Below are positions 1 through 64,000 of a stretch of DNA of 64,000 nt, one piece after another. The notes beneath the pieces were generated by a model that had not been told where the DNA came from, ran no database searches, and was given only the letters and a program-made list of their open reading frames with translations. The DNA lies in NCBI RefSeq assembly GCF_902506415.1, contig NZ_LR733275.1:1837795-1901794 (forward strand), written 5' to 3'. This DNA comes from Massilia sp. 9I. Lineage in GTDB: Bacteria > Pseudomonadota > Gammaproteobacteria > Burkholderiales > Burkholderiaceae_D. The position numbers and the translations under genes are program-made. The first letter of the stretch is position 1. Each line of letters opens with the position of its first letter.

Positions 1-945
1 CCGCTTGCCATGGCCTGGTTCCGCAAGGCCGCGCGCCAGGGGCACGGCCCGGCCCAGCTCAACCTCGCGCTCATGTACCGGCGCGGCGACGGCGTCGAGG
101 CCGACGAGGCCCAGGCCGTCTGCTGGTTCCGCCAGGCGGCGGCGCAGAACATCGCGTCGGCTCAGCGCTTCCTCGGATTGGCCTACGCCCACGGCCAGGG
201 CGTGCCGACCGACCCGGACCGCGCCGTCGCCTGGCTCAAGCGCGCCGCCGACCAGCACGACACCGAAGCCGAGTACGCCCTCGGCACCCTGGTCGCGGCC
301 GGCCACGGCAGCGGCGGCGACGCCCAGGCCCTCGAGTGCTTCCTGCGCGCGGCGGCGCGCGGTCACGCCCAGGCCCATTACTGCGCCGGCGTCATGTACG
401 CCACCGGCCGCGGCGCCCGGCGCGACCCGGCGCGCGCGCTCGAATGCTACCTGCGCGCCGCCGAGCAAGGCGCGGCCAACGCCCAGTTCAGCCTCGGGGT
501 CATGTACGCCAAGGGCGACGGCGTGCCGCGCGACGAGGCGCGCGCCGCCGAATGGTACCGGCGCGCGGCCCAGCAGGGCGACGCCAGCGCCCAGAACAAC
601 CTCGGCGTCCTGTACGCCAACGGCCAGGGCGTGCCGCACGACGACACCCTTGCCACCTACTGGTACCGCCAGGCCGCCGAACAGGGCCATGCCCTGGCCC
701 AGTACAACCTGGGCGGCATGGTCAACAGCGGGCGCGGCGTCGAGCGCGACCCGCTACGCGCCTACATGTGGATGCTGTTGGCGGCCGGCGCCGGGCAGGA
801 AGGGCGGCGCCCACGCGGCAGCATCGCCGGCCGGCTGAGCGGCACGGGCGGGCCATGGGGAAGGGCGCTGGCCAGCCGGGTGCGGGCGGCGCGGCGCCAG
901 CACCAGGGTCAGCGTTCCGCCGGCCAGGACCAGCCGCGCGGCTAG
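1..945 (+). CDS. SEL1-like (TPR-like) repeat protein, 5' end cut by the window
   Basis: The reading frame is open from base 1, so the ATG at position 10 lies inside a gene that begins upstream. About seven SEL1 repeats of roughly 36 residues are visible, with the pattern A-x-x-W-[FY]-R-x-AA-x-x-G-x-x-x-AQ-x-x-LG-x-x-Y-x-x-G-x-GV. The last repeat runs into a YMWMLLAAGAG segment and a basic, low-complexity C-terminal tail. SEL1 repeats form alpha/alpha solenoids that act as protein-protein scaffolds. No enzymatic domain is visible in this part, so the partner and process are unknown. The missing N-terminus could hold a signal peptide or another domain. Confidence 0.85.
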   Translation, partial: PLAMAWFRKAARQGHGPAQLNLALMYRRGDGVEADEAQAVCWFRQAAAQNIASAQRFLGLAYAHGQGVPTDPDRAVAWLKRAADQHDTEAEYALGTLVAAGHGSGGDAQALECFLRAAARGHAQAHYCAGVMYATGRGARRDPARALECYLRAAEQGAANAQFSLGVMYAKGDGVPRDEARAAEWYRRAAQQGDASAQNNLGVLYANGQGVPHDDTLATYWYRQAAEQGHALAQYNLGGMVNSGRGVERDPLRAYMWMLLAAGAGQEGRRPRGSIAGRLSGTGGPWGRALASRVRAARRQHQGQRSAGQDQPRG

Positions 946-1089
946 TGCCCGGGCCTTCCATGCAGGGCGGGTCGCATGGCTTGGCGCGGCCGTATTGACG
1001 GCCCAGCGATGCATATGCGAGCCCGACAATTCGCGTTATGATGGGCTTCGGCGCAAGCCGACCCCATGAATAACTCGAATGAGATCGAC

Positions 1090-3264
<2,175 letters not shown>

Positions 3265-3284
3265 GCTGACGCCTTGATGTAAAA

Positions 3285-3317
3285 ACGGCCACTCAATATG
3301 AGTGGCCGTTGTTTTTG
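3285..3317 (+). terminator. Rho-independent terminator after the prolyl oligopeptidase
   Basis: A perfect 10-bp stem (ACGGCCACTC / GAGTGGCCGT) with a 5-nt AATAT loop is followed by TGTTTTTGT and preceded by A residues, so it could work in both directions. It lies 21 bp after the stop codon and directly abuts a REP doublet. Confidence 0.85.
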
Positions 3318-3425
3318 TAGGGTAGGCGGCTTGCCGTCCACGCGGTGATAGTTAGCGGAAGCATGCTCGCAGCGTCCGAACTTGCTGTCACTGACCGCGT
3401 GGGCGGGAAGACCCGCCCACGCTAC
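3317..3425. repeat. REP doublet, family A, copy 1 (GTAG-headed)
   Basis: Two inverted hairpin arms flank a centre of about 40 bp. The left arm begins GTAGGGTAGGCGG and the right arm ends CCCGCCCACGCTAC. Each arm is itself a short hairpin with a GTAG tetranucleotide at its outer foot, as in REPs mobilised by RAYT (REP-associated tyrosine) transposases. Related copies lie at 19435-19540, 24699-24779 and 26479-26590. The right arm overlaps the 3' end of the minus-strand XRE-cupin gene and supplies its TAG stop codon (complement of 3422-3424). Confidence 0.85.
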
Positions 3426-3997
3426 CGTTGCACGACGACCAACAGAGCCTTCGCCTCTGTCTTCCCCGCATTGCGGATCACATGATCATGATCCGCCGGA
3501 TAGCGCGCCGTCCCCCCATGCTTGATCTTCTTCTTCTCGGCCCCCACTTCCAGCTCGATGGTGCCGGTAATGACGGTCAGGTGCTCCTTGGTGCCCGGAT
3601 CGTGGGCCTGCGAGGCGATCTCGCCGCCGGGCGCCAGCGTCAGTTCATACCATTCGTACTTGCCCGCCAGGTCCATCGGACCCAGGATGCGCAATGAATA
3701 GCCGGCGTGGGCGCCGGGCAGGGTGGGGGTCTCGTGGGCGTCCACGACGCGGATCAGGTCCACCGCCCGTACCTCGGACGACAGCAGCTCGCCGATCTCC
3801 ACGCCCAGGGCGTTGGCCAGGCGCCAGGTGATGGCGATGGTGGGATTTGCCTTTTCGCGCTCGATCTGGGACAGCATCGACTTGGACACGCCGGCGATCC
3901 GCGACAGATCTTCCAGGGTCAGGCCGCGCGCCAGGCGCAGGCGCTGTAGCGTGGCGCCAACTTCGGGCGGAGCGTTATTTGTTAGAGTTTTAGTCAT
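3422..3997 (-). CDS. XRE-family regulator with C-terminal cupin domain
   Basis: An N-terminal helix-turn-helix (LQRLRLARGLTLEDLSRIAG, then VSKSMLSQIEREKANPT) is followed by a cupin domain with the GTKEHLTVITG core and TARYPADHDHVIRNAG. Such HTH-cupin proteins are usually repressors or activators of small-molecule catabolism, sensing a ligand in the cupin barrel. The gene is divergent from kbl-tdh-sdaA, so control of threonine/serine catabolism is the natural inference. The ATG at 3997 is chosen because AGG lies just before it; an in-frame ATG at 4036 would add 13 residues without a ribosome site. The stop codon lies inside a REP arm. Confidence 0.88.
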   Translation of the reverse strand: MTKTLTNNAPPEVGATLQRLRLARGLTLEDLSRIAGVSKSMLSQIEREKANPTIAITWRLANALGVEIGELLSSEVRAVDLIRVVDAHETPTLPGAHAGYSLRILGPMDLAGKYEWYELTLAPGGEIASQAHDPGTKEHLTVITGTIELEVGAEKKKIKHGGTARYPADHDHVIRNAGKTEAKALLVVVQR

Positions 3998-4050
3998 TAC
4001 CTGAATATGCTTATTAGCGTGGCTTGCCAAGTTCATTAGCTGGGGGTAAT

Positions 4051-4066
4051 ATTCAATATATTGAAT
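4051..4066. promoter_or_regulatory. Perfect 16-bp palindrome, likely operator for the XRE-cupin regulator
   Basis: ATTCAATATATTGAAT is an exact palindrome in the 171-bp AT-rich gap between the divergent XRE-cupin gene and kbl. Symmetry and position fit a dimeric HTH protein controlling itself and the operon. A weaker inverted pair, GTTCGA (4071-4076) and TCGAAC (4100-4105), lies nearby. Binding is inferred from sequence only. Confidence 0.6.
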
Positions 4067-4168
4067 TTACGTTCGACATACAGAACTTGGTTTCTTGAAT
4101 CGAACGAGCCAACGATACGACATTCGCCAACCGCCGGTCAAGCCGGTCGAATCCAGGAGGGGTAAACA

Positions 4169-5374
4169 ATGAGCGACGGAGCATTCTATAGCGGCCTGCA
4201 AGCGAAACTCGACACGCTGCGCAGCGACGGCCTGTTCAAGCCGGAGCGCGTGATCGCTTCGCGCCAGGGCGCCGAAGTGGTTTCGCAGGACGGCCGTACG
4301 CTCATCAATATGTGCGCCAACAACTACCTGGGCCTGTCCGGCGACGAGCAGACCTCCCAGGCCGCCGCCGCCGCCCTGGAAAAATACGGCTACGGCCTGT
4401 CCTCGGTGCGCTTCATCTGCGGCACCCAGACCGTGCACAAGGAACTGGAGCAGAAGCTGTCGGAATTCCTCGGCACCGAAGACACGATCCTGTACGCGGC
4501 CGCGTTCGACGCCAACGGCGGCGTGTTCGAGCCGCTGTTCGACGAGAACGATGCGATCATCTCCGACGCCCTGAACCACGCCTCGATCATCGACGGCGTC
4601 CGCCTGTGCAAGGCCGCGCGCTACCGCTACGCCAACAACGACATGGCCGACCTGGAAAAGCAGCTGGTCGCCGCTACCGAAGCCGGCAAGCGCCACAAGA
4701 TCATCGTCACCGACGGTGTGTTCTCGATGGACGGCACCATCGCCCAGCTGGACAAGATCGTCGCGCTGGCAGAGAAGTACGGCGCCCTTACCATGATCGA
4801 CGAATCGCACGCATCGGGCTTCATGGGCAAGACCGGCCGCGGCACCCACGAGCACTGCGGCGTGATCGGCAAGATCGACATCATCACCGGCACCCTGGGC
4901 AAGGCCCTGGGCGGCGCGATGGGCGGCTTCACCTCGGGCCGCAAGGAAGTCATCGAGACCCTGCGCCAGAAGTCGCGTCCCTACCTGTTCTCGAACACCC
5001 TGGCGCCGATGATCGCCGGCGCCAGCCTGTCGGTGCTGGACCGCATCTCGAAGTCGACCGAGCTGCGCGACCGCCTGCACGAGAACACCGCCTACTTCCG
5101 CAAGGAGATCGAGCGCATCGGCTTCACCATCAAGCCGGGCACCCATCCGGTGGTGCCGGTGATGCTGTTCGACGCGCCGATCGCCCAGAAATTCGCCGCC
5201 CGCATGTTCGAACTGGGCGTGCTGCTGTCGGGCTTCTTCTACCCGGTGGTGCCGATGGGCCAGGCGCGCGTGCGCGTACAGCTGTCGGCCGCGCACACCC
5301 GCGAGCAGCTGGACACGGTGCTCAAGGCCTTCGAACAAGCCGGCAAAGAGCTGGGCATCCTCAAGAATCAATAA
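4169..5374 (+). CDS. kbl: Glycine C-acetyltransferase (2-amino-3-ketobutyrate CoA ligase)
   Basis: This PLP enzyme splits 2-amino-3-ketobutyrate with CoA into glycine and acetyl-CoA, the second step of threonine breakdown. It is a class II alpha-oxoamine synthase fold: the substrate-loop region NMCANNYLGLSG is near the N-terminus, DESHASGFMG is the PLP-contacting motif, and the Schiff-base lysine is K245 in GTLGKALGGAMGG. At 401 residues it has the family length. A strong AGGAGGGG ribosome site precedes the ATG. tdh follows after 15 bp, and the two enzymes are known to work as a pair because the intermediate is unstable. Confidence 0.97.
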   Translation: MSDGAFYSGLQAKLDTLRSDGLFKPERVIASRQGAEVVSQDGRTLINMCANNYLGLSGDEQTSQAAAAALEKYGYGLSSVRFICGTQTVHKELEQKLSEFLGTEDTILYAAAFDANGGVFEPLFDENDAIISDALNHASIIDGVRLCKAARYRYANNDMADLEKQLVAATEAGKRHKIIVTDGVFSMDGTIAQLDKIVALAEKYGALTMIDESHASGFMGKTGRGTHEHCGVIGKIDIITGTLGKALGGAMGGFTSGRKEVIETLRQKSRPYLFSNTLAPMIAGASLSVLDRISKSTELRDRLHENTAYFRKEIERIGFTIKPGTHPVVPVMLFDAPIAQKFAARMFELGVLLSGFFYPVVPMGQARVRVQLSAAHTREQLDTVLKAFEQAGKELGILKNQ

Positions 5375-5389
5375 GATCGGAACAGAACA

Positions 5390-6346
5390 ATGGAACGCAT
5401 CCTCATCATCGGCGCCAACGGCCAGATCGGCAGCGAGCTGGTTACCGCACTGGCGGAGCAGCACGGCGCGGATAACGTGATCGCCTCGGACATCGGCGCC
5501 AACAACGTCTACGGCGCGGCGCGCTACACCCAGCTCGACGTGCTGGACCGCGAACGCCTGTCTTCCCTGATCGAGCAGGAGGCCATCACCCAGGTCTACC
5601 AGCTGGCGGCGCTGCTGTCGGCTACCGGTGAAAAGGCCCCGCTCAAGGCCTGGACCCTGAACATGGACGGCCTGCTGAACATCCTGGAAGTGGCGCGCGA
5701 GCGTGGCGAGGCGGGCAAGCTGCTGAAGGTGTTCTGGCCATCGTCGATCGCGGCCTTCGGCCCGAACACCCCGGCCGATCCCGCCCCGCAGTACGCGGTG
5801 ATGGACCCGACCTCGATCTACGGCATCAGCAAGCTGGCCGGCGAGCGCCTGTGCGAGTACTACCACAGCAAGTACGGCGTGGATGTGCGTTCGATCCGCT
5901 ACCCGGGCATCATCAGCTTCAAGTCGCCTCCAGGCGGCGGCACCACCGACTATGCGATCGCCATCTTCTACTCGGCGCTCAAGGGCGAGACCTACGAGTG
6001 CTTCCTGGGTCCGGAAACCACGCTGCCGATGATCTACATGCCGGACGCGATCCGCGCTACCATCGAACTGATGGACGCGCCGAGCGAGAAGATCGCGATC
6101 CGTTCCTCGTACAACGTGGCGGGCGTCTCCTTCAACCCGCGCGAGCTGGCCGCCGCCATCAAGAAGGCGCTGCCGGAATTCGAGATCGCCTACAAGCCGG
6201 ACAGCCGCCAGCAGATCGCCGATTCCTGGCCGAAGAGCTTGGACGACAGCCGCGCCAGCAGCGACTGGGGCTGGAAGGCACGCATCGGCGTGGAAGAGAT
6301 GGTAGCCAGCATGCTGAAGAACATCGACGTGGGCGTGGCCGCCTGA
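5390..6346 (+). CDS. tdh: L-threonine 3-dehydrogenase, short-chain (epimerase-like) type
   Basis: An extended SDR/NAD-dependent epimerase fold: dinucleotide motif GANGQIG (G8, G11, G14) and catalytic Y144-x-x-x-K148 in SIYGISKLAG. In bacteria, SDR proteins of this length beside kbl oxidise L-threonine to 2-amino-3-ketobutyrate. They are unrelated to the zinc-dependent MDR enzyme of E. coli that shares the name. The gene sits 15 bp after kbl with an AACAGAAC leader. Assignment to threonine rather than a sugar nucleotide rests mainly on the kbl linkage and the SDR-Tdh-like sequence. Confidence 0.92.
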   Translation: MERILIIGANGQIGSELVTALAEQHGADNVIASDIGANNVYGAARYTQLDVLDRERLSSLIEQEAITQVYQLAALLSATGEKAPLKAWTLNMDGLLNILEVARERGEAGKLLKVFWPSSIAAFGPNTPADPAPQYAVMDPTSIYGISKLAGERLCEYYHSKYGVDVRSIRYPGIISFKSPPGGGTTDYAIAIFYSALKGETYECFLGPETTLPMIYMPDAIRATIELMDAPSEKIAIRSSYNVAGVSFNPRELAAAIKKALPEFEIAYKPDSRQQIADSWPKSLDDSRASSDWGWKARIGVEEMVASMLKNIDVGVAA

Positions 6347-6394
6347 GTCGTAGCAATCAACACAATAATAAAAAACTGAAAAGTCGAGACAACG

Positions 6395-7783
6395 ATGGAC
6401 ATGAGTGTTTTTGATCTGTTCAAGATCGGTATCGGGCCGTCGAGCTCCCACACGGTGGGACCGATGGTGGCGGCGCGCCGCTTCCTGCTGGAATGCGGTT
6501 CGCTCGAGCAGGCCGTGGGCGTCGAAGCCCACCTGTATGGGTCGCTGGCCCTGACCGGCGTCGGCCACGCCACCGACAAGGCCGTGATCCTCGGCCTGAT
6601 GGGCGAGACCCCGCAGGGCGTCGACCCCGATACGGTCGAGGACAAGCTGGCCGAAGCCGAGATGGACGGCAAGCTCAAGCTCCTGGGCGAGAAGGAAGTG
6701 GCCTTCCAATACCGCACGGGCCTGGTATGGCACAAGCAGTCGACCCTGCCCGAGCACCCGAACGGCATGAAGTTCGTGCTGCAGCTGGCGGACGGCAGCA
6801 TCATCGAACGCATTTACTACTCGGTGGGCGGCGGCTTCATCACCGCCGCGGGCGAAGGCCAGAACCGGGCGGCCGACGCATCGAGCGTGCAGGTGCCATT
6901 CCCGTTCAGTACCATGACCGAACTGCTGGCGCAGGGCAGGGAACACGGACTGTCGATCCCGCACATGCTGCGTGCGAACGAGCTGTCGCGCATAAGCGAG
7001 GCAGATCTCGACGCGGGCCTGGACCGGATCTGGAACGTGATGCGCGACTGTATCGCCCACGGCCTGGTCACCGAAGGCCAGCTGCCGGGTGGCCTGAACG
7101 TCAAGCGCCGCGCCGCCAAGCTGTGGCAGCAGGCCCACTGCACCGAGGGCAAGCGCGTCAACGAGTTGCCGCATGATGCGACGCACCATGTGACCCTGTT
7201 CGCGATGGCGGTGAACGAAGAGAACGCGGCCGGCGGCCGTGTCGTGACCGCCCCGACCAACGGCGCGGCCGGCATCATCCCGGCGGTGCTGCGCTACTAC
7301 GCCGAGGATTGCCGCCCGCTTGACGCGGCCAAGGGCATCCGCGACTTCCTGCTCACCTCCGCCGCGATCGGCATGCTGTGCAAGAAGAACGCTTCCATTT
7401 CCGGCGCGGAGGTCGGCTGCCAGGGCGAGGTCGGCGTGGCCTGCGCGATGGCTGCGGCCGGCCTGGTGGCGGCGCTCGGTGGTTCGAATGAACGCATCGA
7501 GAACGCGGCCGAAATCGGCATCGAACACCACCTGGGCATGACCTGCGACCCGATCGGCGGCCTGGTGCAGATTCCCTGCATCGAGCGTAACGGCATGGGC
7601 GCGATCAAGGCGATCACCGCGGCCTCGCTGGCGATGAAAGGGGACGGCACCCACTTCGTGAGCCTCGACAACGTGATCGAGACCATGCGCCAGACCGGGG
7701 CGGACATGCAGGTGAAGTACAAGGAGACTTCGCTGGGTGGTCTTGCGGTGCATGTGGTGACGGTGAATCACGCGGCCTGCTGA
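6395..7783 (+). CDS. sdaA: L-serine ammonia-lyase, iron-sulfur dependent
   Basis: Deaminates L-serine to pyruvate and ammonia using a [4Fe-4S] cluster. The N-terminal beta domain begins with the family signature FDLFKIGIGPSSSHTVGPM. The C-terminal alpha domain carries cluster cysteines C342 (AEVGCQGEVG), C384 (GMTCDPIGG) and C395 (IPCIERNG), spaced as in characterised single-chain bacterial enzymes. A second ATG at 6401 is possible. It is 48 bp downstream of tdh and probably co-transcribed, which joins glycine/serine disposal to the threonine pathway. A REP doublet follows the stop codon. Confidence 0.95.
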   Translation: MDMSVFDLFKIGIGPSSSHTVGPMVAARRFLLECGSLEQAVGVEAHLYGSLALTGVGHATDKAVILGLMGETPQGVDPDTVEDKLAEAEMDGKLKLLGEKEVAFQYRTGLVWHKQSTLPEHPNGMKFVLQLADGSIIERIYYSVGGGFITAAGEGQNRAADASSVQVPFPFSTMTELLAQGREHGLSIPHMLRANELSRISEADLDAGLDRIWNVMRDCIAHGLVTEGQLPGGLNVKRRAAKLWQQAHCTEGKRVNELPHDATHHVTLFAMAVNEENAAGGRVVTAPTNGAAGIIPAVLRYYAEDCRPLDAAKGIRDFLLTSAAIGMLCKKNASISGAEVGCQGEVGVACAMAAAGLVAALGGSNERIENAAEIGIEHHLGMTCDPIGGLVQIPCIERNGMGAIKAITAASLAMKGDGTHFVSLDNVIETMRQTGADMQVKYKETSLGGLAVHVVTVNHAAC

Positions 7784-7793
7784 GTTCAAGGTC

Positions 7794-7899
7794 AACTTGG
7801 GTCCCGGCCTTCGCCGGGACGACGGTCTTAAAGTTAGTGGTATTACTTTTTTGCCTGCTGCTCCAGCGCGTCATCCCGGCGCAGGCCGGGATTCAAGTT
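7794..7899. repeat. REP doublet, family B, copy 1
   Basis: Arm AACTTGGGTCCCGGCC... (7794-7825) and its inverted partner CGTCATCCCGGCG...TTCAAGTT (7869-7899) enclose about 43 bp. Each arm is a GTCCCGG/CCGGGAC-type hairpin with CGTC on its inner side. A second copy, in the opposite arrangement, lies at 34217-34321. Short ORFs here reading VVPAKAGTQ or VIPAQAGIQ are repeat translations, not genes. Confidence 0.8.
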
Positions 7900-7953
7900 C
7901 GCACCGCAGCCCCCCAACTTTTTTGCACCACAGCATACGAGCCATTCGGACGC

Positions 7954-7959
7954 TATAAT
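7954..7959 (+). promoter_or_regulatory. Candidate -10 element (TATAAT) for thrC-moeA-moaD
   Basis: A consensus TATAAT lies 38 bp before the thrC ATG in an otherwise AT-poor context. No convincing -35 is seen at 16-18 bp (TTGCAC at 7923 is too far), so this is a tentative promoter. Confidence 0.4.
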
Positions 7960-7997
7960 AAAAGTTCAACTTTGGCCCGAACCGGATCTCCTACCGT

Positions 7998-9473
7998 ATG
8001 CATTACGTCTCCACCCGCGCGACCAGCGCGTCCGCAGCACGCAATCCCCAGCGTTTCTCCGACATCCTGCTGGCCGGCCTGGCCCCGGACGGCGGCCTGT
8101 ACCTCCCTGAGGAATACCCGCAGGTCACCGGCGCGGAGCTCGACGCCTGGCGCAAGCTCTCCTACGCCGACCTCGCCTACGAAATCCTGCGCAAATTTGC
8201 GACCGACATTCCCGACGCCGACCTGCGCGCCCTGACCGCGAAGACCTACACCCCCGAGGTCTACCGCAACGCGCGCGCCGACGAATCCGCGAACGACATC
8301 ACCCCGCTGCGCGTGCTGGAAGACGGCGCGCAGGGCAAGCTGGTCCTGCAGGCGCTGTCCAATGGCCCGACCCTGGCCTTCAAGGACATGGCCATGCAAC
8401 TGCTTGGCAACCTGTTCGAATACGCGCTGGCCAAGAACAACGATGAGCTGAACATCTTCGGCGCCACCTCCGGCGACACCGGCAGCGCGGCCGAGTATGC
8501 GATGCGCGGCAAGCGCGGCGTGCGCGTGTTCATGCTGTCGCCGCACCTCAAGATGAGCGCCTTCCAGACCGCACAGATGTTCAGCCTGCAGGACCCGAAC
8601 ATCTTCAACATCGCTGTCGAAGGCGTGTTCGACGACTGCCAGGACATGGTCAAGGCGGTGTCGAACGACCTGTCCTTCAAGGCGCGTCACAAGATCGGCA
8701 CGGTCAATTCGATCAACTGGGCGCGCGTGGTCGCGCAGGTGGTCTATTACTTCCGCGGCTACCTGGCCGCCACCACCAGTAACGACCAGAAGGTGTCGTT
8801 CACTGTCCCGTCCGGGAATTTCGGCAACATCTGCGCCGGCCACATCGCCCGCATGATGGGCCTGCCGATCGATAAACTGGTCGCGGCCACCAACGAGAAC
8901 GACGTGCTCGACGAATTTTTCCGCACCGGCGTCTACCGCGTGCGCAAACCTGCCGAGACCTATCACACCAGCAGCCCGTCGATGGACATCTCCAAGGCCT
9001 CCAACTTCGAGCGCTTCGTCTACGAACTGGTGGGCCGCGATGCCGATCGCACCCATGCGCTGTTCAAGAAGGTCGACACCCATGGCGGTTTCGACCTGTC
9101 CGGCGCGCAGGGCAGCGACGGCGACGAGTGGAAGCTGGTGGGCCAATACGGCTTCGCCTCGGGCAAATCGACCCATGCAGATCGCCTGGCGACCATCCGC
9201 GACGTGGCCGACGACTACGAGATCACCATCGACACCCACACTGCGGACGGCATCAAGGTCGCGCGCGAACACATGCAGCCGGGCGTGCCGATGATCGTGC
9301 TGGAAACCGCCTTGGCGGCGAAGTTCAACGAGACCATCCTGGAAGCGCTGGGGGCCGATGCAGAGCGCCCGAGCGGTTTCGAGGACATCGAAACGCTGCC
9401 GCAGCGCTTCGTGGTCATGCGTCCCGACGTGGATAGCATGAAGGCCTATATCGCCCAGCATACGGGGCTGTGA
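7998..9473 (+). CDS. thrC: Threonine synthase
   Basis: PLP-dependent conversion of O-phosphohomoserine to threonine, the last biosynthetic step. The N-terminus MHYVSTR...FSDILLAGLAPDGGLYLPEEYP is typical. The PLP lysine is K129 in TLAFKDMAMQLLG, and the phosphate-binding GATSGDTGSAAEYAM follows. The 491 residues match the longer gamma/betaproteobacterial and yeast-type enzyme. It lies directly before moeA with a 1-bp gap, a common betaproteobacterial arrangement. Unusually, the hom gene that often precedes thrC is replaced here by sdaA and a REP doublet. Confidence 0.97.
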   Translation: MHYVSTRATSASAARNPQRFSDILLAGLAPDGGLYLPEEYPQVTGAELDAWRKLSYADLAYEILRKFATDIPDADLRALTAKTYTPEVYRNARADESANDITPLRVLEDGAQGKLVLQALSNGPTLAFKDMAMQLLGNLFEYALAKNNDELNIFGATSGDTGSAAEYAMRGKRGVRVFMLSPHLKMSAFQTAQMFSLQDPNIFNIAVEGVFDDCQDMVKAVSNDLSFKARHKIGTVNSINWARVVAQVVYYFRGYLAATTSNDQKVSFTVPSGNFGNICAGHIARMMGLPIDKLVAATNENDVLDEFFRTGVYRVRKPAETYHTSSPSMDISKASNFERFVYELVGRDADRTHALFKKVDTHGGFDLSGAQGSDGDEWKLVGQYGFASGKSTHADRLATIRDVADDYEITIDTHTADGIKVAREHMQPGVPMIVLETALAAKFNETILEALGADAERPSGFEDIETLPQRFVVMRPDVDSMKAYIAQHTGL

Positions 9474-9474
9474 G

Positions 9475-10695
9475 ATGAAGGCTCCGATGCTGTCCGTTCG
9501 CGAGGCGCTGACCCAATTGCTGGACGCGGTGCGTCCGGTCACGGCCAGCGAGGTCGTGCCGACCCTGGAAGCCAACGGCCGCGTGCTGGCCGAAGACCAG
9601 CTGGCGACCATCGACGTACCGTCCGCCGACAACACCCAAATGGACGGCTACGCGGTGCGCGCCGCCGATTGCGAGAGCGGCAGCGCGACCCTGCGCGTGG
9701 CCCAGCGCATTCCGGCCGGCCAGGTCGGCGAGCCGCTGGAGCCGGGCACGGCCGCCCGCATCTTCACCGGCGCCCTGATTCCGCCAGGCGCCGATGCGGT
9801 CGTGATGCAGGAGCAGTGCGAGGCGGTGGGCGACAGCGTCACCGTGCGCCATGCGCCGCGATCCGGCGAATGGATCCGTCGCCAGGGCGAGGACGTCGCA
9901 GCCGGCTCGGTGATCCTGCCAGCGGGCACGCGCCTGCGCAGCCAGGAACTTGGGCTGGCGGCGTCGGTCGGCCTGGCCCAGTTGCCGGTGCTGCGCCGCG
10001 TGCGCGTCGCGGTCTTCTTCACCGGCGACGAACTGGCGATGCCGGGCGAAGCGCTCAAGCCCGGCGCCATCTACAACTCCAACCGCTTCACCTTGCGCGG
10101 CCTGCTGGAAAATTTCGGCTGCGAATTCACCGACTACGGCATCGTGCCGGATTCGCTGGACGCGACCCAGGAGATGCTGCGCAAGGCGGCGCAAGAGCAC
10201 GATCTGATCATTACCTCGGGCGGCGTATCGGTCGGCGAAGAAGACCACATCAAGCCCGCGGTCGAAGCCGAAGGGCGTCTGAACATGTGGCAGATCGCGG
10301 TTAAGCCGGGCAAGCCGCTGGCTTTCGGTGAAATCAACCGCGAAGAAGGTTCTGCGTTCTTCATTGGCCTGCCTGGCAACCCGGTGTCGAGCTTCATCAC
10401 CTTCCTGCTGTTCGTGCGGCCCTTCCTGTTGCGCCTGCAGGGGGCGACTGGTCCGGTGGAGCCGCGTGGCTACGCGCTGCGCGCCGACTTCTCGCTGCCG
10501 AAAGCCGACCGCCGCAACGAATTCCTGCGCGTTCGGGTGAACGCGGCCGGTGGATTGGACCTGTTCCCGAACCAGGGTTCGGGCGTGCTGACCTCGACCG
10601 TCTGGGGCGACGGCCTGGTGGACAACCCGCCGGGCCAGCCGATCGCCGAGGGCGACCTGGTGCGCTTCATTCCCTTCGCCGAACTGCAGCACTAG
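9475..10695 (+). CDS. moeA: Molybdopterin molybdotransferase
   Basis: Inserts molybdate into adenylated molybdopterin to complete molybdenum cofactor. The 406 residues show the MoeA pattern: an N-terminal linker domain, DNTQMDGYAVR, the IFTGALIPPGADAVVMQE segment, the MPT-binding fold with TSGGVSVGEEDHIKPAVE, and GLPGNPVSSFITFLLFVRP. It starts 1 bp after thrC and ends 1 bp before moaD, so the three are surely co-transcribed. The thrC-moeA pairing joins unrelated pathways and is likely a historical operon rather than a functional one. Confidence 0.96.
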   Translation: MKAPMLSVREALTQLLDAVRPVTASEVVPTLEANGRVLAEDQLATIDVPSADNTQMDGYAVRAADCESGSATLRVAQRIPAGQVGEPLEPGTAARIFTGALIPPGADAVVMQEQCEAVGDSVTVRHAPRSGEWIRRQGEDVAAGSVILPAGTRLRSQELGLAASVGLAQLPVLRRVRVAVFFTGDELAMPGEALKPGAIYNSNRFTLRGLLENFGCEFTDYGIVPDSLDATQEMLRKAAQEHDLIITSGGVSVGEEDHIKPAVEAEGRLNMWQIAVKPGKPLAFGEINREEGSAFFIGLPGNPVSSFITFLLFVRPFLLRLQGATGPVEPRGYALRADFSLPKADRRNEFLRVRVNAAGGLDLFPNQGSGVLTSTVWGDGLVDNPPGQPIAEGDLVRFIPFAELQH

Positions 10696-10696
10696 G

Positions 10697-10960
10697 ATGA
10701 GCATGAAGATCAGCTTGAAATTTTTCGCCTCGGTGCGGGAAGCGCTCGGCACCGGCCAGGACAGCCTGGAACTGCCGCAGGGCGCGGCGACCGTGGGCGC
10801 GGTGCGTGAGGCCCTGGTCGCACGCGGCGGCGCCTGGGCGGAAGCGCTGGGCCAGGATCGCGCCGTGCGCATGGCCTGCGACCAGGTGATGTGCGGCCCC
10901 GAGACGGCGGTCGCCGACGGGGCCGAAGTGGCGTTCTTCCCTCCAGTGACGGGCGGCTGA
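10697..10960 (+). CDS. moaD: Molybdopterin synthase sulfur-carrier subunit
   Basis: An 87-residue ubiquitin-fold protein beginning KISLKFFASVREALG and ending with the essential Gly-Gly tail (FFPPVTGG). The C-terminal glycine is thiocarboxylated and donates sulfur to the molybdopterin precursor in complex with MoaE. It starts 1 bp after moeA; a second ATG at 10703 is possible. No moaE follows: the next gene is on the opposite strand, so the catalytic partner must lie elsewhere. Confidence 0.94.
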   Translation: MSMKISLKFFASVREALGTGQDSLELPQGAATVGAVREALVARGGAWAEALGQDRAVRMACDQVMCGPETAVADGAEVAFFPPVTGG

Positions 10961-10976
10961 GCGCCCGCCGCCGGGT

Positions 10977-12017
10977 TCAGATCATCGCGATCGACTGCTC
11001 GGCCAGTTCCAGCAGCCTGGCGCAGTTGGCGCTGCGCTCGCCGTACTCGCGCCATGCATTGGTGCGCGCGACCGCCTGCCATTTGCGCAGGGCGTCGGCG
11101 TTCATGTCCACCACCTGGGCGCCGCTCTTGGCATAGACCGCCGCCACCGCCGCATCGTCGGCGCGCGCGGCCTTGCGTGCGAAGGCTTCCAGCTCGGCGC
11201 CCACCGCCATCACCGCCGCCTGCTGCTGCTTGGTGAGGCGGTCGAACACGGTGCGCGACATCATCAGGGGCTCGAACATGAACCAGTAGGCGCCGCCGCG
11301 CGCCGTGGTCAGCGCACGGCTGGACTCCTGCAGGCGGAACGAGATCAGCGAGGTCGAGGAGGTCAGCGCAGCATCGAGCCTGCCTTCGCGCATCGCGGCC
11401 TGGATCTCATTGGACGGCATGTTGACCACCGTGGCGCCGGCATCCTGGAGCAGGCGATCCATCTCGTGCGAGCCGCCACGCACCTTGAGGCCGGCCACGT
11501 CTTCCGGATGCAGGATCGGCTTGCCGCGCGAAGCGACGCCGCCGGCCTGCCAGATCCAGCTGACCACCACCAGGCCCTGGTCGTGCAGGATGCGCGTCAG
11601 CTCCTTGCCGACCGGGGCATTCTTCCAGGCGTAACCCTGTTCGTACGAGGTGACCAGGCCCGGCATCAGGCCGATGTTCGCTTCCGGCGCCTCGGCGCCG
11701 GCATACGACAGCGGCACCAGCGCCATGTCCAGGCCGCCGCTGCGCAGGGCCGCGAACTGGGCGTTCGGGGCCATCAGGCTCGAGTTGGGATAGATCGAGA
11801 ACTTCATGCCGCCACGGGTGCGCCGTTCGACGTCGGCCGCGAACATGCGGCACAAGCGGTCACGGAAATCGCCTTCGGCGATGCTGCCGCCCGGGAACTG
11901 GTGGGAGATTTTCAGGTTGTTTGGCTGCGCCCATGCGGACTGCATCCAGAGTGGCGCGGACGCGATTGCGCCCAGCACCGTCCTACGGGACATTGCTGCC
12001 CTTGTCATTACCGACAT
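10977..12017 (-). CDS. TRAP-type C4-dicarboxylate transporter solute-binding protein, probable Tat export
   Basis: DctP-family periplasmic binding protein. The N-terminus has a twin-arginine signal (MSRRTVLGAIASAPLWMQSA, then WAQ), followed by LKISHQFPGGSIAEGDFRDRLC, and LKVRGGSHEMDRLLQDAGATVVNMPSNEIQAAMREGRLDA, the ligand-contacting region of TRAP binding proteins. The ATG at 12017 is chosen because GGAGG lies six bases upstream; 12023 and 11993 are in-frame alternatives. No DctQ/DctM membrane genes are near, so the permease is elsewhere or this works as an orphan. The ligand cannot be told from sequence. Confidence 0.88.
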   Translation of the reverse strand: MSVMTRAAMSRRTVLGAIASAPLWMQSAWAQPNNLKISHQFPGGSIAEGDFRDRLCRMFAADVERRTRGGMKFSIYPNSSLMAPNAQFAALRSGGLDMALVPLSYAGAEAPEANIGLMPGLVTSYEQGYAWKNAPVGKELTRILHDQGLVVVSWIWQAGGVASRGKPILHPEDVAGLKVRGGSHEMDRLLQDAGATVVNMPSNEIQAAMREGRLDAALTSSTSLISFRLQESSRALTTARGGAYWFMFEPLMMSRTVFDRLTKQQQAAVMAVGAELEAFARKAARADDAAVAAVYAKSGAQVVDMNADALRKWQAVARTNAWREYGERSANCARLLELAEQSIAMI

Positions 12018-12107
12018 ACACATCCTCCAAGATGTTGAAACGGACTGCCTTCGCGAATCGTGGATTCCTCGTCGAGCGGGAAGCCATCGTTCGTTATTGC
12101 GCGTACA

Positions 12108-12135
12108 AGAATATTCCTGTTAAAACTATTGTCAA
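12108..12135 (-). promoter_or_regulatory. Sigma-70 promoter for the TRAP binding protein gene
   Basis: On the minus strand a perfect TTGACA (12130-12135) is followed after 16 bp by TATTCT (12108-12113), about 90 bp before the start codon at 12017. This suggests the gene has its own transcript and is not just read through from the hydrolase operon. Confidence 0.65.
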
Positions 12136-12234
12136 GCGGAATCTTATAGATATGGCAAATACATGCATATGCCAGGGCGGCAGTATGGGCCTGCCGCCCT
12201 GGTTCCGTCTTGATGCAGCTTGGAGGAGTGGTGA

Positions 12235-12447
12235 TCAGCGCCGGCGCGGCGGCAGGGCGCCCGCATCGCTGCGGTAATAGCGTGAGGCGACGAAGATTGC
12301 GGCTGCCATCAGCGACCAGGCCAGGGACATCGGCCAGATGCGCGCGAAGGCTTCGCCGCGCAGGAACACGTCGATGCAGACCAGCAGCGCGAACATGGTG
12401 CTTGCCGCGAGCAGGTATTGTCCTCCCCAGTAGATCATTTTCTGCAT
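12235..12447 (-). CDS. Small two-helix membrane protein, unknown function
   Basis: A 70-residue protein with two hydrophobic stretches (about residues 6-28, GGQYLLAASTMFALLVCIDVF, split as GGQYLLAASTM and FALLVCIDVF; and 38-56, WPMSLAWSLMAAAIFVASRYY, split as WPMSLAWSLM and AAAIFVASRYY), and a basic C-terminus ending PPRRR. A good AGGAG ribosome site precedes the ATG. It lies 17 bp after the alpha/beta hydrolase gene and is probably the last gene of that operon. I do not recognise a family. Composition and codon use resemble the neighbours, and the Shine-Dalgarno makes a real gene likely. Confidence 0.7.
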   Translation of the reverse strand: MQKMIYWGGQYLLAASTMFALLVCIDVFLRGEAFARIWPMSLAWSLMAAAIFVASRYYRSDAGALPPRRR

Positions 12448-12464
12448 GCTGTGCTCCTATCGGT

Positions 12465-13406
12465 TCAAAGGCGCTTCAGGAAACGGCGGACGGCCTCGCT
12501 GACCGCTTCGGGCTGGTCGATCATGGTGAAGTGGCGTGCCTTGTCGATGGTCTCGACTTCCAGCTTCGGGGTGCCGGCCATCAGTTCCCGATAATACGCC
12601 ACCTTGTCCGCCGCGGTCATGTTATTCAGGAGCGGCGCGTCGGGCGCGAAGTAGGGCGCCAGCACCAGCACGGGCGCTTCGATGCGCGTCAGGCCCGGGC
12701 GCAGGTCGCGCGCCAGCGCCGCGCCCATGTAGGCGGCGACGGCCTGCGGATCGCTGCGCGCACTGAGGCGGGCGGCATCGTCGGCCTTGCCCATGTCGAC
12801 CATGCCGATGCTGCGCATGTAGGCCAGCTGTTGCGCGGCGAAGGCCGGGGCCGACAATGCCGCCATCTGCTGGCGGGTCTTCTCCGCCATCACGGCGCGC
12901 TGCTCCGGCGGCATGTCCTCGGTGCGCGGGAACACCGGCAGGCCGTCGATGGCGACCACGCCGCCGATCTGCTGCGGCCGTTCTTCGGCCAACGCGAGGG
13001 CGAGCGTGGCGCCGATGCTGTGGCCGACCACTACCGGCTTCACCAGCTTGCGGCTAACCACCAGTTCGGCCAGCGCGTCGCGACTGGCGTCGAACGGGTC
13101 GCCGCTCACCGCCGGGCGGCCGTCGAAGCCGGGCAGGGTGACCACGTAGACGCTGTGGGTGGGTGCGAAGTCGCGCACCATCTGGCTCCATACCCAGCCG
13201 CCGCTGGACAGGCCCGGCACCAGGATCAGGGCGCGCGGCCCGCTGCCGTGGCGCTCGACCAGCATGCCCTTGAGCTCGAAGCGCTCGGCGGCAGCCGGCT
13301 GGGCTGCGAGGAAGCGGTTGGGCTGTGCGGGAGTCGTCTGCGCCAGGGCCGGCGTCGAGGCAGCCAGGGATGCGGCGAATACAGCTGCGAACAAGGTGGT
13401 TTTCAT
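12465..13406 (-). CDS. Secreted alpha/beta hydrolase
   Basis: It has a 22-residue signal peptide (MKTTLFAAVFAASLAASTPA, then LAQ) and an alpha/beta-hydrolase fold. The oxyanion region is ILVPGLSSGGWVW, the nucleophile Ser lies in VVGHSIGATLAL, a likely acid lies in the strand before the lid, and the His in KARHFTMIDQPEAV. The substrate is unknown; esterase or lactonase activity in the periplasm is plausible. The start codon overlaps the stop of the upstream XRE gene (ATGA), which implies translational coupling. Confidence 0.88.
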   Translation of the reverse strand: MKTTLFAAVFAASLAASTPALAQTTPAQPNRFLAAQPAAAERFELKGMLVERHGSGPRALILVPGLSSGGWVWSQMVRDFAPTHSVYVVTLPGFDGRPAVSGDPFDASRDALAELVVSRKLVKPVVVGHSIGATLALALAEERPQQIGGVVAIDGLPVFPRTEDMPPEQRAVMAEKTRQQMAALSAPAFAAQQLAYMRSIGMVDMGKADDAARLSARSDPQAVAAYMGAALARDLRPGLTRIEAPVLVLAPYFAPDAPLLNNMTAADKVAYYRELMAGTPKLEVETIDKARHFTMIDQPEAVSEAVRRFLKRL

Positions 13407-13606
13407 GCGGGCTCCTGGTCAGGGGTGAAGATCGATTCGATCGGTAACTTGAATAGTCGGGAAACGGCGAAGGCGAGCGGCAGGCTGGGATCGTAACGCC
13501 CCGTCTCGATCGCGTTCACGCTCTGGCGCGAGACGTCGAGCATCTCGGCGAGTTCGGCCTGGCTCCATCCGCGCTCGGCGCGCAGGGCTCGGATGTGGTT
13601 CTTCAT
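13403..13606 (-). CDS. Small XRE-family HTH regulator
   Basis: A 67-residue, single-domain helix-turn-helix protein (MKNHIRALRAERGWSQAELA, then EMLDVSRQSVNAIETGRYDP) of the YozG/HipB-like size class. It overlaps the upstream membrane-protein gene by 4 bp (ATGA) and the downstream hydrolase by 4 bp. Small XRE proteins of this class are commonly paired with a DUF2178-like membrane protein in one operon. The longer upstream extension of this frame is read-through of the membrane gene in another frame. The inverted repeat at 14014-14051 is a likely binding site. Confidence 0.88.
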   Translation of the reverse strand: MKNHIRALRAERGWSQAELAEMLDVSRQSVNAIETGRYDPSLPLAFAVSRLFKLPIESIFTPDQEPA

Positions 13607-13989
13607 CGATCGAGCAGCTTGCGCGCCAGCTGGACGAGCATGGTTGCGCCGCACAGCACGCACCACACCGTGAACATCGACAGTTTCGGGTAGCCGGCGG
13701 TCTCGAGGAAGCCATAGGTGAAGGTCAGGCCAGCGGTGATGCCCGCGGCCAGCGCGACGTTTTCCAGCAGGCGCATGCGCACGTACTCGTCGATGCGGCC
13801 GAAGTGGCGCGCGATGGCCCACAGCGCCAGGCCGAAGCCGGTCATCGGCGACAGCAGCACCAGTGTGCGCGCCACGCCTTCTTCCATTGGCCGGCCCCAG
13901 CGGATCGCAAGGACCAGCAGTACCGTGTACAGCGCCAGCGATCCCAGCATCTCGCGTGTGTACGCGCGGCCTACCCGCTTTTCGTGCAT
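13603..13989 (-). CDS. Four-helix integral membrane protein paired with the XRE regulator
   Basis: A 128-residue protein with about four transmembrane helices (LGSLALYTVLLVLAIRW; LVLLSPMTGFGLALWAIARHF; AALAAGITAGLTFTYGF-like stretch; FTVWCVLCGATMLVQLARKL, quoted approximately for the third). The ATG at 13989 has GGAGG six bases upstream; the longer frame start at 14049 lies upstream of the promoter. It is the first gene of the operon and overlaps the XRE gene by ATGA. The layout resembles the membrane protein plus small XRE pairs seen in many bacteria, whose signal is unknown. Confidence 0.78.
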   Translation of the reverse strand: MHEKRVGRAYTREMLGSLALYTVLLVLAIRWGRPMEEGVARTLVLLSPMTGFGLALWAIARHFGRIDEYVRMRLLENVALAAGITAGLTFTYGFLETAGYPKLSMFTVWCVLCGATMLVQLARKLLDR

Positions 13990-14013
13990 GACATCCTCCG
14001 TGAAGTAAAGTAT

Positions 14014-14051
14014 GCTTGACATCGTAGTCAAGGAAACTAGACATGTCAAGC
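14014..14051 (-). promoter_or_regulatory. Promoter and 9-bp inverted repeat of the membrane/XRE/hydrolase operon
   Basis: GCTTGACAT (14014-14022) and ATGTCAAGC (14043-14051) are exact inverse copies. On the minus strand the right copy contains a perfect -35 TTGACA (14044-14049), then a 17-bp spacer and a -10 TACGAT (14021-14026). An internal GTCAA at 14027-14031 makes a third half-site. The repeat overlaps both promoter boxes, which fits autoregulation by the XRE protein. Confidence 0.65.
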
Positions 14052-14122
14052 TCCCTTTACATTTCTATGCGAGGTGGAATCTCGACTACAATGCCGCTCC
14101 TCTGCCTCCCTCGACTTCCCCG

Positions 14123-15370
14123 ATGAACCAGCCTGTTCGCCACCTTCAACGCGTCGCCGTGATCGGCGGCGGCCCCGCCGGCCTGATGGCGGCCGAAGTC
14201 CTGGCGGCGGGTGGCGTGCAGGTGGACGTCTATGATGCGATGCCCTCCGTCGGCCGCAAGTTCCTGCTGGCCGGGAAGGGCGGCATGAACATCACCCATT
14301 CCGAGGACCTGCCCGCATTCCGCGGCCGCTATGGCGCCCGTGCAGGGGAAGTCGCCCGCTGGCTGGACGGCTTCGATCCGCAGGCGGTGCGCGACTGGAT
14401 CCACGGTCTCGGCATCGATACGTTTGTCGGCACTTCCGGCCGGGTCTTCCCGCTTGAGATGAAGGCGGCGCCGCTGCTGCGCGCCTGGCTGCACCGCCTG
14501 CGCGAGGCCGGCGTGCGCTTCCACATGCGGCACCGCTGGCTCGGCTGGCAGGACGGGCGTCTGCGCATCGCCACGCCGGAAGGCGAGATCCTGGTCGAGG
14601 CCGACGCCAGCGTGCTGGCCCTGGGCGGCGCGAGCTGGGCACGGCTGGGTTCCGACGGCGCCTGGGCGCCGCTGCTGGCTGACAAGAATGTGGAGGTCGC
14701 GCCTCTGGTCCCGTCCAACTGCGGCTTCGACGTCGACTGGAGCGCGCATTTCAGCGAGAAGCACGCGGGCGCACCCTTGACCACCGTCGCCATCGCCTGG
14801 CGTGGCCGCAACGGCGAGATGCTGCGCCGCCAGGGCCAGTTCGTGGTCACCGCGACCGGCATCGAGGGCAGCCTGGTGTACGCGATCTCGGCGCCCCTGC
14901 GCGACCAGATCGCCCAGAGCGGCAGCGCCACCATCTGGCTCGACCTGCTGCCGGACCTGGACGCCGGGCGTGTGCTCGATGAAGTGGCGCGGCCGCGCGG
15001 CTCGCGTTCGGTGTCCAGCCACCTGCAGGGCCGCCTCGGCATCAAGGGAGTTAAAGTGGGCCTGCTGCACGAATGCCTGTCGAAGGAAGCGTACGGAGAT
15101 CCGGCCAGCTTGGCGGCCGCGCTTAAGGCGCTGCCCGTGGTGCTACGGCGCCCGCGTCCGATCGATGAAGCGATCAGCAGCGCCGGCGGCGTGCGTTTCG
15201 AAGCACTGGAAGGCGGCAGCGCCATGCTGCGCGCGCTGCCGGGCGTGTTCGTGGCGGGGGAGATGATCGACTGGGAGGCGCCGACCGGCGGCTACCTGCT
15301 GACCGCCTGCTTCGGCAGCGGCCGGGCCGCGGGACGCGACGCGCTCGACTGGATCAATCGGAAAAAGTAA
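14123..15370 (+). CDS. HI0933/BaiN-like flavoprotein (TIGR03862-type)
   Basis: An FAD-dependent oxidoreductase of about 415 residues. The N-terminal dinucleotide fold is VAVIGGGPAGLMAAEVLAAG, followed by GRKFLLAGKGGMNITHSED, diagnostic of the HI0933/YhiN-like family, and the C-terminal GVFVAGEMIDWEAPTGGYLL FAD motif. The sequence matches the subgroup annotated as TIGR03862 as I remember it. The physiological substrate is not established. The ATG at 14123 is chosen because homology begins there; the frame is open back to 14012 through the divergent promoter. Its 3' end overlaps the convergent DUF2807 gene by 17 bp. Confidence 0.88.
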   Translation: MNQPVRHLQRVAVIGGGPAGLMAAEVLAAGGVQVDVYDAMPSVGRKFLLAGKGGMNITHSEDLPAFRGRYGARAGEVARWLDGFDPQAVRDWIHGLGIDTFVGTSGRVFPLEMKAAPLLRAWLHRLREAGVRFHMRHRWLGWQDGRLRIATPEGEILVEADASVLALGGASWARLGSDGAWAPLLADKNVEVAPLVPSNCGFDVDWSAHFSEKHAGAPLTTVAIAWRGRNGEMLRRQGQFVVTATGIEGSLVYAISAPLRDQIAQSGSATIWLDLLPDLDAGRVLDEVARPRGSRSVSSHLQGRLGIKGVKVGLLHECLSKEAYGDPASLAAALKALPVVLRRPRPIDEAISSAGGVRFEALEGGSAMLRALPGVFVAGEMIDWEAPTGGYLLTACFGSGRAAGRDALDWINRKK

Positions 15371-16160
15371 CCGCGCCGCTGCCGGTGCGGCTGACGCTGC
15401 GCTCGGCCGGGTTGCCGGTCACTTCGACGTCGCCGCTGCCCGAGATCGAAGCCGACAGGGTCTGGCGCGCCTGAACCGTGCTGCGGCCCGAGCCTGTTTG
15501 GCTCACTTCGACCTTGTCGGCGCGCAGGTGGCGGGCATCGAGTTCGCCGGAACCGCTGGCATTGGCATGCAGTTCCTTGACGCTGCCGACGATGGTCATG
15601 TGGCCGGAGCCGGTGAGTACCGCCTCGAAGCGTTCGATGCTGGCGCCGGCGTTCAGGTCGAGTTCACCGTTGCCGCTCAGGGCCGCATCCACTTCCTGGA
15701 AGCGCCCGTTGAAGCGCAGGCTGCCGCGGCCTTCCATGCGCACGTCGATGCGCTCGCCCGAGAAGCCGTTGACGGTGCTGGCGCCGCTGCCGTCGATCGT
15801 GATGCTTTCCAGGCGCGGCAGCACCAGCTCGACTTCGAGCGGATGGCGGTGGCTGAGCACCATGCCGCGGATGCCGATGTGCAGGGTCGAGCCGTCGTTG
15901 CTGACGTCGATGTTGTTCAGCAGGCGCGATTCGCCGCGCACCTTCATCGCAGGCGCTGCGCCGTAGCGCACGCTCAGGTTGATCGGCCCCTCCAGTTCCA
16001 CCGCGCTGACGCTGCCCGCGATCTCGCGCGTCTCGCTCGACACCTGGCGTCCCTCGGCTTTCGCCGTCACGCCGTTGGCGCGTAGCATGCCGTAGCTCAG
16101 GCCGATCAGGACGAAGGCCAGCACCAGCAGGCTAAAACCCACTTTCAGCAAAGCGCGCAT
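15354..16160 (-). CDS. DUF2807 (head GIN) membrane-anchored or secreted protein
   Basis: An N-terminal hydrophobic segment (LLKVGFSLLVLAFVLIGLSY) is followed by an auto-transporter-adhesin-like beta-solenoid rich in DGSGAS, SGNGEL, TGSGHM, SGSGEL and TGSGRS turns, the hallmark of DUF2807. The function is unknown in general; in several bacteria these accompany PadR-DUF1700 modules linked to envelope stress. Only 3 bp separate its ATG from the DUF1700 stop, so the two are coupled. The far end overlaps the flavoprotein gene tail to tail. Confidence 0.87.
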   Translation of the reverse strand: MRALLKVGFSLLVLAFVLIGLSYGMLRANGVTAKAEGRQVSSETREIAGSVSAVELEGPINLSVRYGAAPAMKVRGESRLLNNIDVSNDGSTLHIGIRGMVLSHRHPLEVELVLPRLESITIDGSGASTVNGFSGERIDVRMEGRGSLRFNGRFQEVDAALSGNGELDLNAGASIERFEAVLTGSGHMTIVGSVKELHANASGSGELDARHLRADKVEVSQTGSGRSTVQARQTLSASISGSGDVEVTGNPAERSVSRTGSGAVTFSD

Positions 16161-16163
16161 GGT

Positions 16164-16958
16164 TCAGGCCCCCTTCAACAGCGACATGTTCATCTTGAAG
16201 TAGCGCTTGAGACCGGCGAACGTATACTTGGTGATGACCAGCGACAGCAGGAACAGCAGGATCCCGCCCAGTACCATGACCAGCCCGAACAGGGTCTGGG
16301 TGGTGCGCGATTCGCCATCCATGTCGGTGGTGATCTGCACGCCGGTGTCGGCGACCTTTTCGGCGCGCCGGATCACCATCGCCGACTTGGCTTCGTCGTT
16401 CGGCTCGCTGTCCATGTCCGCCGGCTCGGCCGGATCTTCTTCAAAGATGTGGATGCCCTGCTGGCCGATCGAGACGCGGGTGCGCACGTTTTCCCGGGTT
16501 TCGCGGCGCTCGCCGTCCTCCATCACTTCGATGCGGTGCAGCGGATTGTTCAGGACCAGCTCATTGGCGCCGGCCAGGCCGCTCGCCGTGATGGCGATGC
16601 CCGACACGTAGAAGCCGAGCGCGCTGCAGTAGACCGCGACCAGCAGCGCCGCGTAGACCGCCGCAGGGATCGCCATGAATAGGTTGAAGACCAGCAGGCC
16701 GACGCCGGCCACGCCCAGGCGCAGGGCATTCGCCGGGCTCTTTTTCTCGCTGAAGGCGCTCATGTGGGCGCTGGTGCGCAGGGTCACCGCGACCTTGCGC
16801 GGGTCGTCGAGCTCCTCGGCGATGCTTTCCTCGCTGCGGCCCGCGGCCACGCCGTCGACGAAGCGCTGCTCGTACCAGGCCAGGGTCTTGGCCTGGGTTT
16901 CAGGCGGCAGGCCGGTCATGGCCCGCTTGAGCGCGTCGAGATATTCCAGTTTGCCCAT
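16164..16958 (-). CDS. DUF1700 (HAAS-domain) membrane protein
   Basis: The N-terminal HAAS/DUF1700 domain starts MGKLEYLDALKRAMTGLPPE and includes AEELDDPRKVA. A first pair of transmembrane helices (about residues 80-130) is followed by a charged soluble region and a C-terminal helix (LVMVLGGILLFLLSLVITKY). In many bacteria DUF1700 proteins are encoded between a PadR regulator and a DUF2807 protein. Here DUF2807 is present but no PadR gene is adjacent; a 46-codon gene stands in that place. The ATG at 16958 follows GGAAG; the TTG at 16976 is less likely. Confidence 0.86.
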   Translation of the reverse strand: MGKLEYLDALKRAMTGLPPETQAKTLAWYEQRFVDGVAAGRSEESIAEELDDPRKVAVTLRTSAHMSAFSEKKSPANALRLGVAGVGLLVFNLFMAIPAAVYAALLVAVYCSALGFYVSGIAITASGLAGANELVLNNPLHRIEVMEDGERRETRENVRTRVSIGQQGIHIFEEDPAEPADMDSEPNDEAKSAMVIRRAEKVADTGVQITTDMDGESRTTQTLFGLVMVLGGILLFLLSLVITKYTFAGLKRYFKMNMSLLKGA

Positions 16959-16978
16959 GTGCTGCCGTTCTTCCAATG

Positions 16979-17119
16979 TCAGTGATGCGCCAGCACCGGG
17001 ATTGCGCCGATCGCCAACGTGGAGCCGCCGATCAGTTCCGGCTTGACCAGCACCGCGGTGCTGAGGACCACCAGGGCCAGCAGGCCGAGGGTGCGCAAAC
17101 CGAGTTGGATGTTGTTCAT
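16979..17119 (-). CDS. 46-residue hydrophobic small protein
   Basis: A short frame between hpnE and the DUF1700 gene encodes MNNIQLGLRTLGLLALVVLS followed by TAVLVKPELIGGSTLAIG and AIPVLAHH. One transmembrane or signal-like helix is followed by a short hydrophobic tail. The stop codon overlaps the region just before the DUF1700 start, and spacing suggests it belongs to the DUF1700-DUF2807 transcript. No strong Shine-Dalgarno is visible. I recognise no family; it could be an envelope-stress microprotein or a chance frame. Confidence 0.5.
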   Translation of the reverse strand: MNNIQLGLRTLGLLALVVLSTAVLVKPELIGGSTLAIGAIPVLAHH

Positions 17120-17152
17120 GTTGTACGATCCGTAAGGGGTGTGTCGATGCTG

Positions 17153-18556
17153 CTACCTTACGGAAGTCGGGTCCACGGGGCTACCACCGTGCGACAGGCT
17201 GCGGTTTTCGCGGGGCAGGGTGCCGTAGGAGCGGATAACCGTCGCGGCCGTAACACCGCTGCGCACCGCCGTTTCCAGCGTGGCCGGGTAGTCGCTGGCC
17301 GTATAGTCGCCCGCCAGCACCAGTCCCGGCAGCGGCGTCTCAATGCCGGGGCGGACCAGGCCGGGGGTGCAGGAGAAGGTGGCGCGCTTCTCGGTGATCA
17401 CCCGCGTCCAGGTGGGCGTGGCCAGTTCCGGGCGGCGCAGGTCCTGGGCCAGCTGGGCGGCAATGGCGGCCGCCAGCGCGTCCTGGTCGAGCCGGGCGGC
17501 GTCGCCGGCGGCGCTGACGACGACTGCCAGCAGACCTGGCTGCGCAGCGTCGAGCTGGCCGCGGTCGAAAGCGAACTGGCCCCAGCGGCCGGCGCCCGGG
17601 TCATCAAACAGGGCGTAAAAGGGCAGGTCGAGGCGGACGGAGGCTTCGTACTGCAGGTAGCAGGTGGCGATCGGCTCGTATCCCAGAGCCGAGAGCTGCT
17701 GCGCAAGTTCGGGGACGTGCGGGGCGAGGAGCGACGCCGACTGCGTGGCCGGCGTGGCCAGCACCACCGCATCGAACGTGGCCTGGCGGTCGTTCAGCGT
17801 CACCTGCCAGCCGTCGCCTGCGCGCGCGATGGCGCTGAGCTTGGTCCCGGTCAGCACGGTTGCGCCGTGCTCTCCGAGGTAGCGCGCGGCCGCTTGGGGG
17901 AACAGCGCCCCCATGTCCATCCGTGGCAGCAGCATGTCGGACGCCGCCCGGCGCCTGGCGCCCAGGCTGTCGCGCAGCACGGCGAGGAAGACCTTGGCGG
18001 AAGCGCGCGCAGGCGGCGTGTTCAGGGCCGCGATGCACAGCGGGTACCAGAGCAGGCGCGCCAGGCGCTCGGTCTGGCCGAAGCGCTCGAGCAGCTCATG
18101 GACGGAACAGTCCTGGTACAGCACCCAGCCCATGGTGCGGGCGGCGGTCGTGAAGCGGGCCAGCGCCAGCTTGTCCTCACGTGCCAGGCCCGTGGCGCGA
18201 AGCAGCGCGCCCAGCAGGTGCAAAGGCGCCGGCCAGCGCGGGGCGACGAAATCCATCCCGCCGGCACCCTCCGGATAGCGCATCTGGACCGGCAGGCGCA
18301 GCATGGCCTGGTCCGGATCGATGCCGACCTGGCGTTGCAGGCGCAGGGTCTCGTGGTAGGCGCCCAGCAGGATGTGCTGGCCGTTGTCGAGCAGCTTGCC
18401 GTTCACCTCGACGCCCCGGGCGCGTCCGCCAAGCGTGCGGGCGCTCTCGGCCAGCGTGACCCGGGCGCCGCTGGCGCTTAGCTCGACCGCGGCGGCGCAG
18501 CCGGCCCACCCGCCGCCGGCGACCAGGACCGCTAGGGCCCCCTCAGGTGCGGACAT
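17153..18556 (-). CDS. hpnE: Hydroxysqualene dehydroxylase
   Basis: An FAD-dependent enzyme related to phytoene desaturase that reduces hydroxysqualene to squalene, the third step of the bacterial HpnCDE route. The dinucleotide motif VLVAGGGWAGCAAAVELSAS and GGRARGVEVNGKLLDNGQHI near the N-terminus are typical of the family, and the C-terminus has GLVLAGDYTASDYPATLETA. The 467 residues fit. Its start overlaps the end of hpnD by 14 bp, giving tight coupling. The squalene feeds hopanoid synthesis; no squalene-hopene cyclase gene is in this window. Confidence 0.95.
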   Translation of the reverse strand: MSAPEGALAVLVAGGGWAGCAAAVELSASGARVTLAESARTLGGRARGVEVNGKLLDNGQHILLGAYHETLRLQRQVGIDPDQAMLRLPVQMRYPEGAGGMDFVAPRWPAPLHLLGALLRATGLAREDKLALARFTTAARTMGWVLYQDCSVHELLERFGQTERLARLLWYPLCIAALNTPPARASAKVFLAVLRDSLGARRRAASDMLLPRMDMGALFPQAAARYLGEHGATVLTGTKLSAIARAGDGWQVTLNDRQATFDAVVLATPATQSASLLAPHVPELAQQLSALGYEPIATCYLQYEASVRLDLPFYALFDDPGAGRWGQFAFDRGQLDAAQPGLLAVVVSAAGDAARLDQDALAAAIAAQLAQDLRRPELATPTWTRVITEKRATFSCTPGLVRPGIETPLPGLVLAGDYTASDYPATLETAVRSGVTAATVIRSYGTLPRENRSLSHGGSPVDPTSVR

Positions 18557-19376
18557 AGGTCTTCCAGGCCAGCCACAGCTTGCGCAGCGGCGTCAGCGAG
18601 ATGCGCTGGTTCAGCACCTGGAAGTTCTCGCGTGCGATTTCATCCAGCAGGGTGCGGTAGATCGCCGCCATCATCAGGCCCGGACGCTGGGCGCGGCGAT
18701 CCTGCTTCGGCAGCAGGGCGAGCGCCTCGTCATAGGTGCGCTGGGCGCGCTCGTCTTGGTACTGCATCAACGCCTCGAACTTCTCGCTATGGCGGAAATT
18801 GAGGATGTCGGCGGCAGTCACGTTGAACTGCTGGAGCTCGTTCACCGGAATGTAGATGCGGCCCTTGCGCGCATCGTCGCCGACGTCGCGGATGATGTTG
18901 GTGAGCTGGAAGGCCAGGCCGAGCTTTTCGGCATAGGCCAGGGTTTGCGGGTCGCTGTAGCCGAAGATGCTGGCGGACAGGATGCCGACCACGCCCGCCA
19001 CCCGCCAGCAATACTTCTGCAGGCCGGCGTAGTCGAGGTAGCGGCTCTGGTCCAGGTCCATCTCCATGCCGTCAATGATCGCCTGCAGGTGCTGTTCTTC
19101 GAGGTGGTAAGCAGCGACGTGCGGCTGCAGCGCCTGCGTCACCGGGTGCGTTGGGCTGCCCTTGTACATGGTCGACACCTCGGTGCGCCACCAGGCCAGC
19201 TTGATGCGGGCCACCGATGCGTCCGAGGTCTCGTCGACGGTGTCGTCCACCTCGCGGCAGAAGGCGTACAGCGCGGTGATCGCACGGCGGCGCTCCGGGG
19301 GCAGGAACAGGAAGCTGTAATAGAAGCTGGAGCCGCTTTGGACCGTCTTTTGCTGGCAGTATTCGTCGGGGGACAT
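18543..19376 (-). CDS. hpnD: Presqualene diphosphate synthase
   Basis: A trans-isoprenyl diphosphate synthase of the squalene/phytoene synthase family that condenses two farnesyl diphosphates into presqualene diphosphate. The first aspartate-rich motif is D44-D-T-V-D48 in AFCREVDDTVDE and the second lies in NIIRDVGDDARKGRIYIP. The 277 residues fit the HpnD type. It sits between hpnC and hpnE on the minus strand. The 160-bp gap to hpnC holds a REP doublet (19435-19540), so hpnD may have its own promoter or be read through the repeat. Confidence 0.95.
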   Translation of the reverse strand: MSPDEYCQQKTVQSGSSFYYSFLFLPPERRRAITALYAFCREVDDTVDETSDASVARIKLAWWRTEVSTMYKGSPTHPVTQALQPHVAAYHLEEQHLQAIIDGMEMDLDQSRYLDYAGLQKYCWRVAGVVGILSASIFGYSDPQTLAYAEKLGLAFQLTNIIRDVGDDARKGRIYIPVNELQQFNVTAADILNFRHSEKFEALMQYQDERAQRTYDEALALLPKQDRRAQRPGLMMAAIYRTLLDEIARENFQVLNQRISLTPLRKLWLAWKTYVRT

Positions 19377-19434
19377 GTATTTATTGCTGTTGGTATGCGA
19401 AGCGAATCCGCTATCTTAGCCGATGGGAGGTGTT

Positions 19435-19540
19435 GTAGGGTGGGCGGGTTCCCCGCCCACGCGGTCAACAGGCGCCAGATCCGTCGTGGCCAATCGTGTT
19501 CCAGGTATCACCGCGTGGGCGGAAGACCCGCCCACCCTAC
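19435..19540. repeat. REP doublet, family A, copy 2 (between hpnC and hpnD)
   Basis: This is the cleanest copy: the left arm GTAGGGTGGGCGG...CGCCCACGCGG is mirrored by the right arm CCGCGTGGGCGG...CCGCCCACCCTAC, with GTAG at both outer ends. Its right end provides the TAG stop codon of hpnC (complement of 19537-19539). It lies inside a conserved operon, so it may act as a transcription or mRNA-stability element between the two genes. Confidence 0.88.
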
Positions 19541-20346
19541 ATGCGTAGCGCGCGCCAGCCGACCACGATCCAGTCGGACGGGGCCAGCGTCGGGCGGCGC
19601 CGGAACACGTCGTAGTCGGCGCGCTCGATGGCTTCCAGGATGCGCAGGCCGCCCTGCACCATGAGGCGCAGTTCCCAGCCGATGCGGCCCGGCAGGCGGC
19701 GCACCAGCGGAGCGCCGCTCAGCATCAGGGCGCGCGCCCGGTCCACTTCGAAGCGCATCAGCGCGCGCCAGGCCGGGGTCGCGGGACTGGCTGCCAGGTC
19801 GGCTTCGCTCACGCCATGGCGTTCCAGGTCTTCCAGCGGCAGGTAGATGCGGCCCTTGGCCAGGTCGATGGCGACGTCTTGCCAGAAATTAATCAACTGT
19901 AGGGAAGTGCAGATTGCGTCCGAATCGCGCAGGTTGCGCTCGTCCACGGCGTCGTAGAGTTCCAGCATGAGGCGTCCGACCGGATTGGCCGAGCGCCGGC
20001 AGTAATCGAGCAGGGCGGTGTAGTCGGCATAGCGGGCCGTCACCACGTCCTGGCGGAAGGCTGACAGCAGGTCGTGCATGGGGGCCACCGGCAGCCGGAA
20101 TTCGGTGACCACGTCGGCCAGGCGCGCAAACAGCGGCTCGCATGGAATGGCGCCGCGCTCGATGGCCGCCAGCTCGCGTCCGTAGCGCTCGAGCTCGGCC
20201 AGGCGCTCGGGCGGGGCGGCATTACCCTCGTCGGCGATGTCGTCGGCGCTGCGTGCGAAGGCGTAGATGGCCTCGACCGCCGGCACCAGGCGGCGCGGCA
20301 GCAGGAAGGAAGCAACCGGGAAGTTCTCGTAATGCTCAACTGGCAT
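19537..20346 (-). CDS. hpnC: Hydroxysqualene synthase
   Basis: A squalene/phytoene synthase family enzyme that converts presqualene diphosphate to hydroxysqualene. The N-terminus reads VEHYENFPVASFLLPRRLVP, with aspartate motif D35-D-I-A-D39 in FARSADDIADEGNA and the second motif in NFWQDVAIDLAKGRIYLP. At 269 residues it is the usual HpnC size, and the C-terminus (WRALRM) is the normal family ending. The TAG stop is contributed by the terminal GTAG of the adjacent REP arm. First gene of hpnCDE and divergent from the RND efflux operon. Confidence 0.95.
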   Translation of the reverse strand: MPVEHYENFPVASFLLPRRLVPAVEAIYAFARSADDIADEGNAAPPERLAELERYGRELAAIERGAIPCEPLFARLADVVTEFRLPVAPMHDLLSAFRQDVVTARYADYTALLDYCRRSANPVGRLMLELYDAVDERNLRDSDAICTSLQLINFWQDVAIDLAKGRIYLPLEDLERHGVSEADLAASPATPAWRALMRFEVDRARALMLSGAPLVRRLPGRIGWELRLMVQGGLRILEAIERADYDVFRRRPTLAPSDWIVVGWRALRM

Positions 20347-20390
20347 ATTTGACTGATGACTCTAATGTCGGGTTCTTGAGAGTTTCACTG

Positions 20391-20398
20391 ATTATAAT
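20391..20398. promoter_or_regulatory. Palindromic ATTATAAT in the hpnC/RND divergent gap
   Basis: ATTATAAT reads the same on both strands and gives a TATAAT -10 box in each direction, 43 bp from hpnC and 50 bp from the RND adaptor start. No good -35 boxes at the right distance are seen, so this is a weak promoter call. Confidence 0.35.
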
Positions 20399-20447
20399 TG
20401 CTTGATTACAAATGCCCTAACTTGGCACCCATCGACAGGGGACTTCC

Positions 20448-21590
20448 GTGTTCGCTCTTCCGCATTTTCGCCTTACCCGCGCCGCATATGCTGCGCCACT
20501 TCTCCTTGCCCTGCTGGCCGGCTGCGACAAACCAGCGCCGAAAACCGAAGACGTGCGCCCGGTGCGCGCGATCAAGCTGGCCGCAGGCGATGGCGCCGAG
20601 CGCATCGAGTTCTCGGGCGACGTGCGCCCGCGCTACGAATCGCGCCTGGGCTTCCGGGTCGGCGGCAAGATCGTCGAGCGCAAGGTCGACGTCGGCGCCA
20701 ACGTCAAGGACGGCCAGGTCTTGATGCGGCTCGATCCGCAGGACCTGCGCCTGGCCGAGGCGCAAGCCCGCGCCACCCTGCGCGCCGCCGAGACCGAGCG
20801 CGATCTGGCCCAGGCGGACTATAAGCGCCACCAGAACCTGCGCGCCCAGAATTTCGTCAGCCAGGCGGTGCTGGATGCGAAGCAGGCGGCGCTGCGCGCG
20901 GCCCAGGCCAACGTCGACGCTGCGCGCGCGGGCTTCCGCGGCCAGTCGAACCAGGCCGGCTACGCCAATCTGGAATCCGATACGAACGGCGTGGTGACGG
21001 CGGTCGACGCCGAGGTTGGCCAGGTGGTGGCAGCCGGTGCGCCGGTGGTGCGCGTAGCCCGCACCGATGAGAAGGAAGTCGTGATCGGCATTCCGGAAGA
21101 CCGGGTCGAGCAGCTGCGCCACGCGAGCGACGTCAACGTGCGCCTGTGGTCGAACCGCGACGTCCTCATTCCCGGCAAGATCCGCGAAGTCTCGCCGGTG
21201 GCCGATCCGGCCACCCGCACCTACACCGTGAAGGTGTCGATTCCGGCCAGCGCTGAAGCGCGCCTGGGCATGACGGCGACGGTCGACATGGCCGGAGCCC
21301 GCAAGGAAAGCGATTCCCAGCTGCGCGTTCCGCTCAGCGCGCTGGTGCAGGACAAAGGTGTGACCAGCGTCTGGGTGGTCGAAAAGGATGCGGTGCAGCT
21401 GCGCCGCGTGCAGGTGGCAGGGCAGTCGGGCAACGACATCCTGCTTTCTAGCGGTGTGCAGCCCGGGCAGACGGTCGTGACGGCCGGCGTGCATCTGCTG
21501 AAACCCGGCCAGAAGGTGCGCATCCTGACCGCCGACGTATCGCGCCGCGGTGATACCGAGGCTGCCGCGGTAGGGGGAGGCGCTCGATGA
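20448..21590 (+). CDS. RND efflux periplasmic adaptor (membrane fusion) lipoprotein
   Basis: HlyD/AcrA-type adaptor linking an RND pump to an outer-membrane channel. It has a signal peptide with lipobox LAGC (LLLALLAGCDKP), a biotinyl-lipoyl-like domain, a short alpha-helical hairpin rich in Ala, Arg and Gln (about residues 100-150), a beta-barrel with GKIREVSPVADPATRTYTVK, and a membrane-proximal domain. The start is GTG with AGGGG upstream. The stop overlaps the pump gene by ATGA. No TolC-type gene is adjacent, so the channel is shared or encoded elsewhere. Confidence 0.93.
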   Translation: MFALPHFRLTRAAYAAPLLLALLAGCDKPAPKTEDVRPVRAIKLAAGDGAERIEFSGDVRPRYESRLGFRVGGKIVERKVDVGANVKDGQVLMRLDPQDLRLAEAQARATLRAAETERDLAQADYKRHQNLRAQNFVSQAVLDAKQAALRAAQANVDAARAGFRGQSNQAGYANLESDTNGVVTAVDAEVGQVVAAGAPVVRVARTDEKEVVIGIPEDRVEQLRHASDVNVRLWSNRDVLIPGKIREVSPVADPATRTYTVKVSIPASAEARLGMTATVDMAGARKESDSQLRVPLSALVQDKGVTSVWVVEKDAVQLRRVQVAGQSGNDILLSSGVQPGQTVVTAGVHLLKPGQKVRILTADVSRRGDTEAAAVGGGAR

Positions 21591-24500
21591 GAGGCTTCAA
21601 CCTGTCGCGCTGGGCGCTGGAGCACATCCCGCTCACGCGCTACCTGATCGCCGCGCTGCTCATCGGCGGCATCCTGAGCTACCAGCAGCTGGGCCAGGAC
21701 GAGGATCCGCCCTTTACCTTCCGTGCGATGGTGGTCAGCGCCGTGTGGCCAGGCGCCACCGCCGTGCAGATGGCCGAGCAGGTGACCGACCCGCTGGAGC
21801 GCAAGCTGCAGGAGACGCCCTACATCGACCGCATCCGCAGCTTCTCCAAGCCGGGCGAGACCACCATCATCCTCGAGCTGCGCGAATCGACCCCGCCGCT
21901 TGATACCGCGCCGACCTGGTACCAGGTGCGCAAGAAGATCGGCGACATGGCGGCCACCTTGCCGCAGGGGGTGATCGGGCCCTTCTTCAACGACGAATTC
22001 GGCGATACCTACGGCTCGATCTTCGCGCTCTCGGGCGACGGCTTCAACCAGGCCGAGATGCGCGACTACGCCGACTTCGTGCGCCAGCAGCTGCTCACCG
22101 TGCCGCTGGTGTCGAAAGTCGAGCAGTTCGGCGTGCAGGACGAGAAGGTCTACATCGAGTTCTCCAGCAAGAAGTTCGCCCAGCTGGGCGTGCCCTTCGA
22201 GCAGATCGTCAACCAGATCGCGACCCAGAACCAGGTCGAAGCCAGCGGCGTGCTGGTGACGCCGAGCGACTACCTGCAGGTGCGCGTCACCGGCGCATTC
22301 AAGAACGTCGAGCTGCTGGAAAACCTGCAGCTGCGCGCCGGGAACACCACCTTCCGCCTGGGCGACTTCGCCGTGGTGAAGCGCGGCTACCAGGATCCGC
22401 CCAAGGACAAGATGCGCTTCAACGGCAAGGAAGTGATCGGCTTGGGCGTGTCGATGGAGAAGGGCGGGAACATCATCAAGCTGGGCAAGGGCCTGGACGC
22501 GACCGTGGCGCGCATCCGCGCCCAGCTGCCGGTCGGGATCGAGCTGGAACGGGTCACCGACCAGCCGCAGGCCGTCACCGCTTCGGTGAACGAATTCGTC
22601 AAGGTGCTGATCGAGGCGGTGATCATCGTTTTGGCCGTCTCCTTCATCGCGCTCGGCCTGCATACCAAGCCCAAGCTGCGCATCGACGTGCGTCCGGGCC
22701 TGGTGGTGGCGCTGACCATCCCGCTGGTGCTGGCGATTACCTTCCTCTTCATGCGCGTGCTCGACATCTCGCTGCACAAGATCTCGCTCGGCGCCCTGAT
22801 CATCGCGCTCGGCCTGCTGGTGGACGACGCCATCATCGCGGTCGAGATGATGGTGCGGAAAATGGAAGAGGGCCTGTCGCGCTTCGAGGCGGCCACCTTC
22901 GCCTATACCTCGACTGCAATGCCGATGCTGACCGGCACCCTGATCACGGCCGCCGGCTTCCTGCCGATCGGCCTGGCCAAGTCGGCGGCGGGCGAATACA
23001 CCTTCACGATGTTCTCGGTGAACGCGCTGGCGCTCCTGATTTCCTGGGTGGCGGCGGTGGTGTTCACGCCTTACATCGGCTACATCCTGCTGCGCGTGAA
23101 GCCGCACGGGCATGGCGAATCCTCGCACGACGTGTTCGACAGCCCGGCCTACCAGCGTTTCCGCCGGCTGGTGAACTGGTGCGTCGAGTGGCGCAAGACC
23201 ACCATCGCGCTGAGCCTGGGCGTGTTCGCGCTGGGCGTGTTCGGCTTTAACTTCATCGAGAAGCAGTTCTTCCCGGATTCCAGCCGTCCCGAGCTGATGG
23301 TCGAGATGTGGTCGCCGGAAGGCACCAGCTTCGCCGCCAACGAGGCGGTGGTGAAGCGCTTCGAAAGCTTCCTCAAGGGGCAGCAGGGCGTGCAGAGCGT
23401 GACCAGCTACGTCGGCACCGGCAGCCCGCGCTTCTACCTGCCGCTGGACCAGATCTTCCCGCAGTCGAACGTGTCGCAGCTGGTGGTACTGCCCGTCGAT
23501 GCGCACGCGCGCGAAGCGCTGCGCCTGAAGATCGAAGCAGCCTTCCGCAACGACTTCCCCGAGGTGCGCGGGCGCGTCAAGCTGCTGCCGAACGGGCCGC
23601 CGGTGGCGTATCCGGTGCAGTTCCAGGTGCTGGGCCCGGACATCGGCATCGTGCGCAACGTGGCCGACCAGGTGAAGGAAGTCATGCGCGCCAACCCGAA
23701 CACCGTGGGCGTCAACGACAACTGGAACGAGGCGGTGAAAGTGCTGCGGCTCGACCTCGACCAGGACAAGCTGCGCGCGCTGGGCGTGACCTCGCAGGCG
23801 GTGCGCCGTGTGATCAACACGACGCTCACCGGCACCCCGGTGGGCCAGTTCCGCGAAACCAACCGCCTGATCGACATCGTCGTGCGCCAGCCCCTGGAAG
23901 AGCGCTCGACCATCACGCGCCTGTCGGAAGCGCTGGTGCCGACCGCCGGCGGCGGCGCCGTGCCGATCGGGCAGGTGGCGCGCGTCGCCTTCGTGTGGGA
24001 GCCGGGCGTGGTGTGGCGCGAGGGCCGCGAGTGGGCCATCATGGTCCAGTCGGACGTGATCGAAGGCATCCAGGGCCCGACCGTCACCGGACAGGTGGAC
24101 GCCAAACTGGCCGAGATCCGCAGCAAGCTGCCGGCCGGCTACCGCGTGACGGTGGAGGGCGCCGCGGCCGACAGTTCGGAGGCGGAAGCCTCGATCATGG
24201 CCAACGTGCCGCTGGTGCTGTTCATCGTCTTCACGCTCCTGATGCTCCAATTGCACAGCTTCTCGCGTTCGCTGCTGGTCTTTCTCACCGGGCCACTGGG
24301 CATCGCCGGCGCCGCGATGGCGCTGCTGGTGTTCGACCGGCCCTTCGGCTTCGTCGCGAACCTGGGCGTGATCGCACTGTTCGGCATGATCATCCGGAAT
24401 TCGGTGATCCTGGTCGACCAGATCGAGCAGGACATCGCGACCGGGGCCGAAGCCTGGGATGCGATCGTCGAGGCGGCGGTGCGGCGTTGCCGCCCGATCC

Positions 24501-24685
24501 TGCTGACCGCCGCGGCGGCTGCACTGGCGATGATTCCACTGTCGCGTTCCGTGTTCTGGGGGCCGATGGCGGTGGCGATCATGGGCGGGCTGCTGGTGGC
24601 GACGGCCTTGACTCTGCTGTTCCTGCCGGCGCTGTACGCGGCCTGGTTCAGGGTCAAGAAGCCGGTCGGCCCGAAAGTTGCGTAA
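21587..24685 (+). CDS. RND-family efflux permease
   Basis: A 1032-residue inner-membrane proton-driven pump with the usual repeated halves: TM1 near the N-terminus, a large periplasmic loop, a TM2-6 block with the proton-relay aspartates in LGLLVDDAIIAVEMM, a second loop, and TM8-12 with ALFGMIIRNSVILVDQIEQD. The sequence is closer to the HAE-1-like multidrug/solvent branch than to the CusA metal branch, because the Met-rich metal motifs are absent. Translationally coupled to the adaptor by a 4-bp overlap. The substrate cannot be assigned. Confidence 0.94.
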   Translation: MRGFNLSRWALEHIPLTRYLIAALLIGGILSYQQLGQDEDPPFTFRAMVVSAVWPGATAVQMAEQVTDPLERKLQETPYIDRIRSFSKPGETTIILELRESTPPLDTAPTWYQVRKKIGDMAATLPQGVIGPFFNDEFGDTYGSIFALSGDGFNQAEMRDYADFVRQQLLTVPLVSKVEQFGVQDEKVYIEFSSKKFAQLGVPFEQIVNQIATQNQVEASGVLVTPSDYLQVRVTGAFKNVELLENLQLRAGNTTFRLGDFAVVKRGYQDPPKDKMRFNGKEVIGLGVSMEKGGNIIKLGKGLDATVARIRAQLPVGIELERVTDQPQAVTASVNEFVKVLIEAVIIVLAVSFIALGLHTKPKLRIDVRPGLVVALTIPLVLAITFLFMRVLDISLHKISLGALIIALGLLVDDAIIAVEMMVRKMEEGLSRFEAATFAYTSTAMPMLTGTLITAAGFLPIGLAKSAAGEYTFTMFSVNALALLISWVAAVVFTPYIGYILLRVKPHGHGESSHDVFDSPAYQRFRRLVNWCVEWRKTTIALSLGVFALGVFGFNFIEKQFFPDSSRPELMVEMWSPEGTSFAANEAVVKRFESFLKGQQGVQSVTSYVGTGSPRFYLPLDQIFPQSNVSQLVVLPVDAHAREALRLKIEAAFRNDFPEVRGRVKLLPNGPPVAYPVQFQVLGPDIGIVRNVADQVKEVMRANPNTVGVNDNWNEAVKVLRLDLDQDKLRALGVTSQAVRRVINTTLTGTPVGQFRETNRLIDIVVRQPLEERSTITRLSEALVPTAGGGAVPIGQVARVAFVWEPGVVWREGREWAIMVQSDVIEGIQGPTVTGQVDAKLAEIRSKLPAGYRVTVEGAAADSSEAEASIMANVPLVLFIVFTLLMLQLHSFSRSLLVFLTGPLGIAGAAMALLVFDRPFGFVANLGVIALFGMIIRNSVILVDQIEQDIATGAEAWDAIVEAAVRRCRPILLTAAAAALAMIPLSRSVFWGPMAVAIMGGLLVATALTLLFLPALYAAWFRVKKPVGPKVA

Positions 24686-24698
24686 GCTCGTCTGCTTG

Positions 24699-24779
24699 CT
24701 GACCGCGTGGGCAAGAGACTTGCCCACCCTACCTGCAAGGTGGCCCGGCGCCAGGGTGGGCGGCTTGTCCGCCCACGCG
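24699..24779. repeat. REP doublet, family A, copy 3 (arms in reversed order)
   Basis: Arm CCGCGTGGGC...GCCCACCCTAC (24699-24732) is followed after 20 bp by AGGGTGGGCGG...CCGCCCACGCG (24753-24779). The arms are in the opposite order to copies 1, 2 and 4: GTAG ends face inward, and the second GTAG has decayed to CCAG. It starts 14 bp after the RND permease stop. Confidence 0.75.
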
Positions 24780-24985
24780 TTCGACTCATTATGCATACGG
24801 TCGAGTTACTTTACGTCTATATAGATGAGCTCCAATCCCCCGCACGCCTAGCAAAAAACGCCCAATAGTGTCAGAAAATCCAGTAAAATAATCGATTGAA
24901 GTTGTAGCCCCTAAACAGCGGAGTGCAGGGCGGCCGGTTTCACTGTCGGGCGCCCTTTGTTTTTGTGGCAAAAATGCAATCCTGA
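24780..24985. other. Non-coding stretch before tRNA-Leu with a terminator-like hairpin
   Basis: The whole 24686-24985 gap holds no credible gene. After the REP doublet there is about 150 bp of AT-richer sequence, then AGGGCG (24927-24932) and CGCCCT (24951-24956) form a hairpin followed by TTGTTTTTG, which may end transcription from the RND operon. The minus-strand frame over this region and the tRNA (GLEPPHHCWRQDLNLVRLPI-type) is antisense to the tRNA and not a gene. Confidence 0.5.
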
Positions 24986-25072
24986 GCGAGGATGGCGAAA
25001 TTGGTAGACGCACCAGGTTTAGGTCCTGACGCCAGCAATGGTGTGGGGGTTCGAGTCCCCCTCCTCGCACCA
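24986..25072 (+). tRNA. tRNA-Leu (anticodon UAG)
   Basis: An 87-nt class II tRNA with long variable arm. The acceptor stem GCGAGGA pairs with TCCTCGC, followed by A and an encoded CCA. The anticodon loop TTTAGGT gives UAG, decoding CUN leucine codons. The T-arm contains GGTTCGAGTCC. It lies 31 bp before tig, a common arrangement in this group. Confidence 0.95.
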
Positions 25073-25103
25073 CGAATAATTATTTTTTTGGACGATTTTT
25101 ATA

Positions 25104-26444
25104 ATGGCAACTGCAGTCGAAACCCTGGGTAAACTCGAGCGTCGCTTGACGATCACTTTTCCGGTAGCTGACGTCCGTACGGAGGTCGAAAAGCGCCTCA
25201 AGCAGCAGGCCAAGACGGCAAAGGCTCCGGGCTTCCGTCCGGGCAAGGTGCCGATCAAGATGGTCGCGGCCCAATACGGCTACCAGATCGAATCCGACGT
25301 GCTGAACGACAAGGTCGGCCGTGCTTTCAATGACGCTGCCAACGAGAACCAGCTGCGCGTTGCCGGCTTCCCGAAAATCGAGCCGAAAGAGGACGCGCCG
25401 GAAGGCATGCTGGCCTTCGACGCGACTTTCGAAGTCTACCCGGAAGTCGTGATCGGCGACCTGGCCAATGTGGAAGTCGAAACCGTCGCTGCCGACGTGA
25501 GCGACGCCGAAATCGACAAGACCATCGACATCCTGCGCAAGCAGCGCGTGCACTACCACACCAAGGGTGAGGCAGGCGAGCACGGCACCGGCGGCGACGC
25601 CGTCGCTGCCAACGGCGACCGCGTGACCGTCGACTTCGTCGGCAAGATCGACGGCGAAGAGTTCTCGGGCGGCAAGGCCGACAACTACGCCTTCGTGCTG
25701 GGCGAAGGCCGCATGCTGCCGGAGTTCGAAGCCGCCACCGTCGGCCTGAAAGTTGGCGAGAGCAAGACCTTCCCGCTGGCCTTCCCTGAGGATTACCACG
25801 GCAAGGACGTGGCAGGCAAGACCGCCGACTTCACCATCACCCTGAAGAAGCTCGAGTGGGCGCACATGCCGGAAGTCGACGCGGAATTCGCGAAGTCGCT
25901 GGGCATTGAAGACGGCGCCATCGAGAAGATGCGCGAAGACATCAAGACCAACCTGGAGCGTGAAGTCACCGCCCGCGTCAAGGCCCGCAACAAGGAAGCC
26001 GTGATGGACGCCCTGGTCAAGGCCACCGACATGGAAGTGCCGAAGGCCATGATCCAGCAGGATTCGGAGCGTCTGGCCGAGATGACCCGCCAGGACATGA
26101 TGCAGCGTGGTATGGACGTCAAGGCAATGCCGTTCCCGGCCGAAATGTTCGCCGACAAGGCCGAGCGCCGCGTGCGCCTGGGCCTGATCCTTTCGCAGCT
26201 GGTCAGCGACAACAACCTGAACGCAACCCAGGAACAGGTCAAGGCACAGATCGAAGACTTCTCGCAGAGCTACGAAGATCCGAAGGAAGTCCTGAAGTAC
26301 TACTACAGCGACCGCCGCCGCCTGGCCGAAGTGGAAGCTCTTGTATTGGAAGAAAACGTCGTTAACTATGTCCTCGGTAAGGCAAAGGTCAGCACCAAGA
26401 CCATCGCTTTCGATGAACTGATGGGTGGCAACCCACAAGGTTAA
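25104..26444 (+). CDS. tig: Trigger factor
   Basis: Ribosome-associated chaperone and peptidyl-prolyl isomerase. The N-terminal ribosome-binding domain has the signature G43-F-R-P-G-K-V-P50, followed by an FKBP-type PPIase domain (about 165-250; [20 protein letters not shown]) and a helical C-terminal chaperone domain. The 446 residues match the family. It begins the tig-clpP-clpX-lon-hupB block that couples folding and proteolysis. Confidence 0.97.
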
Positions 26445-26478
26445 CAGGCAACGGCTGAAAAGCCTTTGTGGTTTAATC

Positions 26479-26590
26479 GTAGGGTGGGCGGATTTCCCGC
26501 CCACGCGGTGATAGTTGGCAGCAAGATCATCGTGCTCGATGATGGAGCCGAGTCCGATCACCGCGTGGGCAGCGAAGCTGCCCACCCTAC
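26479..26590. repeat. REP doublet, family A, copy 4 (between tig and clpP)
   Basis: The left arm GTAGGGTGGGCGG...CCGCCCACGCGGTG starts 35 bp after the tig stop; the right arm CACCGCGTGGGC...GCCCACCCTAC ends 51 bp before the clpP start. GTAG lies at both outer ends. The central segment shares a GTGATAGTT start with copy 1, which suggests whole doublets, not single arms, are the unit that spreads. Confidence 0.87.
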
Positions 26591-26641
26591 GTTGTCTGTG
26601 GATTAGTTGTCCTCACCCTATTTACAAGGAACGAGACAGGT

Positions 26642-27259
26642 ATGATTCGTAATCCGGCATTGGATACCCAAGCACTCGGCCTCGTGCCGATGGTGGTCGA
26701 ACAAAGCGGCCGCGGCGAGCGCGCCTATGACATCTACTCGCGCCTCCTGAAGGAGCGCGTGATCTTCCTGGTCGGCCCTGTCAACGACCAGATGGCCAAC
26801 CTGATCGTGGCCCAGCTGCTGTTCCTGGAGAGCGAGAATCCTGACAAGGATATTTCGCTGTACATCAACTCGCCGGGCGGTTCCGTCTCGGCGGGCCTGG
26901 CGATCTTCGACACGATGAACTTCATCAAGCCGGACGTCTCCACGCTGTGCACCGGCCTGGCGGCTTCGATGGGCGCCTTCCTGCTGGCGGCAGGCGCCAA
27001 GGGCAAGCGTTTTTCGCTGCCGAACTCGCGCGTCATGATCCACCAGCCGTCCGGTGGTTCGCAGGGCATGGCTTCGGACATTGAAATCCAGGCCAAGGAA
27101 ATCCTGTACCTGCGCGAGCGCCTGGCGCGCATCATGGCCGACAACACCGGCCAGAGCATCGAGCAGATCCACCGCGATACCGACCGCGACCGCTTCATGT
27201 CGGCGGAAGAAGCCGTCGAGTACGGCATGATCGACCGCGTTCTGACAAACCGTGCATAA
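26642..27259 (+). CDS. clpP: ATP-dependent Clp protease proteolytic subunit
   Basis: Forms the tetradecameric serine-protease barrel that works with ClpX. Catalytic triad: S109 in [12 protein letters not shown]134 in VMIHQPSGG, and the Asp in the DTDRDRF segment (about residue 183). The N-terminal extension [20 protein letters not shown] is the usual short propeptide region. The 205 residues match E. coli ClpP closely. It is upstream of clpX, separated by a terminator-like hairpin, so the two may be partly uncoupled. Confidence 0.98.
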
Positions 27260-27294
27260 ATAGTCGACACCAAGCCAACAAGGTGTTGCCAAAA

Positions 27295-27336
27295 AACGCC
27301 CGGGCGGAACTACGTTCGGGCGTTTCGTTTTTATTT
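27295..27336 (+). terminator. Terminator between clpP and clpX
   Basis: AACGCCCG and CGGGCGTT form an 8-bp stem around a 14-nt loop, followed by TCGTTTTTATTT. It lies 36 bp after the clpP stop. Confidence 0.8.
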
Positions 27337-27360
27337 CAGGTAGCATGGTCGTGTGCGCAC

Positions 27361-27389
27361 TTGTTGCGTACCCGTATTAGCGATATATT
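27361..27389 (+). promoter_or_regulatory. Candidate clpX promoter
   Basis: TTGTTG (27361-27366), a 17-bp spacer and TATATT (27384-27389) lie 28 bp before the clpX ATG and after the clpP terminator. The -35 is weak beyond TTG. Confidence 0.4.
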
Positions 27390-27417
27390 CATTGCAATTC
27401 ATTAAATTACCTGCCCC

Positions 27418-28686
27418 ATGTCTGACAAAAAATCCTCCAGCGGCGAAAAACTTCTGTACTGCTCGTTCTGCGGAAAGAGCCAGCACGAAGTCAAGAAGCT
27501 GATCGCGGGACCGTCGGTGTTCATCTGCGATGAATGCATCGACCTGTGCAACGACATCATCCGCGACGAGACCTCGAACGTCGAATCGGTGGCGGGCGCC
27601 AAGTCCGACCTGCCGACTCCGCACGAAATCACCGAACTGCTCGACCAGTACGTGATCGGCCAGCAGACGGCCAAGCGCATCCTGTCGGTGGCGGTGTACA
27701 ACCACTACAAGCGCCTCAAGCACTTGGGCAAGAAGGACGACGTCGAACTGGCCAAGAGCAACATCCTGCTCGTCGGCCCGACCGGTTCCGGCAAGACCCT
27801 GCTGGCCCAGACCCTGGCGCGCATGCTCAACGTTCCTTTCGTGATCGCCGACGCGACCACGCTGACCGAAGCCGGCTATGTCGGCGAAGACGTCGAGAAC
27901 ATCATCCAGAAGCTGCTGCAAAGCTGCAACTACGAAGTCGAGAAGGCCCAGCGCGGTATCGTCTACATCGACGAGATCGACAAGATTTCGCGTAAATCGG
28001 ACAATCCGTCGATCACCCGCGACGTGTCGGGCGAGGGCGTGCAGCAGGCGCTGCTGAAGCTGATCGAAGGCACGATGGCTTCGGTGCCCCCGCAGGGCGG
28101 CCGCAAGCATCCGAACCAGGACTTCGTCCAGATCGACACGACCAACATCATGTTCATCTGCGGCGGTGCATTCGACGGCCTGGCCAAGATCATCCAGAAC
28201 CGTTCGGAAAAGAGCGGCATCGGTTTCGCGGCCACGGTCAAGAGCCAGACCGAGCGCGCCAACAGCGAAATCCTGATGGAAGCCGAGCCGGAAGACCTGA
28301 TCAAGTTCGGTCTGATCCCGGAACTGGTCGGTCGTCTGCCGGTCGTCGCCACGCTGAGCGAGCTGACGGAAGAAGCCTTGATCCAGATCCTGATCGAGCC
28401 GAAGAACGCCCTGATCAAACAGTACTCGAAGCTGCTTGAAATGGAAGGCTCCGAACTCGAAATACGTCCTGCGGCCCTGCATGCGATCGCCCGCAAGGCC
28501 CTGGCACGCAAGACCGGCGCCCGCGGCCTGCGCTCGATTCTCGAGCACGCGCTGCTGGATGTGATGTATGAGCTGCCAAGCCAGCAAAACGTCGTGAAGG
28601 TCGTGATCGATGAAAATACGATCACGAACGGCGCGAAACCTTTGCTGATTTACAGCGAAACGCCAAAAGCTTCCGGCGAGAACTGA
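27418..28686 (+). CDS. clpX: ATP-dependent Clp protease ATP-binding subunit
   Basis: AAA+ unfoldase that feeds proteins such as ssrA-tagged chains to ClpP. The N-terminal zinc-binding domain uses C15, C18, C37 and C40. The AAA+ module has Walker A GPTGSGKT (120-127), Walker B IVYIDEID, the pore-loop segment and the LIGF-equivalent loop region that docks ClpP, and sensor 2 in [12 protein letters not shown]. The 422 residues fit the family. Confidence 0.98.
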
Positions 28687-28773
28687 AAAAGCGCCACACT
28701 TTTGTCACAAAAGTCTTGCCGTACGGATTCTTGAGGGTACACTAGGTCTTAATAAGAAACCGGGCTTCAATCG

Positions 28774-28811
28774 AAAAGCCACTCGCGGGATCCCCTGCGC
28801 GGTGGCTTTTT
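28774..28811 (+). terminator. Terminator after clpX
   Basis: AAAAGCCAC (28774-28782) pairs with GTGGCTTTT (28802-28810), with an inner CGCG/CGCG extension, and ends in a T run. It separates clpX from lon. Confidence 0.85.
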
Positions 28812-28897
28812 CATTTGAAAACGCGTTTTTTATCGGAACGGCTATATTAATAACCAAGTGCCTAATTGTTACGGTTAGAAAATATATTCGCAGTGGT

Positions 28898-28927
28898 CTT
28901 GAGATTTAAGCTGCGAGCGCCCAAGTT
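28898..28927 (+). promoter_or_regulatory. Possible heat-shock (sigma-32) promoter of lon
   Basis: CTTGAGA (28898-28904) and CCCAAGTT (28920-28927) are separated by 15 bp, close to the sigma-32 pattern CTTGAAA / CCCCATNT. It lies 28 bp before the lon ATG. The lon gene is heat-shock controlled in many proteobacteria, which supports the call; the -10 match is imperfect. Confidence 0.35.
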
Positions 28928-28954
28928 CAGCAACACGTTTCTATAAGGTATGCC

Positions 28955-31363
<2,409 letters not shown>

Positions 31364-31382
31364 TCATCAAGTGATTGATAGG

Positions 31383-31412
31383 ACGGGCGCCTTCGGGCGC
31401 CCGTTTTTTTTC
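31383..31412 (+). terminator. Terminator after lon
   Basis: ACGGGCGCC and GGCGCCCGT form a strong GC stem with a short TTC loop region, followed by eight T residues. Confidence 0.9.
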
Positions 31413-31477
31413 GCCTTGTGTTGGGACCTTGAATTGACGCATGCACGCAACCTGATCCCACCCTCCATGGATGTTGC

Positions 31478-31506
31478 TTGACAGACCAATGTTGCCCTTG
31501 TTTAAT
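31478..31506 (+). promoter_or_regulatory. Strong sigma-70 promoter of hupB
   Basis: A perfect TTGACA (31478-31483), an optimal 17-bp spacer and TTTAAT (31501-31506, 5 of 6 matches) lie 60 bp before the hupB start. Confidence 0.78.
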
Positions 31507-31566
31507 ACGCCCTTGCACTTTTGCAGGAAAGGCGCTGCGGCGTCCAACGTATAAACGAGGGTTAGA

Positions 31567-31839
31567 GTGAACAAGACAGAACTGATCGAAGAAATCGCGA
31601 AGTCCGCGGACATTACCAAGGCCTCGGCCACGCGTGCTCTCGACGCGATGATCAATGCCGTGACCGAGTCGCTGAAGAACAACGACAGCGTCACGCTGGT
31701 CGGCTTCGGCACCTTCACGGTGGGCGAACGCGCCGCACGTACCGGCCGCGATCCGCGCACCAAGGAACCGATCAAGATCGCAGCTGCGAAGGTTCCAAAA
31801 TTTAAGGCTGGTAAAGCTCTGAAAGATGCTGTAAACTAA
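31567..31839 (+). CDS. hupB: DNA-binding protein HU
   Basis: A 90-residue histone-like protein that bends and compacts DNA. It begins [20 protein letters not shown] and contains the DNA-contacting beta-arm region [19 protein letters not shown] with the proline that intercalates in the minor groove. GTG start with a GAGGG ribosome site. The own strong promoter and lon terminator make it an independent transcript; its position after lon is conserved in proteobacteria. Confidence 0.97.
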
Positions 31840-31905
31840 TGCCTTCTCTGCAGTGACATGCAGAGGGCGCTGCTGAAAATGCAGTGCGATGTAGTGTAGT
31901 TTGTT

Positions 31906-31982
31906 GGAGCGGTAGTTCAGTTGGTTAGAATACCGGCCTGTCACGCCGGGGGTCGCGGGTTCGAGCCCCGTCCGCTCCGCCA
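31906..31982 (+). tRNA. tRNA-Asp (anticodon GUC), copy 1
   Basis: A 77-nt tRNA: acceptor GGAGCGG pairs with CCGCTCC, anticodon loop CTGTCAC gives GUC, T-loop TTCGAGC, and CCA is encoded. It lies 66 bp after hupB; a small CTCTGCA/TGCAGAG hairpin (31846-31865) is in between. Confidence 0.96.
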
Positions 31983-32001
31983 ACGTCCACAACATGATTC
32001 T

Positions 32002-32078
32002 GGAGCGGTAGTTCAGTTGGTTAGAATACCGGCCTGTCACGCCGGGGGTCGCGGGTTCGAGCCCCGTCCGCTCCGCCA
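32002..32078 (+). tRNA. tRNA-Asp (anticodon GUC), copy 2
   Basis: Identical over all 77 nt to the copy at 31906-31982, with a 19-bp spacer, so the pair is surely one transcript. Protein-like frames over the pair (RIPACHAGGRGFEPRPL) are artefacts of the tRNA sequence. Confidence 0.96.
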
Positions 32079-32125
32079 GAATTCAGTAAGATCCGACGCC
32101 AGCAAAGGTCTCGGAAGACGAGAAG

Positions 32126-32153
32126 AGGCGAACGCGAGTTCGCCTTTTTTTTT
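32126..32153 (+). terminator. Terminator after the tRNA-Asp pair
   Basis: AGGCGAAC and GTTCGCCT form an 8-bp stem around a GCGA tetraloop, followed by a run of nine T residues. Confidence 0.93.
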
Positions 32154-32195
32154 AACTTGTGCTGTTAAAGCATTCTCAACCTTGAATGGCTGACC

Positions 32196-34112
32196 ATGTT
32201 TGAATTTGTCCGTAATAACAAGCGCGTGATGCAGGGTCTGCTGCTCGTGATTATCCTGCCGTCGTTCGTGCTCGTCGGTGTCGAGAGCTACCAGAACCGC
32301 GGCGATGCCGCCGCCGGCGTGGCAACCGTGGCCGGCCAGAAGGTCACCCAGCAGGAATGGGAAGAAGCCCAGCGCCGCCAGATCGACCAGGCGCGCCAGA
32401 TGATGGGTCCGCAGTTCGACCAGAAGATGTTCGAGACCCCGGAAGCCAAGCAGGCGATCCTGAACAACCTGGTGGCCGAACGCGCCATCAACGCCGAGAT
32501 CGCGCGCACCCACATGACCGTGGGCGACGCCGCGCTGGCCAAGACCATCCAGGACGTGCAGGCCTTCCGCAAGCCGGACGGCAGCTTCGACATGGAGCAG
32601 TACAAGGCCGCGCTGGCCGCGCAGGGCATGACCCCGGCGATGTTCGACCAGCGCCTGCGCCGCGACCTGACCGTGCAGCAGCTGTCTGGCTCGATCCAGG
32701 CGACGGCTTTCGCACCGCGTAGCGTGAGCACCCGCCTGTCGGACATCAACGACCAGGAACGCGAAGTCCAGGAGATGGTGTTCCCGATCGCCCAGTTCTT
32801 GCCGCAGGTGAAGCTCACCGACGCGATGGTCAAGGCCTATTACGACAAGAACGCCGCCCTGTTCACGATTCCGGAACAGGTCAAGGCCGAGTACGTCGTG
32901 TTCGACGCCGACGCCGTCGCCAGCCAGGTGCAGGTGACCGATGCCGAAGTCACCGACTACTACAACAAGAACCTCAAGACCTACACCACGCCGGAACAGC
33001 GTACCGCCAGCCACATCCTGATCACGGTGGCGCGCGACGCCAAGCCGGCCGACCAGGCGGCAGCCAAAGCCAAGGCGGAAAGCCTGCTGGCCGAGGTGCG
33101 CAAGAACCCGGCGAATTTCGCCGAGATCGCGAAGGCCAATTCGCAGGACCCGGGCTCGGCCCCGTCCGGCGGCGACCTGGGCGTGGTCGAGAAGGGCGCT
33201 TTCGTCAAGCCGGTGGAAGACGTGATCTACGCGTTGAAGGAAGGCGAAACGAGCGGCGTGGTGCAGTCGGAGTTCGGCTACCACATCATCAAGCTCACCT
33301 CGCTCAAGGCAGCCCAGCAAAAGCCGCTGGACGCCGCGAAGGACGAGATCGCCGCCGACCTAAAGAAGCAGAAGATGTCGAAGAAGTATTCGGAGATGGC
33401 CGAGATCTTCACCAACATGGTGTACGAGCAGTCGGAGAGCCTGAAACCGGTGGCCGACAAGCTGGGCCTGAAGATCGAGACCGTCGACAACCTGACCCGC
33501 AAGCCGAGCCCGCAGCTGGCCCAGGCGCCGTTCAACAACGAGAAGTTCCTGGCCGCGATTTTCGGCGTGGACGCCGTCAAGAACAAGCGCAACACCGAAG
33601 CCGTGGAAGTGTCGCCGAGCGTGCTGATCTCGGGCCGCGTGGTCGAGTTCAAGCCTGCAGCGAAGCGTCCGCTGGCTGAAGTCGACGCCCAGATCCGCCA
33701 GCGCGTGACGATCGAGGAAGCAGCCCGCCTGGCGCGCGCCGCCGGTGAGCAGAAGCTGAACGCCGCCAAGGCATCGGGCGATGCGACCGGCTTCGGCGAA
33801 GCGAAGCTGGTGTCGCGCACCAAGGAACCGACCATCAACCCGACCGCGGCCCTCGCAGTGCTGAAGGCGGATGCGAGCAAGCTGCCGGCCTATGTGGGCG
33901 TGGAGATTCCAGGCCAGGGCTATGGCGTGTACCGCATCGGCAAGGTGTCGCAACCGGCCGCACCGGACGCGAACCGCCGCAAGCAGGAAGCGCAGACCAT
34001 CGCCGGCATGATGGGCCAGGCCGAGATGTTCAACTTCGTCGAGGCGCTGAAGGTCAAGGCCAAGTCGAAGATCAACGTGACCCCATCGCAGCTGGGCGCG
34101 AAGACCGAGTAA
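32196..34112 (+). CDS. ppiD: Membrane-anchored periplasmic peptidyl-prolyl isomerase (PpiD/SurA_N family)
   Basis: A 638-residue periplasmic chaperone of nascent outer-membrane and secreted proteins. The N-terminus is a single transmembrane anchor (VMQGLLLVIILPSFVLVGVE), followed by a SurA-like N-terminal chaperone region, one parvulin domain (about residues 265-360: TASHILITVARDAKPAD ... YHIIKLTSLK), and a helical C-terminal region. This is the PpiD arrangement. It follows hupB and the tRNA-Asp pair, as ppiD follows hupB in E. coli. Confidence 0.94.
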   Translation: MFEFVRNNKRVMQGLLLVIILPSFVLVGVESYQNRGDAAAGVATVAGQKVTQQEWEEAQRRQIDQARQMMGPQFDQKMFETPEAKQAILNNLVAERAINAEIARTHMTVGDAALAKTIQDVQAFRKPDGSFDMEQYKAALAAQGMTPAMFDQRLRRDLTVQQLSGSIQATAFAPRSVSTRLSDINDQEREVQEMVFPIAQFLPQVKLTDAMVKAYYDKNAALFTIPEQVKAEYVVFDADAVASQVQVTDAEVTDYYNKNLKTYTTPEQRTASHILITVARDAKPADQAAAKAKAESLLAEVRKNPANFAEIAKANSQDPGSAPSGGDLGVVEKGAFVKPVEDVIYALKEGETSGVVQSEFGYHIIKLTSLKAAQQKPLDAAKDEIAADLKKQKMSKKYSEMAEIFTNMVYEQSESLKPVADKLGLKIETVDNLTRKPSPQLAQAPFNNEKFLAAIFGVDAVKNKRNTEAVEVSPSVLISGRVVEFKPAAKRPLAEVDAQIRQRVTIEEAARLARAAGEQKLNAAKASGDATGFGEAKLVSRTKEPTINPTAALAVLKADASKLPAYVGVEIPGQGYGVYRIGKVSQPAAPDANRRKQEAQTIAGMMGQAEMFNFVEALKVKAKSKINVTPSQLGAKTE

Positions 34113-34127
34113 GCGGTAGAGGCATGT

Positions 34128-34170
34128 AAAAAAGCCCGGCTGTGTGAGCAGCCGGGCTTTTTGTTTTTTT
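34128..34170 (+). terminator. Terminator after ppiD
   Basis: AAAGCCCGGCTG and CAGCCGGGCTTT form a perfect 12-bp stem with a 6-nt TGTGAG loop, flanked by A and T runs; bidirectional in principle. Confidence 0.93.
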
Positions 34171-34216
34171 GTGCTTGATCCGACGCTTGCGCCCGATTCG
34201 TTCCGTTACCCTAGCA

Positions 34217-34321
34217 CGTCATCCCGGCGCAGGCCGGGATCCAATGCCGGTGCACCGTGAGAACGCCTGCATTCGTGGCAATACATGGGAACTTGGGTCC
34301 CGGCCTTCGCCGGGACGACGG
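34217..34321. repeat. REP doublet, family B, copy 2
   Basis: Arm CGTCATCCCGGCG...GGGATCCAATG (34217-34246) and inverted arm GGGAACTTGGGTCCCGGCC... (34287-34321) enclose about 40 bp. CGTC ends face outward, the reverse of the arrangement at 7794-7899. It lies between the convergent ppiD and mnmH genes. Nothing else is seen in the 34171-34357 gap. Confidence 0.8.
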
Positions 34322-34357
34322 ATTATGTTGCGGTGGTGAGAACGAGGCGAGCGGCTC

Positions 34358-35413
34358 TCAAGCGGCGTGCAGACGGCGCGCTGCCGCTTCGAAGTCACCC
34401 TCAGCGATGTCCTTCAACTCCAGCACCTCCGCCTTCGGGAACTGCACGAAGTTGCGGTCGATCGAACGCAGGTAAGCCGGGTCGTAATGCTCCACCAGCA
34501 GCTGGTCCACCAGCTCCGCCATCGCGCCGCCGTTGGCCATCTCGTGCCAGGACTTGATCTTCTCGTGGCCATGCAGCTGCACCAGGTGCGCCAGCTGGCT
34601 GGTGAGGGCGTCCGGGTTCCTGCAGAAGTGATCGTAGTCTTCCATCAGCAGGCGCACGCGGTTCTCGCGCGACAGCGACAGCGAAATGCAGCGCGATGCG
34701 CGCATGCGCTCCATCACGGCATCCGGCACCCGGAGGTTGCCGACCTTCTTGCTCTCGGATTCCACGAACACCGGCTTGCTCGTATCGAAGTGACGCAGCT
34801 TGTCCCAGATCTGGCTTTCGAACATCTTCTGGCTTGGCTGCGGCTCGTCCGGCAAGTGGCCCAGCACCGAGCCGCGGTGCGCCGCCAGTTTCTCCAGGTC
34901 GAGCACCTGCGCGCCCATGCGGTCCAGGGTCTCGAGCAGGCGGCTCTTGCCGCTGCCGGTTGTGCCGCACACCACGCGGAAGTCGAGCTCCGGCGGATTC
35001 TCCAGTGCGCTGGCCACGTGGGCGCGGTAGGCCTTGTAGCCGCCGTCGAGCTGCACCACCGGCCAGCCGATCTTGGCCAGGATGTGGGCCATCGAGCCGC
35101 TGCGGTTGCCGCCGCGCCAGCAGTAGACCAGCGGCTTCCAATCGCGCGGTTTGTCGGCCCACAGCGCTTCGATATGGCGCGCGATGTTGGCGGCGACCAG
35201 CGGCGCGCCGACCTTCTTGGCTTCGAAGGCGCCGACCTGCTTGTACAGGGTGCCTACGCGAATGCGCTGTTCGTCGTCCAGCACCGGCGCATTGATCGCG
35301 CCGGGGATGCGGTCGAGCGCGTATTCCGACTCGCTGCGCGCGTCGATGATGGTGTCGAAGGAGTCGAGCTCCGGGAGGATGTCGGCGAAACTCAGGACGG
35401 CAGGGTATTTCAT
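34358..35413 (-). CDS. mnmH: tRNA 2-selenouridine synthase
   Basis: Replaces sulfur by selenium at the wobble 2-thiouridine of certain tRNAs, via a geranylated intermediate. The N-terminal rhodanese domain has catalytic C98 in LVYCWRGGNRSGSMA, and the C-terminal P-loop domain has CGTTGSGKSRLL. The 351 residues fit MnmH/SelU (YbbB). The frame is open far upstream through tesA, but the ATG at 35413 is right because MKYPAVLSFADILP begins the rhodanese domain. It overlaps the tesA stop by one base (TAATG). Selenophosphate synthase is not in this window. Confidence 0.95.
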   Translation of the reverse strand: MKYPAVLSFADILPELDSFDTIIDARSESEYALDRIPGAINAPVLDDEQRIRVGTLYKQVGAFEAKKVGAPLVAANIARHIEALWADKPRDWKPLVYCWRGGNRSGSMAHILAKIGWPVVQLDGGYKAYRAHVASALENPPELDFRVVCGTTGSGKSRLLETLDRMGAQVLDLEKLAAHRGSVLGHLPDEPQPSQKMFESQIWDKLRHFDTSKPVFVESESKKVGNLRVPDAVMERMRASRCISLSLSRENRVRLLMEDYDHFCRNPDALTSQLAHLVQLHGHEKIKSWHEMANGGAMAELVDQLLVEHYDPAYLRSIDRNFVQFPKAEVLELKDIAEGDFEAAARRLHAA

Positions 35414-36033
35414 TATTTTTTCACGAGCGGCGCGAATTGCGGCCAGATGTTGTTCAGGATGATCGGGTGGGCGGCGGCGAGCGGATGCAGGCGGTCCTGC
35501 TGGAACAGGGCCGGCTTGTCGGCCACGCCTTCCAGCATGAAGGGCACCAGCGGCGACTTGGTGTCCAGGGAGACCTTCTTGAACATGTTGAAGAAGCTCT
35601 CCGTGTAGGCACGGCCGTAGTTGGGCGGCATGCGCATCCCGACCAGCATCACCTTCGCGTTCTTCTGCTGCGCCATGCTCACCATCGCGCGCAGGTTGCC
35701 TTCGGCCGAGGCCACCGGCAGGCCGCGCAGGCCGTCGTTGGCGCCGAGTTCTAGGACCACGATGTCCGGCTTGTGCTGCTCCAGCAGGGCGGGCAGGCGG
35801 GTGCGACCGCCGATCGTGGTCTCGCCGCTGACGCTGGCGTTGACGATCCTGGCCGGAATCTTCTCGCGCTTGAGCTTCTGTTCGAGCAGTGCCACCCAGC
35901 CGGTGCCGCGCGTGATGCCGTATTCCGCCGACAGGCTGTCTCCCACCACGAGTACGGTTTTTGGTGCAGAATAGGCGCTCGCCGATGCTGCCAGCATCGC
36001 AAGGAAGAACAACTTTTTCAGAATAGCTAGCAT
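35413..36033 (-). CDS. tesA: Periplasmic acyl-CoA thioesterase I / arylesterase (SGNH hydrolase)
   Basis: A 206-residue secreted GDSL/SGNH esterase. The signal peptide (MLAILKKLFFLAMLAASASA) is followed by block I V-V-G-D-S33-L-S, block II with SGET, block III GAND and block V DRLHP holding the catalytic Asp and His. TesA-type enzymes hydrolyse acyl-thioesters, esters and some peptides. It is divergent from an ABC ATPase as in the tesA-ybbA arrangement of enterics, but the two start codons here share the same CATG. Confidence 0.94.
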   Translation of the reverse strand: MLAILKKLFFLAMLAASASAYSAPKTVLVVGDSLSAEYGITRGTGWVALLEQKLKREKIPARIVNASVSGETTIGGRTRLPALLEQHKPDIVVLELGANDGLRGLPVASAEGNLRAMVSMAQQKNAKVMLVGMRMPPNYGRAYTESFFNMFKKVSLDTKSPLVPFMLEGVADKPALFQQDRLHPLAAAHPIILNNIWPQFAPLVKK

Positions 36034-36763
36034 GCGAGATTATCCCGAGGCGTACAAGAACGGTCTGGCCAATGATGCGGCAGGGACGCCGGATGTCCGT
36101 ACCCCGGCCATCGCCGTCAGCGGCCTGTCGAAGCGGGTGGCGGACGCCAGCGGCGAACTCACCATCCTGCAAAACATCGATTTTACCGTGCAACCGGCTG
36201 AGACGCTCGCGCTCGTCGGGGCTTCGGGCTCGGGCAAGTCGACCCTGCTCGGCCTGCTGGCCGGCCTCGACACGCCTTCCGAAGGCAAGGTGCTGCTCGA
36301 TGGTACCGACATCTTCGCGCTCGATGAGGACGGCCGCGCCGCCTTCCGCAAGGCCAAGCTGGGCTTCGTGTTCCAGTCCTTCCAGCTGCTGGCCCACCTG
36401 AACGCGGTCGAGAACGTGATGCTGCCGCTCGAACTGCGCGGCGACGGCGACGCCCGTGCCAAGGCCGAGGCGATGCTGGGACGGGTCGGCCTGGGCAGCC
36501 GCCTGCGCCACTATCCGAAATACCTGTCGGGTGGCGAGCAGCAACGCGTCGCGCTGGCGCGTGCCTTCGTTACCGAGCCGCCGCTGCTGTTCGCGGACGA
36601 ACCGACCGGCAGCCTCGATGCCGCCACCGGCGAATCGATCATCGGGCTGATGTTCGAACTGAACCGCGAGCGCGGATCGACCCTTGTGCTGGTCACGCAC
36701 GATCCGGCGATGGCGGCGCGCTGCGGCCGCACCATCACGATCTCCGCGGGCCGCCTGGCCTAA
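36032..36763 (+). CDS. ABC transporter ATP-binding protein (YbbA/LolD-like)
   Basis: A 243-residue ATPase of the MacB/LolD class. Walker A is ALVGASGSGKSTLLG, Q-loop FVFQSFQLLAHL, signature YLSGGEQQRVALARA, Walker B LLFADEPTG, and H-loop VTHDPAMA. Divergent pairing with tesA is like E. coli ybbA. The FtsX-like permease (ybbP) that normally follows ybbA is missing: nnr follows on the other strand, its stop overlapping this one (CTAA). The permease partner must be elsewhere, or the protein is an orphan. There is no good Shine-Dalgarno. Confidence 0.92.
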   Translation: MRDYPEAYKNGLANDAAGTPDVRTPAIAVSGLSKRVADASGELTILQNIDFTVQPAETLALVGASGSGKSTLLGLLAGLDTPSEGKVLLDGTDIFALDEDGRAAFRKAKLGFVFQSFQLLAHLNAVENVMLPLELRGDGDARAKAEAMLGRVGLGSRLRHYPKYLSGGEQQRVALARAFVTEPPLLFADEPTGSLDAATGESIIGLMFELNRERGSTLVLVTHDPAMAARCGRTITISAGRLA

Positions 36764-38259
36764 GTCCGCGCCGACTCCAGCACCAGCAGGTTCAGCACCG
36801 CCCGCGCCGCCGCGGGTAATTCACCCGCCGTCATGCCGATCGGTCCGACGCCGTGGGCCACCAGCAGGTCCGCCGCGGCGCCATGGATCCAGGCGCTGCC
36901 TGCCGCCGCTTCCCATGCCGGCCAGCCTTGCGCGAGCAGTGCGCCGCAGATCCCCGCCAAAACATCCCCGCTGCCCGCCGTCGCCAGGCCGGCGTTCCCG
37001 GTCGGGTTGATCAGGAGCGCGCCGTCGGGGTGCGCAATGACCGAGCCGGAGCCCTTCAGGATCACCGTCGCATTGCTGCGCAGGGCCATCTCGCGCGCCG
37101 ACGCCAGGCGGTCGGCCTGGATCACGGCCGCCGTCGTGCCGAGCAGGCGCGCGGCTTCCAGCGGGTGCGGGGTCAGGATGGCGGGGGCGCTGCGCCCGGC
37201 AAGTCGGCCCAGAAGATCCGGACTGGCGCCGATCAGGTTGATGGCGTCGGCGTCGATCACGAGGGGGCTGTCGCTGCCGAGCGCCTTGGCCAGCGGGCGC
37301 ATCGCGTTGGCGGAGCCGCCCATGCCGGGCCCGATCACCAGTGTGCGGCCCGCGTGATCGAAGTCGTCCGCGAGCCGGAACATGATCTCGGGCTGGACAC
37401 TGTCGTAGCCAGGGCCGGGATCGAGCATGGCGACGAAGGTCCTGCCGGCGCCCGCATACATGGCGCCGCGCGCGGCCAGCACCGCCGCCCCGGCCATGCC
37501 ATGGGCGCCGCCGACGATGGCCACGTCGCCGAAGCTGCCCTTGTGGGTGTTGTGGCGGCGTGCCGAAAGGCGCCCGGCGAATACGTCGGCCGACGCGAGG
37601 CGCGCCGCCGGCGCCGGCAGCAGTTCGGGTGAGACGCCGAGCGCTTCCACCTGCACCTGGCCTGCGTGGTCGCGGCCATCAGCCGTATGCAGCCCAGGTT
37701 TGTCGGCGAGGAAGGTAATTGTGTGGGTGGCGCGCACTGCGATGCCGTCCGGGCCGATCACGGCGCCGGTATCGGCATCCAGCCCGCTCGGTACGTCAAG
37801 CGCCAGGATCGGGCAGCGCAGGCTGTCGAGCGAGGCCACCAGCTCGCGGTATTCACCGTCGAGAGGGCGCGTGAGGCCGATGCCGAACAGGCCGTCGACC
37901 ACCAGGGCCCAGTCGGCGTCCGGCGGCAGCATGTCGATGAAGCCGACGGTGCCCGCGCGGGCGCGCTCGTGGGCGCTGGCCGCTTCGTCCGTAGTCTCGC
38001 GCTGGCCCGGCAGATGCAGCACGGTGGCATCGACGCCGGCATCGGCCAGGATGGCCGCCATCTCGAGCGCGTCGCCGCCATTGTTGCCGGGGCCGGCCAA
38101 GAGCAGCACCGGGCGGTCGCGCCGCTCGCCCAGCAGTTCGAGGGCGAAGCGGGCGGCGGCTTCGCCGGCGCGGCGCATGAGCGTGCCGGGCTCCACTCCA
38201 GCATAGGCAGCCCGCTCGATCTCGCGCAGCTGCGCGACGGAGTAGAGGTCGGTATTCAT
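36760..38259 (-). CDS. nnr: Bifunctional NAD(P)H-hydrate epimerase / ADP-dependent NAD(P)H-hydrate dehydratase
   Basis: Repairs damaged NADH and NADPH. The N-terminal YjeF_N epimerase domain (about 1-210) has VLLLAGPGNNGGDALEMA and DGLFGIGLTRPL; the C-terminal ribokinase-like dehydratase domain has GSFGDVAIVGGAHGM, ILTPHPLEAARLLG and the nucleotide-binding ATAGSGDVLAGICGAL. The 499 residues fit the fused enzyme. The ATG at 38259 begins at the family N-terminus (MNTDLYSVAQLREIERAAYA); in-frame starts up to 38286 exist and no ribosome site decides between them. Confidence 0.94.
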   Translation of the reverse strand: MNTDLYSVAQLREIERAAYAGVEPGTLMRRAGEAAARFALELLGERRDRPVLLLAGPGNNGGDALEMAAILADAGVDATVLHLPGQRETTDEAASAHERARAGTVGFIDMLPPDADWALVVDGLFGIGLTRPLDGEYRELVASLDSLRCPILALDVPSGLDADTGAVIGPDGIAVRATHTITFLADKPGLHTADGRDHAGQVQVEALGVSPELLPAPAARLASADVFAGRLSARRHNTHKGSFGDVAIVGGAHGMAGAAVLAARGAMYAGAGRTFVAMLDPGPGYDSVQPEIMFRLADDFDHAGRTLVIGPGMGGSANAMRPLAKALGSDSPLVIDADAINLIGASPDLLGRLAGRSAPAILTPHPLEAARLLGTTAAVIQADRLASAREMALRSNATVILKGSGSVIAHPDGALLINPTGNAGLATAGSGDVLAGICGALLAQGWPAWEAAAGSAWIHGAAADLLVAHGVGPIGMTAGELPAAARAVLNLLVLESART

Positions 38260-38343
38260 GAAGGTATTGTCATGCATTTTCGCCAAAACGGTCGCGCGGC
38301 CGGACTACAATAGTCGTTTCAGAAGCAGCGCAGGGGTATTTAC

Positions 38344-41952
<3,609 letters not shown>

Positions 41953-42073
41953 GCGTCGTTCTCTGAGGCTTGATTGGGCCGCCGCTGTTTTGCGCCGGCC
42001 GTGAGAATTGACGTCTTTTGACAGGGCATTCGCTTGCTAGACTTGCGCTCCGTTCGTTCGACCCGGGCTTTCC

Positions 42074-42625
42074 ATGCGAGTGATTTGCCCGAAGTGCAGC
42101 CATGTGCGTCCGCTCGATGCCTCCAACCCGGACTGGCAATGCCCCAGCTGCCTGGTGTGCTATGCCAAGGTCAACGGCCGGGAACCGGTGCCTGCGCGCC
42201 CCGCGCACAAGGCGCAGATCGCCTTGCGGCCAGGCAGGCAGCTGGGTTGGCTCATTCTCGCGATCCCGCTGCTGGCCTTCGGCTGGGGCGCGAACTCGTA
42301 TCTCGAGCGCCGCGGAACCGCGGAGGAAGTCAGCGCTGCGACCGAACACGAAGACATGGTACCGGGCGTGGCGGCGCTCGACGCGGCGCTACATGCATCC
42401 GGCGTCGACGCCACGCTGCTGGAGGAACTCGCCGGGCGTCTGGAGAAAAGCTGCGCGCGCAACAAGTTCGGATTGAGCGAAAGCGCCTGCATCGAACGCC
42501 TGCGCGAACGCGAGGACGTTTGCGCAACGGCGACCGCGCAGCGCTTTCCCGGCGAGATCGGCCAGACCAGCCGCCTGCAGAAGATCACAGTCGCCTACGT
42601 CGGCTGCATCTTCGAGCAAGGCTGA
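42074..42625 (+). CDS. Zinc-ribbon protein with one transmembrane helix, unknown function
   Basis: A 183-residue protein. The N-terminal zinc ribbon uses C5-x-x-C8 and C23-x-x-C26, with C29 spare. A basic linker leads to one transmembrane helix (about residues 58-76, LGWLILAIPLLAFGWGA) and a C-terminal soluble domain with four cysteines that could form disulfides outside the membrane. It resembles the MJ0042/zinc-ribbon plus transmembrane proteins of unknown role seen in proteobacteria. No operon partner: the next gene is convergent. Confidence 0.75.
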   Translation: MRVICPKCSHVRPLDASNPDWQCPSCLVCYAKVNGREPVPARPAHKAQIALRPGRQLGWLILAIPLLAFGWGANSYLERRGTAEEVSAATEHEDMVPGVAALDAALHASGVDATLLEELAGRLEKSCARNKFGLSESACIERLREREDVCATATAQRFPGEIGQTSRLQKITVAYVGCIFEQG

Positions 42626-42641
42626 GGTAACGCGCCCCGCT

Positions 42642-43088
42642 TCAGGCGCCCGGCACGAAACGCCCGCTGCGGCGCAGGGTCCAGGCGCCGTCGCCGCCCA
42701 GCCACAGCGCGAGCGAGGCCACGACGAGAAAGACCGGATACTCCCAGCCGCCGCCGGCGCTGGTGTGGACCCAGCCATTCGGCAGGTGCACCCAGGCGGC
42801 GGCGACCATTACCGGGACCAGCAGCAGCGCCGCCTGGCGCGCATAGATCCCGAGCAGCAGGGCAATGCCGCCGGCCAGTTCCAGCACGAAGACCGGGTAG
42901 GCCATCCAGCCCGGGAAGCCGACGCTGGCGAAAAACTGGGCCGTGCCGGGCAGCGTGAAGACCAGGAGTTTGAGCAGCGCGTGGGCGATCCACATGAGCC
43001 CGAGCGCGCCGCGCAGCAGGGTAAGACCAAGTTCGGATGCGGCAGGCGTGGCCGAGGGCATGGAAGCGTAGACAGCGGTAGTGTTCAT
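42642..43088 (-). CDS. DoxX-family membrane protein
   Basis: A 148-residue, four-helix protein of the DoxX/quinol-oxidase-subunit-like family: LGLMWIAHALLKLLVFTLPG, FFASVGFPGWMAYPVFVLEL, AGGIALLLGIYARQAALLLV and the YPVFLVVASLALWLGGDGA helix. The role is uncertain; redox balance or membrane association is proposed for relatives. The ATG at 43088 has AAGGAG eight bases upstream. The frame is open further upstream only because it reads into the 125-bp tandem duplication, so longer starts are rejected. Confidence 0.88.
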   Translation of the reverse strand: MNTTAVYASMPSATPAASELGLTLLRGALGLMWIAHALLKLLVFTLPGTAQFFASVGFPGWMAYPVFVLELAGGIALLLGIYARQAALLLVPVMVAAAWVHLPNGWVHTSAGGGWEYPVFLVVASLALWLGGDGAWTLRRSGRFVPGA

Positions 43089-43123
43089 TGCGGATCTCCT
43101 TGTATGTGGAGCCCGCAGTCTAC

Positions 43124-43373
43124 GTTTGCGCGAATGCAATGGGAATGCGCGCAGGCGCAAGTCCTGGTTGCAGCGCTGCAATCAGCTTCAGGTCGAGATA
43201 CCGTACTTGCGTTTGGCCTGCTGGAATTCTTCGTTCAGTGCAGCCAGGGTTTGCGCGAATGCAATGGGAATGCGCGCAGGCGCAAGTCCTGGTTGCAGCG
43301 CTGCAATCAGCTTCAGGTCGAGATACCGTACTTGCGTTTGGCCTGCTGGAATTCTTCGTTCAGTGCAGCCAGG
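43124..43373. repeat. Perfect 125-bp tandem duplication at the 3' end of the response-regulator gene
   Basis: Unit 1 (43124-43248) and unit 2 (43249-43373) are identical at every base. Unit 2 contains the last 61 bases of the REC-TPR gene including its TGA (43313-43315) plus 64 bp downstream. Unit 1 is an extra copy, so the same C-terminal coding tail, detached, lies at 43188-43248. The exact identity suggests a recent duplication or an assembly error. Confidence 0.95.
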
Positions 43374-44941
43374 CGTGGATGCGCCGGGTCGATTGCACGC
43401 AGCCGCTCGATCTGTTCGGCGGCCACTTCGCTGAGCGTGTGATCCCAGCCCAGTTCGTTCACCTGGCGCAGGATGCCGCCCGCCACCGCCACCATCACCT
43501 GCAGATTTCCCGGCGCCATATGCAGCGCCTCGAGCAAGGTCTGGACGGCGCCGCGTACGTCGCCCATATTGCGCTTCTCATCCGCCACCCCGAGCAGGAT
43601 CTGGGCCTGGGCGCGCAGCTGCTGGCCCATGCCGTCGGCCAGGTCGGGACGGCCGGCGCGCACGAACACGCCCATCGCCTGGTCCACCGACACCTGGCTG
43701 GCGGTGTCGTGCATGACGGTCATCATGACGCTGGAAGCCTGCTCGTCGAGCTGATGCTCCAGGCAGGCCTGGGCCAGTCCGATCTTCAGGTTCGAGGACA
43801 GCCCGCTGCTGGTGCGCGCCGCGCTGACCGCGTTCGAGAGTTCCGCCACGGCGGCGCTGACATTGCCCATTTTTTCCTGCAGCAGGGCGTTCGAATAGGC
43901 CTTGCAGGCGTCGACGTTGGCGTTGCCGCGCATCGAGCGTTCCAGGTCGCGGATCACGCCGCCGGCGCCGGTGACGTCGCCGCGGGTGACCAGGGCCTTG
44001 ACCAGGTTGACGTGGTCTTCGGGATTGCGAAATTCCGAGTAGCGCGCCTTGGTGACCACCTGCTTGAAGGATTTCTCGGCCGCTTCCGCGTCGCCGTTTT
44101 CCATGGCGACTTCGCCGAGCTTGCGCAGGCGGCGCACCATGTGCGGCGAGATCGAGACCGCTTCTTCCAGCACTTTCTGCGCATCGTTCGAAGCGCCCAG
44201 CTGCTCGTGGCAGCGCGCCAGCAGGTCGTAGGCCGCCATCAGGCGCGGATTGGCCTGCACCAGCTGCTCCAGCGTGTCGCGCGCGTCCTCGAACTGGCCC
44301 TGCGCGACCATGGTGCGCGCCAACCCGAGGCCTGCCCAGCCCAGCGGGCGCTCCGCCAGCACGTCGCGGTAGATCGACCCGGCCTGGGCATGCTCGCCGA
44401 CCGACACGTGCAGCTCGGCCTTCAGGCGCAGGAAATCGAGCGCGTAGCGCGGGCTGGCAATCGCCGCGGTGGCGCAGGCGCGGATGGCGTCGACCGGCTT
44501 GCCTTGCGCCGCCAGCTGCCAGACCGGGAGCAGGGCGGTGCGGCGTTCCAGCGCGCGCTTGATGCGGGTGCTGAGCATCTCGACGGTGAAAGGCTTGAGC
44601 ACGTAGTCGGTCGGGGTCAGCTCGGCCGCGCTGACCACCTTGTCGTACACGCCCTCGGAGGTAAGCATGATGAAGATGGTCGAGGCCGTGATCAATCGGT
44701 GGTGGCGCAGGTCTTCCAGGAGCTGCTGGCCGTCCTGGCCGTCGCCGGACGGGCCGCCCAGGTCGTACTCGCAGAGGATGATGTCGTAGCTGCGCTTGGC
44801 CAGCTGCTTGATCGCGGTGCTGGCATTGATCGCCGACTCGACTTTCGTAATGCCGGTCTGGTTCAGCATGTTTTGCAGGCTGCCGCGCATCCCCTGGTTG
44901 GGATCGACGATCAGGACCGACAGGTTGGCGTTCTCTTGCAT
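43313..44941 (-). CDS. Response-regulator-like protein with TPR repeats (REC-TPR), phospho-Asp replaced
   Basis: A 542-residue protein with an N-terminal receiver domain (LSVLIVDPNQGMRGSLQNML) and about 400 residues of TPR-like helices. In the receiver, D13 is present but the usual second acidic residue is Pro, and the phosphoacceptor position in YDIILCEYDLGG aligns with E58, not Asp. T94 (MLTSE) and K116 (YVLKPF) are kept. Glu at this site often mimics the phosphorylated state, so the domain may be locked on or act as a phosphorylation-independent scaffold. No kinase gene adjoins. Its 3' end is duplicated in tandem. Confidence 0.87.
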   Translation of the reverse strand: MQENANLSVLIVDPNQGMRGSLQNMLNQTGITKVESAINASTAIKQLAKRSYDIILCEYDLGGPSGDGQDGQQLLEDLRHHRLITASTIFIMLTSEGVYDKVVSAAELTPTDYVLKPFTVEMLSTRIKRALERRTALLPVWQLAAQGKPVDAIRACATAAIASPRYALDFLRLKAELHVSVGEHAQAGSIYRDVLAERPLGWAGLGLARTMVAQGQFEDARDTLEQLVQANPRLMAAYDLLARCHEQLGASNDAQKVLEEAVSISPHMVRRLRKLGEVAMENGDAEAAEKSFKQVVTKARYSEFRNPEDHVNLVKALVTRGDVTGAGGVIRDLERSMRGNANVDACKAYSNALLQEKMGNVSAAVAELSNAVSAARTSSGLSSNLKIGLAQACLEHQLDEQASSVMMTVMHDTASQVSVDQAMGVFVRAGRPDLADGMGQQLRAQAQILLGVADEKRNMGDVRGAVQTLLEALHMAPGNLQVMVAVAGGILRQVNELGWDHTLSEVAAEQIERLRAIDPAHPRLAALNEEFQQAKRKYGIST

Positions 44942-45082
44942 GTGCTCCGTTCCTCGTGAAGTGCGTACGCACCGAGTGTCATTATGTAGCCCTTACAATA
45001 CCGATAAGTTCCTGCAGGATCAAGAAATGTCCGTTCTACAAGGTGAACCCTGACGGGAATGCAACGCTGCACTGCAACACTG

Positions 45083-45088
45083 TATAAT
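45083..45088 (+). promoter_or_regulatory. Candidate -10 element of purL
   Basis: A consensus TATAAT lies 53 bp before the purL ATG. Only a weak -35 is seen at the expected distance. Confidence 0.45.
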
Positions 45089-45141
45089 GGCGGGCTATCT
45101 TCCACCCTAGCAGCTACGCTGCATCAACCAACTTCTCAGCC

Positions 45142-49167
<4,026 letters not shown>

Positions 49168-49185
49168 GCGTTTGAGTCCACAACG

Positions 49186-49213
49186 AAAAGCGCCTCCTCG
49201 GAGGCGCTTTTTT
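49186..49213 (+). terminator. Terminator after purL
   Basis: AAAAGCGCCTC and GAGGCGCTTTT form a strong stem with a short loop, flanked by A and T runs, so it can also end the convergent minus-strand gene. Confidence 0.92.
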
Positions 49214-49228
49214 CATGTCTGCAGAGGC

Positions 49229-49624
49229 TCAGCTGCCCCAGATCGGCTCGTCCGGGGTGCCGTTGCCGCCAGGCGTACCCGGGGTCTTGCCGGCGCCCGC
49301 ACCGGCGCCGCCGAGTGTGCCGCCGCCGGCACCGCCGCTGTCATTGGCACGGCCGCCGCCACCGCCAGTGCCGGTATCGCCACCGCCACCGCCGCCGCCC
49401 GTTTCCGGCCGGCCAGCGCTGCCGCGGCTGGTCTGCGCGGCGCCCGCGGGCATGGCGTTGGCATCAGGCGGGGAGGGCAGGAAGTCGCCCGCCTGGCTGT
49501 CGCCGCCATGGGCGCCGCCCGTGTAGTGGCCGGCGTTCGACTGTACCGCGCCCGCGCCCGCTTGCTGGGGCGGCACCTGGTATTGCCACAGCCCGCCTTG
49601 CTTGTTCGGTTTTTCCTTGTCCAT
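49229..49624 (-). CDS. Glycine-rich protein of unknown function, paralogue 1
   Basis: A 131-residue hydrophilic, low-complexity protein (Gly, Ala, Pro, Asn, Ser; no Cys, no signal peptide, no membrane helix). It starts MDKEKPNKQGG and carries a core from W13 to T35: W-x-YQVPP, six variable residues, GAGA, two residues, SNAGHYT (written approximately; see the paralogue). After it come a PP-[DE]-x-N patch and long glycine runs, ending PDEPIWGS. The ATG at 49624 has AGGAGG seven bases before it; the frame start at 49684 lies in the leader. It is probably intrinsically disordered. I do not recognise a named family. Confidence 0.75.
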   Translation of the reverse strand: MDKEKPNKQGGLWQYQVPPQQAGAGAVQSNAGHYTGGAHGGDSQAGDFLPSPPDANAMPAGAAQTSRGSAGRPETGGGGGGGDTGTGGGGGRANDSGGAGGGTLGGAGAGAGKTPGTPGGNGTPDEPIWGS

Positions 49625-49646
49625 GCTGTCCTCCTGTTGGAACGAT

Positions 49647-49675
49647 CGCCAGATAGATGGTAGTCCCATCTGGCG
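49647..49675 (-). promoter_or_regulatory. Inverted repeat in the 5' leader of glycine-rich paralogue 1
   Basis: CGCCAGAT (49647-49654) and ATCTGGCG (49668-49675) are exact inverses. An alternative inner pair AGATGG/CCATCT (49655-49660, 49666-49671) also fits, so two exclusive hairpins are possible in the mRNA leader. The paralogue leader keeps only part of this. Confidence 0.45.
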
Positions 49676-49682
49676 GGCGTTC

Positions 49683-49713
49683 AATAGGACCAGCGAGCAG
49701 GCGTGCGTAGGAG
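49683..49713 (-). promoter_or_regulatory. Shared promoter-like element upstream of glycine-rich paralogue 1
   Basis: On the minus strand CTCCTACGC (49705-49713) is followed after exactly 16 bp by CCTATT (49683-49688), 59 bp from the start codon. The same two boxes, spacer and distance recur at 50253-50283. This is not a sigma-70 pattern; an alternative sigma factor is inferred. Confidence 0.6.
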
Positions 49714-49744
49714 AGGGCGCAGGGCTGCTCGAGCCAAGGGAGGA

Positions 49745-50194
49745 TCAGGACCGGTCGGTACCGGCCGAGCCGCTCATGTTGCCGTCCGCATTGCTCGCCA
49801 TGTCCGGCGGGCCGCCGGCCGCGCCGCCATTGGCCTGGGCTTCGCGGCTGGCCTGGATGCCGCCCAGGGTAGCGCCGGTGGGGTCGGTCGCGCTGCCGGC
49901 GCCGCTTAGTGGCTGTCCTGGCGCATTGACGTTGCTTTCCGGCGGTGCGCTGACGATCCCGCCGCCATGTCCCGCCGCATTGGCTGTGTAGTGTCCCGCA
50001 TTCGATTCGGCGGCGCCGGCCCCGCTACCTGGCGGCGGCACCTGGTAGCGCCAAACGGGCTCCGCCGACTGGTCGCTGCCTGCGCCGGAGCCCATCGGTG
50101 CGCCGGCTGCGCCCGGCAAGGACATGTCTTCGCCCGGACCTTCGCGACCGCCGTCGAGTGCTTTTCCGTCCTGATTCCGTTTATCGGTATTCAT
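49745..50194 (-). CDS. Glycine-rich protein of unknown function, paralogue 2
   Basis: A 149-residue hydrophilic, low-complexity protein with the same core as paralogue 1, W48 to T70: W-R-YQVPP, a short variable segment, GAGA, AE, SNAGHYT. Over these 23 positions the two proteins align without gaps and agree at 17. A following PPESNVNAPG patch also matches. The N-terminus is charged (MNTDKRNQDGKALDGG). No Cys, signal or membrane helix. An AGGAG ribosome site precedes the ATG. The pair is tandem on the minus strand, each gene with its own promoter-like element, so they are probably co-regulated rather than co-transcribed. Function unknown. Confidence 0.75.
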   Translation of the reverse strand: MNTDKRNQDGKALDGGREGPGEDMSLPGAAGAPMGSGAGSDQSAEPVWRYQVPPPGSGAGAAESNAGHYTANAAGHGGGIVSAPPESNVNAPGQPLSGAGSATDPTGATLGGIQASREAQANGGAAGGPPDMASNADGNMSGSAGTDRS

Positions 50195-50252
50195 GATGGT
50201 CTCCTGTGTAGTTGGCCTTGTAGACGATCTTAGTCATCCGGGCAGGAGATTG

Positions 50253-50283
50253 AATAGGCGCACGTTCCGCGCCGGCGTAGGAG
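50253..50283 (-). promoter_or_regulatory. Shared promoter-like element upstream of glycine-rich paralogue 2
   Basis: CTCCTACGC (50275-50283), a 16-bp spacer and CCTATT (50253-50258) on the minus strand, 59 bp before the ATG at 50194, exactly as for paralogue 1. The spacer sequences differ, so the boxes appear to be under selection. Confidence 0.6.
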
Positions 50284-50429
50284 GGGTCTGAACCCGCAGC
50301 TGCATTCAGGAAAAATTTCTATGAGAATCAAGCGTTTGCAAGGATGAGTTCACGCAAGGCTTGATGTCGGCCTCAGCGCATGATGAAGCTAAGGCGGCCT
50401 GGGCCGTCTCAACTTCCACGGAGGAACAC

Positions 50430-51002
50430 ATGATTGTCCGTTTCCGCTCGTCGCAACTTGCCGTTCGACTCATCCTCGCCGCGGGCCTTGTGCTCGGCAT
50501 CGGCATCAGTCCAGCCGTGTCGGCGCAGGAAATCATGCGAGCGCCTGCGGCGGTCGCCTGCGACAACCTGCTGCTGGCCGAGGGCGCCACTCCGGAAGCG
50601 CTGCTGGCCGACTGCACCTGCCCGCCGAAGGGCTGCGTGCGCACCCAGGGCTACTGGGGCAACAAGCCGGGCGTGGTCTGGCCCAGAGGATATAGCCGCA
50701 ACGCGAGCTTCTTCCGCAGTGGGCTCACCTGGCAGCAGGTGCTCGACAGCCCGGTACGGGGCGACGCCTACTTCATCCTGGCCCACCAGTACATCGCGGC
50801 GGTGCTGAATATCGGCGCCGGCGCCTCGGCGCCGAACAGCCTGCGCTCGATCGTGCTCGCGTCCGGCGCCTGGTTCGCCAGCGCCGTGCCCGGCACCTGC
50901 GTCAAGGGCGCCTGCCAGCTGCAGCGTTCCTGGGGCAGCGTGCTCGACGAGTACAACAACGGCGACTATCCGGGAGCGCCGAAGCACTGCGACGAGGACT
51001 GA
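50430..51002 (+). CDS. Secreted TQGYW-motif protein, unknown function
   Basis: A 190-residue protein with a signal peptide (RLILAAGLVLGIGISPAVSA). The mature part has CTCPPKGCVRTQGYWGNKPG, the TQGYW-x-N-x-P motif found in many secreted bacterial proteins, followed by VVWP, and an ILAHQYIAAVLNIGAGAS helix that recurs in that family. Several cysteines (CDN, DCTCPPKGC, TCVKGAC, HCDED) could form disulfides. GGAGG precedes the ATG at 50430; the frame extends upstream to 50361 without a signal-compatible start. The role is unknown; cell-surface or matrix association is plausible. Confidence 0.8.
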   Translation: MIVRFRSSQLAVRLILAAGLVLGIGISPAVSAQEIMRAPAAVACDNLLLAEGATPEALLADCTCPPKGCVRTQGYWGNKPGVVWPRGYSRNASFFRSGLTWQQVLDSPVRGDAYFILAHQYIAAVLNIGAGASAPNSLRSIVLASGAWFASAVPGTCVKGACQLQRSWGSVLDEYNNGDYPGAPKHCDED

Positions 51003-51020
51003 GCGGCATTCTCGCGACGA

Positions 51021-51045
51021 AAAAAAAGCGCTCCCTCGGGAGCGC
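51021..51045 (-). terminator. Terminator of the parvulin gene cluster
   Basis: GCGCTCCC (51028-51035) pairs with GGGAGCGC (51038-51045). On the minus strand the stem is followed by a run of eight T residues, so it ends transcription of the gene at 51068-51859. Confidence 0.85.
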
Positions 51046-51067
51046 CTCTTCGATCGGCAAGTCGTGC

Positions 51068-51859
51068 TTACTGGATCTTGGCCTTCTTGACCAGGCTTTC
51101 GCGGTACTGCGCCAGCTGACGCTGCTGCAGCTGTTCCGCGACTTGCTGCTTGACTTCGTCCAGGGCCGGGATCTTGGCTGCGCGCACGTCTTCCAGCTTG
51201 ATGACGTGGAAACCGTACTGGCTCTTCACCGGGGTGTCGGTGATGGCGCCTTTTTGCAGCGAGACCATGGCTTTCGAGAACTCAGGCACGTAGTTGGCCG
51301 GGCTTGCCCAGTCCAGGTCGCCGCCGTTGGCCGCCGAACCGTCTTTCGACTGGGCCTTGGCCAGCTCGTCGAACTTGGCGCCGCCCTTCAGCTTGGTGAT
51401 GATGGCCTTGGCTTCGTCTTCGGTCGCAACCAGGATGTGGCGTGCGTGGTATTCCTTGTCGCCAACCTGAGCCTTGTAGCGGTCGTACTCGGCCTTGATC
51501 TCGGCGTCCTTGATCGGGTTCTTCTTGACGTAGTCGGCCAGCATCGCATTGATGATGATGCTCTGGCGGGCGTTGTCGATGGCTGCCTTGACGTCGGCGC
51601 GGCCGCCGATGCCTGCCTTGTCGGCTTCCTGGATCAGGACTTCGCGGCCGATCAGGTCTTTCTTGATTGCGTCACGCAGCTGCGGCGAATCGGTGGCGCG
51701 GCCTTGCGCGACCACTTGCTTGACCAGCTGGTCAACCTTTGCCGCCGGGATGGGCTTGCCATTGACGGTGGCGACGTTCTGCGCGAATGCAGGCGCGGCG
51801 AGCATCGCGGTCACGGCCAGGCTGATTGCCAAAGACAGGCGGGCTTGCTTCAAAATCAT
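51068..51859 (-). CDS. Periplasmic parvulin-type peptidyl-prolyl isomerase, paralogue B
   Basis: A 263-residue secreted PPIase. The signal peptide (LSLAISLAVTAMLAAPAFA) is followed by a SurA/PrsA-like helical N-terminal domain and one parvulin (rotamase) domain, EYHARHILVATEDEAKAIIT to SQYGFHVIKLEDVR, then a helical tail rich in Gln. It helps fold exported proteins. It is a tandem paralogue of the gene at 51940-52719, matching along the full length; the mature N-termini NVATVNGKPIPAAKVDQLVK and NLAVVNGKAIPTSRVDEAVK show this. It lies last in the cluster. Confidence 0.93.
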   Translation of the reverse strand: MILKQARLSLAISLAVTAMLAAPAFAQNVATVNGKPIPAAKVDQLVKQVVAQGRATDSPQLRDAIKKDLIGREVLIQEADKAGIGGRADVKAAIDNARQSIIINAMLADYVKKNPIKDAEIKAEYDRYKAQVGDKEYHARHILVATEDEAKAIITKLKGGAKFDELAKAQSKDGSAANGGDLDWASPANYVPEFSKAMVSLQKGAITDTPVKSQYGFHVIKLEDVRAAKIPALDEVKQQVAEQLQQRQLAQYRESLVKKAKIQ

Positions 51860-51907
51860 TGTTAAGTCCTATCTAAACACGAAAAGTTCGCCGCGCGGCG
51901 GCAAGAA

Positions 51908-51927
51908 CCGGTGCCGTCAAGCACCGG
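51908..51927 (-). terminator. Hairpin between the two parvulin genes
   Basis: CCGGTGC and GCACCGG form a 7-bp stem with a 6-nt loop just after the stop codon of the upstream parvulin. No T run follows, so it may protect the upstream mRNA or give partial termination. Confidence 0.4.
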
Positions 51928-51939
51928 CGGTAGTACATC

Positions 51940-52719
51940 TTACTGCACCTTTGCCTTTTTGACCATTTGCTCACGGTAGGCCGCGAGCTTTTGCTGGGCG
52001 ATGGCATCGGCGATCTGCGGCTTGACTTCTTCCAGCGCCGGCAGCTTGGCCGCGCGGGTGTCGTCCAGCTTGATGACGTGGAAGCCGTTGGCGGTCTTCA
52101 CCGGCTTCTCGGTGACGGCGCCTTTCTGCAGGCCGGTTAGACCGGCGGCGAATTCAGGGCCGAAGGAGGCCGGGACTGCCCAGTCCAGGTCGCCGCCGGT
52201 GTTGGCGGTGCCGGTGTCCTTCGACTGCTTGGCCAGGTCTTCGAACTTGGCGCCGCCCTTGATCTTGGCGATCACGGCGTTCGCTTCGGCTTCGGTATCC
52301 AGCAGGATGTGGCGCACGTGGTATTCCTTGTCGCCGGTCTGGGCCTTGAACTTGTCGTACTCGGCCTTGATTTCAGCGTCGGTCACCGGGTTCTTGGTGA
52401 TGTAGTCACGGGCCAGCTGGTTGACGACGATGGCCTGGCGGGCGTTGTCGAGCGCCTGCTTGACTTCCGGCTTCTTGTCGTAGCCCTGCTTGATGGCTTC
52501 CTGCATCAGCACTTCGCGGGCGATCATTTCCTGCTTGATCGCCATGCGCAGCTGCGGCGAGTCCTCGCCCTGGCCGGCAGCGACCAGCTGCTTGACGGCT
52601 TCGTCAACGCGCGAGGTCGGGATGGCTTTGCCGTTCACGACGGCGAGGTTCTGCGCAAAGGCAGGTGCTGCGGCAACGGCGATCAGAGCTAACAGCAGGC
52701 GTGCTGGCTTAAAAGTCAT
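51940..52719 (-). CDS. Periplasmic parvulin-type peptidyl-prolyl isomerase, paralogue A
   Basis: A 259-residue secreted PPIase with a signal peptide (LLLALIAVAAAPAFA), SurA-like N-terminal helices and a parvulin domain EYHVRHILLDTEAEANAVIA to TANGFHVIKLDDTR. A near-copy of the downstream gene at 51068-51859, 80 bp away. Tandem duplication within the betaproteobacterial bolA-yciB-msrB neighbourhood suggests divergence in substrate range. It has its own ribosome site (GGAATTCC-type leader with AGGAAT). Confidence 0.93.
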   Translation of the reverse strand: MTFKPARLLLALIAVAAAPAFAQNLAVVNGKAIPTSRVDEAVKQLVAAGQGEDSPQLRMAIKQEMIAREVLMQEAIKQGYDKKPEVKQALDNARQAIVVNQLARDYITKNPVTDAEIKAEYDKFKAQTGDKEYHVRHILLDTEAEANAVIAKIKGGAKFEDLAKQSKDTGTANTGGDLDWAVPASFGPEFAAGLTGLQKGAVTEKPVKTANGFHVIKLDDTRAAKLPALEEVKPQIADAIAQQKLAAYREQMVKKAKVQ

Positions 52720-52842
52720 TTCTGGAATTCCTGTGGAGGGATGTGCTTGGACGAGATTTGATTAGTTCTTGTACTTCAAGTTCTGGTACTTCGCGTTATA
52801 GATTGTCGGCCACTATTCTTAAAGCTGACTGAAATGATGAGT

Positions 52843-53121
52843 TCAGGACTGTTCCGAGGGCGTCTGGGCAGTAATGGCCAGCGCATGGATTTCGGCCTTA
52901 TTGATCATTTCGTGAACGGCATCATACACAAGACGATGGCGCATGACCAGCGTGAGGCCCTGGAACTTGTCGGACACGATTTTCACGCTGTAATGGCTGC
53001 CGCCCGAGGCGGCGCCGGCGTGCCCGGCATGCAGATGCGAGTCGTCGGTGATCTCGAGCACGGACGGCGCAAGTTCGGCCTGCAGGCGCTCGCGCAGGCG
53101 TTCGGTGCGGTTAGCTTCCAT
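52843..53121 (-). CDS. bolA: BolA family protein
   Basis: A 92-residue class II KH-like BolA protein (MEANRTERLRERLQAELAPS; SGGSHYSVKIVSDKFQGLTL; MRHRLVYDAVHEMI). BolA proteins partner with monothiol glutaredoxins on iron-sulfur clusters and can regulate transcription. The ATG at 53121, with GGAGG before it, is chosen; it overlaps yciB by 11 bp. The conserved yciB-bolA-parvulin order suggests an envelope/stress operon. Confidence 0.93.
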   Translation of the reverse strand: MEANRTERLRERLQAELAPSVLEITDDSHLHAGHAGAASGGSHYSVKIVSDKFQGLTLVMRHRLVYDAVHEMINKAEIHALAITAQTPSEQS

Positions 53122-53755
53122 TTTGAGCGTCCTCCTGGATATGTTTGGACAGGAACAGCGATTGGATGATGATGAAGGCAAACAGGATGCCGGTGATGCC
53201 GAACAGCTTGAAACTGACCCAGGCGCCGGTATCGCTACGGAAGACCACGAAGGCCATCAAGAGGTTCAGCAGCCCGAGCCCGACGAAGAAACCGATCCAG
53301 GCGTACAGTACGCGATTCCAGACCGCGTCCGGCAGGTTCATCGCGCCGCCGAGGGCCGTGCGCATCAGGTTCTTGCGGTAGATCAGGTGGGCCAGCAGCA
53401 GGGCGGCGCCGAAGGCCCAGTACAGGATGGTCGGCTTCCACTTGATGAAGGTGTCGTCGTGGAAGTAGATGGTGGCGCCGCCGGCGACCACGACCACGCC
53501 CAGCGACAGCCACAGCATGCCATCGACCTTCTTGCGGCGCGCCAGCAGGTAGACGATCTGCAGCACGGTGGCCAGGATCGTCACCGCGGTGGCGAGCAGG
53601 ATCGGCGACTGCGAGGCCGGCACCGCACCGCCCGAGATCAGGAAACCGAGGTAGTCGGTAGTCAGGCCGTGGGCCCATTCCTGGTTGTTTTCGCCATACT
53701 TGTAGATGCCGAAGAACAGGATCACCGGCAGCATGTCGAACAAGAACTTGATCAT
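53111..53755 (-). CDS. yciB: Septation / inner membrane-spanning protein YciB
   Basis: A 214-residue protein with five or six hydrophobic helices, starting MIKFLFDMLPVILFFGIYKY and containing the conserved FIKWKPTILYWAFGAALL and GAMNLPDAVWNRVLYAWIGF. YciB (formerly IspZ) is linked to cell division and envelope synthesis in enterobacteria. The extra length against the roughly 180-residue E. coli form is a loop after the first helix (GLTTDYLGFLISGGAVPASQ). It overlaps bolA by 11 bp and follows msrB by 12 bp. Confidence 0.94.
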   Translation of the reverse strand: MIKFLFDMLPVILFFGIYKYGENNQEWAHGLTTDYLGFLISGGAVPASQSPILLATAVTILATVLQIVYLLARRKKVDGMLWLSLGVVVVAGGATIYFHDDTFIKWKPTILYWAFGAALLLAHLIYRKNLMRTALGGAMNLPDAVWNRVLYAWIGFFVGLGLLNLLMAFVVFRSDTGAWVSFKLFGITGILFAFIIIQSLFLSKHIQEDAQNGS

Positions 53756-53767
53756 ATCTGTACTTTC

Positions 53768-54163
53768 TTAGAGCGGCTCGAAACGCATCGCGGCGGAATT
53801 GATGCAGTAGCGCAGGCCGGTCGGCGGCGGGCCGTCCGGGAACACGTGGCCGAGGTGGGCGTCGCAGACCGCGCAGATGATCTCGGTGCGCACCATGCCG
53901 TGGGTGCGGTCGACCTTCTCGATGACGTTGTCCGGGTCGAGCGCCTTGAAATAGCTCGGCCAGCCGCAGCCGGAATCGAACTTGGCGTCGGATTCGAACA
54001 GCGGGGTGTCGCAGCACACGCAGTGGTAGATGCCGTGCTCATGGTGGTCCCAGTACTTGCCGGTGAAGGCGCGCTCGGTCGCCGCGTGGCGCGTCACCTG
54101 GTATTCCATCGGGTCGAGCTGTGCGCGCCATTCGGCGTCGCTCTTGGTCACTTTGTCGTTCAT
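53768..54163 (-). CDS. msrB: Peptide-methionine (R)-S-oxide reductase
   Basis: Reduces the R epimer of methionine sulfoxide in proteins. The 131-residue MsrB has zinc ligands C48, C51, C97 and C100, and catalytic C120 in [12 protein letters not shown]. The ATG at 54163 begins [20 protein letters not shown]; the frame stays open upstream into selO, which is read-through and not part of the protein. It is 17 bp after selO, with GAAGACGACC as leader. Confidence 0.96.
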
Positions 54164-54180
54164 GGTCGTCTTCTCGGGTC

Positions 54181-55647
54181 TCAGGAAGAGCAGCTCACTT
54201 CGAGGTGGGCTGCCCAATCGGGCGGCAGGGCCGCATAGGATTCGTTCTCGGGCTGTTCGTCGAAGGGGCGCTCGAGGATGGCCAGCAGCTTGTGGACGCC
54301 GCTGTAGTCGCCATTCTGGGCCTGTTCGATGGCGGTCTGGGCCAGGTAGTTGCGCAGTACGTATTTCGGGTTGGTGCGGTGCATGGCGGCGCGGCGAACC
54401 TCGTCCCGGCTGTCTTCCGCTTTCAGGCGCGCGCGGTACTGGACGGCCCAGGCGTCGAAGGCTTCGCGGTCGAGGAACAGGTCGCGCAGGGGCGCATCCT
54501 GTTCTGGGCCGCCTTCCACCTGGAGATCGCCCAGGCGCCGGAAGAACAGCGTGAAGTCGGCATGGTTCGCCTGCAGCAGCTGGAACATGGCGTCGAACAG
54601 GGCGCTGTCGCCGTCGCGCGCATCGAACAGGCCGAGCTTGGCGTGCAGCAGCTCGTCCAGCCGGGCGCCGAAGGCGGGGCGGTAGACATCCAGCGCTTCC
54701 TCGGTGTCTTCGGGCGTACCGATCAGCGGCAGCAGGGCGTTGCCGAGGGCGTAGCAATTCCAGTGGCCCACCGGCACCTGGTTGGCATAGGAATAGCGCC
54801 CGCCCTGGTCGGTATGGTTGCAGATGTGGTTAGCATCGAACGCTTCCATGAAGCCGAAGGGGCCGTAATCCAGGGTCAGTCCCAGGATCGACATATTGTC
54901 GGTGTTCATGACGCCGTGCATGAAGCCCACCGCCTGCCACCCCGCGATCATGCGCGCGGTCCGGCGCGTCACCTCGGCAAGCAGTTCCTTGTAGGGATTG
55001 GCGGCGCCGGCGAATTCCGGGTACCAGTTCTTGATGACGTAGTCGGCCAGCAGGCGCAGTTCGTCCTGCTTATTACGATAGTGCCAGTGCTCGAAGGAGC
55101 CGAAACGCACGAAGGTCGGCGCCATCCGCGTCACCACCGCGGCGGTCTCGACGGTTTCGCGCATCACGCGCTGGTGCGAGCCGGTCAGCATCAGGGCGCG
55201 CGTGGTCGGGATACCGAGCGCGGCCATCGCCTCGGAGCACAGGAATTCGCGGATCGAGGAGCGCAGCACGGCACGGCCGTCGCCCATGCGCGAATAGGGC
55301 GTCAGGCCGGCGCCCTTGAGCTGAACTTCCATCGAACCATTCGCGGCCGGCAGGTCGCCGAGCACGATCGCGCGGCCGTCGCCCAGCTGGCCGGCCCAGA
55401 CGCCGAACTGGTGGCCGGAATACACGGCGGACAGCGGCTGCGAGCGCACCGCCACCTTGTTACCGGTGAAAACGTCGACGAAATCCTGCTGCGCCAGGGC
55501 TTGCGGATCGAGTCCCACCAGCGCTGCCGCGGGAGCGCTGGCAGCGATGAAGTAGGGCGACGGCAGAGGCGTCGGCATCAGCCGGGTATAGAAGGCCGGC
55601 GGCAACTCGGCGAACGAGTTGTTGAATGGCAGTTCGTCAGCAGTAAT
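54181..55647 (-). CDS. selO: Protein adenylyltransferase SelO (YdiU family), probable ATT start
   Basis: A pseudokinase-fold enzyme that transfers AMP from ATP to protein hydroxyl groups and takes part in redox control. The family features [58 protein letters not shown] and [14 protein letters not shown] are all present. It ends SCSS, with Cys where some eukaryotic homologues have selenocysteine. No in-frame ATG, GTG or TTG precedes the conserved N-terminus; ATT at 55645-55647 has AAGGAA five bases before it. A TTG at 55605 would remove 14 residues (488 down to 474). First gene of the selO-msrB-yciB-bolA run. Confidence 0.9.
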
Positions 55648-55857
55648 GGTCGTTCCTTCGCTTATGCATCTGGTATTGGCAGGATTCTACCGTACCGGGC
55701 AGATTCTATCGGCGCACGCCTGTTTCCAGCCACCGCGCATAGGGGCGATACGGGCTAGGGCGAAGCTTGCTGCGGCGCGTCATCGATTCCCGTTGACGGA
55801 GCGTAAGTCAACAGTTGACACTGCACTGTTTGTTGCCAATATGCTCATGGAGTCCCG

Positions 55858-57522
55858 ATGACCGCCGCTTTGCCTGCCTACCCGACCAGCCCCCTGATGG
55901 GGCAGATGATGGACCAGCCCCTGCTGGTGTCGAGCATCATCGAATTCGCCGCCCGCCATTATGGCAGCAGCGAGATCGTTTCGCGCCGCGTGGAAGGCGA
56001 CATCCACCGCTACACCTACCGCGACTGCGAGCTGCGCGCCCGCCGCATGGCCCAGGCACTGCAAGGCCTGGGCGTGGCGATGGGCGACCGCGTCGCGACG
56101 CTGGCCTGGAACGGCTACCGCCACATGGAACTGTATTACGCCGTGTCGGGCTCGGGCGCGGTGCTGCACACCATCAACCCGCGCCTGCACCCGGAGCAGA
56201 TCGCCTACATCATCAATCACGCCGAAGGCCAGTACCTGTTCTTCGACATGACTTTCCTGCCCGCGATCGAGGCGATGGCGCGCCACTGCAAGACCATCAA
56301 GGGCTATGTCGCCATGTGCGAGCGCGCCCACATGCCGAAGGAAACCACCATCCCGATGCTGCTGTGCTACGAGGATCTGATCGCGTCCTCGTCCGGCGAT
56401 TACGTCTGGCCGCAGTTCGACGAACGTTTCGCCGCGGCCCTGTGCTACACCTCGGGCACGACCGGCAACCCGAAGGGCGCGCTGTATTCGCACCGCTCGA
56501 CCGTGCTGCACGCCTACGCCTCGGCCATGCCGAACGCGCTGAACGTGTCCGCTGCCGACACCGTGCTGCCGGTGGTGCCGATGTTCCATGTGAATGCCTG
56601 GGGCCTGCCGTACTCGGTGCCGCTGTCCGGCGCCAAGATGGTGTTCCCGGGCCCGGCGCTGGACGGCAAGTCGCTGTACGAGCTGTTCGAAAGCGAGGGC
56701 GTGACCTTCTCGGCCGGCGTGCCGACCGTCTGGCTCGGCCTGATCAACTACGTCATGCAGAACGAATTGCGTTTCTCGAGCTTCCGCCGTACCGTGATCG
56801 GCGGCTCGGCCTGTCCGCCGGCGATGATGGACGCCCTGATCGACAAGCTCGGCGTGGAAGTGGTGCACGCCTGGGGCATGACCGAGATGTCCCCGCTCGG
56901 CACCGCGTGCACGCTGTTGGGCAAGCACACGACCATGTCGCCTCAGGAGCAGCGCGCCGTGCTGCGCAAGCAGGGGCACGCGATCTACGGCGTGGACATG
57001 AAGATCGTCGACGACGACGGCAGCGAGCTGCCCTGGGACGGCAGTACCTACGGCCATCTGCTGGTGAAGGGGCCGTGGGTGGTGTCGGGCTACTTCCGCG
57101 GCGAGGGCGGCGACGTGCTGCAGGATGGCTGGTTCCCGACCGGCGACGTGGCGACCATCGACCCGGACGGCTACCTGGCGATCACTGACCGCAGCAAGGA
57201 CGTGATCAAGTCCGGCGGCGAGTGGATCGGCTCGATCGACCTGGAGAACATCGCCATGTCGCACCCGGCGGTGCTGCAGGCGGCCTGCATCGGCGTGGCG
57301 CACCCGAAGTGGGCCGAGCGCCCGCTGCTGGTGGTCGTCAAGCGGCCCGGCACGGAGCTGTCGCGCGAGGAGCTGCTCGGCTTTTACGAGGGCAAGGTGG
57401 CGAAGTGGTGGATTCCGGACGATGTGGTATTCACCGAGGCTCTGCCGGTCGGCGGCACCGGCAAGATCCAGAAAAACAAGCTGCGGGACGCATACGGCGA
57501 ACATCGCCTGCCGACCGCCTGA
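55858..57522 (+). CDS. Acyl-CoA synthetase (AMP-forming fatty-acid/organic-acid CoA ligase)
   Basis: A 554-residue ANL-superfamily enzyme. The P-loop A3 motif [16 protein letters not shown] starts at Y197; A5 is [14 protein letters not shown]7 [13 protein letters not shown]8 [20 protein letters not shown], and the A10 catalytic lysine lies in [12 protein letters not shown]. It activates a carboxylic acid to acyl-adenylate and then acyl-CoA. The sequence is of the medium/long-chain (DmdB/FadD-like) group, but chain length cannot be fixed. It is followed after 16 bp by the amidohydrolase. Confidence 0.93.
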
Positions 57523-57538
57523 GTTGACTACTGCCTGA

Positions 57539-58873
57539 ATGAGAACGATGAAAAAACTGCTTCCCCTGCTGCTCGCAGCCGCCGTACTGCCGGCCGGTGC
57601 GTTCGACGCGCCAAACGATCTGTCGAAGGCCGTTGCGCGCGACTATGACGCCCACCTCGAGTCGCTGCTCGACTACTTCCACCGCAATCCCGAACTCTCC
57701 TTCCTCGAAGTAAAGACGGCCGCGCGCCTGGCCAAGGAGCTGCGCGCCGCCGGCTTCACGGTAACCGAAGGTGTCGGCGGCACCGGTGTGGTCGCGATCC
57801 TCAAGAACGGCCCGGGCCCGCTGGTGATGATGCGGGCCGACATGGACGGCTTGCCGATGATCGAAAAATCGGGCCTGCCGAACGCCTCGACCGCGACCCA
57901 GAAGGACATGGAAGGAAACGTGACGCCGGTGGCGCATTCCTGCGGCCACGACATCCACATGACCAGCCTGGTGGGCACGGCGCGCCGCATGGCCGCGGAA
58001 CGCGCTAACTGGTCGGGCACCTTGATGCTGATCGGGCAGCCGGCGGAAGAGCGCATCGGCGGCGCGCTCGCGATGATGAAGGATGGCCTGTACAAACACT
58101 TCGGCAAGCCCGATTACGCGCTGGGCTTCCACGTCAAGGCGGACATGGCGGTGGGGACGGTGCTGGCATCGGAAGTCTCGCCTTACTCGGGCGCGGACAC
58201 CGTCGAGATCGCGATCAAGGGCGTGGGTGCGCATGGCGCCCAGCCGCACCGCGGCAAGGATCCGATTGTGCTGGGAGCGATGATCGTGATGGGGTTGCAG
58301 ACCATCGTCAGCCGGGAACTCAGTCCGCGCGAACCCGGCTTGATTACGGTCGGGTCATTCCACGGCGGGACCAAGGCCAACATCATCGGCGACAACGCGC
58401 GGCTGCAGCTGACCGTGCGCAGCGAGAATCCGAAGACGCGGGCGCTCCTGCTCGACGGTATCAAGCGCATGGCCGAGAACACGGCGCGCGCGGTGGGCAT
58501 GTCGGAGTCGGAGCTGCCGGAGGTGAAACTGGTGGATACGCCGGCGCCGCCGGTGGTCAATAACGTCGATCTGGTGCGGCGCTTACAGGCTGCGTGGACC
58601 AAGGAGCTGGGCGCCGGCGCCATTGGCGCGGAGGAGTTCCGTGAGGGAATGGGGTCGGAGGACTTCCCAATGTTCGTCACGGATCCGTATATCCCGAGTG
58701 TGTATTTCACCGTGGGCGGGACGGCGGTGCAGGACATCGCCGCGGCCAAGGCGGGCAAGCTGCGGTTGCCGAGCCATCATAGTCCGCTGTTCAAGGTGGA
58801 GCATGGGCCGGCAGTGCGGATGGGTGTTGAGTCGACGGTGGTGGCGCTGAAGGATCTGATGCGCAAGCTTTAG
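57539..58873 (+). CDS. Secreted M20-family amidohydrolase/peptidase
   Basis: A 444-residue metal-dependent hydrolase of the M20D (N-acyl-amino-acid amidohydrolase/carboxypeptidase) type. The signal peptide is MKKLLPLLLAAAVLPAGAF (start 57539 or 57548). The metal-binding motifs are RADMDGLPM, HSCGHDIHMT, GQPAEERIGGA and the late H in LPSHHSPLFKVE, with a dimerisation domain KGVGAHGAQPHRGKDP. It removes acyl groups from amino acids or peptides, here in the periplasm. It may share a transcript with the acyl-CoA ligase. Confidence 0.92.
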   Translation: MRTMKKLLPLLLAAAVLPAGAFDAPNDLSKAVARDYDAHLESLLDYFHRNPELSFLEVKTAARLAKELRAAGFTVTEGVGGTGVVAILKNGPGPLVMMRADMDGLPMIEKSGLPNASTATQKDMEGNVTPVAHSCGHDIHMTSLVGTARRMAAERANWSGTLMLIGQPAEERIGGALAMMKDGLYKHFGKPDYALGFHVKADMAVGTVLASEVSPYSGADTVEIAIKGVGAHGAQPHRGKDPIVLGAMIVMGLQTIVSRELSPREPGLITVGSFHGGTKANIIGDNARLQLTVRSENPKTRALLLDGIKRMAENTARAVGMSESELPEVKLVDTPAPPVVNNVDLVRRLQAAWTKELGAGAIGAEEFREGMGSEDFPMFVTDPYIPSVYFTVGGTAVQDIAAAKAGKLRLPSHHSPLFKVEHGPAVRMGVESTVVALKDLMRKL

Positions 58874-59058
58874 CAGCTGCCGATTGCGTTCGACCGCTCG
58901 AACATCGGGTCGTGTAATTCAGCGGGCAGAACGGCTGTAAGCCGAGTGCAATACGGATGCGTTCTTGGCAATCGTCGAGGAAGTAAGTGCCTTCGGCATC
59001 CTAGTGTCCGTTGCTTCACCCGCATCGAAAAGTTGCCTCCTAGTCGGTGGCGAGGTAA

Positions 59059-59451
59059 TCACTCCTTCGTGTTCGAATCGTAGGGATAGAAGTTGATCGC
59101 ATATCCATAGGGCTCCGGCCGAGCGGGCGCAGTAATCTCACCGCCGGCATAGATTTCAATCTCTTTGAAAATCCGGAATCCAGCTCGTTTGGCGAACAGG
59201 CGGGTCATGTGGGCTGCCTCCTCGGACGAGGACGCCCATAATTTCATGCTGAGTACGGCATGACCTGGACGCCCTCCGTACTCTTGGGTCGTTGGCCCCG
59301 CGAGCCCATCTGTGAGAGTGACGTAGTGATTCAACGTGAGAGGAGCCTTGACAACGCCAGCCGGGCTGACATTGCTGACTGTGTGGTTGCACCCGGATAT
59401 CAGTGAGAGTGATGCAAGCAAAATGCTAGCGACAAGGGCGACTCGGTTCAT
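59059..59451 (-). CDS. Small lipoprotein, unknown function
   Basis: A 130-residue protein with a lipoprotein signal (MNRVALVASILLASLSLISG, then C). The mature part has no recognised domain; it has mixed alpha/beta character and ends NFYPYDSNTKE. The ATG at 59451 begins the signal peptide; a start at 59499 would put 16 unusual residues before it. The GC content looks lower than in the neighbours and the gene is isolated, with about 185 bp of empty sequence (58874-59058) between it and the amidohydrolase, so it may be lineage-specific. Confidence 0.7.
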   Translation of the reverse strand: MNRVALVASILLASLSLISGCNHTVSNVSPAGVVKAPLTLNHYVTLTDGLAGPTTQEYGGRPGHAVLSMKLWASSSEEAAHMTRLFAKRAGFRIFKEIEIYAGGEITAPARPEPYGYAINFYPYDSNTKE

Positions 59452-59526
59452 GGAAGGCTCGAGACACGTGTAGTCCGCGGCCCTGTCGCAGCTAGACACG
59501 TGCCAAGACTGGGATCCTGGTTCATG

Positions 59527-60258
59527 TCAGCGCGGTAGCATGTGCCGGAAGGTTGGCTCGATGTTCAGGGCGTGCAGGTGGCGCACAATGTCTTCCAGCG
59601 TCGCGTCCTTCAGCAGTAGCCCGTCCGGTGGCGCTGCCAGCGGCGCCAGGGTAGAAACCGCTTCACGCGGGCGGTGCATGGCCGCCATCGCTTCCTGCAA
59701 TTTCGTGGTGCCGATGCTCTCGAGCCCCTCGAGGAAGGCCAGTTGTGCGGCCGCGGGCGGCGCCATCTCCAGTCCTTCCTCTCCAGCGAACGACGCGCCC
59801 ATGCCCGGATGGATGAAGGCGGCCCACTTGCCGGTTGCCTGGTGCAGGCAAGGCGGCAGCTCGACCGTGCTGTCGGCGTGCAGAGCCAGTTCCGGGAAAT
59901 AGGCGGTGCGCAGCAGCGACAGGAAGCGGCGCACGTCGGCCACCGGCACCGGCTCCAGGAGCGAGATCCACAGGCGGAAGCTGTTGCCGCCCGTGATGCT
60001 GACGGCAGGCGCCGGGAAACCGAGCTTCTCCTGCAGCGCGTTGGCGACCTCGCACAGCTGGGTCCAGTGGCGGCTCTCGTCCCCGGGCACGCGCGGGAAG
60101 TCGATCACGATAGCGCGGGTCAGGCCCTCGTTCGAGACCAGCGGCACGGCCTGTGTCTGGCCGCCCTGCAGCTGGGGTTCCAGCGCGGCGGGCACGATTG
60201 TCCCCGGCATGAGATAGAGGCGGATCAGTTGGGCGATCATTTTTTCCATGTGCGGCAT
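59527..60258 (-). CDS. Conserved-looking hypothetical protein
   Basis: A 243-residue soluble protein. The segment AIVIDFPRVPGDESRHWTQL, then AVSITGGNSFRLWISLLEPV, with VADVRRFLSLLRTAYFPEL, has an acidic residue, then a G-G-N-S-F-R-L-W pattern that loosely recalls archaeo-eukaryotic primase-like folds. I cannot confirm a family. The C-terminal part is helical, ending NIEPTFRHMLPR. Starts at 60258 and 60249 are both plausible; the longer frame to 60369 runs into the promoter region of the fadJ-like gene. It is divergent from that gene. Confidence 0.65.
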   Translation of the reverse strand: MPHMEKMIAQLIRLYLMPGTIVPAALEPQLQGGQTQAVPLVSNEGLTRAIVIDFPRVPGDESRHWTQLCEVANALQEKLGFPAPAVSITGGNSFRLWISLLEPVPVADVRRFLSLLRTAYFPELALHADSTVELPPCLHQATGKWAAFIHPGMGASFAGEEGLEMAPPAAAQLAFLEGLESIGTTKLQEAMAAMHRPREAVSTLAPLAAPPDGLLLKDATLEDIVRHLHALNIEPTFRHMLPR

Positions 60259-60390
60259 TGTATGCGAGTGCGGACCCGATATTCTGGCATACCGGAAGCC
60301 GCCAGAAAATAATACGGACGTACTTTTATTTGATGTATAGTTAAGAAGATTGGCAGCACCCAGCACCACTTATAAGGAGAAGGAAGAGAC

Positions 60391-62478
60391 ATGAGCGCCG
60401 ACTACACTGTGCAAGGCAGCGTTGCCGTTGTGACCCTGAATAATCCGCCGGTGAACGGCCTTGGACTGGCGACGCGCAGCGCCGCCGTCGATGCGATCCG
60501 AAAGGCCGAAGCCGACCCCGCCATCAAGGCGATCGTACTGACCGGCGCCGGCAAGGCTTTCTCGGGCGGCGCCGACATCCGCGAATTCAACTCGCCGAGG
60601 GCCCTTACCGAGCCGACCCTGCACACCCTGATCCGCGTGGTCGAGGACTGCAGCAAGCCGGTGGTCGCCGCGATCCACAGCGTCGCCATGGGCGGCGGTC
60701 TGGAACTGGCCCTCGGTTGCAACTACCGCGTCGCGCTGCCGGGCGCCCAGATTGCGCTGCCGGAAGTGAAACTCGGCCTGCTGCCGGGCGCCGGCGGCAC
60801 CCAGCGCCTGCCGCGCGTGCTGGGCCTGGAGATGGCACTGAACATGGTGGTCTCGGGCACCCCGATCCCATCCGAAAAACTGGCGGGCACCGCGCTGTTC
60901 GACGAAGTCTTCCCAACCGGGACCGATCTGATCGCCGCCGCCATCGACTTCGCCAATAAGGTAGCCGACACCCGGCCGCTGCCGAAAGTCCGCGACCGCA
61001 AGGTCGACTACCCGAACCACGAAGCCTTCATTCAGTTTTCGCGCAATACCGTGAAAGCGATGGCCGGTCCGTTCCCGGCGCCGCTCGAATGCGTCGAGAC
61101 GGTCGCCGCTTCCGTCACCAAGCCTTTCGAGGAGGGCCTGAAGTTCGAGCGCGAGCGCTTCCTGCACCTGATGCAGACCCCGGAATCGAAGGCGCTGCGC
61201 CACTCCTTCATGGCCGAACGCGCCGCCAGCAAGGTGCCGGACGTGCCGGCCGATACGCCGGTGCGCAAGATCGAGAGTGCCGCCGTGGTCGGCGCCGGCA
61301 CCATGGGTGGCGGCATCGCCATGAACTTCGCCAATGCCGGCATTCCGGTGACGATCCTGGAGACCAAGCAGGAAGCGCTGGACAAGGGCCTGGCCACGAT
61401 TCGCAAGAATTACGAAAACACCGTCAATAAGGGCAAGCTGACCCCGGAGAAGGCCGAGCAGCGCGTCAGTCTGATCAAGGGCACGCTGGCCGACGCCGAC
61501 ATCGCCCAGGCCGACATCGTGATCGAAGCCGTGTTCGAGGACATGGGTGTCAAGCAGTCGGTGTTCCGCCAGCTCGACGCCGTCATGAAGCCGGGCGCCA
61601 TCCTGGCCTCGAACACCTCGACCCTGGACCTGAACCGCATCGCTGCATTTACCCAGCGCCCGCAGGACGTGATCGGATTGCACTTCTTCAGCCCGGCCAA
61701 CGTGATGAAGCTGCTGGAGATCGTGCGCGGGCGCGAGACCGGCAAGGACGTGCTGGCAACCGGCCTGGCACTGTCGAAGAAGATCAAGAAGACCGGTGTT
61801 GTCTCGGGCGTGTGCGACGGCTTCATCGGCAATCGCATGCTGGAACAGTACCTGCGCCAGGCCTTCTTCCTGCTCGAGGAAGGCGCGCTGCCGGAGCAGG
61901 TCGACGGCGCCATCGAGAAGTTCGGCTTTGCCATGGGCCCGTTCCGCATGAGCGACCTGGCGGGTAACGACATCGGCTGGTACATCCGCAAGCGCCGCGC
62001 CATCGAGTCGCCGGAGATCGCCTATTCGAAGACCGCCGACCTGCTGTGCGAGCAGGGCCGCTTCGGCCAGAAGACCGGCGCCGGCTGGTACGACTACAAG
62101 GCGGGCGACCGCAAGGCTTATCCCTCGCAGCTAGTCAACGACATGATCGTCAAGCACTCGGCGGACATCGGCCTGGAGCGCCGTGCCATTTCCGATGCCG
62201 AGATCGTCGAGCGCCTGGTCTACGCGCTGGTGAACGAGGGCGCCAAGATCCTCGACGAAGGCATCGCGCTGCGCGCCTCGGACATCGACATGGTCTACCT
62301 GACCGGCTACGGCTTCCCGCTGCACCGCGGCGGCCCGATGTTCTACGCCGATTCAGTTGGCCTGTCGAACGTCCTCGACACCATCCGCAAGTACGCGCGC
62401 AGCCGTCACGGTGAATCCTGGACGCCGGCGCCGCTGCTGGAGCGCCTGGCAAGCGAGGGCAAAGGCTTCAACGGCTGA
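60391..62478 (+). CDS. Multifunctional fatty-acid oxidation enzyme (enoyl-CoA hydratase / 3-hydroxyacyl-CoA dehydrogenase, FadJ/FadB type)
   Basis: A 695-residue beta-oxidation protein. The N-terminal crotonase domain (about 1-190) has [16 protein letters not shown] and [20 protein letters not shown] with the oxyanion glycines and catalytic acids. From about residue 290 a 3-hydroxyacyl-CoA dehydrogenase follows: NAD motif [32 protein letters not shown], and [16 protein letters not shown]-terminal dehydrogenase domains close it. It hydrates enoyl-CoA and oxidises the 3-hydroxyacyl-CoA; the partner thiolase is not in the window. AAGGAGAAGG is a strong ribosome site. Confidence 0.94.
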
Positions 62479-62585
62479 CGCAGGGCCGCCCTGACACTGC
62501 GCGACGTCAGGGCGACCACATCGGTTGTTGGCATGATAAGATTCTTGGTAATCGTTGCTCTGTCCCCGATCGCCAACGTCTCAAG

Positions 62586-64000
62586 ATGCCGACTTCGCCC
62601 GCCGAGAACCGGTCTGCACAAGCACATGTGCACCAGCTTGCTTCCGCTTTCCATCACACGGCCACCGACAGCCTGACGCAGGACAGCGGTATTGCATTTT
62701 ATCGGCGTGTCGCCGAGTGCCTGCCGGGTGGCGTGGTGTTCGTGGTGGACCCGGACCTGCGCTACCAGCTTGCTGCCGGCGCCAGTCTCGACGCAGCCGG
62801 TTTCACTCCGTCCGATTTCGAGGGACGGTTGCTGAAGGACGCGGTTCCGGAAGAGGACTATCCCCACTACGAGCGCGATTACCTGACGATCCTCCAGGGC
62901 GGTGAGTTCACGCGCGAGCACGAGGTCAACGGCCTGAGTTTCGTTACCCACGGCGTTCCTCTGACTGACAAGGCAGGAGAGATCCTGGGCGCCTTGGTGG
63001 TCTCCTACGATATCAGCGATCGCAAGTCCGAGGAACGGCGGCTGCTCCTGTTCAAGGCCTTGGGCGTCGCGATCCGCGAAGCCGCCACGGCGGCGGACAT
63101 CGAAACGAGCACGATCCGCTTGCTGCGGCAGTATTTCGGGGACGTCGAGTGTGCGCTGCTGGAGGTGGACGAGGACCGGTTGCAGAATATCCCTCCATGG
63201 CTCGACGAAGACTGCCTGGAGCAGCTGCTCGCGGAGCCGGCGCCGCAGGCCGTGTATCCGGCTGCCGGCCGCGCCGTGCTGGGGTGCTCTTTCACCAGTG
63301 ACGGCAGGGTCGTCGGCATCACCGCCGTCTGCAGCGACGTGCCGCGGCCATGGAGCACGGCCGACCGGGAGTTCCTGCGTGAGGTCAGCGAGCGCGCGTG
63401 GGTGCACATGGAGCGCCTGCGGCTGGTCGCGGCGCTGCGCGAAGCGGACCGGCAAAAGGATCGCTTCCTCGCCGTGCTCGCCCATGAACTGCGCAACCCG
63501 CTGGCGGTCGTGCGCAATGGGCTGGACCTTCTGAAGATCGCCGGTCCGGCGGTCCCTCAGGACCGGGTCGTGCAGCTGATGGAGCAGCAATTCACCCATA
63601 TGGGACGCCTGATTGAGGACGTCCTGGACGTCTCGTATATCTGTCACGGTCGCATGTCTCTGCACTTGGAGCGCGTATCGCTGTGGCAGGTGGTGGAGTC
63701 GGCCGTGGAGGCGGCCCGCCCGGCGGCTTCGGCCAAGCACCAGCTGCTGTCATGCAGCGAGGACTGCGACGAGCTCGCGGTGGAGGCCGATCCGGATCGC
63801 CTGACGCAGGCGATCGCCAACATCATCACGAATGCCATCAAGTATTCGCCGGCCCGGACCGACATCCGAGTCGACGTGCGGCGCGAGGGTGACCGCGCAC
63901 TGGTCGCAGTGAGCGACGACGGCATTGGGATGTCCGTGGAAACGCGCCAGCGCCTGTTCGACCTGTTCGCCAGGGGCGACGACGCGGAACTCGCCAGGGC
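62586..64000 (+). CDS. Soluble PAS-GAF-like hybrid sensor histidine kinase, 3' end cut by the window
   Basis: The frame is open from the ATG at 62586 to the end of the window (about 471 codons). A PAS-like domain (about residues 40-145, ending VVSYDISDRKSEERR) is followed by a GAF-like region (about 150-275), a HisKA dimerisation domain with phospho-acceptor H300 in LAHELRNPL, and a HATPase domain with N-box NIITNAIKYSP and G-box DDGIGM. There is no signal or transmembrane helix, so it senses a cytoplasmic signal. A receiver domain may follow beyond the window. Confidence 0.88.
   Translation, partial: MPTSPAENRSAQAHVHQLASAFHHTATDSLTQDSGIAFYRRVAECLPGGVVFVVDPDLRYQLAAGASLDAAGFTPSDFEGRLLKDAVPEEDYPHYERDYLTILQGGEFTREHEVNGLSFVTHGVPLTDKAGEILGALVVSYDISDRKSEERRLLLFKALGVAIREAATAADIETSTIRLLRQYFGDVECALLEVDEDRLQNIPPWLDEDCLEQLLAEPAPQAVYPAAGRAVLGCSFTSDGRVVGITAVCSDVPRPWSTADREFLREVSERAWVHMERLRLVAALREADRQKDRFLAVLAHELRNPLAVVRNGLDLLKIAGPAVPQDRVVQLMEQQFTHMGRLIEDVLDVSYICHGRMSLHLERVSLWQVVESAVEAARPAASAKHQLLSCSEDCDELAVEADPDRLTQAIANIITNAIKYSPARTDIRVDVRREGDRALVAVSDDGIGMSVETRQRLFDLFARGDDAELAR

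What the first reader, a model, noticed from the sequence alone, without database searches (positions are those of the whole stretch)
49229..50194. Tandem glycine-rich paralogues with a conserved W-x-YQVPP...SNAGHYT core
Two adjacent, mostly low-complexity minus-strand genes share an ungapped 23-residue core (17 identical) and a second PP-[DE]-x-N patch, while the rest has diverged to glycine/alanine/asparagine-rich sequence. The core conserved inside disordered flanks points to a selected binding or assembly motif. I know no named family with this core. They could be stress hydrophilins, exported matrix components or phase-separating proteins; the sequence does not decide. This is the best candidate in the window for an undescribed gene family.
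Basis: partly seen in the sequence, partly recalled or inferred. Interest (0 to 1): 0.72.

Follow-up and report, generated by a model that had tools for sequence, protein, structure and literature searches.

The report
Disordered stress proteins sharing one promoter
Two small floppy proteins of a soil bacterium belong to an apparently undescribed gene family that carries the same unusual promoter as a set of known stress-protection proteins, so they most likely help the cell survive drying or similar stress.

Summary
Genes A (49745-50194, minus) and B (49229-49624, minus) share a 23-residue core with 17 identities (at most 12 in 300 shuffles) and evolve under purifying selection (dN/dS 0.20 and 0.27). 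No Pfam or NCBIfam family matches. The wider family is marked by the second patch (sAPPESNVxPxGxPQSSxGSA): 51 of 62 same-genus (Massilia) genomes, three only weakly, and no other genus among 44 sampled. The W-x-YQVPP core is an elaboration of one lineage.

43 of 45 members examined carry one promoter element, at many chromosomal sites: TCCTAC-N18-CC[TG]ATTG-N19-TANNAT or its half-sites. The host genome holds 13 copies of the half-site pair, the reversed control 0. Twelve precede small low-complexity proteins, among them A, B and two KGG stress proteins; one precedes recQ. In other genera it precedes KGG, CsbD, DUF883 and Transgly_assoc genes, among others.

Best reading: A and B are hydrophilin-like members of a general-stress regulon of disordered proteins. 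The regulator, induction and protective function are inferred.

The parts
49745..50194 (-). gene A, 149-aa probably disordered, Cys-free, Gly-rich protein of the PESNV family
   Evidence: dN/dS 0.20
49229..49624 (-). gene B, 131-aa tandem paralogue of A
   Evidence: dN/dS 0.27
49985..50053 (-). A: WRYQVPPPGSGAGAAESNAGHYT core (residues 48-70)
   Evidence: coordinates converted by hand
49520..49588 (-). B: WQYQVPPQQAGAGAVQSNAGHYT core (residues 13-35)
   Evidence: coordinates converted by hand
49889..49951 (-). A: SAPPESNVNAPGQPLSGAGSA patch, the motif shared across the family (residues 82-102)
   Evidence: coordinates converted by hand
49415..49474 (-). B: SPPDANAMPAGAAQTSRGSA patch (residues 51-70)
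   Evidence: coordinates converted by hand
50227..50282 (-). promoter of A: TCCTAC (50277-50282), N18, CCTATTC (50252-50258), N19, TAAGAT (50227-50232); 32 nt before the ATG
   Evidence: 1 mismatch to the pattern
49657..49712 (-). promoter of B: TCCTAC (49707-49712), N18, CCTATTG (49682-49688), N19, TACCAT (49657-49662); 32 nt before the ATG
   Evidence: 0 mismatches; 0.01 matches expected by chance in the window
49186..49211 (.). inverted repeat AAAAGCGCCTC-CGAG-GAGGCGCTTTT between B and the convergent purL, a likely two-way terminator
   Evidence: read directly; not scored by a tool
45142..49167 (+). purL (name from recall), convergent neighbour; family genes lie beside purL and the ppiC pair in the window and in 8 of the 40 relative loci fetched at 15 kb

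Best explanation
A and B are small, cytoplasmic, intrinsically disordered stress proteins that work like hydrophilins. They belong to a fast-evolving family found so far only in the host genus (named members are Massilia). Each has its own promoter: a sigma-70/sigma-S type -10 box (CTANNAT) with a presumed transcription-factor site of two directly repeated half-sites, TCCTAC and CC[TG]ATTG, 23-24 bp apart, the second overlapping the -35 position. The same element precedes a dispersed set of genes that in this genus code almost only for low-complexity proteins of several unrelated sequence families, plus known stress genes (KGG, Mn-catalase; in other genera also CsbD, DUF883, Transgly_assoc). 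In the most likely mechanism a stress-responsive activator, perhaps a NarL/FixJ-type response regulator working with RpoS holoenzyme, switches on the whole set. The proteins then accumulate and protect the cell by general, low-specificity contacts (hydration shell, excluded volume, shielding of folded proteins) during drying, osmotic shock or stationary phase. SHOWN: the genes, selection on the proteins, the family, the element with fixed spacing, and its association with low-complexity and stress genes. INFERRED: that the element is a promoter with an activator site, the class of regulator and sigma factor, the inducing stress, and the protective action.
For: 43 of 45 family members examined (two hits set aside beforehand) have both half-sites, with at most one mismatch, in the 1 kb before the end of the protein; 40 match exactly, although the genes lie at many chromosomal positions. 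In 679 kb (40 family loci, L151, the window) the half-site pair occurs 38 times at the natural spacing and 0 times at each of 34 other spacings (most of these loci were chosen for family genes). Genus-wide: 61 of 62 genomes have a site with up to 2 mismatches, 183 sites against 8 for the reversed control (summed). Of 106 distinct same-genus sites with at most 1 mismatch in fetched loci, 105 precede a small low-hydrophobicity ORF and the other an Mn-catalase. Own genome: 13 half-site pairs, control 0; 12 of 13 precede low-complexity proteins, two of them KGG genes by PF10685. 18 of 30 fetched KGG loci of the genus have an exact pair before the KGG gene. Other genera: KGG (L240, L323), CsbD (L321), DUF883 (L313), Transgly_assoc (L318) (L323 called KGG by eye). 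Protein: 10-12% FILMVWYC, no Cys, GRAVY -0.66 and -0.81; AlphaFold without alignment mean pLDDT 52.6. Literature: KGG proteins are RpoS-regulated, YciG is a hydrophilin (passages of PMC7161692, and PMC5437024).
Against: No expression, binding or phenotype data. No regulator was identified. A and B are less hydrophilic than the hydrophilin limit (recalled: index above 1; A 0.66, B 0.81), and only 17 of 42 family members pass it. The conserved Trp/Tyr/His-containing core looks more specific than a bulk hydrophilin needs. Two B copies (G060, G003) lack the element. Only 2 of the 4 KGG genes found in the host genome have an exact pair, and 12 of 30 KGG loci have none. One host-genome site precedes recQ. 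Sites with 2 mismatches often precede recQ or unclear ORFs (L157, L184, L191, L193, L209, L214). Four other-genus strict sites that I read showed no stress gene (L222-L225), and 8 of 14 relaxed sites in G086, G088 and G072 precede other or unclear ORFs; the DUF883 start is 248 nt away.
Confidence: 0.68

Rival explanations
1. A and B are condensate-forming or scaffold proteins: the W-x-YQVPP...SNAGHYT core and the PESNV patch are stickers in disordered spacers that bind one specific partner or drive phase separation under stress.
For: Motifs kept by selection inside diverging flanks; of 40 core-region columns, 18 in A and 13 in B keep the residue while codons vary; one Trp in A, two in B.
Against: The core is missing in most family members although the promoter is kept; no linked partner gene was seen, as locations differ.
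Confidence: 0.15
2. Exported or surface matrix components.
For: Gly-rich low complexity; two other host-genome regulon members look like lipoproteins (by eye).
Against: No signal peptide or lipobox in A or B by eye; no secretion genes recognised in window 40000-60000 (by eye).
Confidence: 0.06
3. Type VI secretion cargo or accessory proteins.
For: In one group of loci (for example L109, L119) the family gene lies near genes that I read as T6SS/VgrG/PAAR (names recalled from sequence, not scanned).
Against: Other groups lie beside purL/ppiC, a flgN-like gene or other genes; the shared feature is the promoter, not the neighbourhood.
Confidence: 0.03
4. The element is a repressor site, or a repeat with no role in stress control.
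For: Its position over the -35 would also fit a repressor; no expression data.
Against: It is found at one spacing, almost only before such genes at up to 1 mismatch, and extends upstream with a third conserved block GTSCGAC, which fits an activator better.
Confidence: 0.08

Closest known systems
KGG family (PF10685; YciG/YmdF of enterics; GsiB of Bacillus from recall)
   Same: Small, Gly-rich, stress-linked; two KGG genes share the element with A and B in the host genome; RpoS-regulated in Salmonella (passages).
   Different: No KGG repeat and no PF10685 hit in A or B; A and B are less hydrophilic and found only in the host genus.
Hydrophilins of Acinetobacter (DtpA/DtpB; passages of PMC12742793)
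   Same: Disordered stress proteins controlled together with a catalase there; here Mn-catalase genes carry the element in two genomes (L199, L200).
   Different: No sequence relation tested or shown; hydrophilicity index below 1 for A and B; (p)ppGpp control there, unknown here.
RpoS small-protein set of Salmonella (YciG, YjbJ/CsbD; PMC5437024, passages)
   Same: KGG and CsbD proteins in one stress regulon.
   Different: Here a fixed two-half-site element marks the genes and most members in the genus are low-complexity proteins without a Pfam family.
NarL/FixJ response-regulator sites (BvgA, RcsB; half-sites TTTCCTA / TTCCTA recalled; BvgA with TTTCCTA seen only as term counts in a search listing)
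   Same: TCCTA half-sites near -35.
   Different: Direct repeats 23-24 bp apart; regulator unknown here, so this is a lead, not a test.

Membership tests
KGG (PF10685) | KGG repeat above Pfam gathering score | tested here: not met
   no PF10685 hit for A or B
hydrophilin (definition recalled) | glycine above 6% | tested here: met
   A 21%, B 31%; 42 of 42 family members counted
hydrophilin (definition recalled) | hydrophilicity index above 1 (sign-reversed Kyte-Doolittle) | tested here: not met
   A 0.66, B 0.81; 17 of 42 family members pass
hydrophilin (definition recalled) | induced by water deficit | not testable with these tools
   no expression data
LEA / dehydrin or other named family | match to a curated profile | tested here: not met
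   Pfam at E<=1: only PdaC at 0.3 for B, none for A; NCBIfam none
the TCCTAC-N18-CC[TG]ATTG stress regulon | both half-sites at the fixed spacing before the gene | tested here: met
   full pattern: A 1 mismatch, B 0; half-site pair exact in both
the TCCTAC-N18-CC[TG]ATTG stress regulon | co-expression with KGG and other members | not testable with these tools
   no transcriptome held
intrinsically disordered protein | no confident fold | tested here: inconclusive
   mean pLDDT 52.6, pTM 0.12, A only, single sequence; FoldIndex-type score about 0 (-0.02, -0.03) for A and B

The most novel reading that the evidence does not exclude
Oxalobacteraceae have a dedicated 'disorder regulon': one unidentified activator and one rigid promoter code control a dozen or more unrelated, fast-evolving disordered proteins, which together build a protective gel or glass when the cell dries, with A and B as cross-linking members through their W/Y/H core. 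New disordered genes are recruited to the regulon lineage by lineage, keeping the promoter while the protein changes.
Probability: 0.25. Interest if true: 0.85.

Novelty: new variant of a known kind. Interest (0 to 1): 0.66.

Why it matters
Disordered protective proteins are hard to find by sequence because they diverge so fast. Here a strict DNA promoter code tags them, so a class of orphan low-complexity genes in an environmental bacterial group can be listed from sequence alone and tested as a set. It offers a handle on an unknown stress regulator and on how bacteria recruit new disordered proteins for stress survival.

Tried and rejected
Mobile-element origin: tblastn of A in 72,556 plasmid and 50,697 phage records gave no match (B was not run). 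Spurious-ORF reading: rejected by dN/dS and conserved ribosome sites. Operon with purL or ppiC: unlikely, since purL is convergent, each gene has its own element, and 32 of 40 relative loci lack purL and ppiC. Conserved neighbours: none shared across all locations; my quick gene caller sometimes picked antisense ORFs in this GC-rich DNA, so neighbour names are weak. PDB profile search: one weak hit, E 0.098. A hit in a Ruminococcus MAG (L064): 20 residues only, not pursued. One g26 hit of profile A2 at E 4e-4 (L054) was not pursued. Order-wide scan: outside the family 35 sites in 31 of 386 genomes against 66 reversed-control hits (counted), so those were treated as chance, including a catalase-like gene in L301 and a small membrane protein in L310. 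Inside the family, G092 also shows 4 control hits. Literature: the ten searches of the open-access library listed no paper that by title or abstract describes this promoter or family; I read listings only, and passages of PMC7161692, PMC12742793 and PMC5437024.

Rows dropped: L146 (one of the three weak hits, not a member by eye) and L142_1 (second frame of a broken copy) before the 43-of-45 count; L110, L142, L143_1 and L146 before the composition count; L059-L064 before the matrix and the counts, which also left out L222-L225, L240 and L284-L324 (other genera, plus L290-L293 of the same genus). The 106 sites include sites in loci fetched because they hold a family gene; loci fetched by pattern alone came. 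The site list was cut, so not all 183 sites were read. In one search, 18 of 134 sites were left out because no start with a ribosome site lay 24-42 nt away.

Full report
What is there. Two minus-strand genes lie between purL and an exported-protein gene (50361-51002, plus; exported by eye). A is 149 aa, B 131 aa. Pfam and NCBIfam give nothing above chance. The ratio of mean dN to mean dS is 0.20 for A (6 sequences) and 0.27 for B (7 sequences), so the proteins, not only the DNA, are under selection.

The family. A protein search of 62 same-genus genomes gave 22 with E<=0.01, many of them low-complexity matches. Alignment of relatives showed that the second patch, sAPPESNVxPxGxPQSSxGSA, is the shared part, while W-x-YQVPP belongs to a subgroup beside purL. 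A profile of the patch region (A4) matches 51 of 62 same-genus genomes at E<=0.01; three of these are weak (G001, G013, G029, E 0.0036-0.0039), and the one I read (L146, G001) does not look like a member. In 294 family genomes it matched 22, all of the same genus (1 of 44 genera, E<=0.001). Profile A2 of the core region matched 28 of 392 family genomes, 2 of 44 genera, the second by one weak hit, and 3 of 399 order genomes. Named relatives are Massilia sp. IC2-477, M. agri, Massilia sp. BSC265, M. alkalitolerans and Massilia sp. MS-15. Most matched genomes have one copy; of ten genomes seen with the gene beside purL, or with the A/B core pair, six have two in tandem.

Locations. In the window and 8 of 40 fetched loci the gene lies beside purL and the ppiC pair. 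In the other 32 it lies in several different places. So the family is not held by an operon.

The promoter. Comparing upstream regions across these positions showed a shared block: TCCTAC, 18 nt, CC[TG]ATTG, 19 nt, TANNAT, then mostly 28-36 nt to the ATG. A matrix of 116 sites adds GTSCGAC 4-10 nt upstream of TCCTAC, A or G after TCCTAC, and C before TANNAT in 75%. In the window the full pattern is found twice, before A (1 mismatch) and B (0), with 0.01 expected. 43 of 45 family members have the half-sites; the two that do not are B copies in G060 and G003. The pair occurs only at its natural spacing: 38 against 0 at each of 34 other spacings.

The regulon in the host genome. The half-site pair TCCTACR-N16-KCCKATW occurs 13 times in 5.5 Mb, its reversed control 0 times. 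Downstream genes: A; B; two tandem Gln-rich proteins of 134 and 120 aa; KGG proteins after 1987317 and 5048206 (PF10685 hits); a KGG-like 68-aa protein after 2280237 that Pfam does not score; a 225-aa low-complexity protein divergent from the second KGG gene; 127-aa and 147-aa low-complexity proteins; two small proteins that look like lipoproteins with Ser/Thr/Gly tails; and recQ (named by eye). Two of the four KGG genes found in the host genome carry the exact pair.

Across the genus. 61 of 62 genomes have sites with up to 2 mismatches, 183 in all against 8 control hits (summed). Of 106 distinct sites with at most 1 mismatch in fetched loci, 105 precede a small low-hydrophobicity ORF, 102 of them at 24-42 nt, and one precedes an Mn-catalase (L200) confirmed by Pfam. 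For comparison, 30 of 548 genes called in the 40 family loci are of that composition, family genes included. Sites with 2 mismatches are mixed: several precede recQ or unclear ORFs. KGG was found in 31 of 31 genomes searched, and 18 of the 30 KGG loci fetched have an exact pair before the KGG gene, 12 do not. KGG and Mn-catalase are the link to known stress functions.

Beyond the genus. Sites with at most 1 mismatch occur in 13 of 267 other-genus genomes of the family sample, against 1 control hit in all 294; 8 of the 13 are in genus g12, and the one g12 site that I read (L240) lies 71 nt before a KGG gene. Four other sites read (L222-L225) showed no stress gene, and the last (G305) was not read. 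With the half-site pair, the family genomes G086 (8 sites), G088 (3) and G072 (3) are rich and five others have none. Of these 14 sites six precede a stress-type gene: KGG by eye (L323), KGG-like by eye (L324), CsbD (L321), a CsbD match below the cut-off and a DUF883 gene 248 nt away (L313), and Transgly_assoc (L318). The other eight precede other or unclear ORFs. Outside the family the pair is not above the control (35 sites, 66 control hits).

How it most likely works. The -10 box and the position of the second half-site over -35 fit sigma-70 or sigma-S polymerase helped by a factor bound at about -59 and -35 (counted from an assumed start 7 nt after the -10 box). The C before TANNAT favours sigma-S (recalled preference). 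TCCTA half-sites recall NarL/FixJ regulators such as RcsB and BvgA (recalled). The set of genes says general stress: KGG and CsbD proteins belong to the RpoS set of Salmonella (passages), and in Acinetobacter hydrophilins and a catalase are controlled together, with hydrophilins reported to promote drying tolerance (passages). A and B therefore most likely accumulate under stress and shield cell contents. The conserved core may add a specific contact; this is not shown.

Limits. No expression, binding or phenotype data. A and B fail the strict hydrophilicity limit for hydrophilins. AlphaFold was run on A alone, one sequence. Gene naming around the loci is rough. ORFs downstream of sites were chosen by a simple ribosome-site score.

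Noticed in passing
window 50361-51002 (+): 213-aa, probably exported protein with a CVRTQGYWGNKPGVVWP stretch, divergent from A; it has a counterpart in G042 (66% identity) but tblastn at 1e-8 found none in the seven other purL loci of the set.
   Followed up: partly
window 51068-51859 and 51940-52719 (-): Tandem PpiC-type parvulin paralogues (named by eye), about 61-62% identical, kept with purL in 8 relatives.
   Followed up: partly
L279, L292, L328 and L191, L193: recQ (by eye) has a related element, in most of these with an inverted GTAGG between two TCCTA half-sites and a shorter distance to the start; it may be a different arm of the same regulon.
   Followed up: partly
L243-L245, L247-L251, L265, L280, L291: A KGG gene and a 113-314 aa low-complexity protein (mostly MDANQRS...) are transcribed divergently, each with its own copy of the half-site pair.
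   Followed up: partly
L142 (G038) and L143 (G030): Family copies that look broken: the G038 copy is split over two frames, and the A copy of G030 has a stop inside the match.
   Followed up: no
L204, L206, L282, L327: Small proteins that look like lipoproteins with Ser/Thr/Gly-rich tails behind the same element, so the set may also reach the envelope.
   Followed up: no
G047: The only one of 62 same-genus genomes without a site at up to 2 mismatches, though one of its KGG genes has the half-site pair (L246).
   Followed up: no
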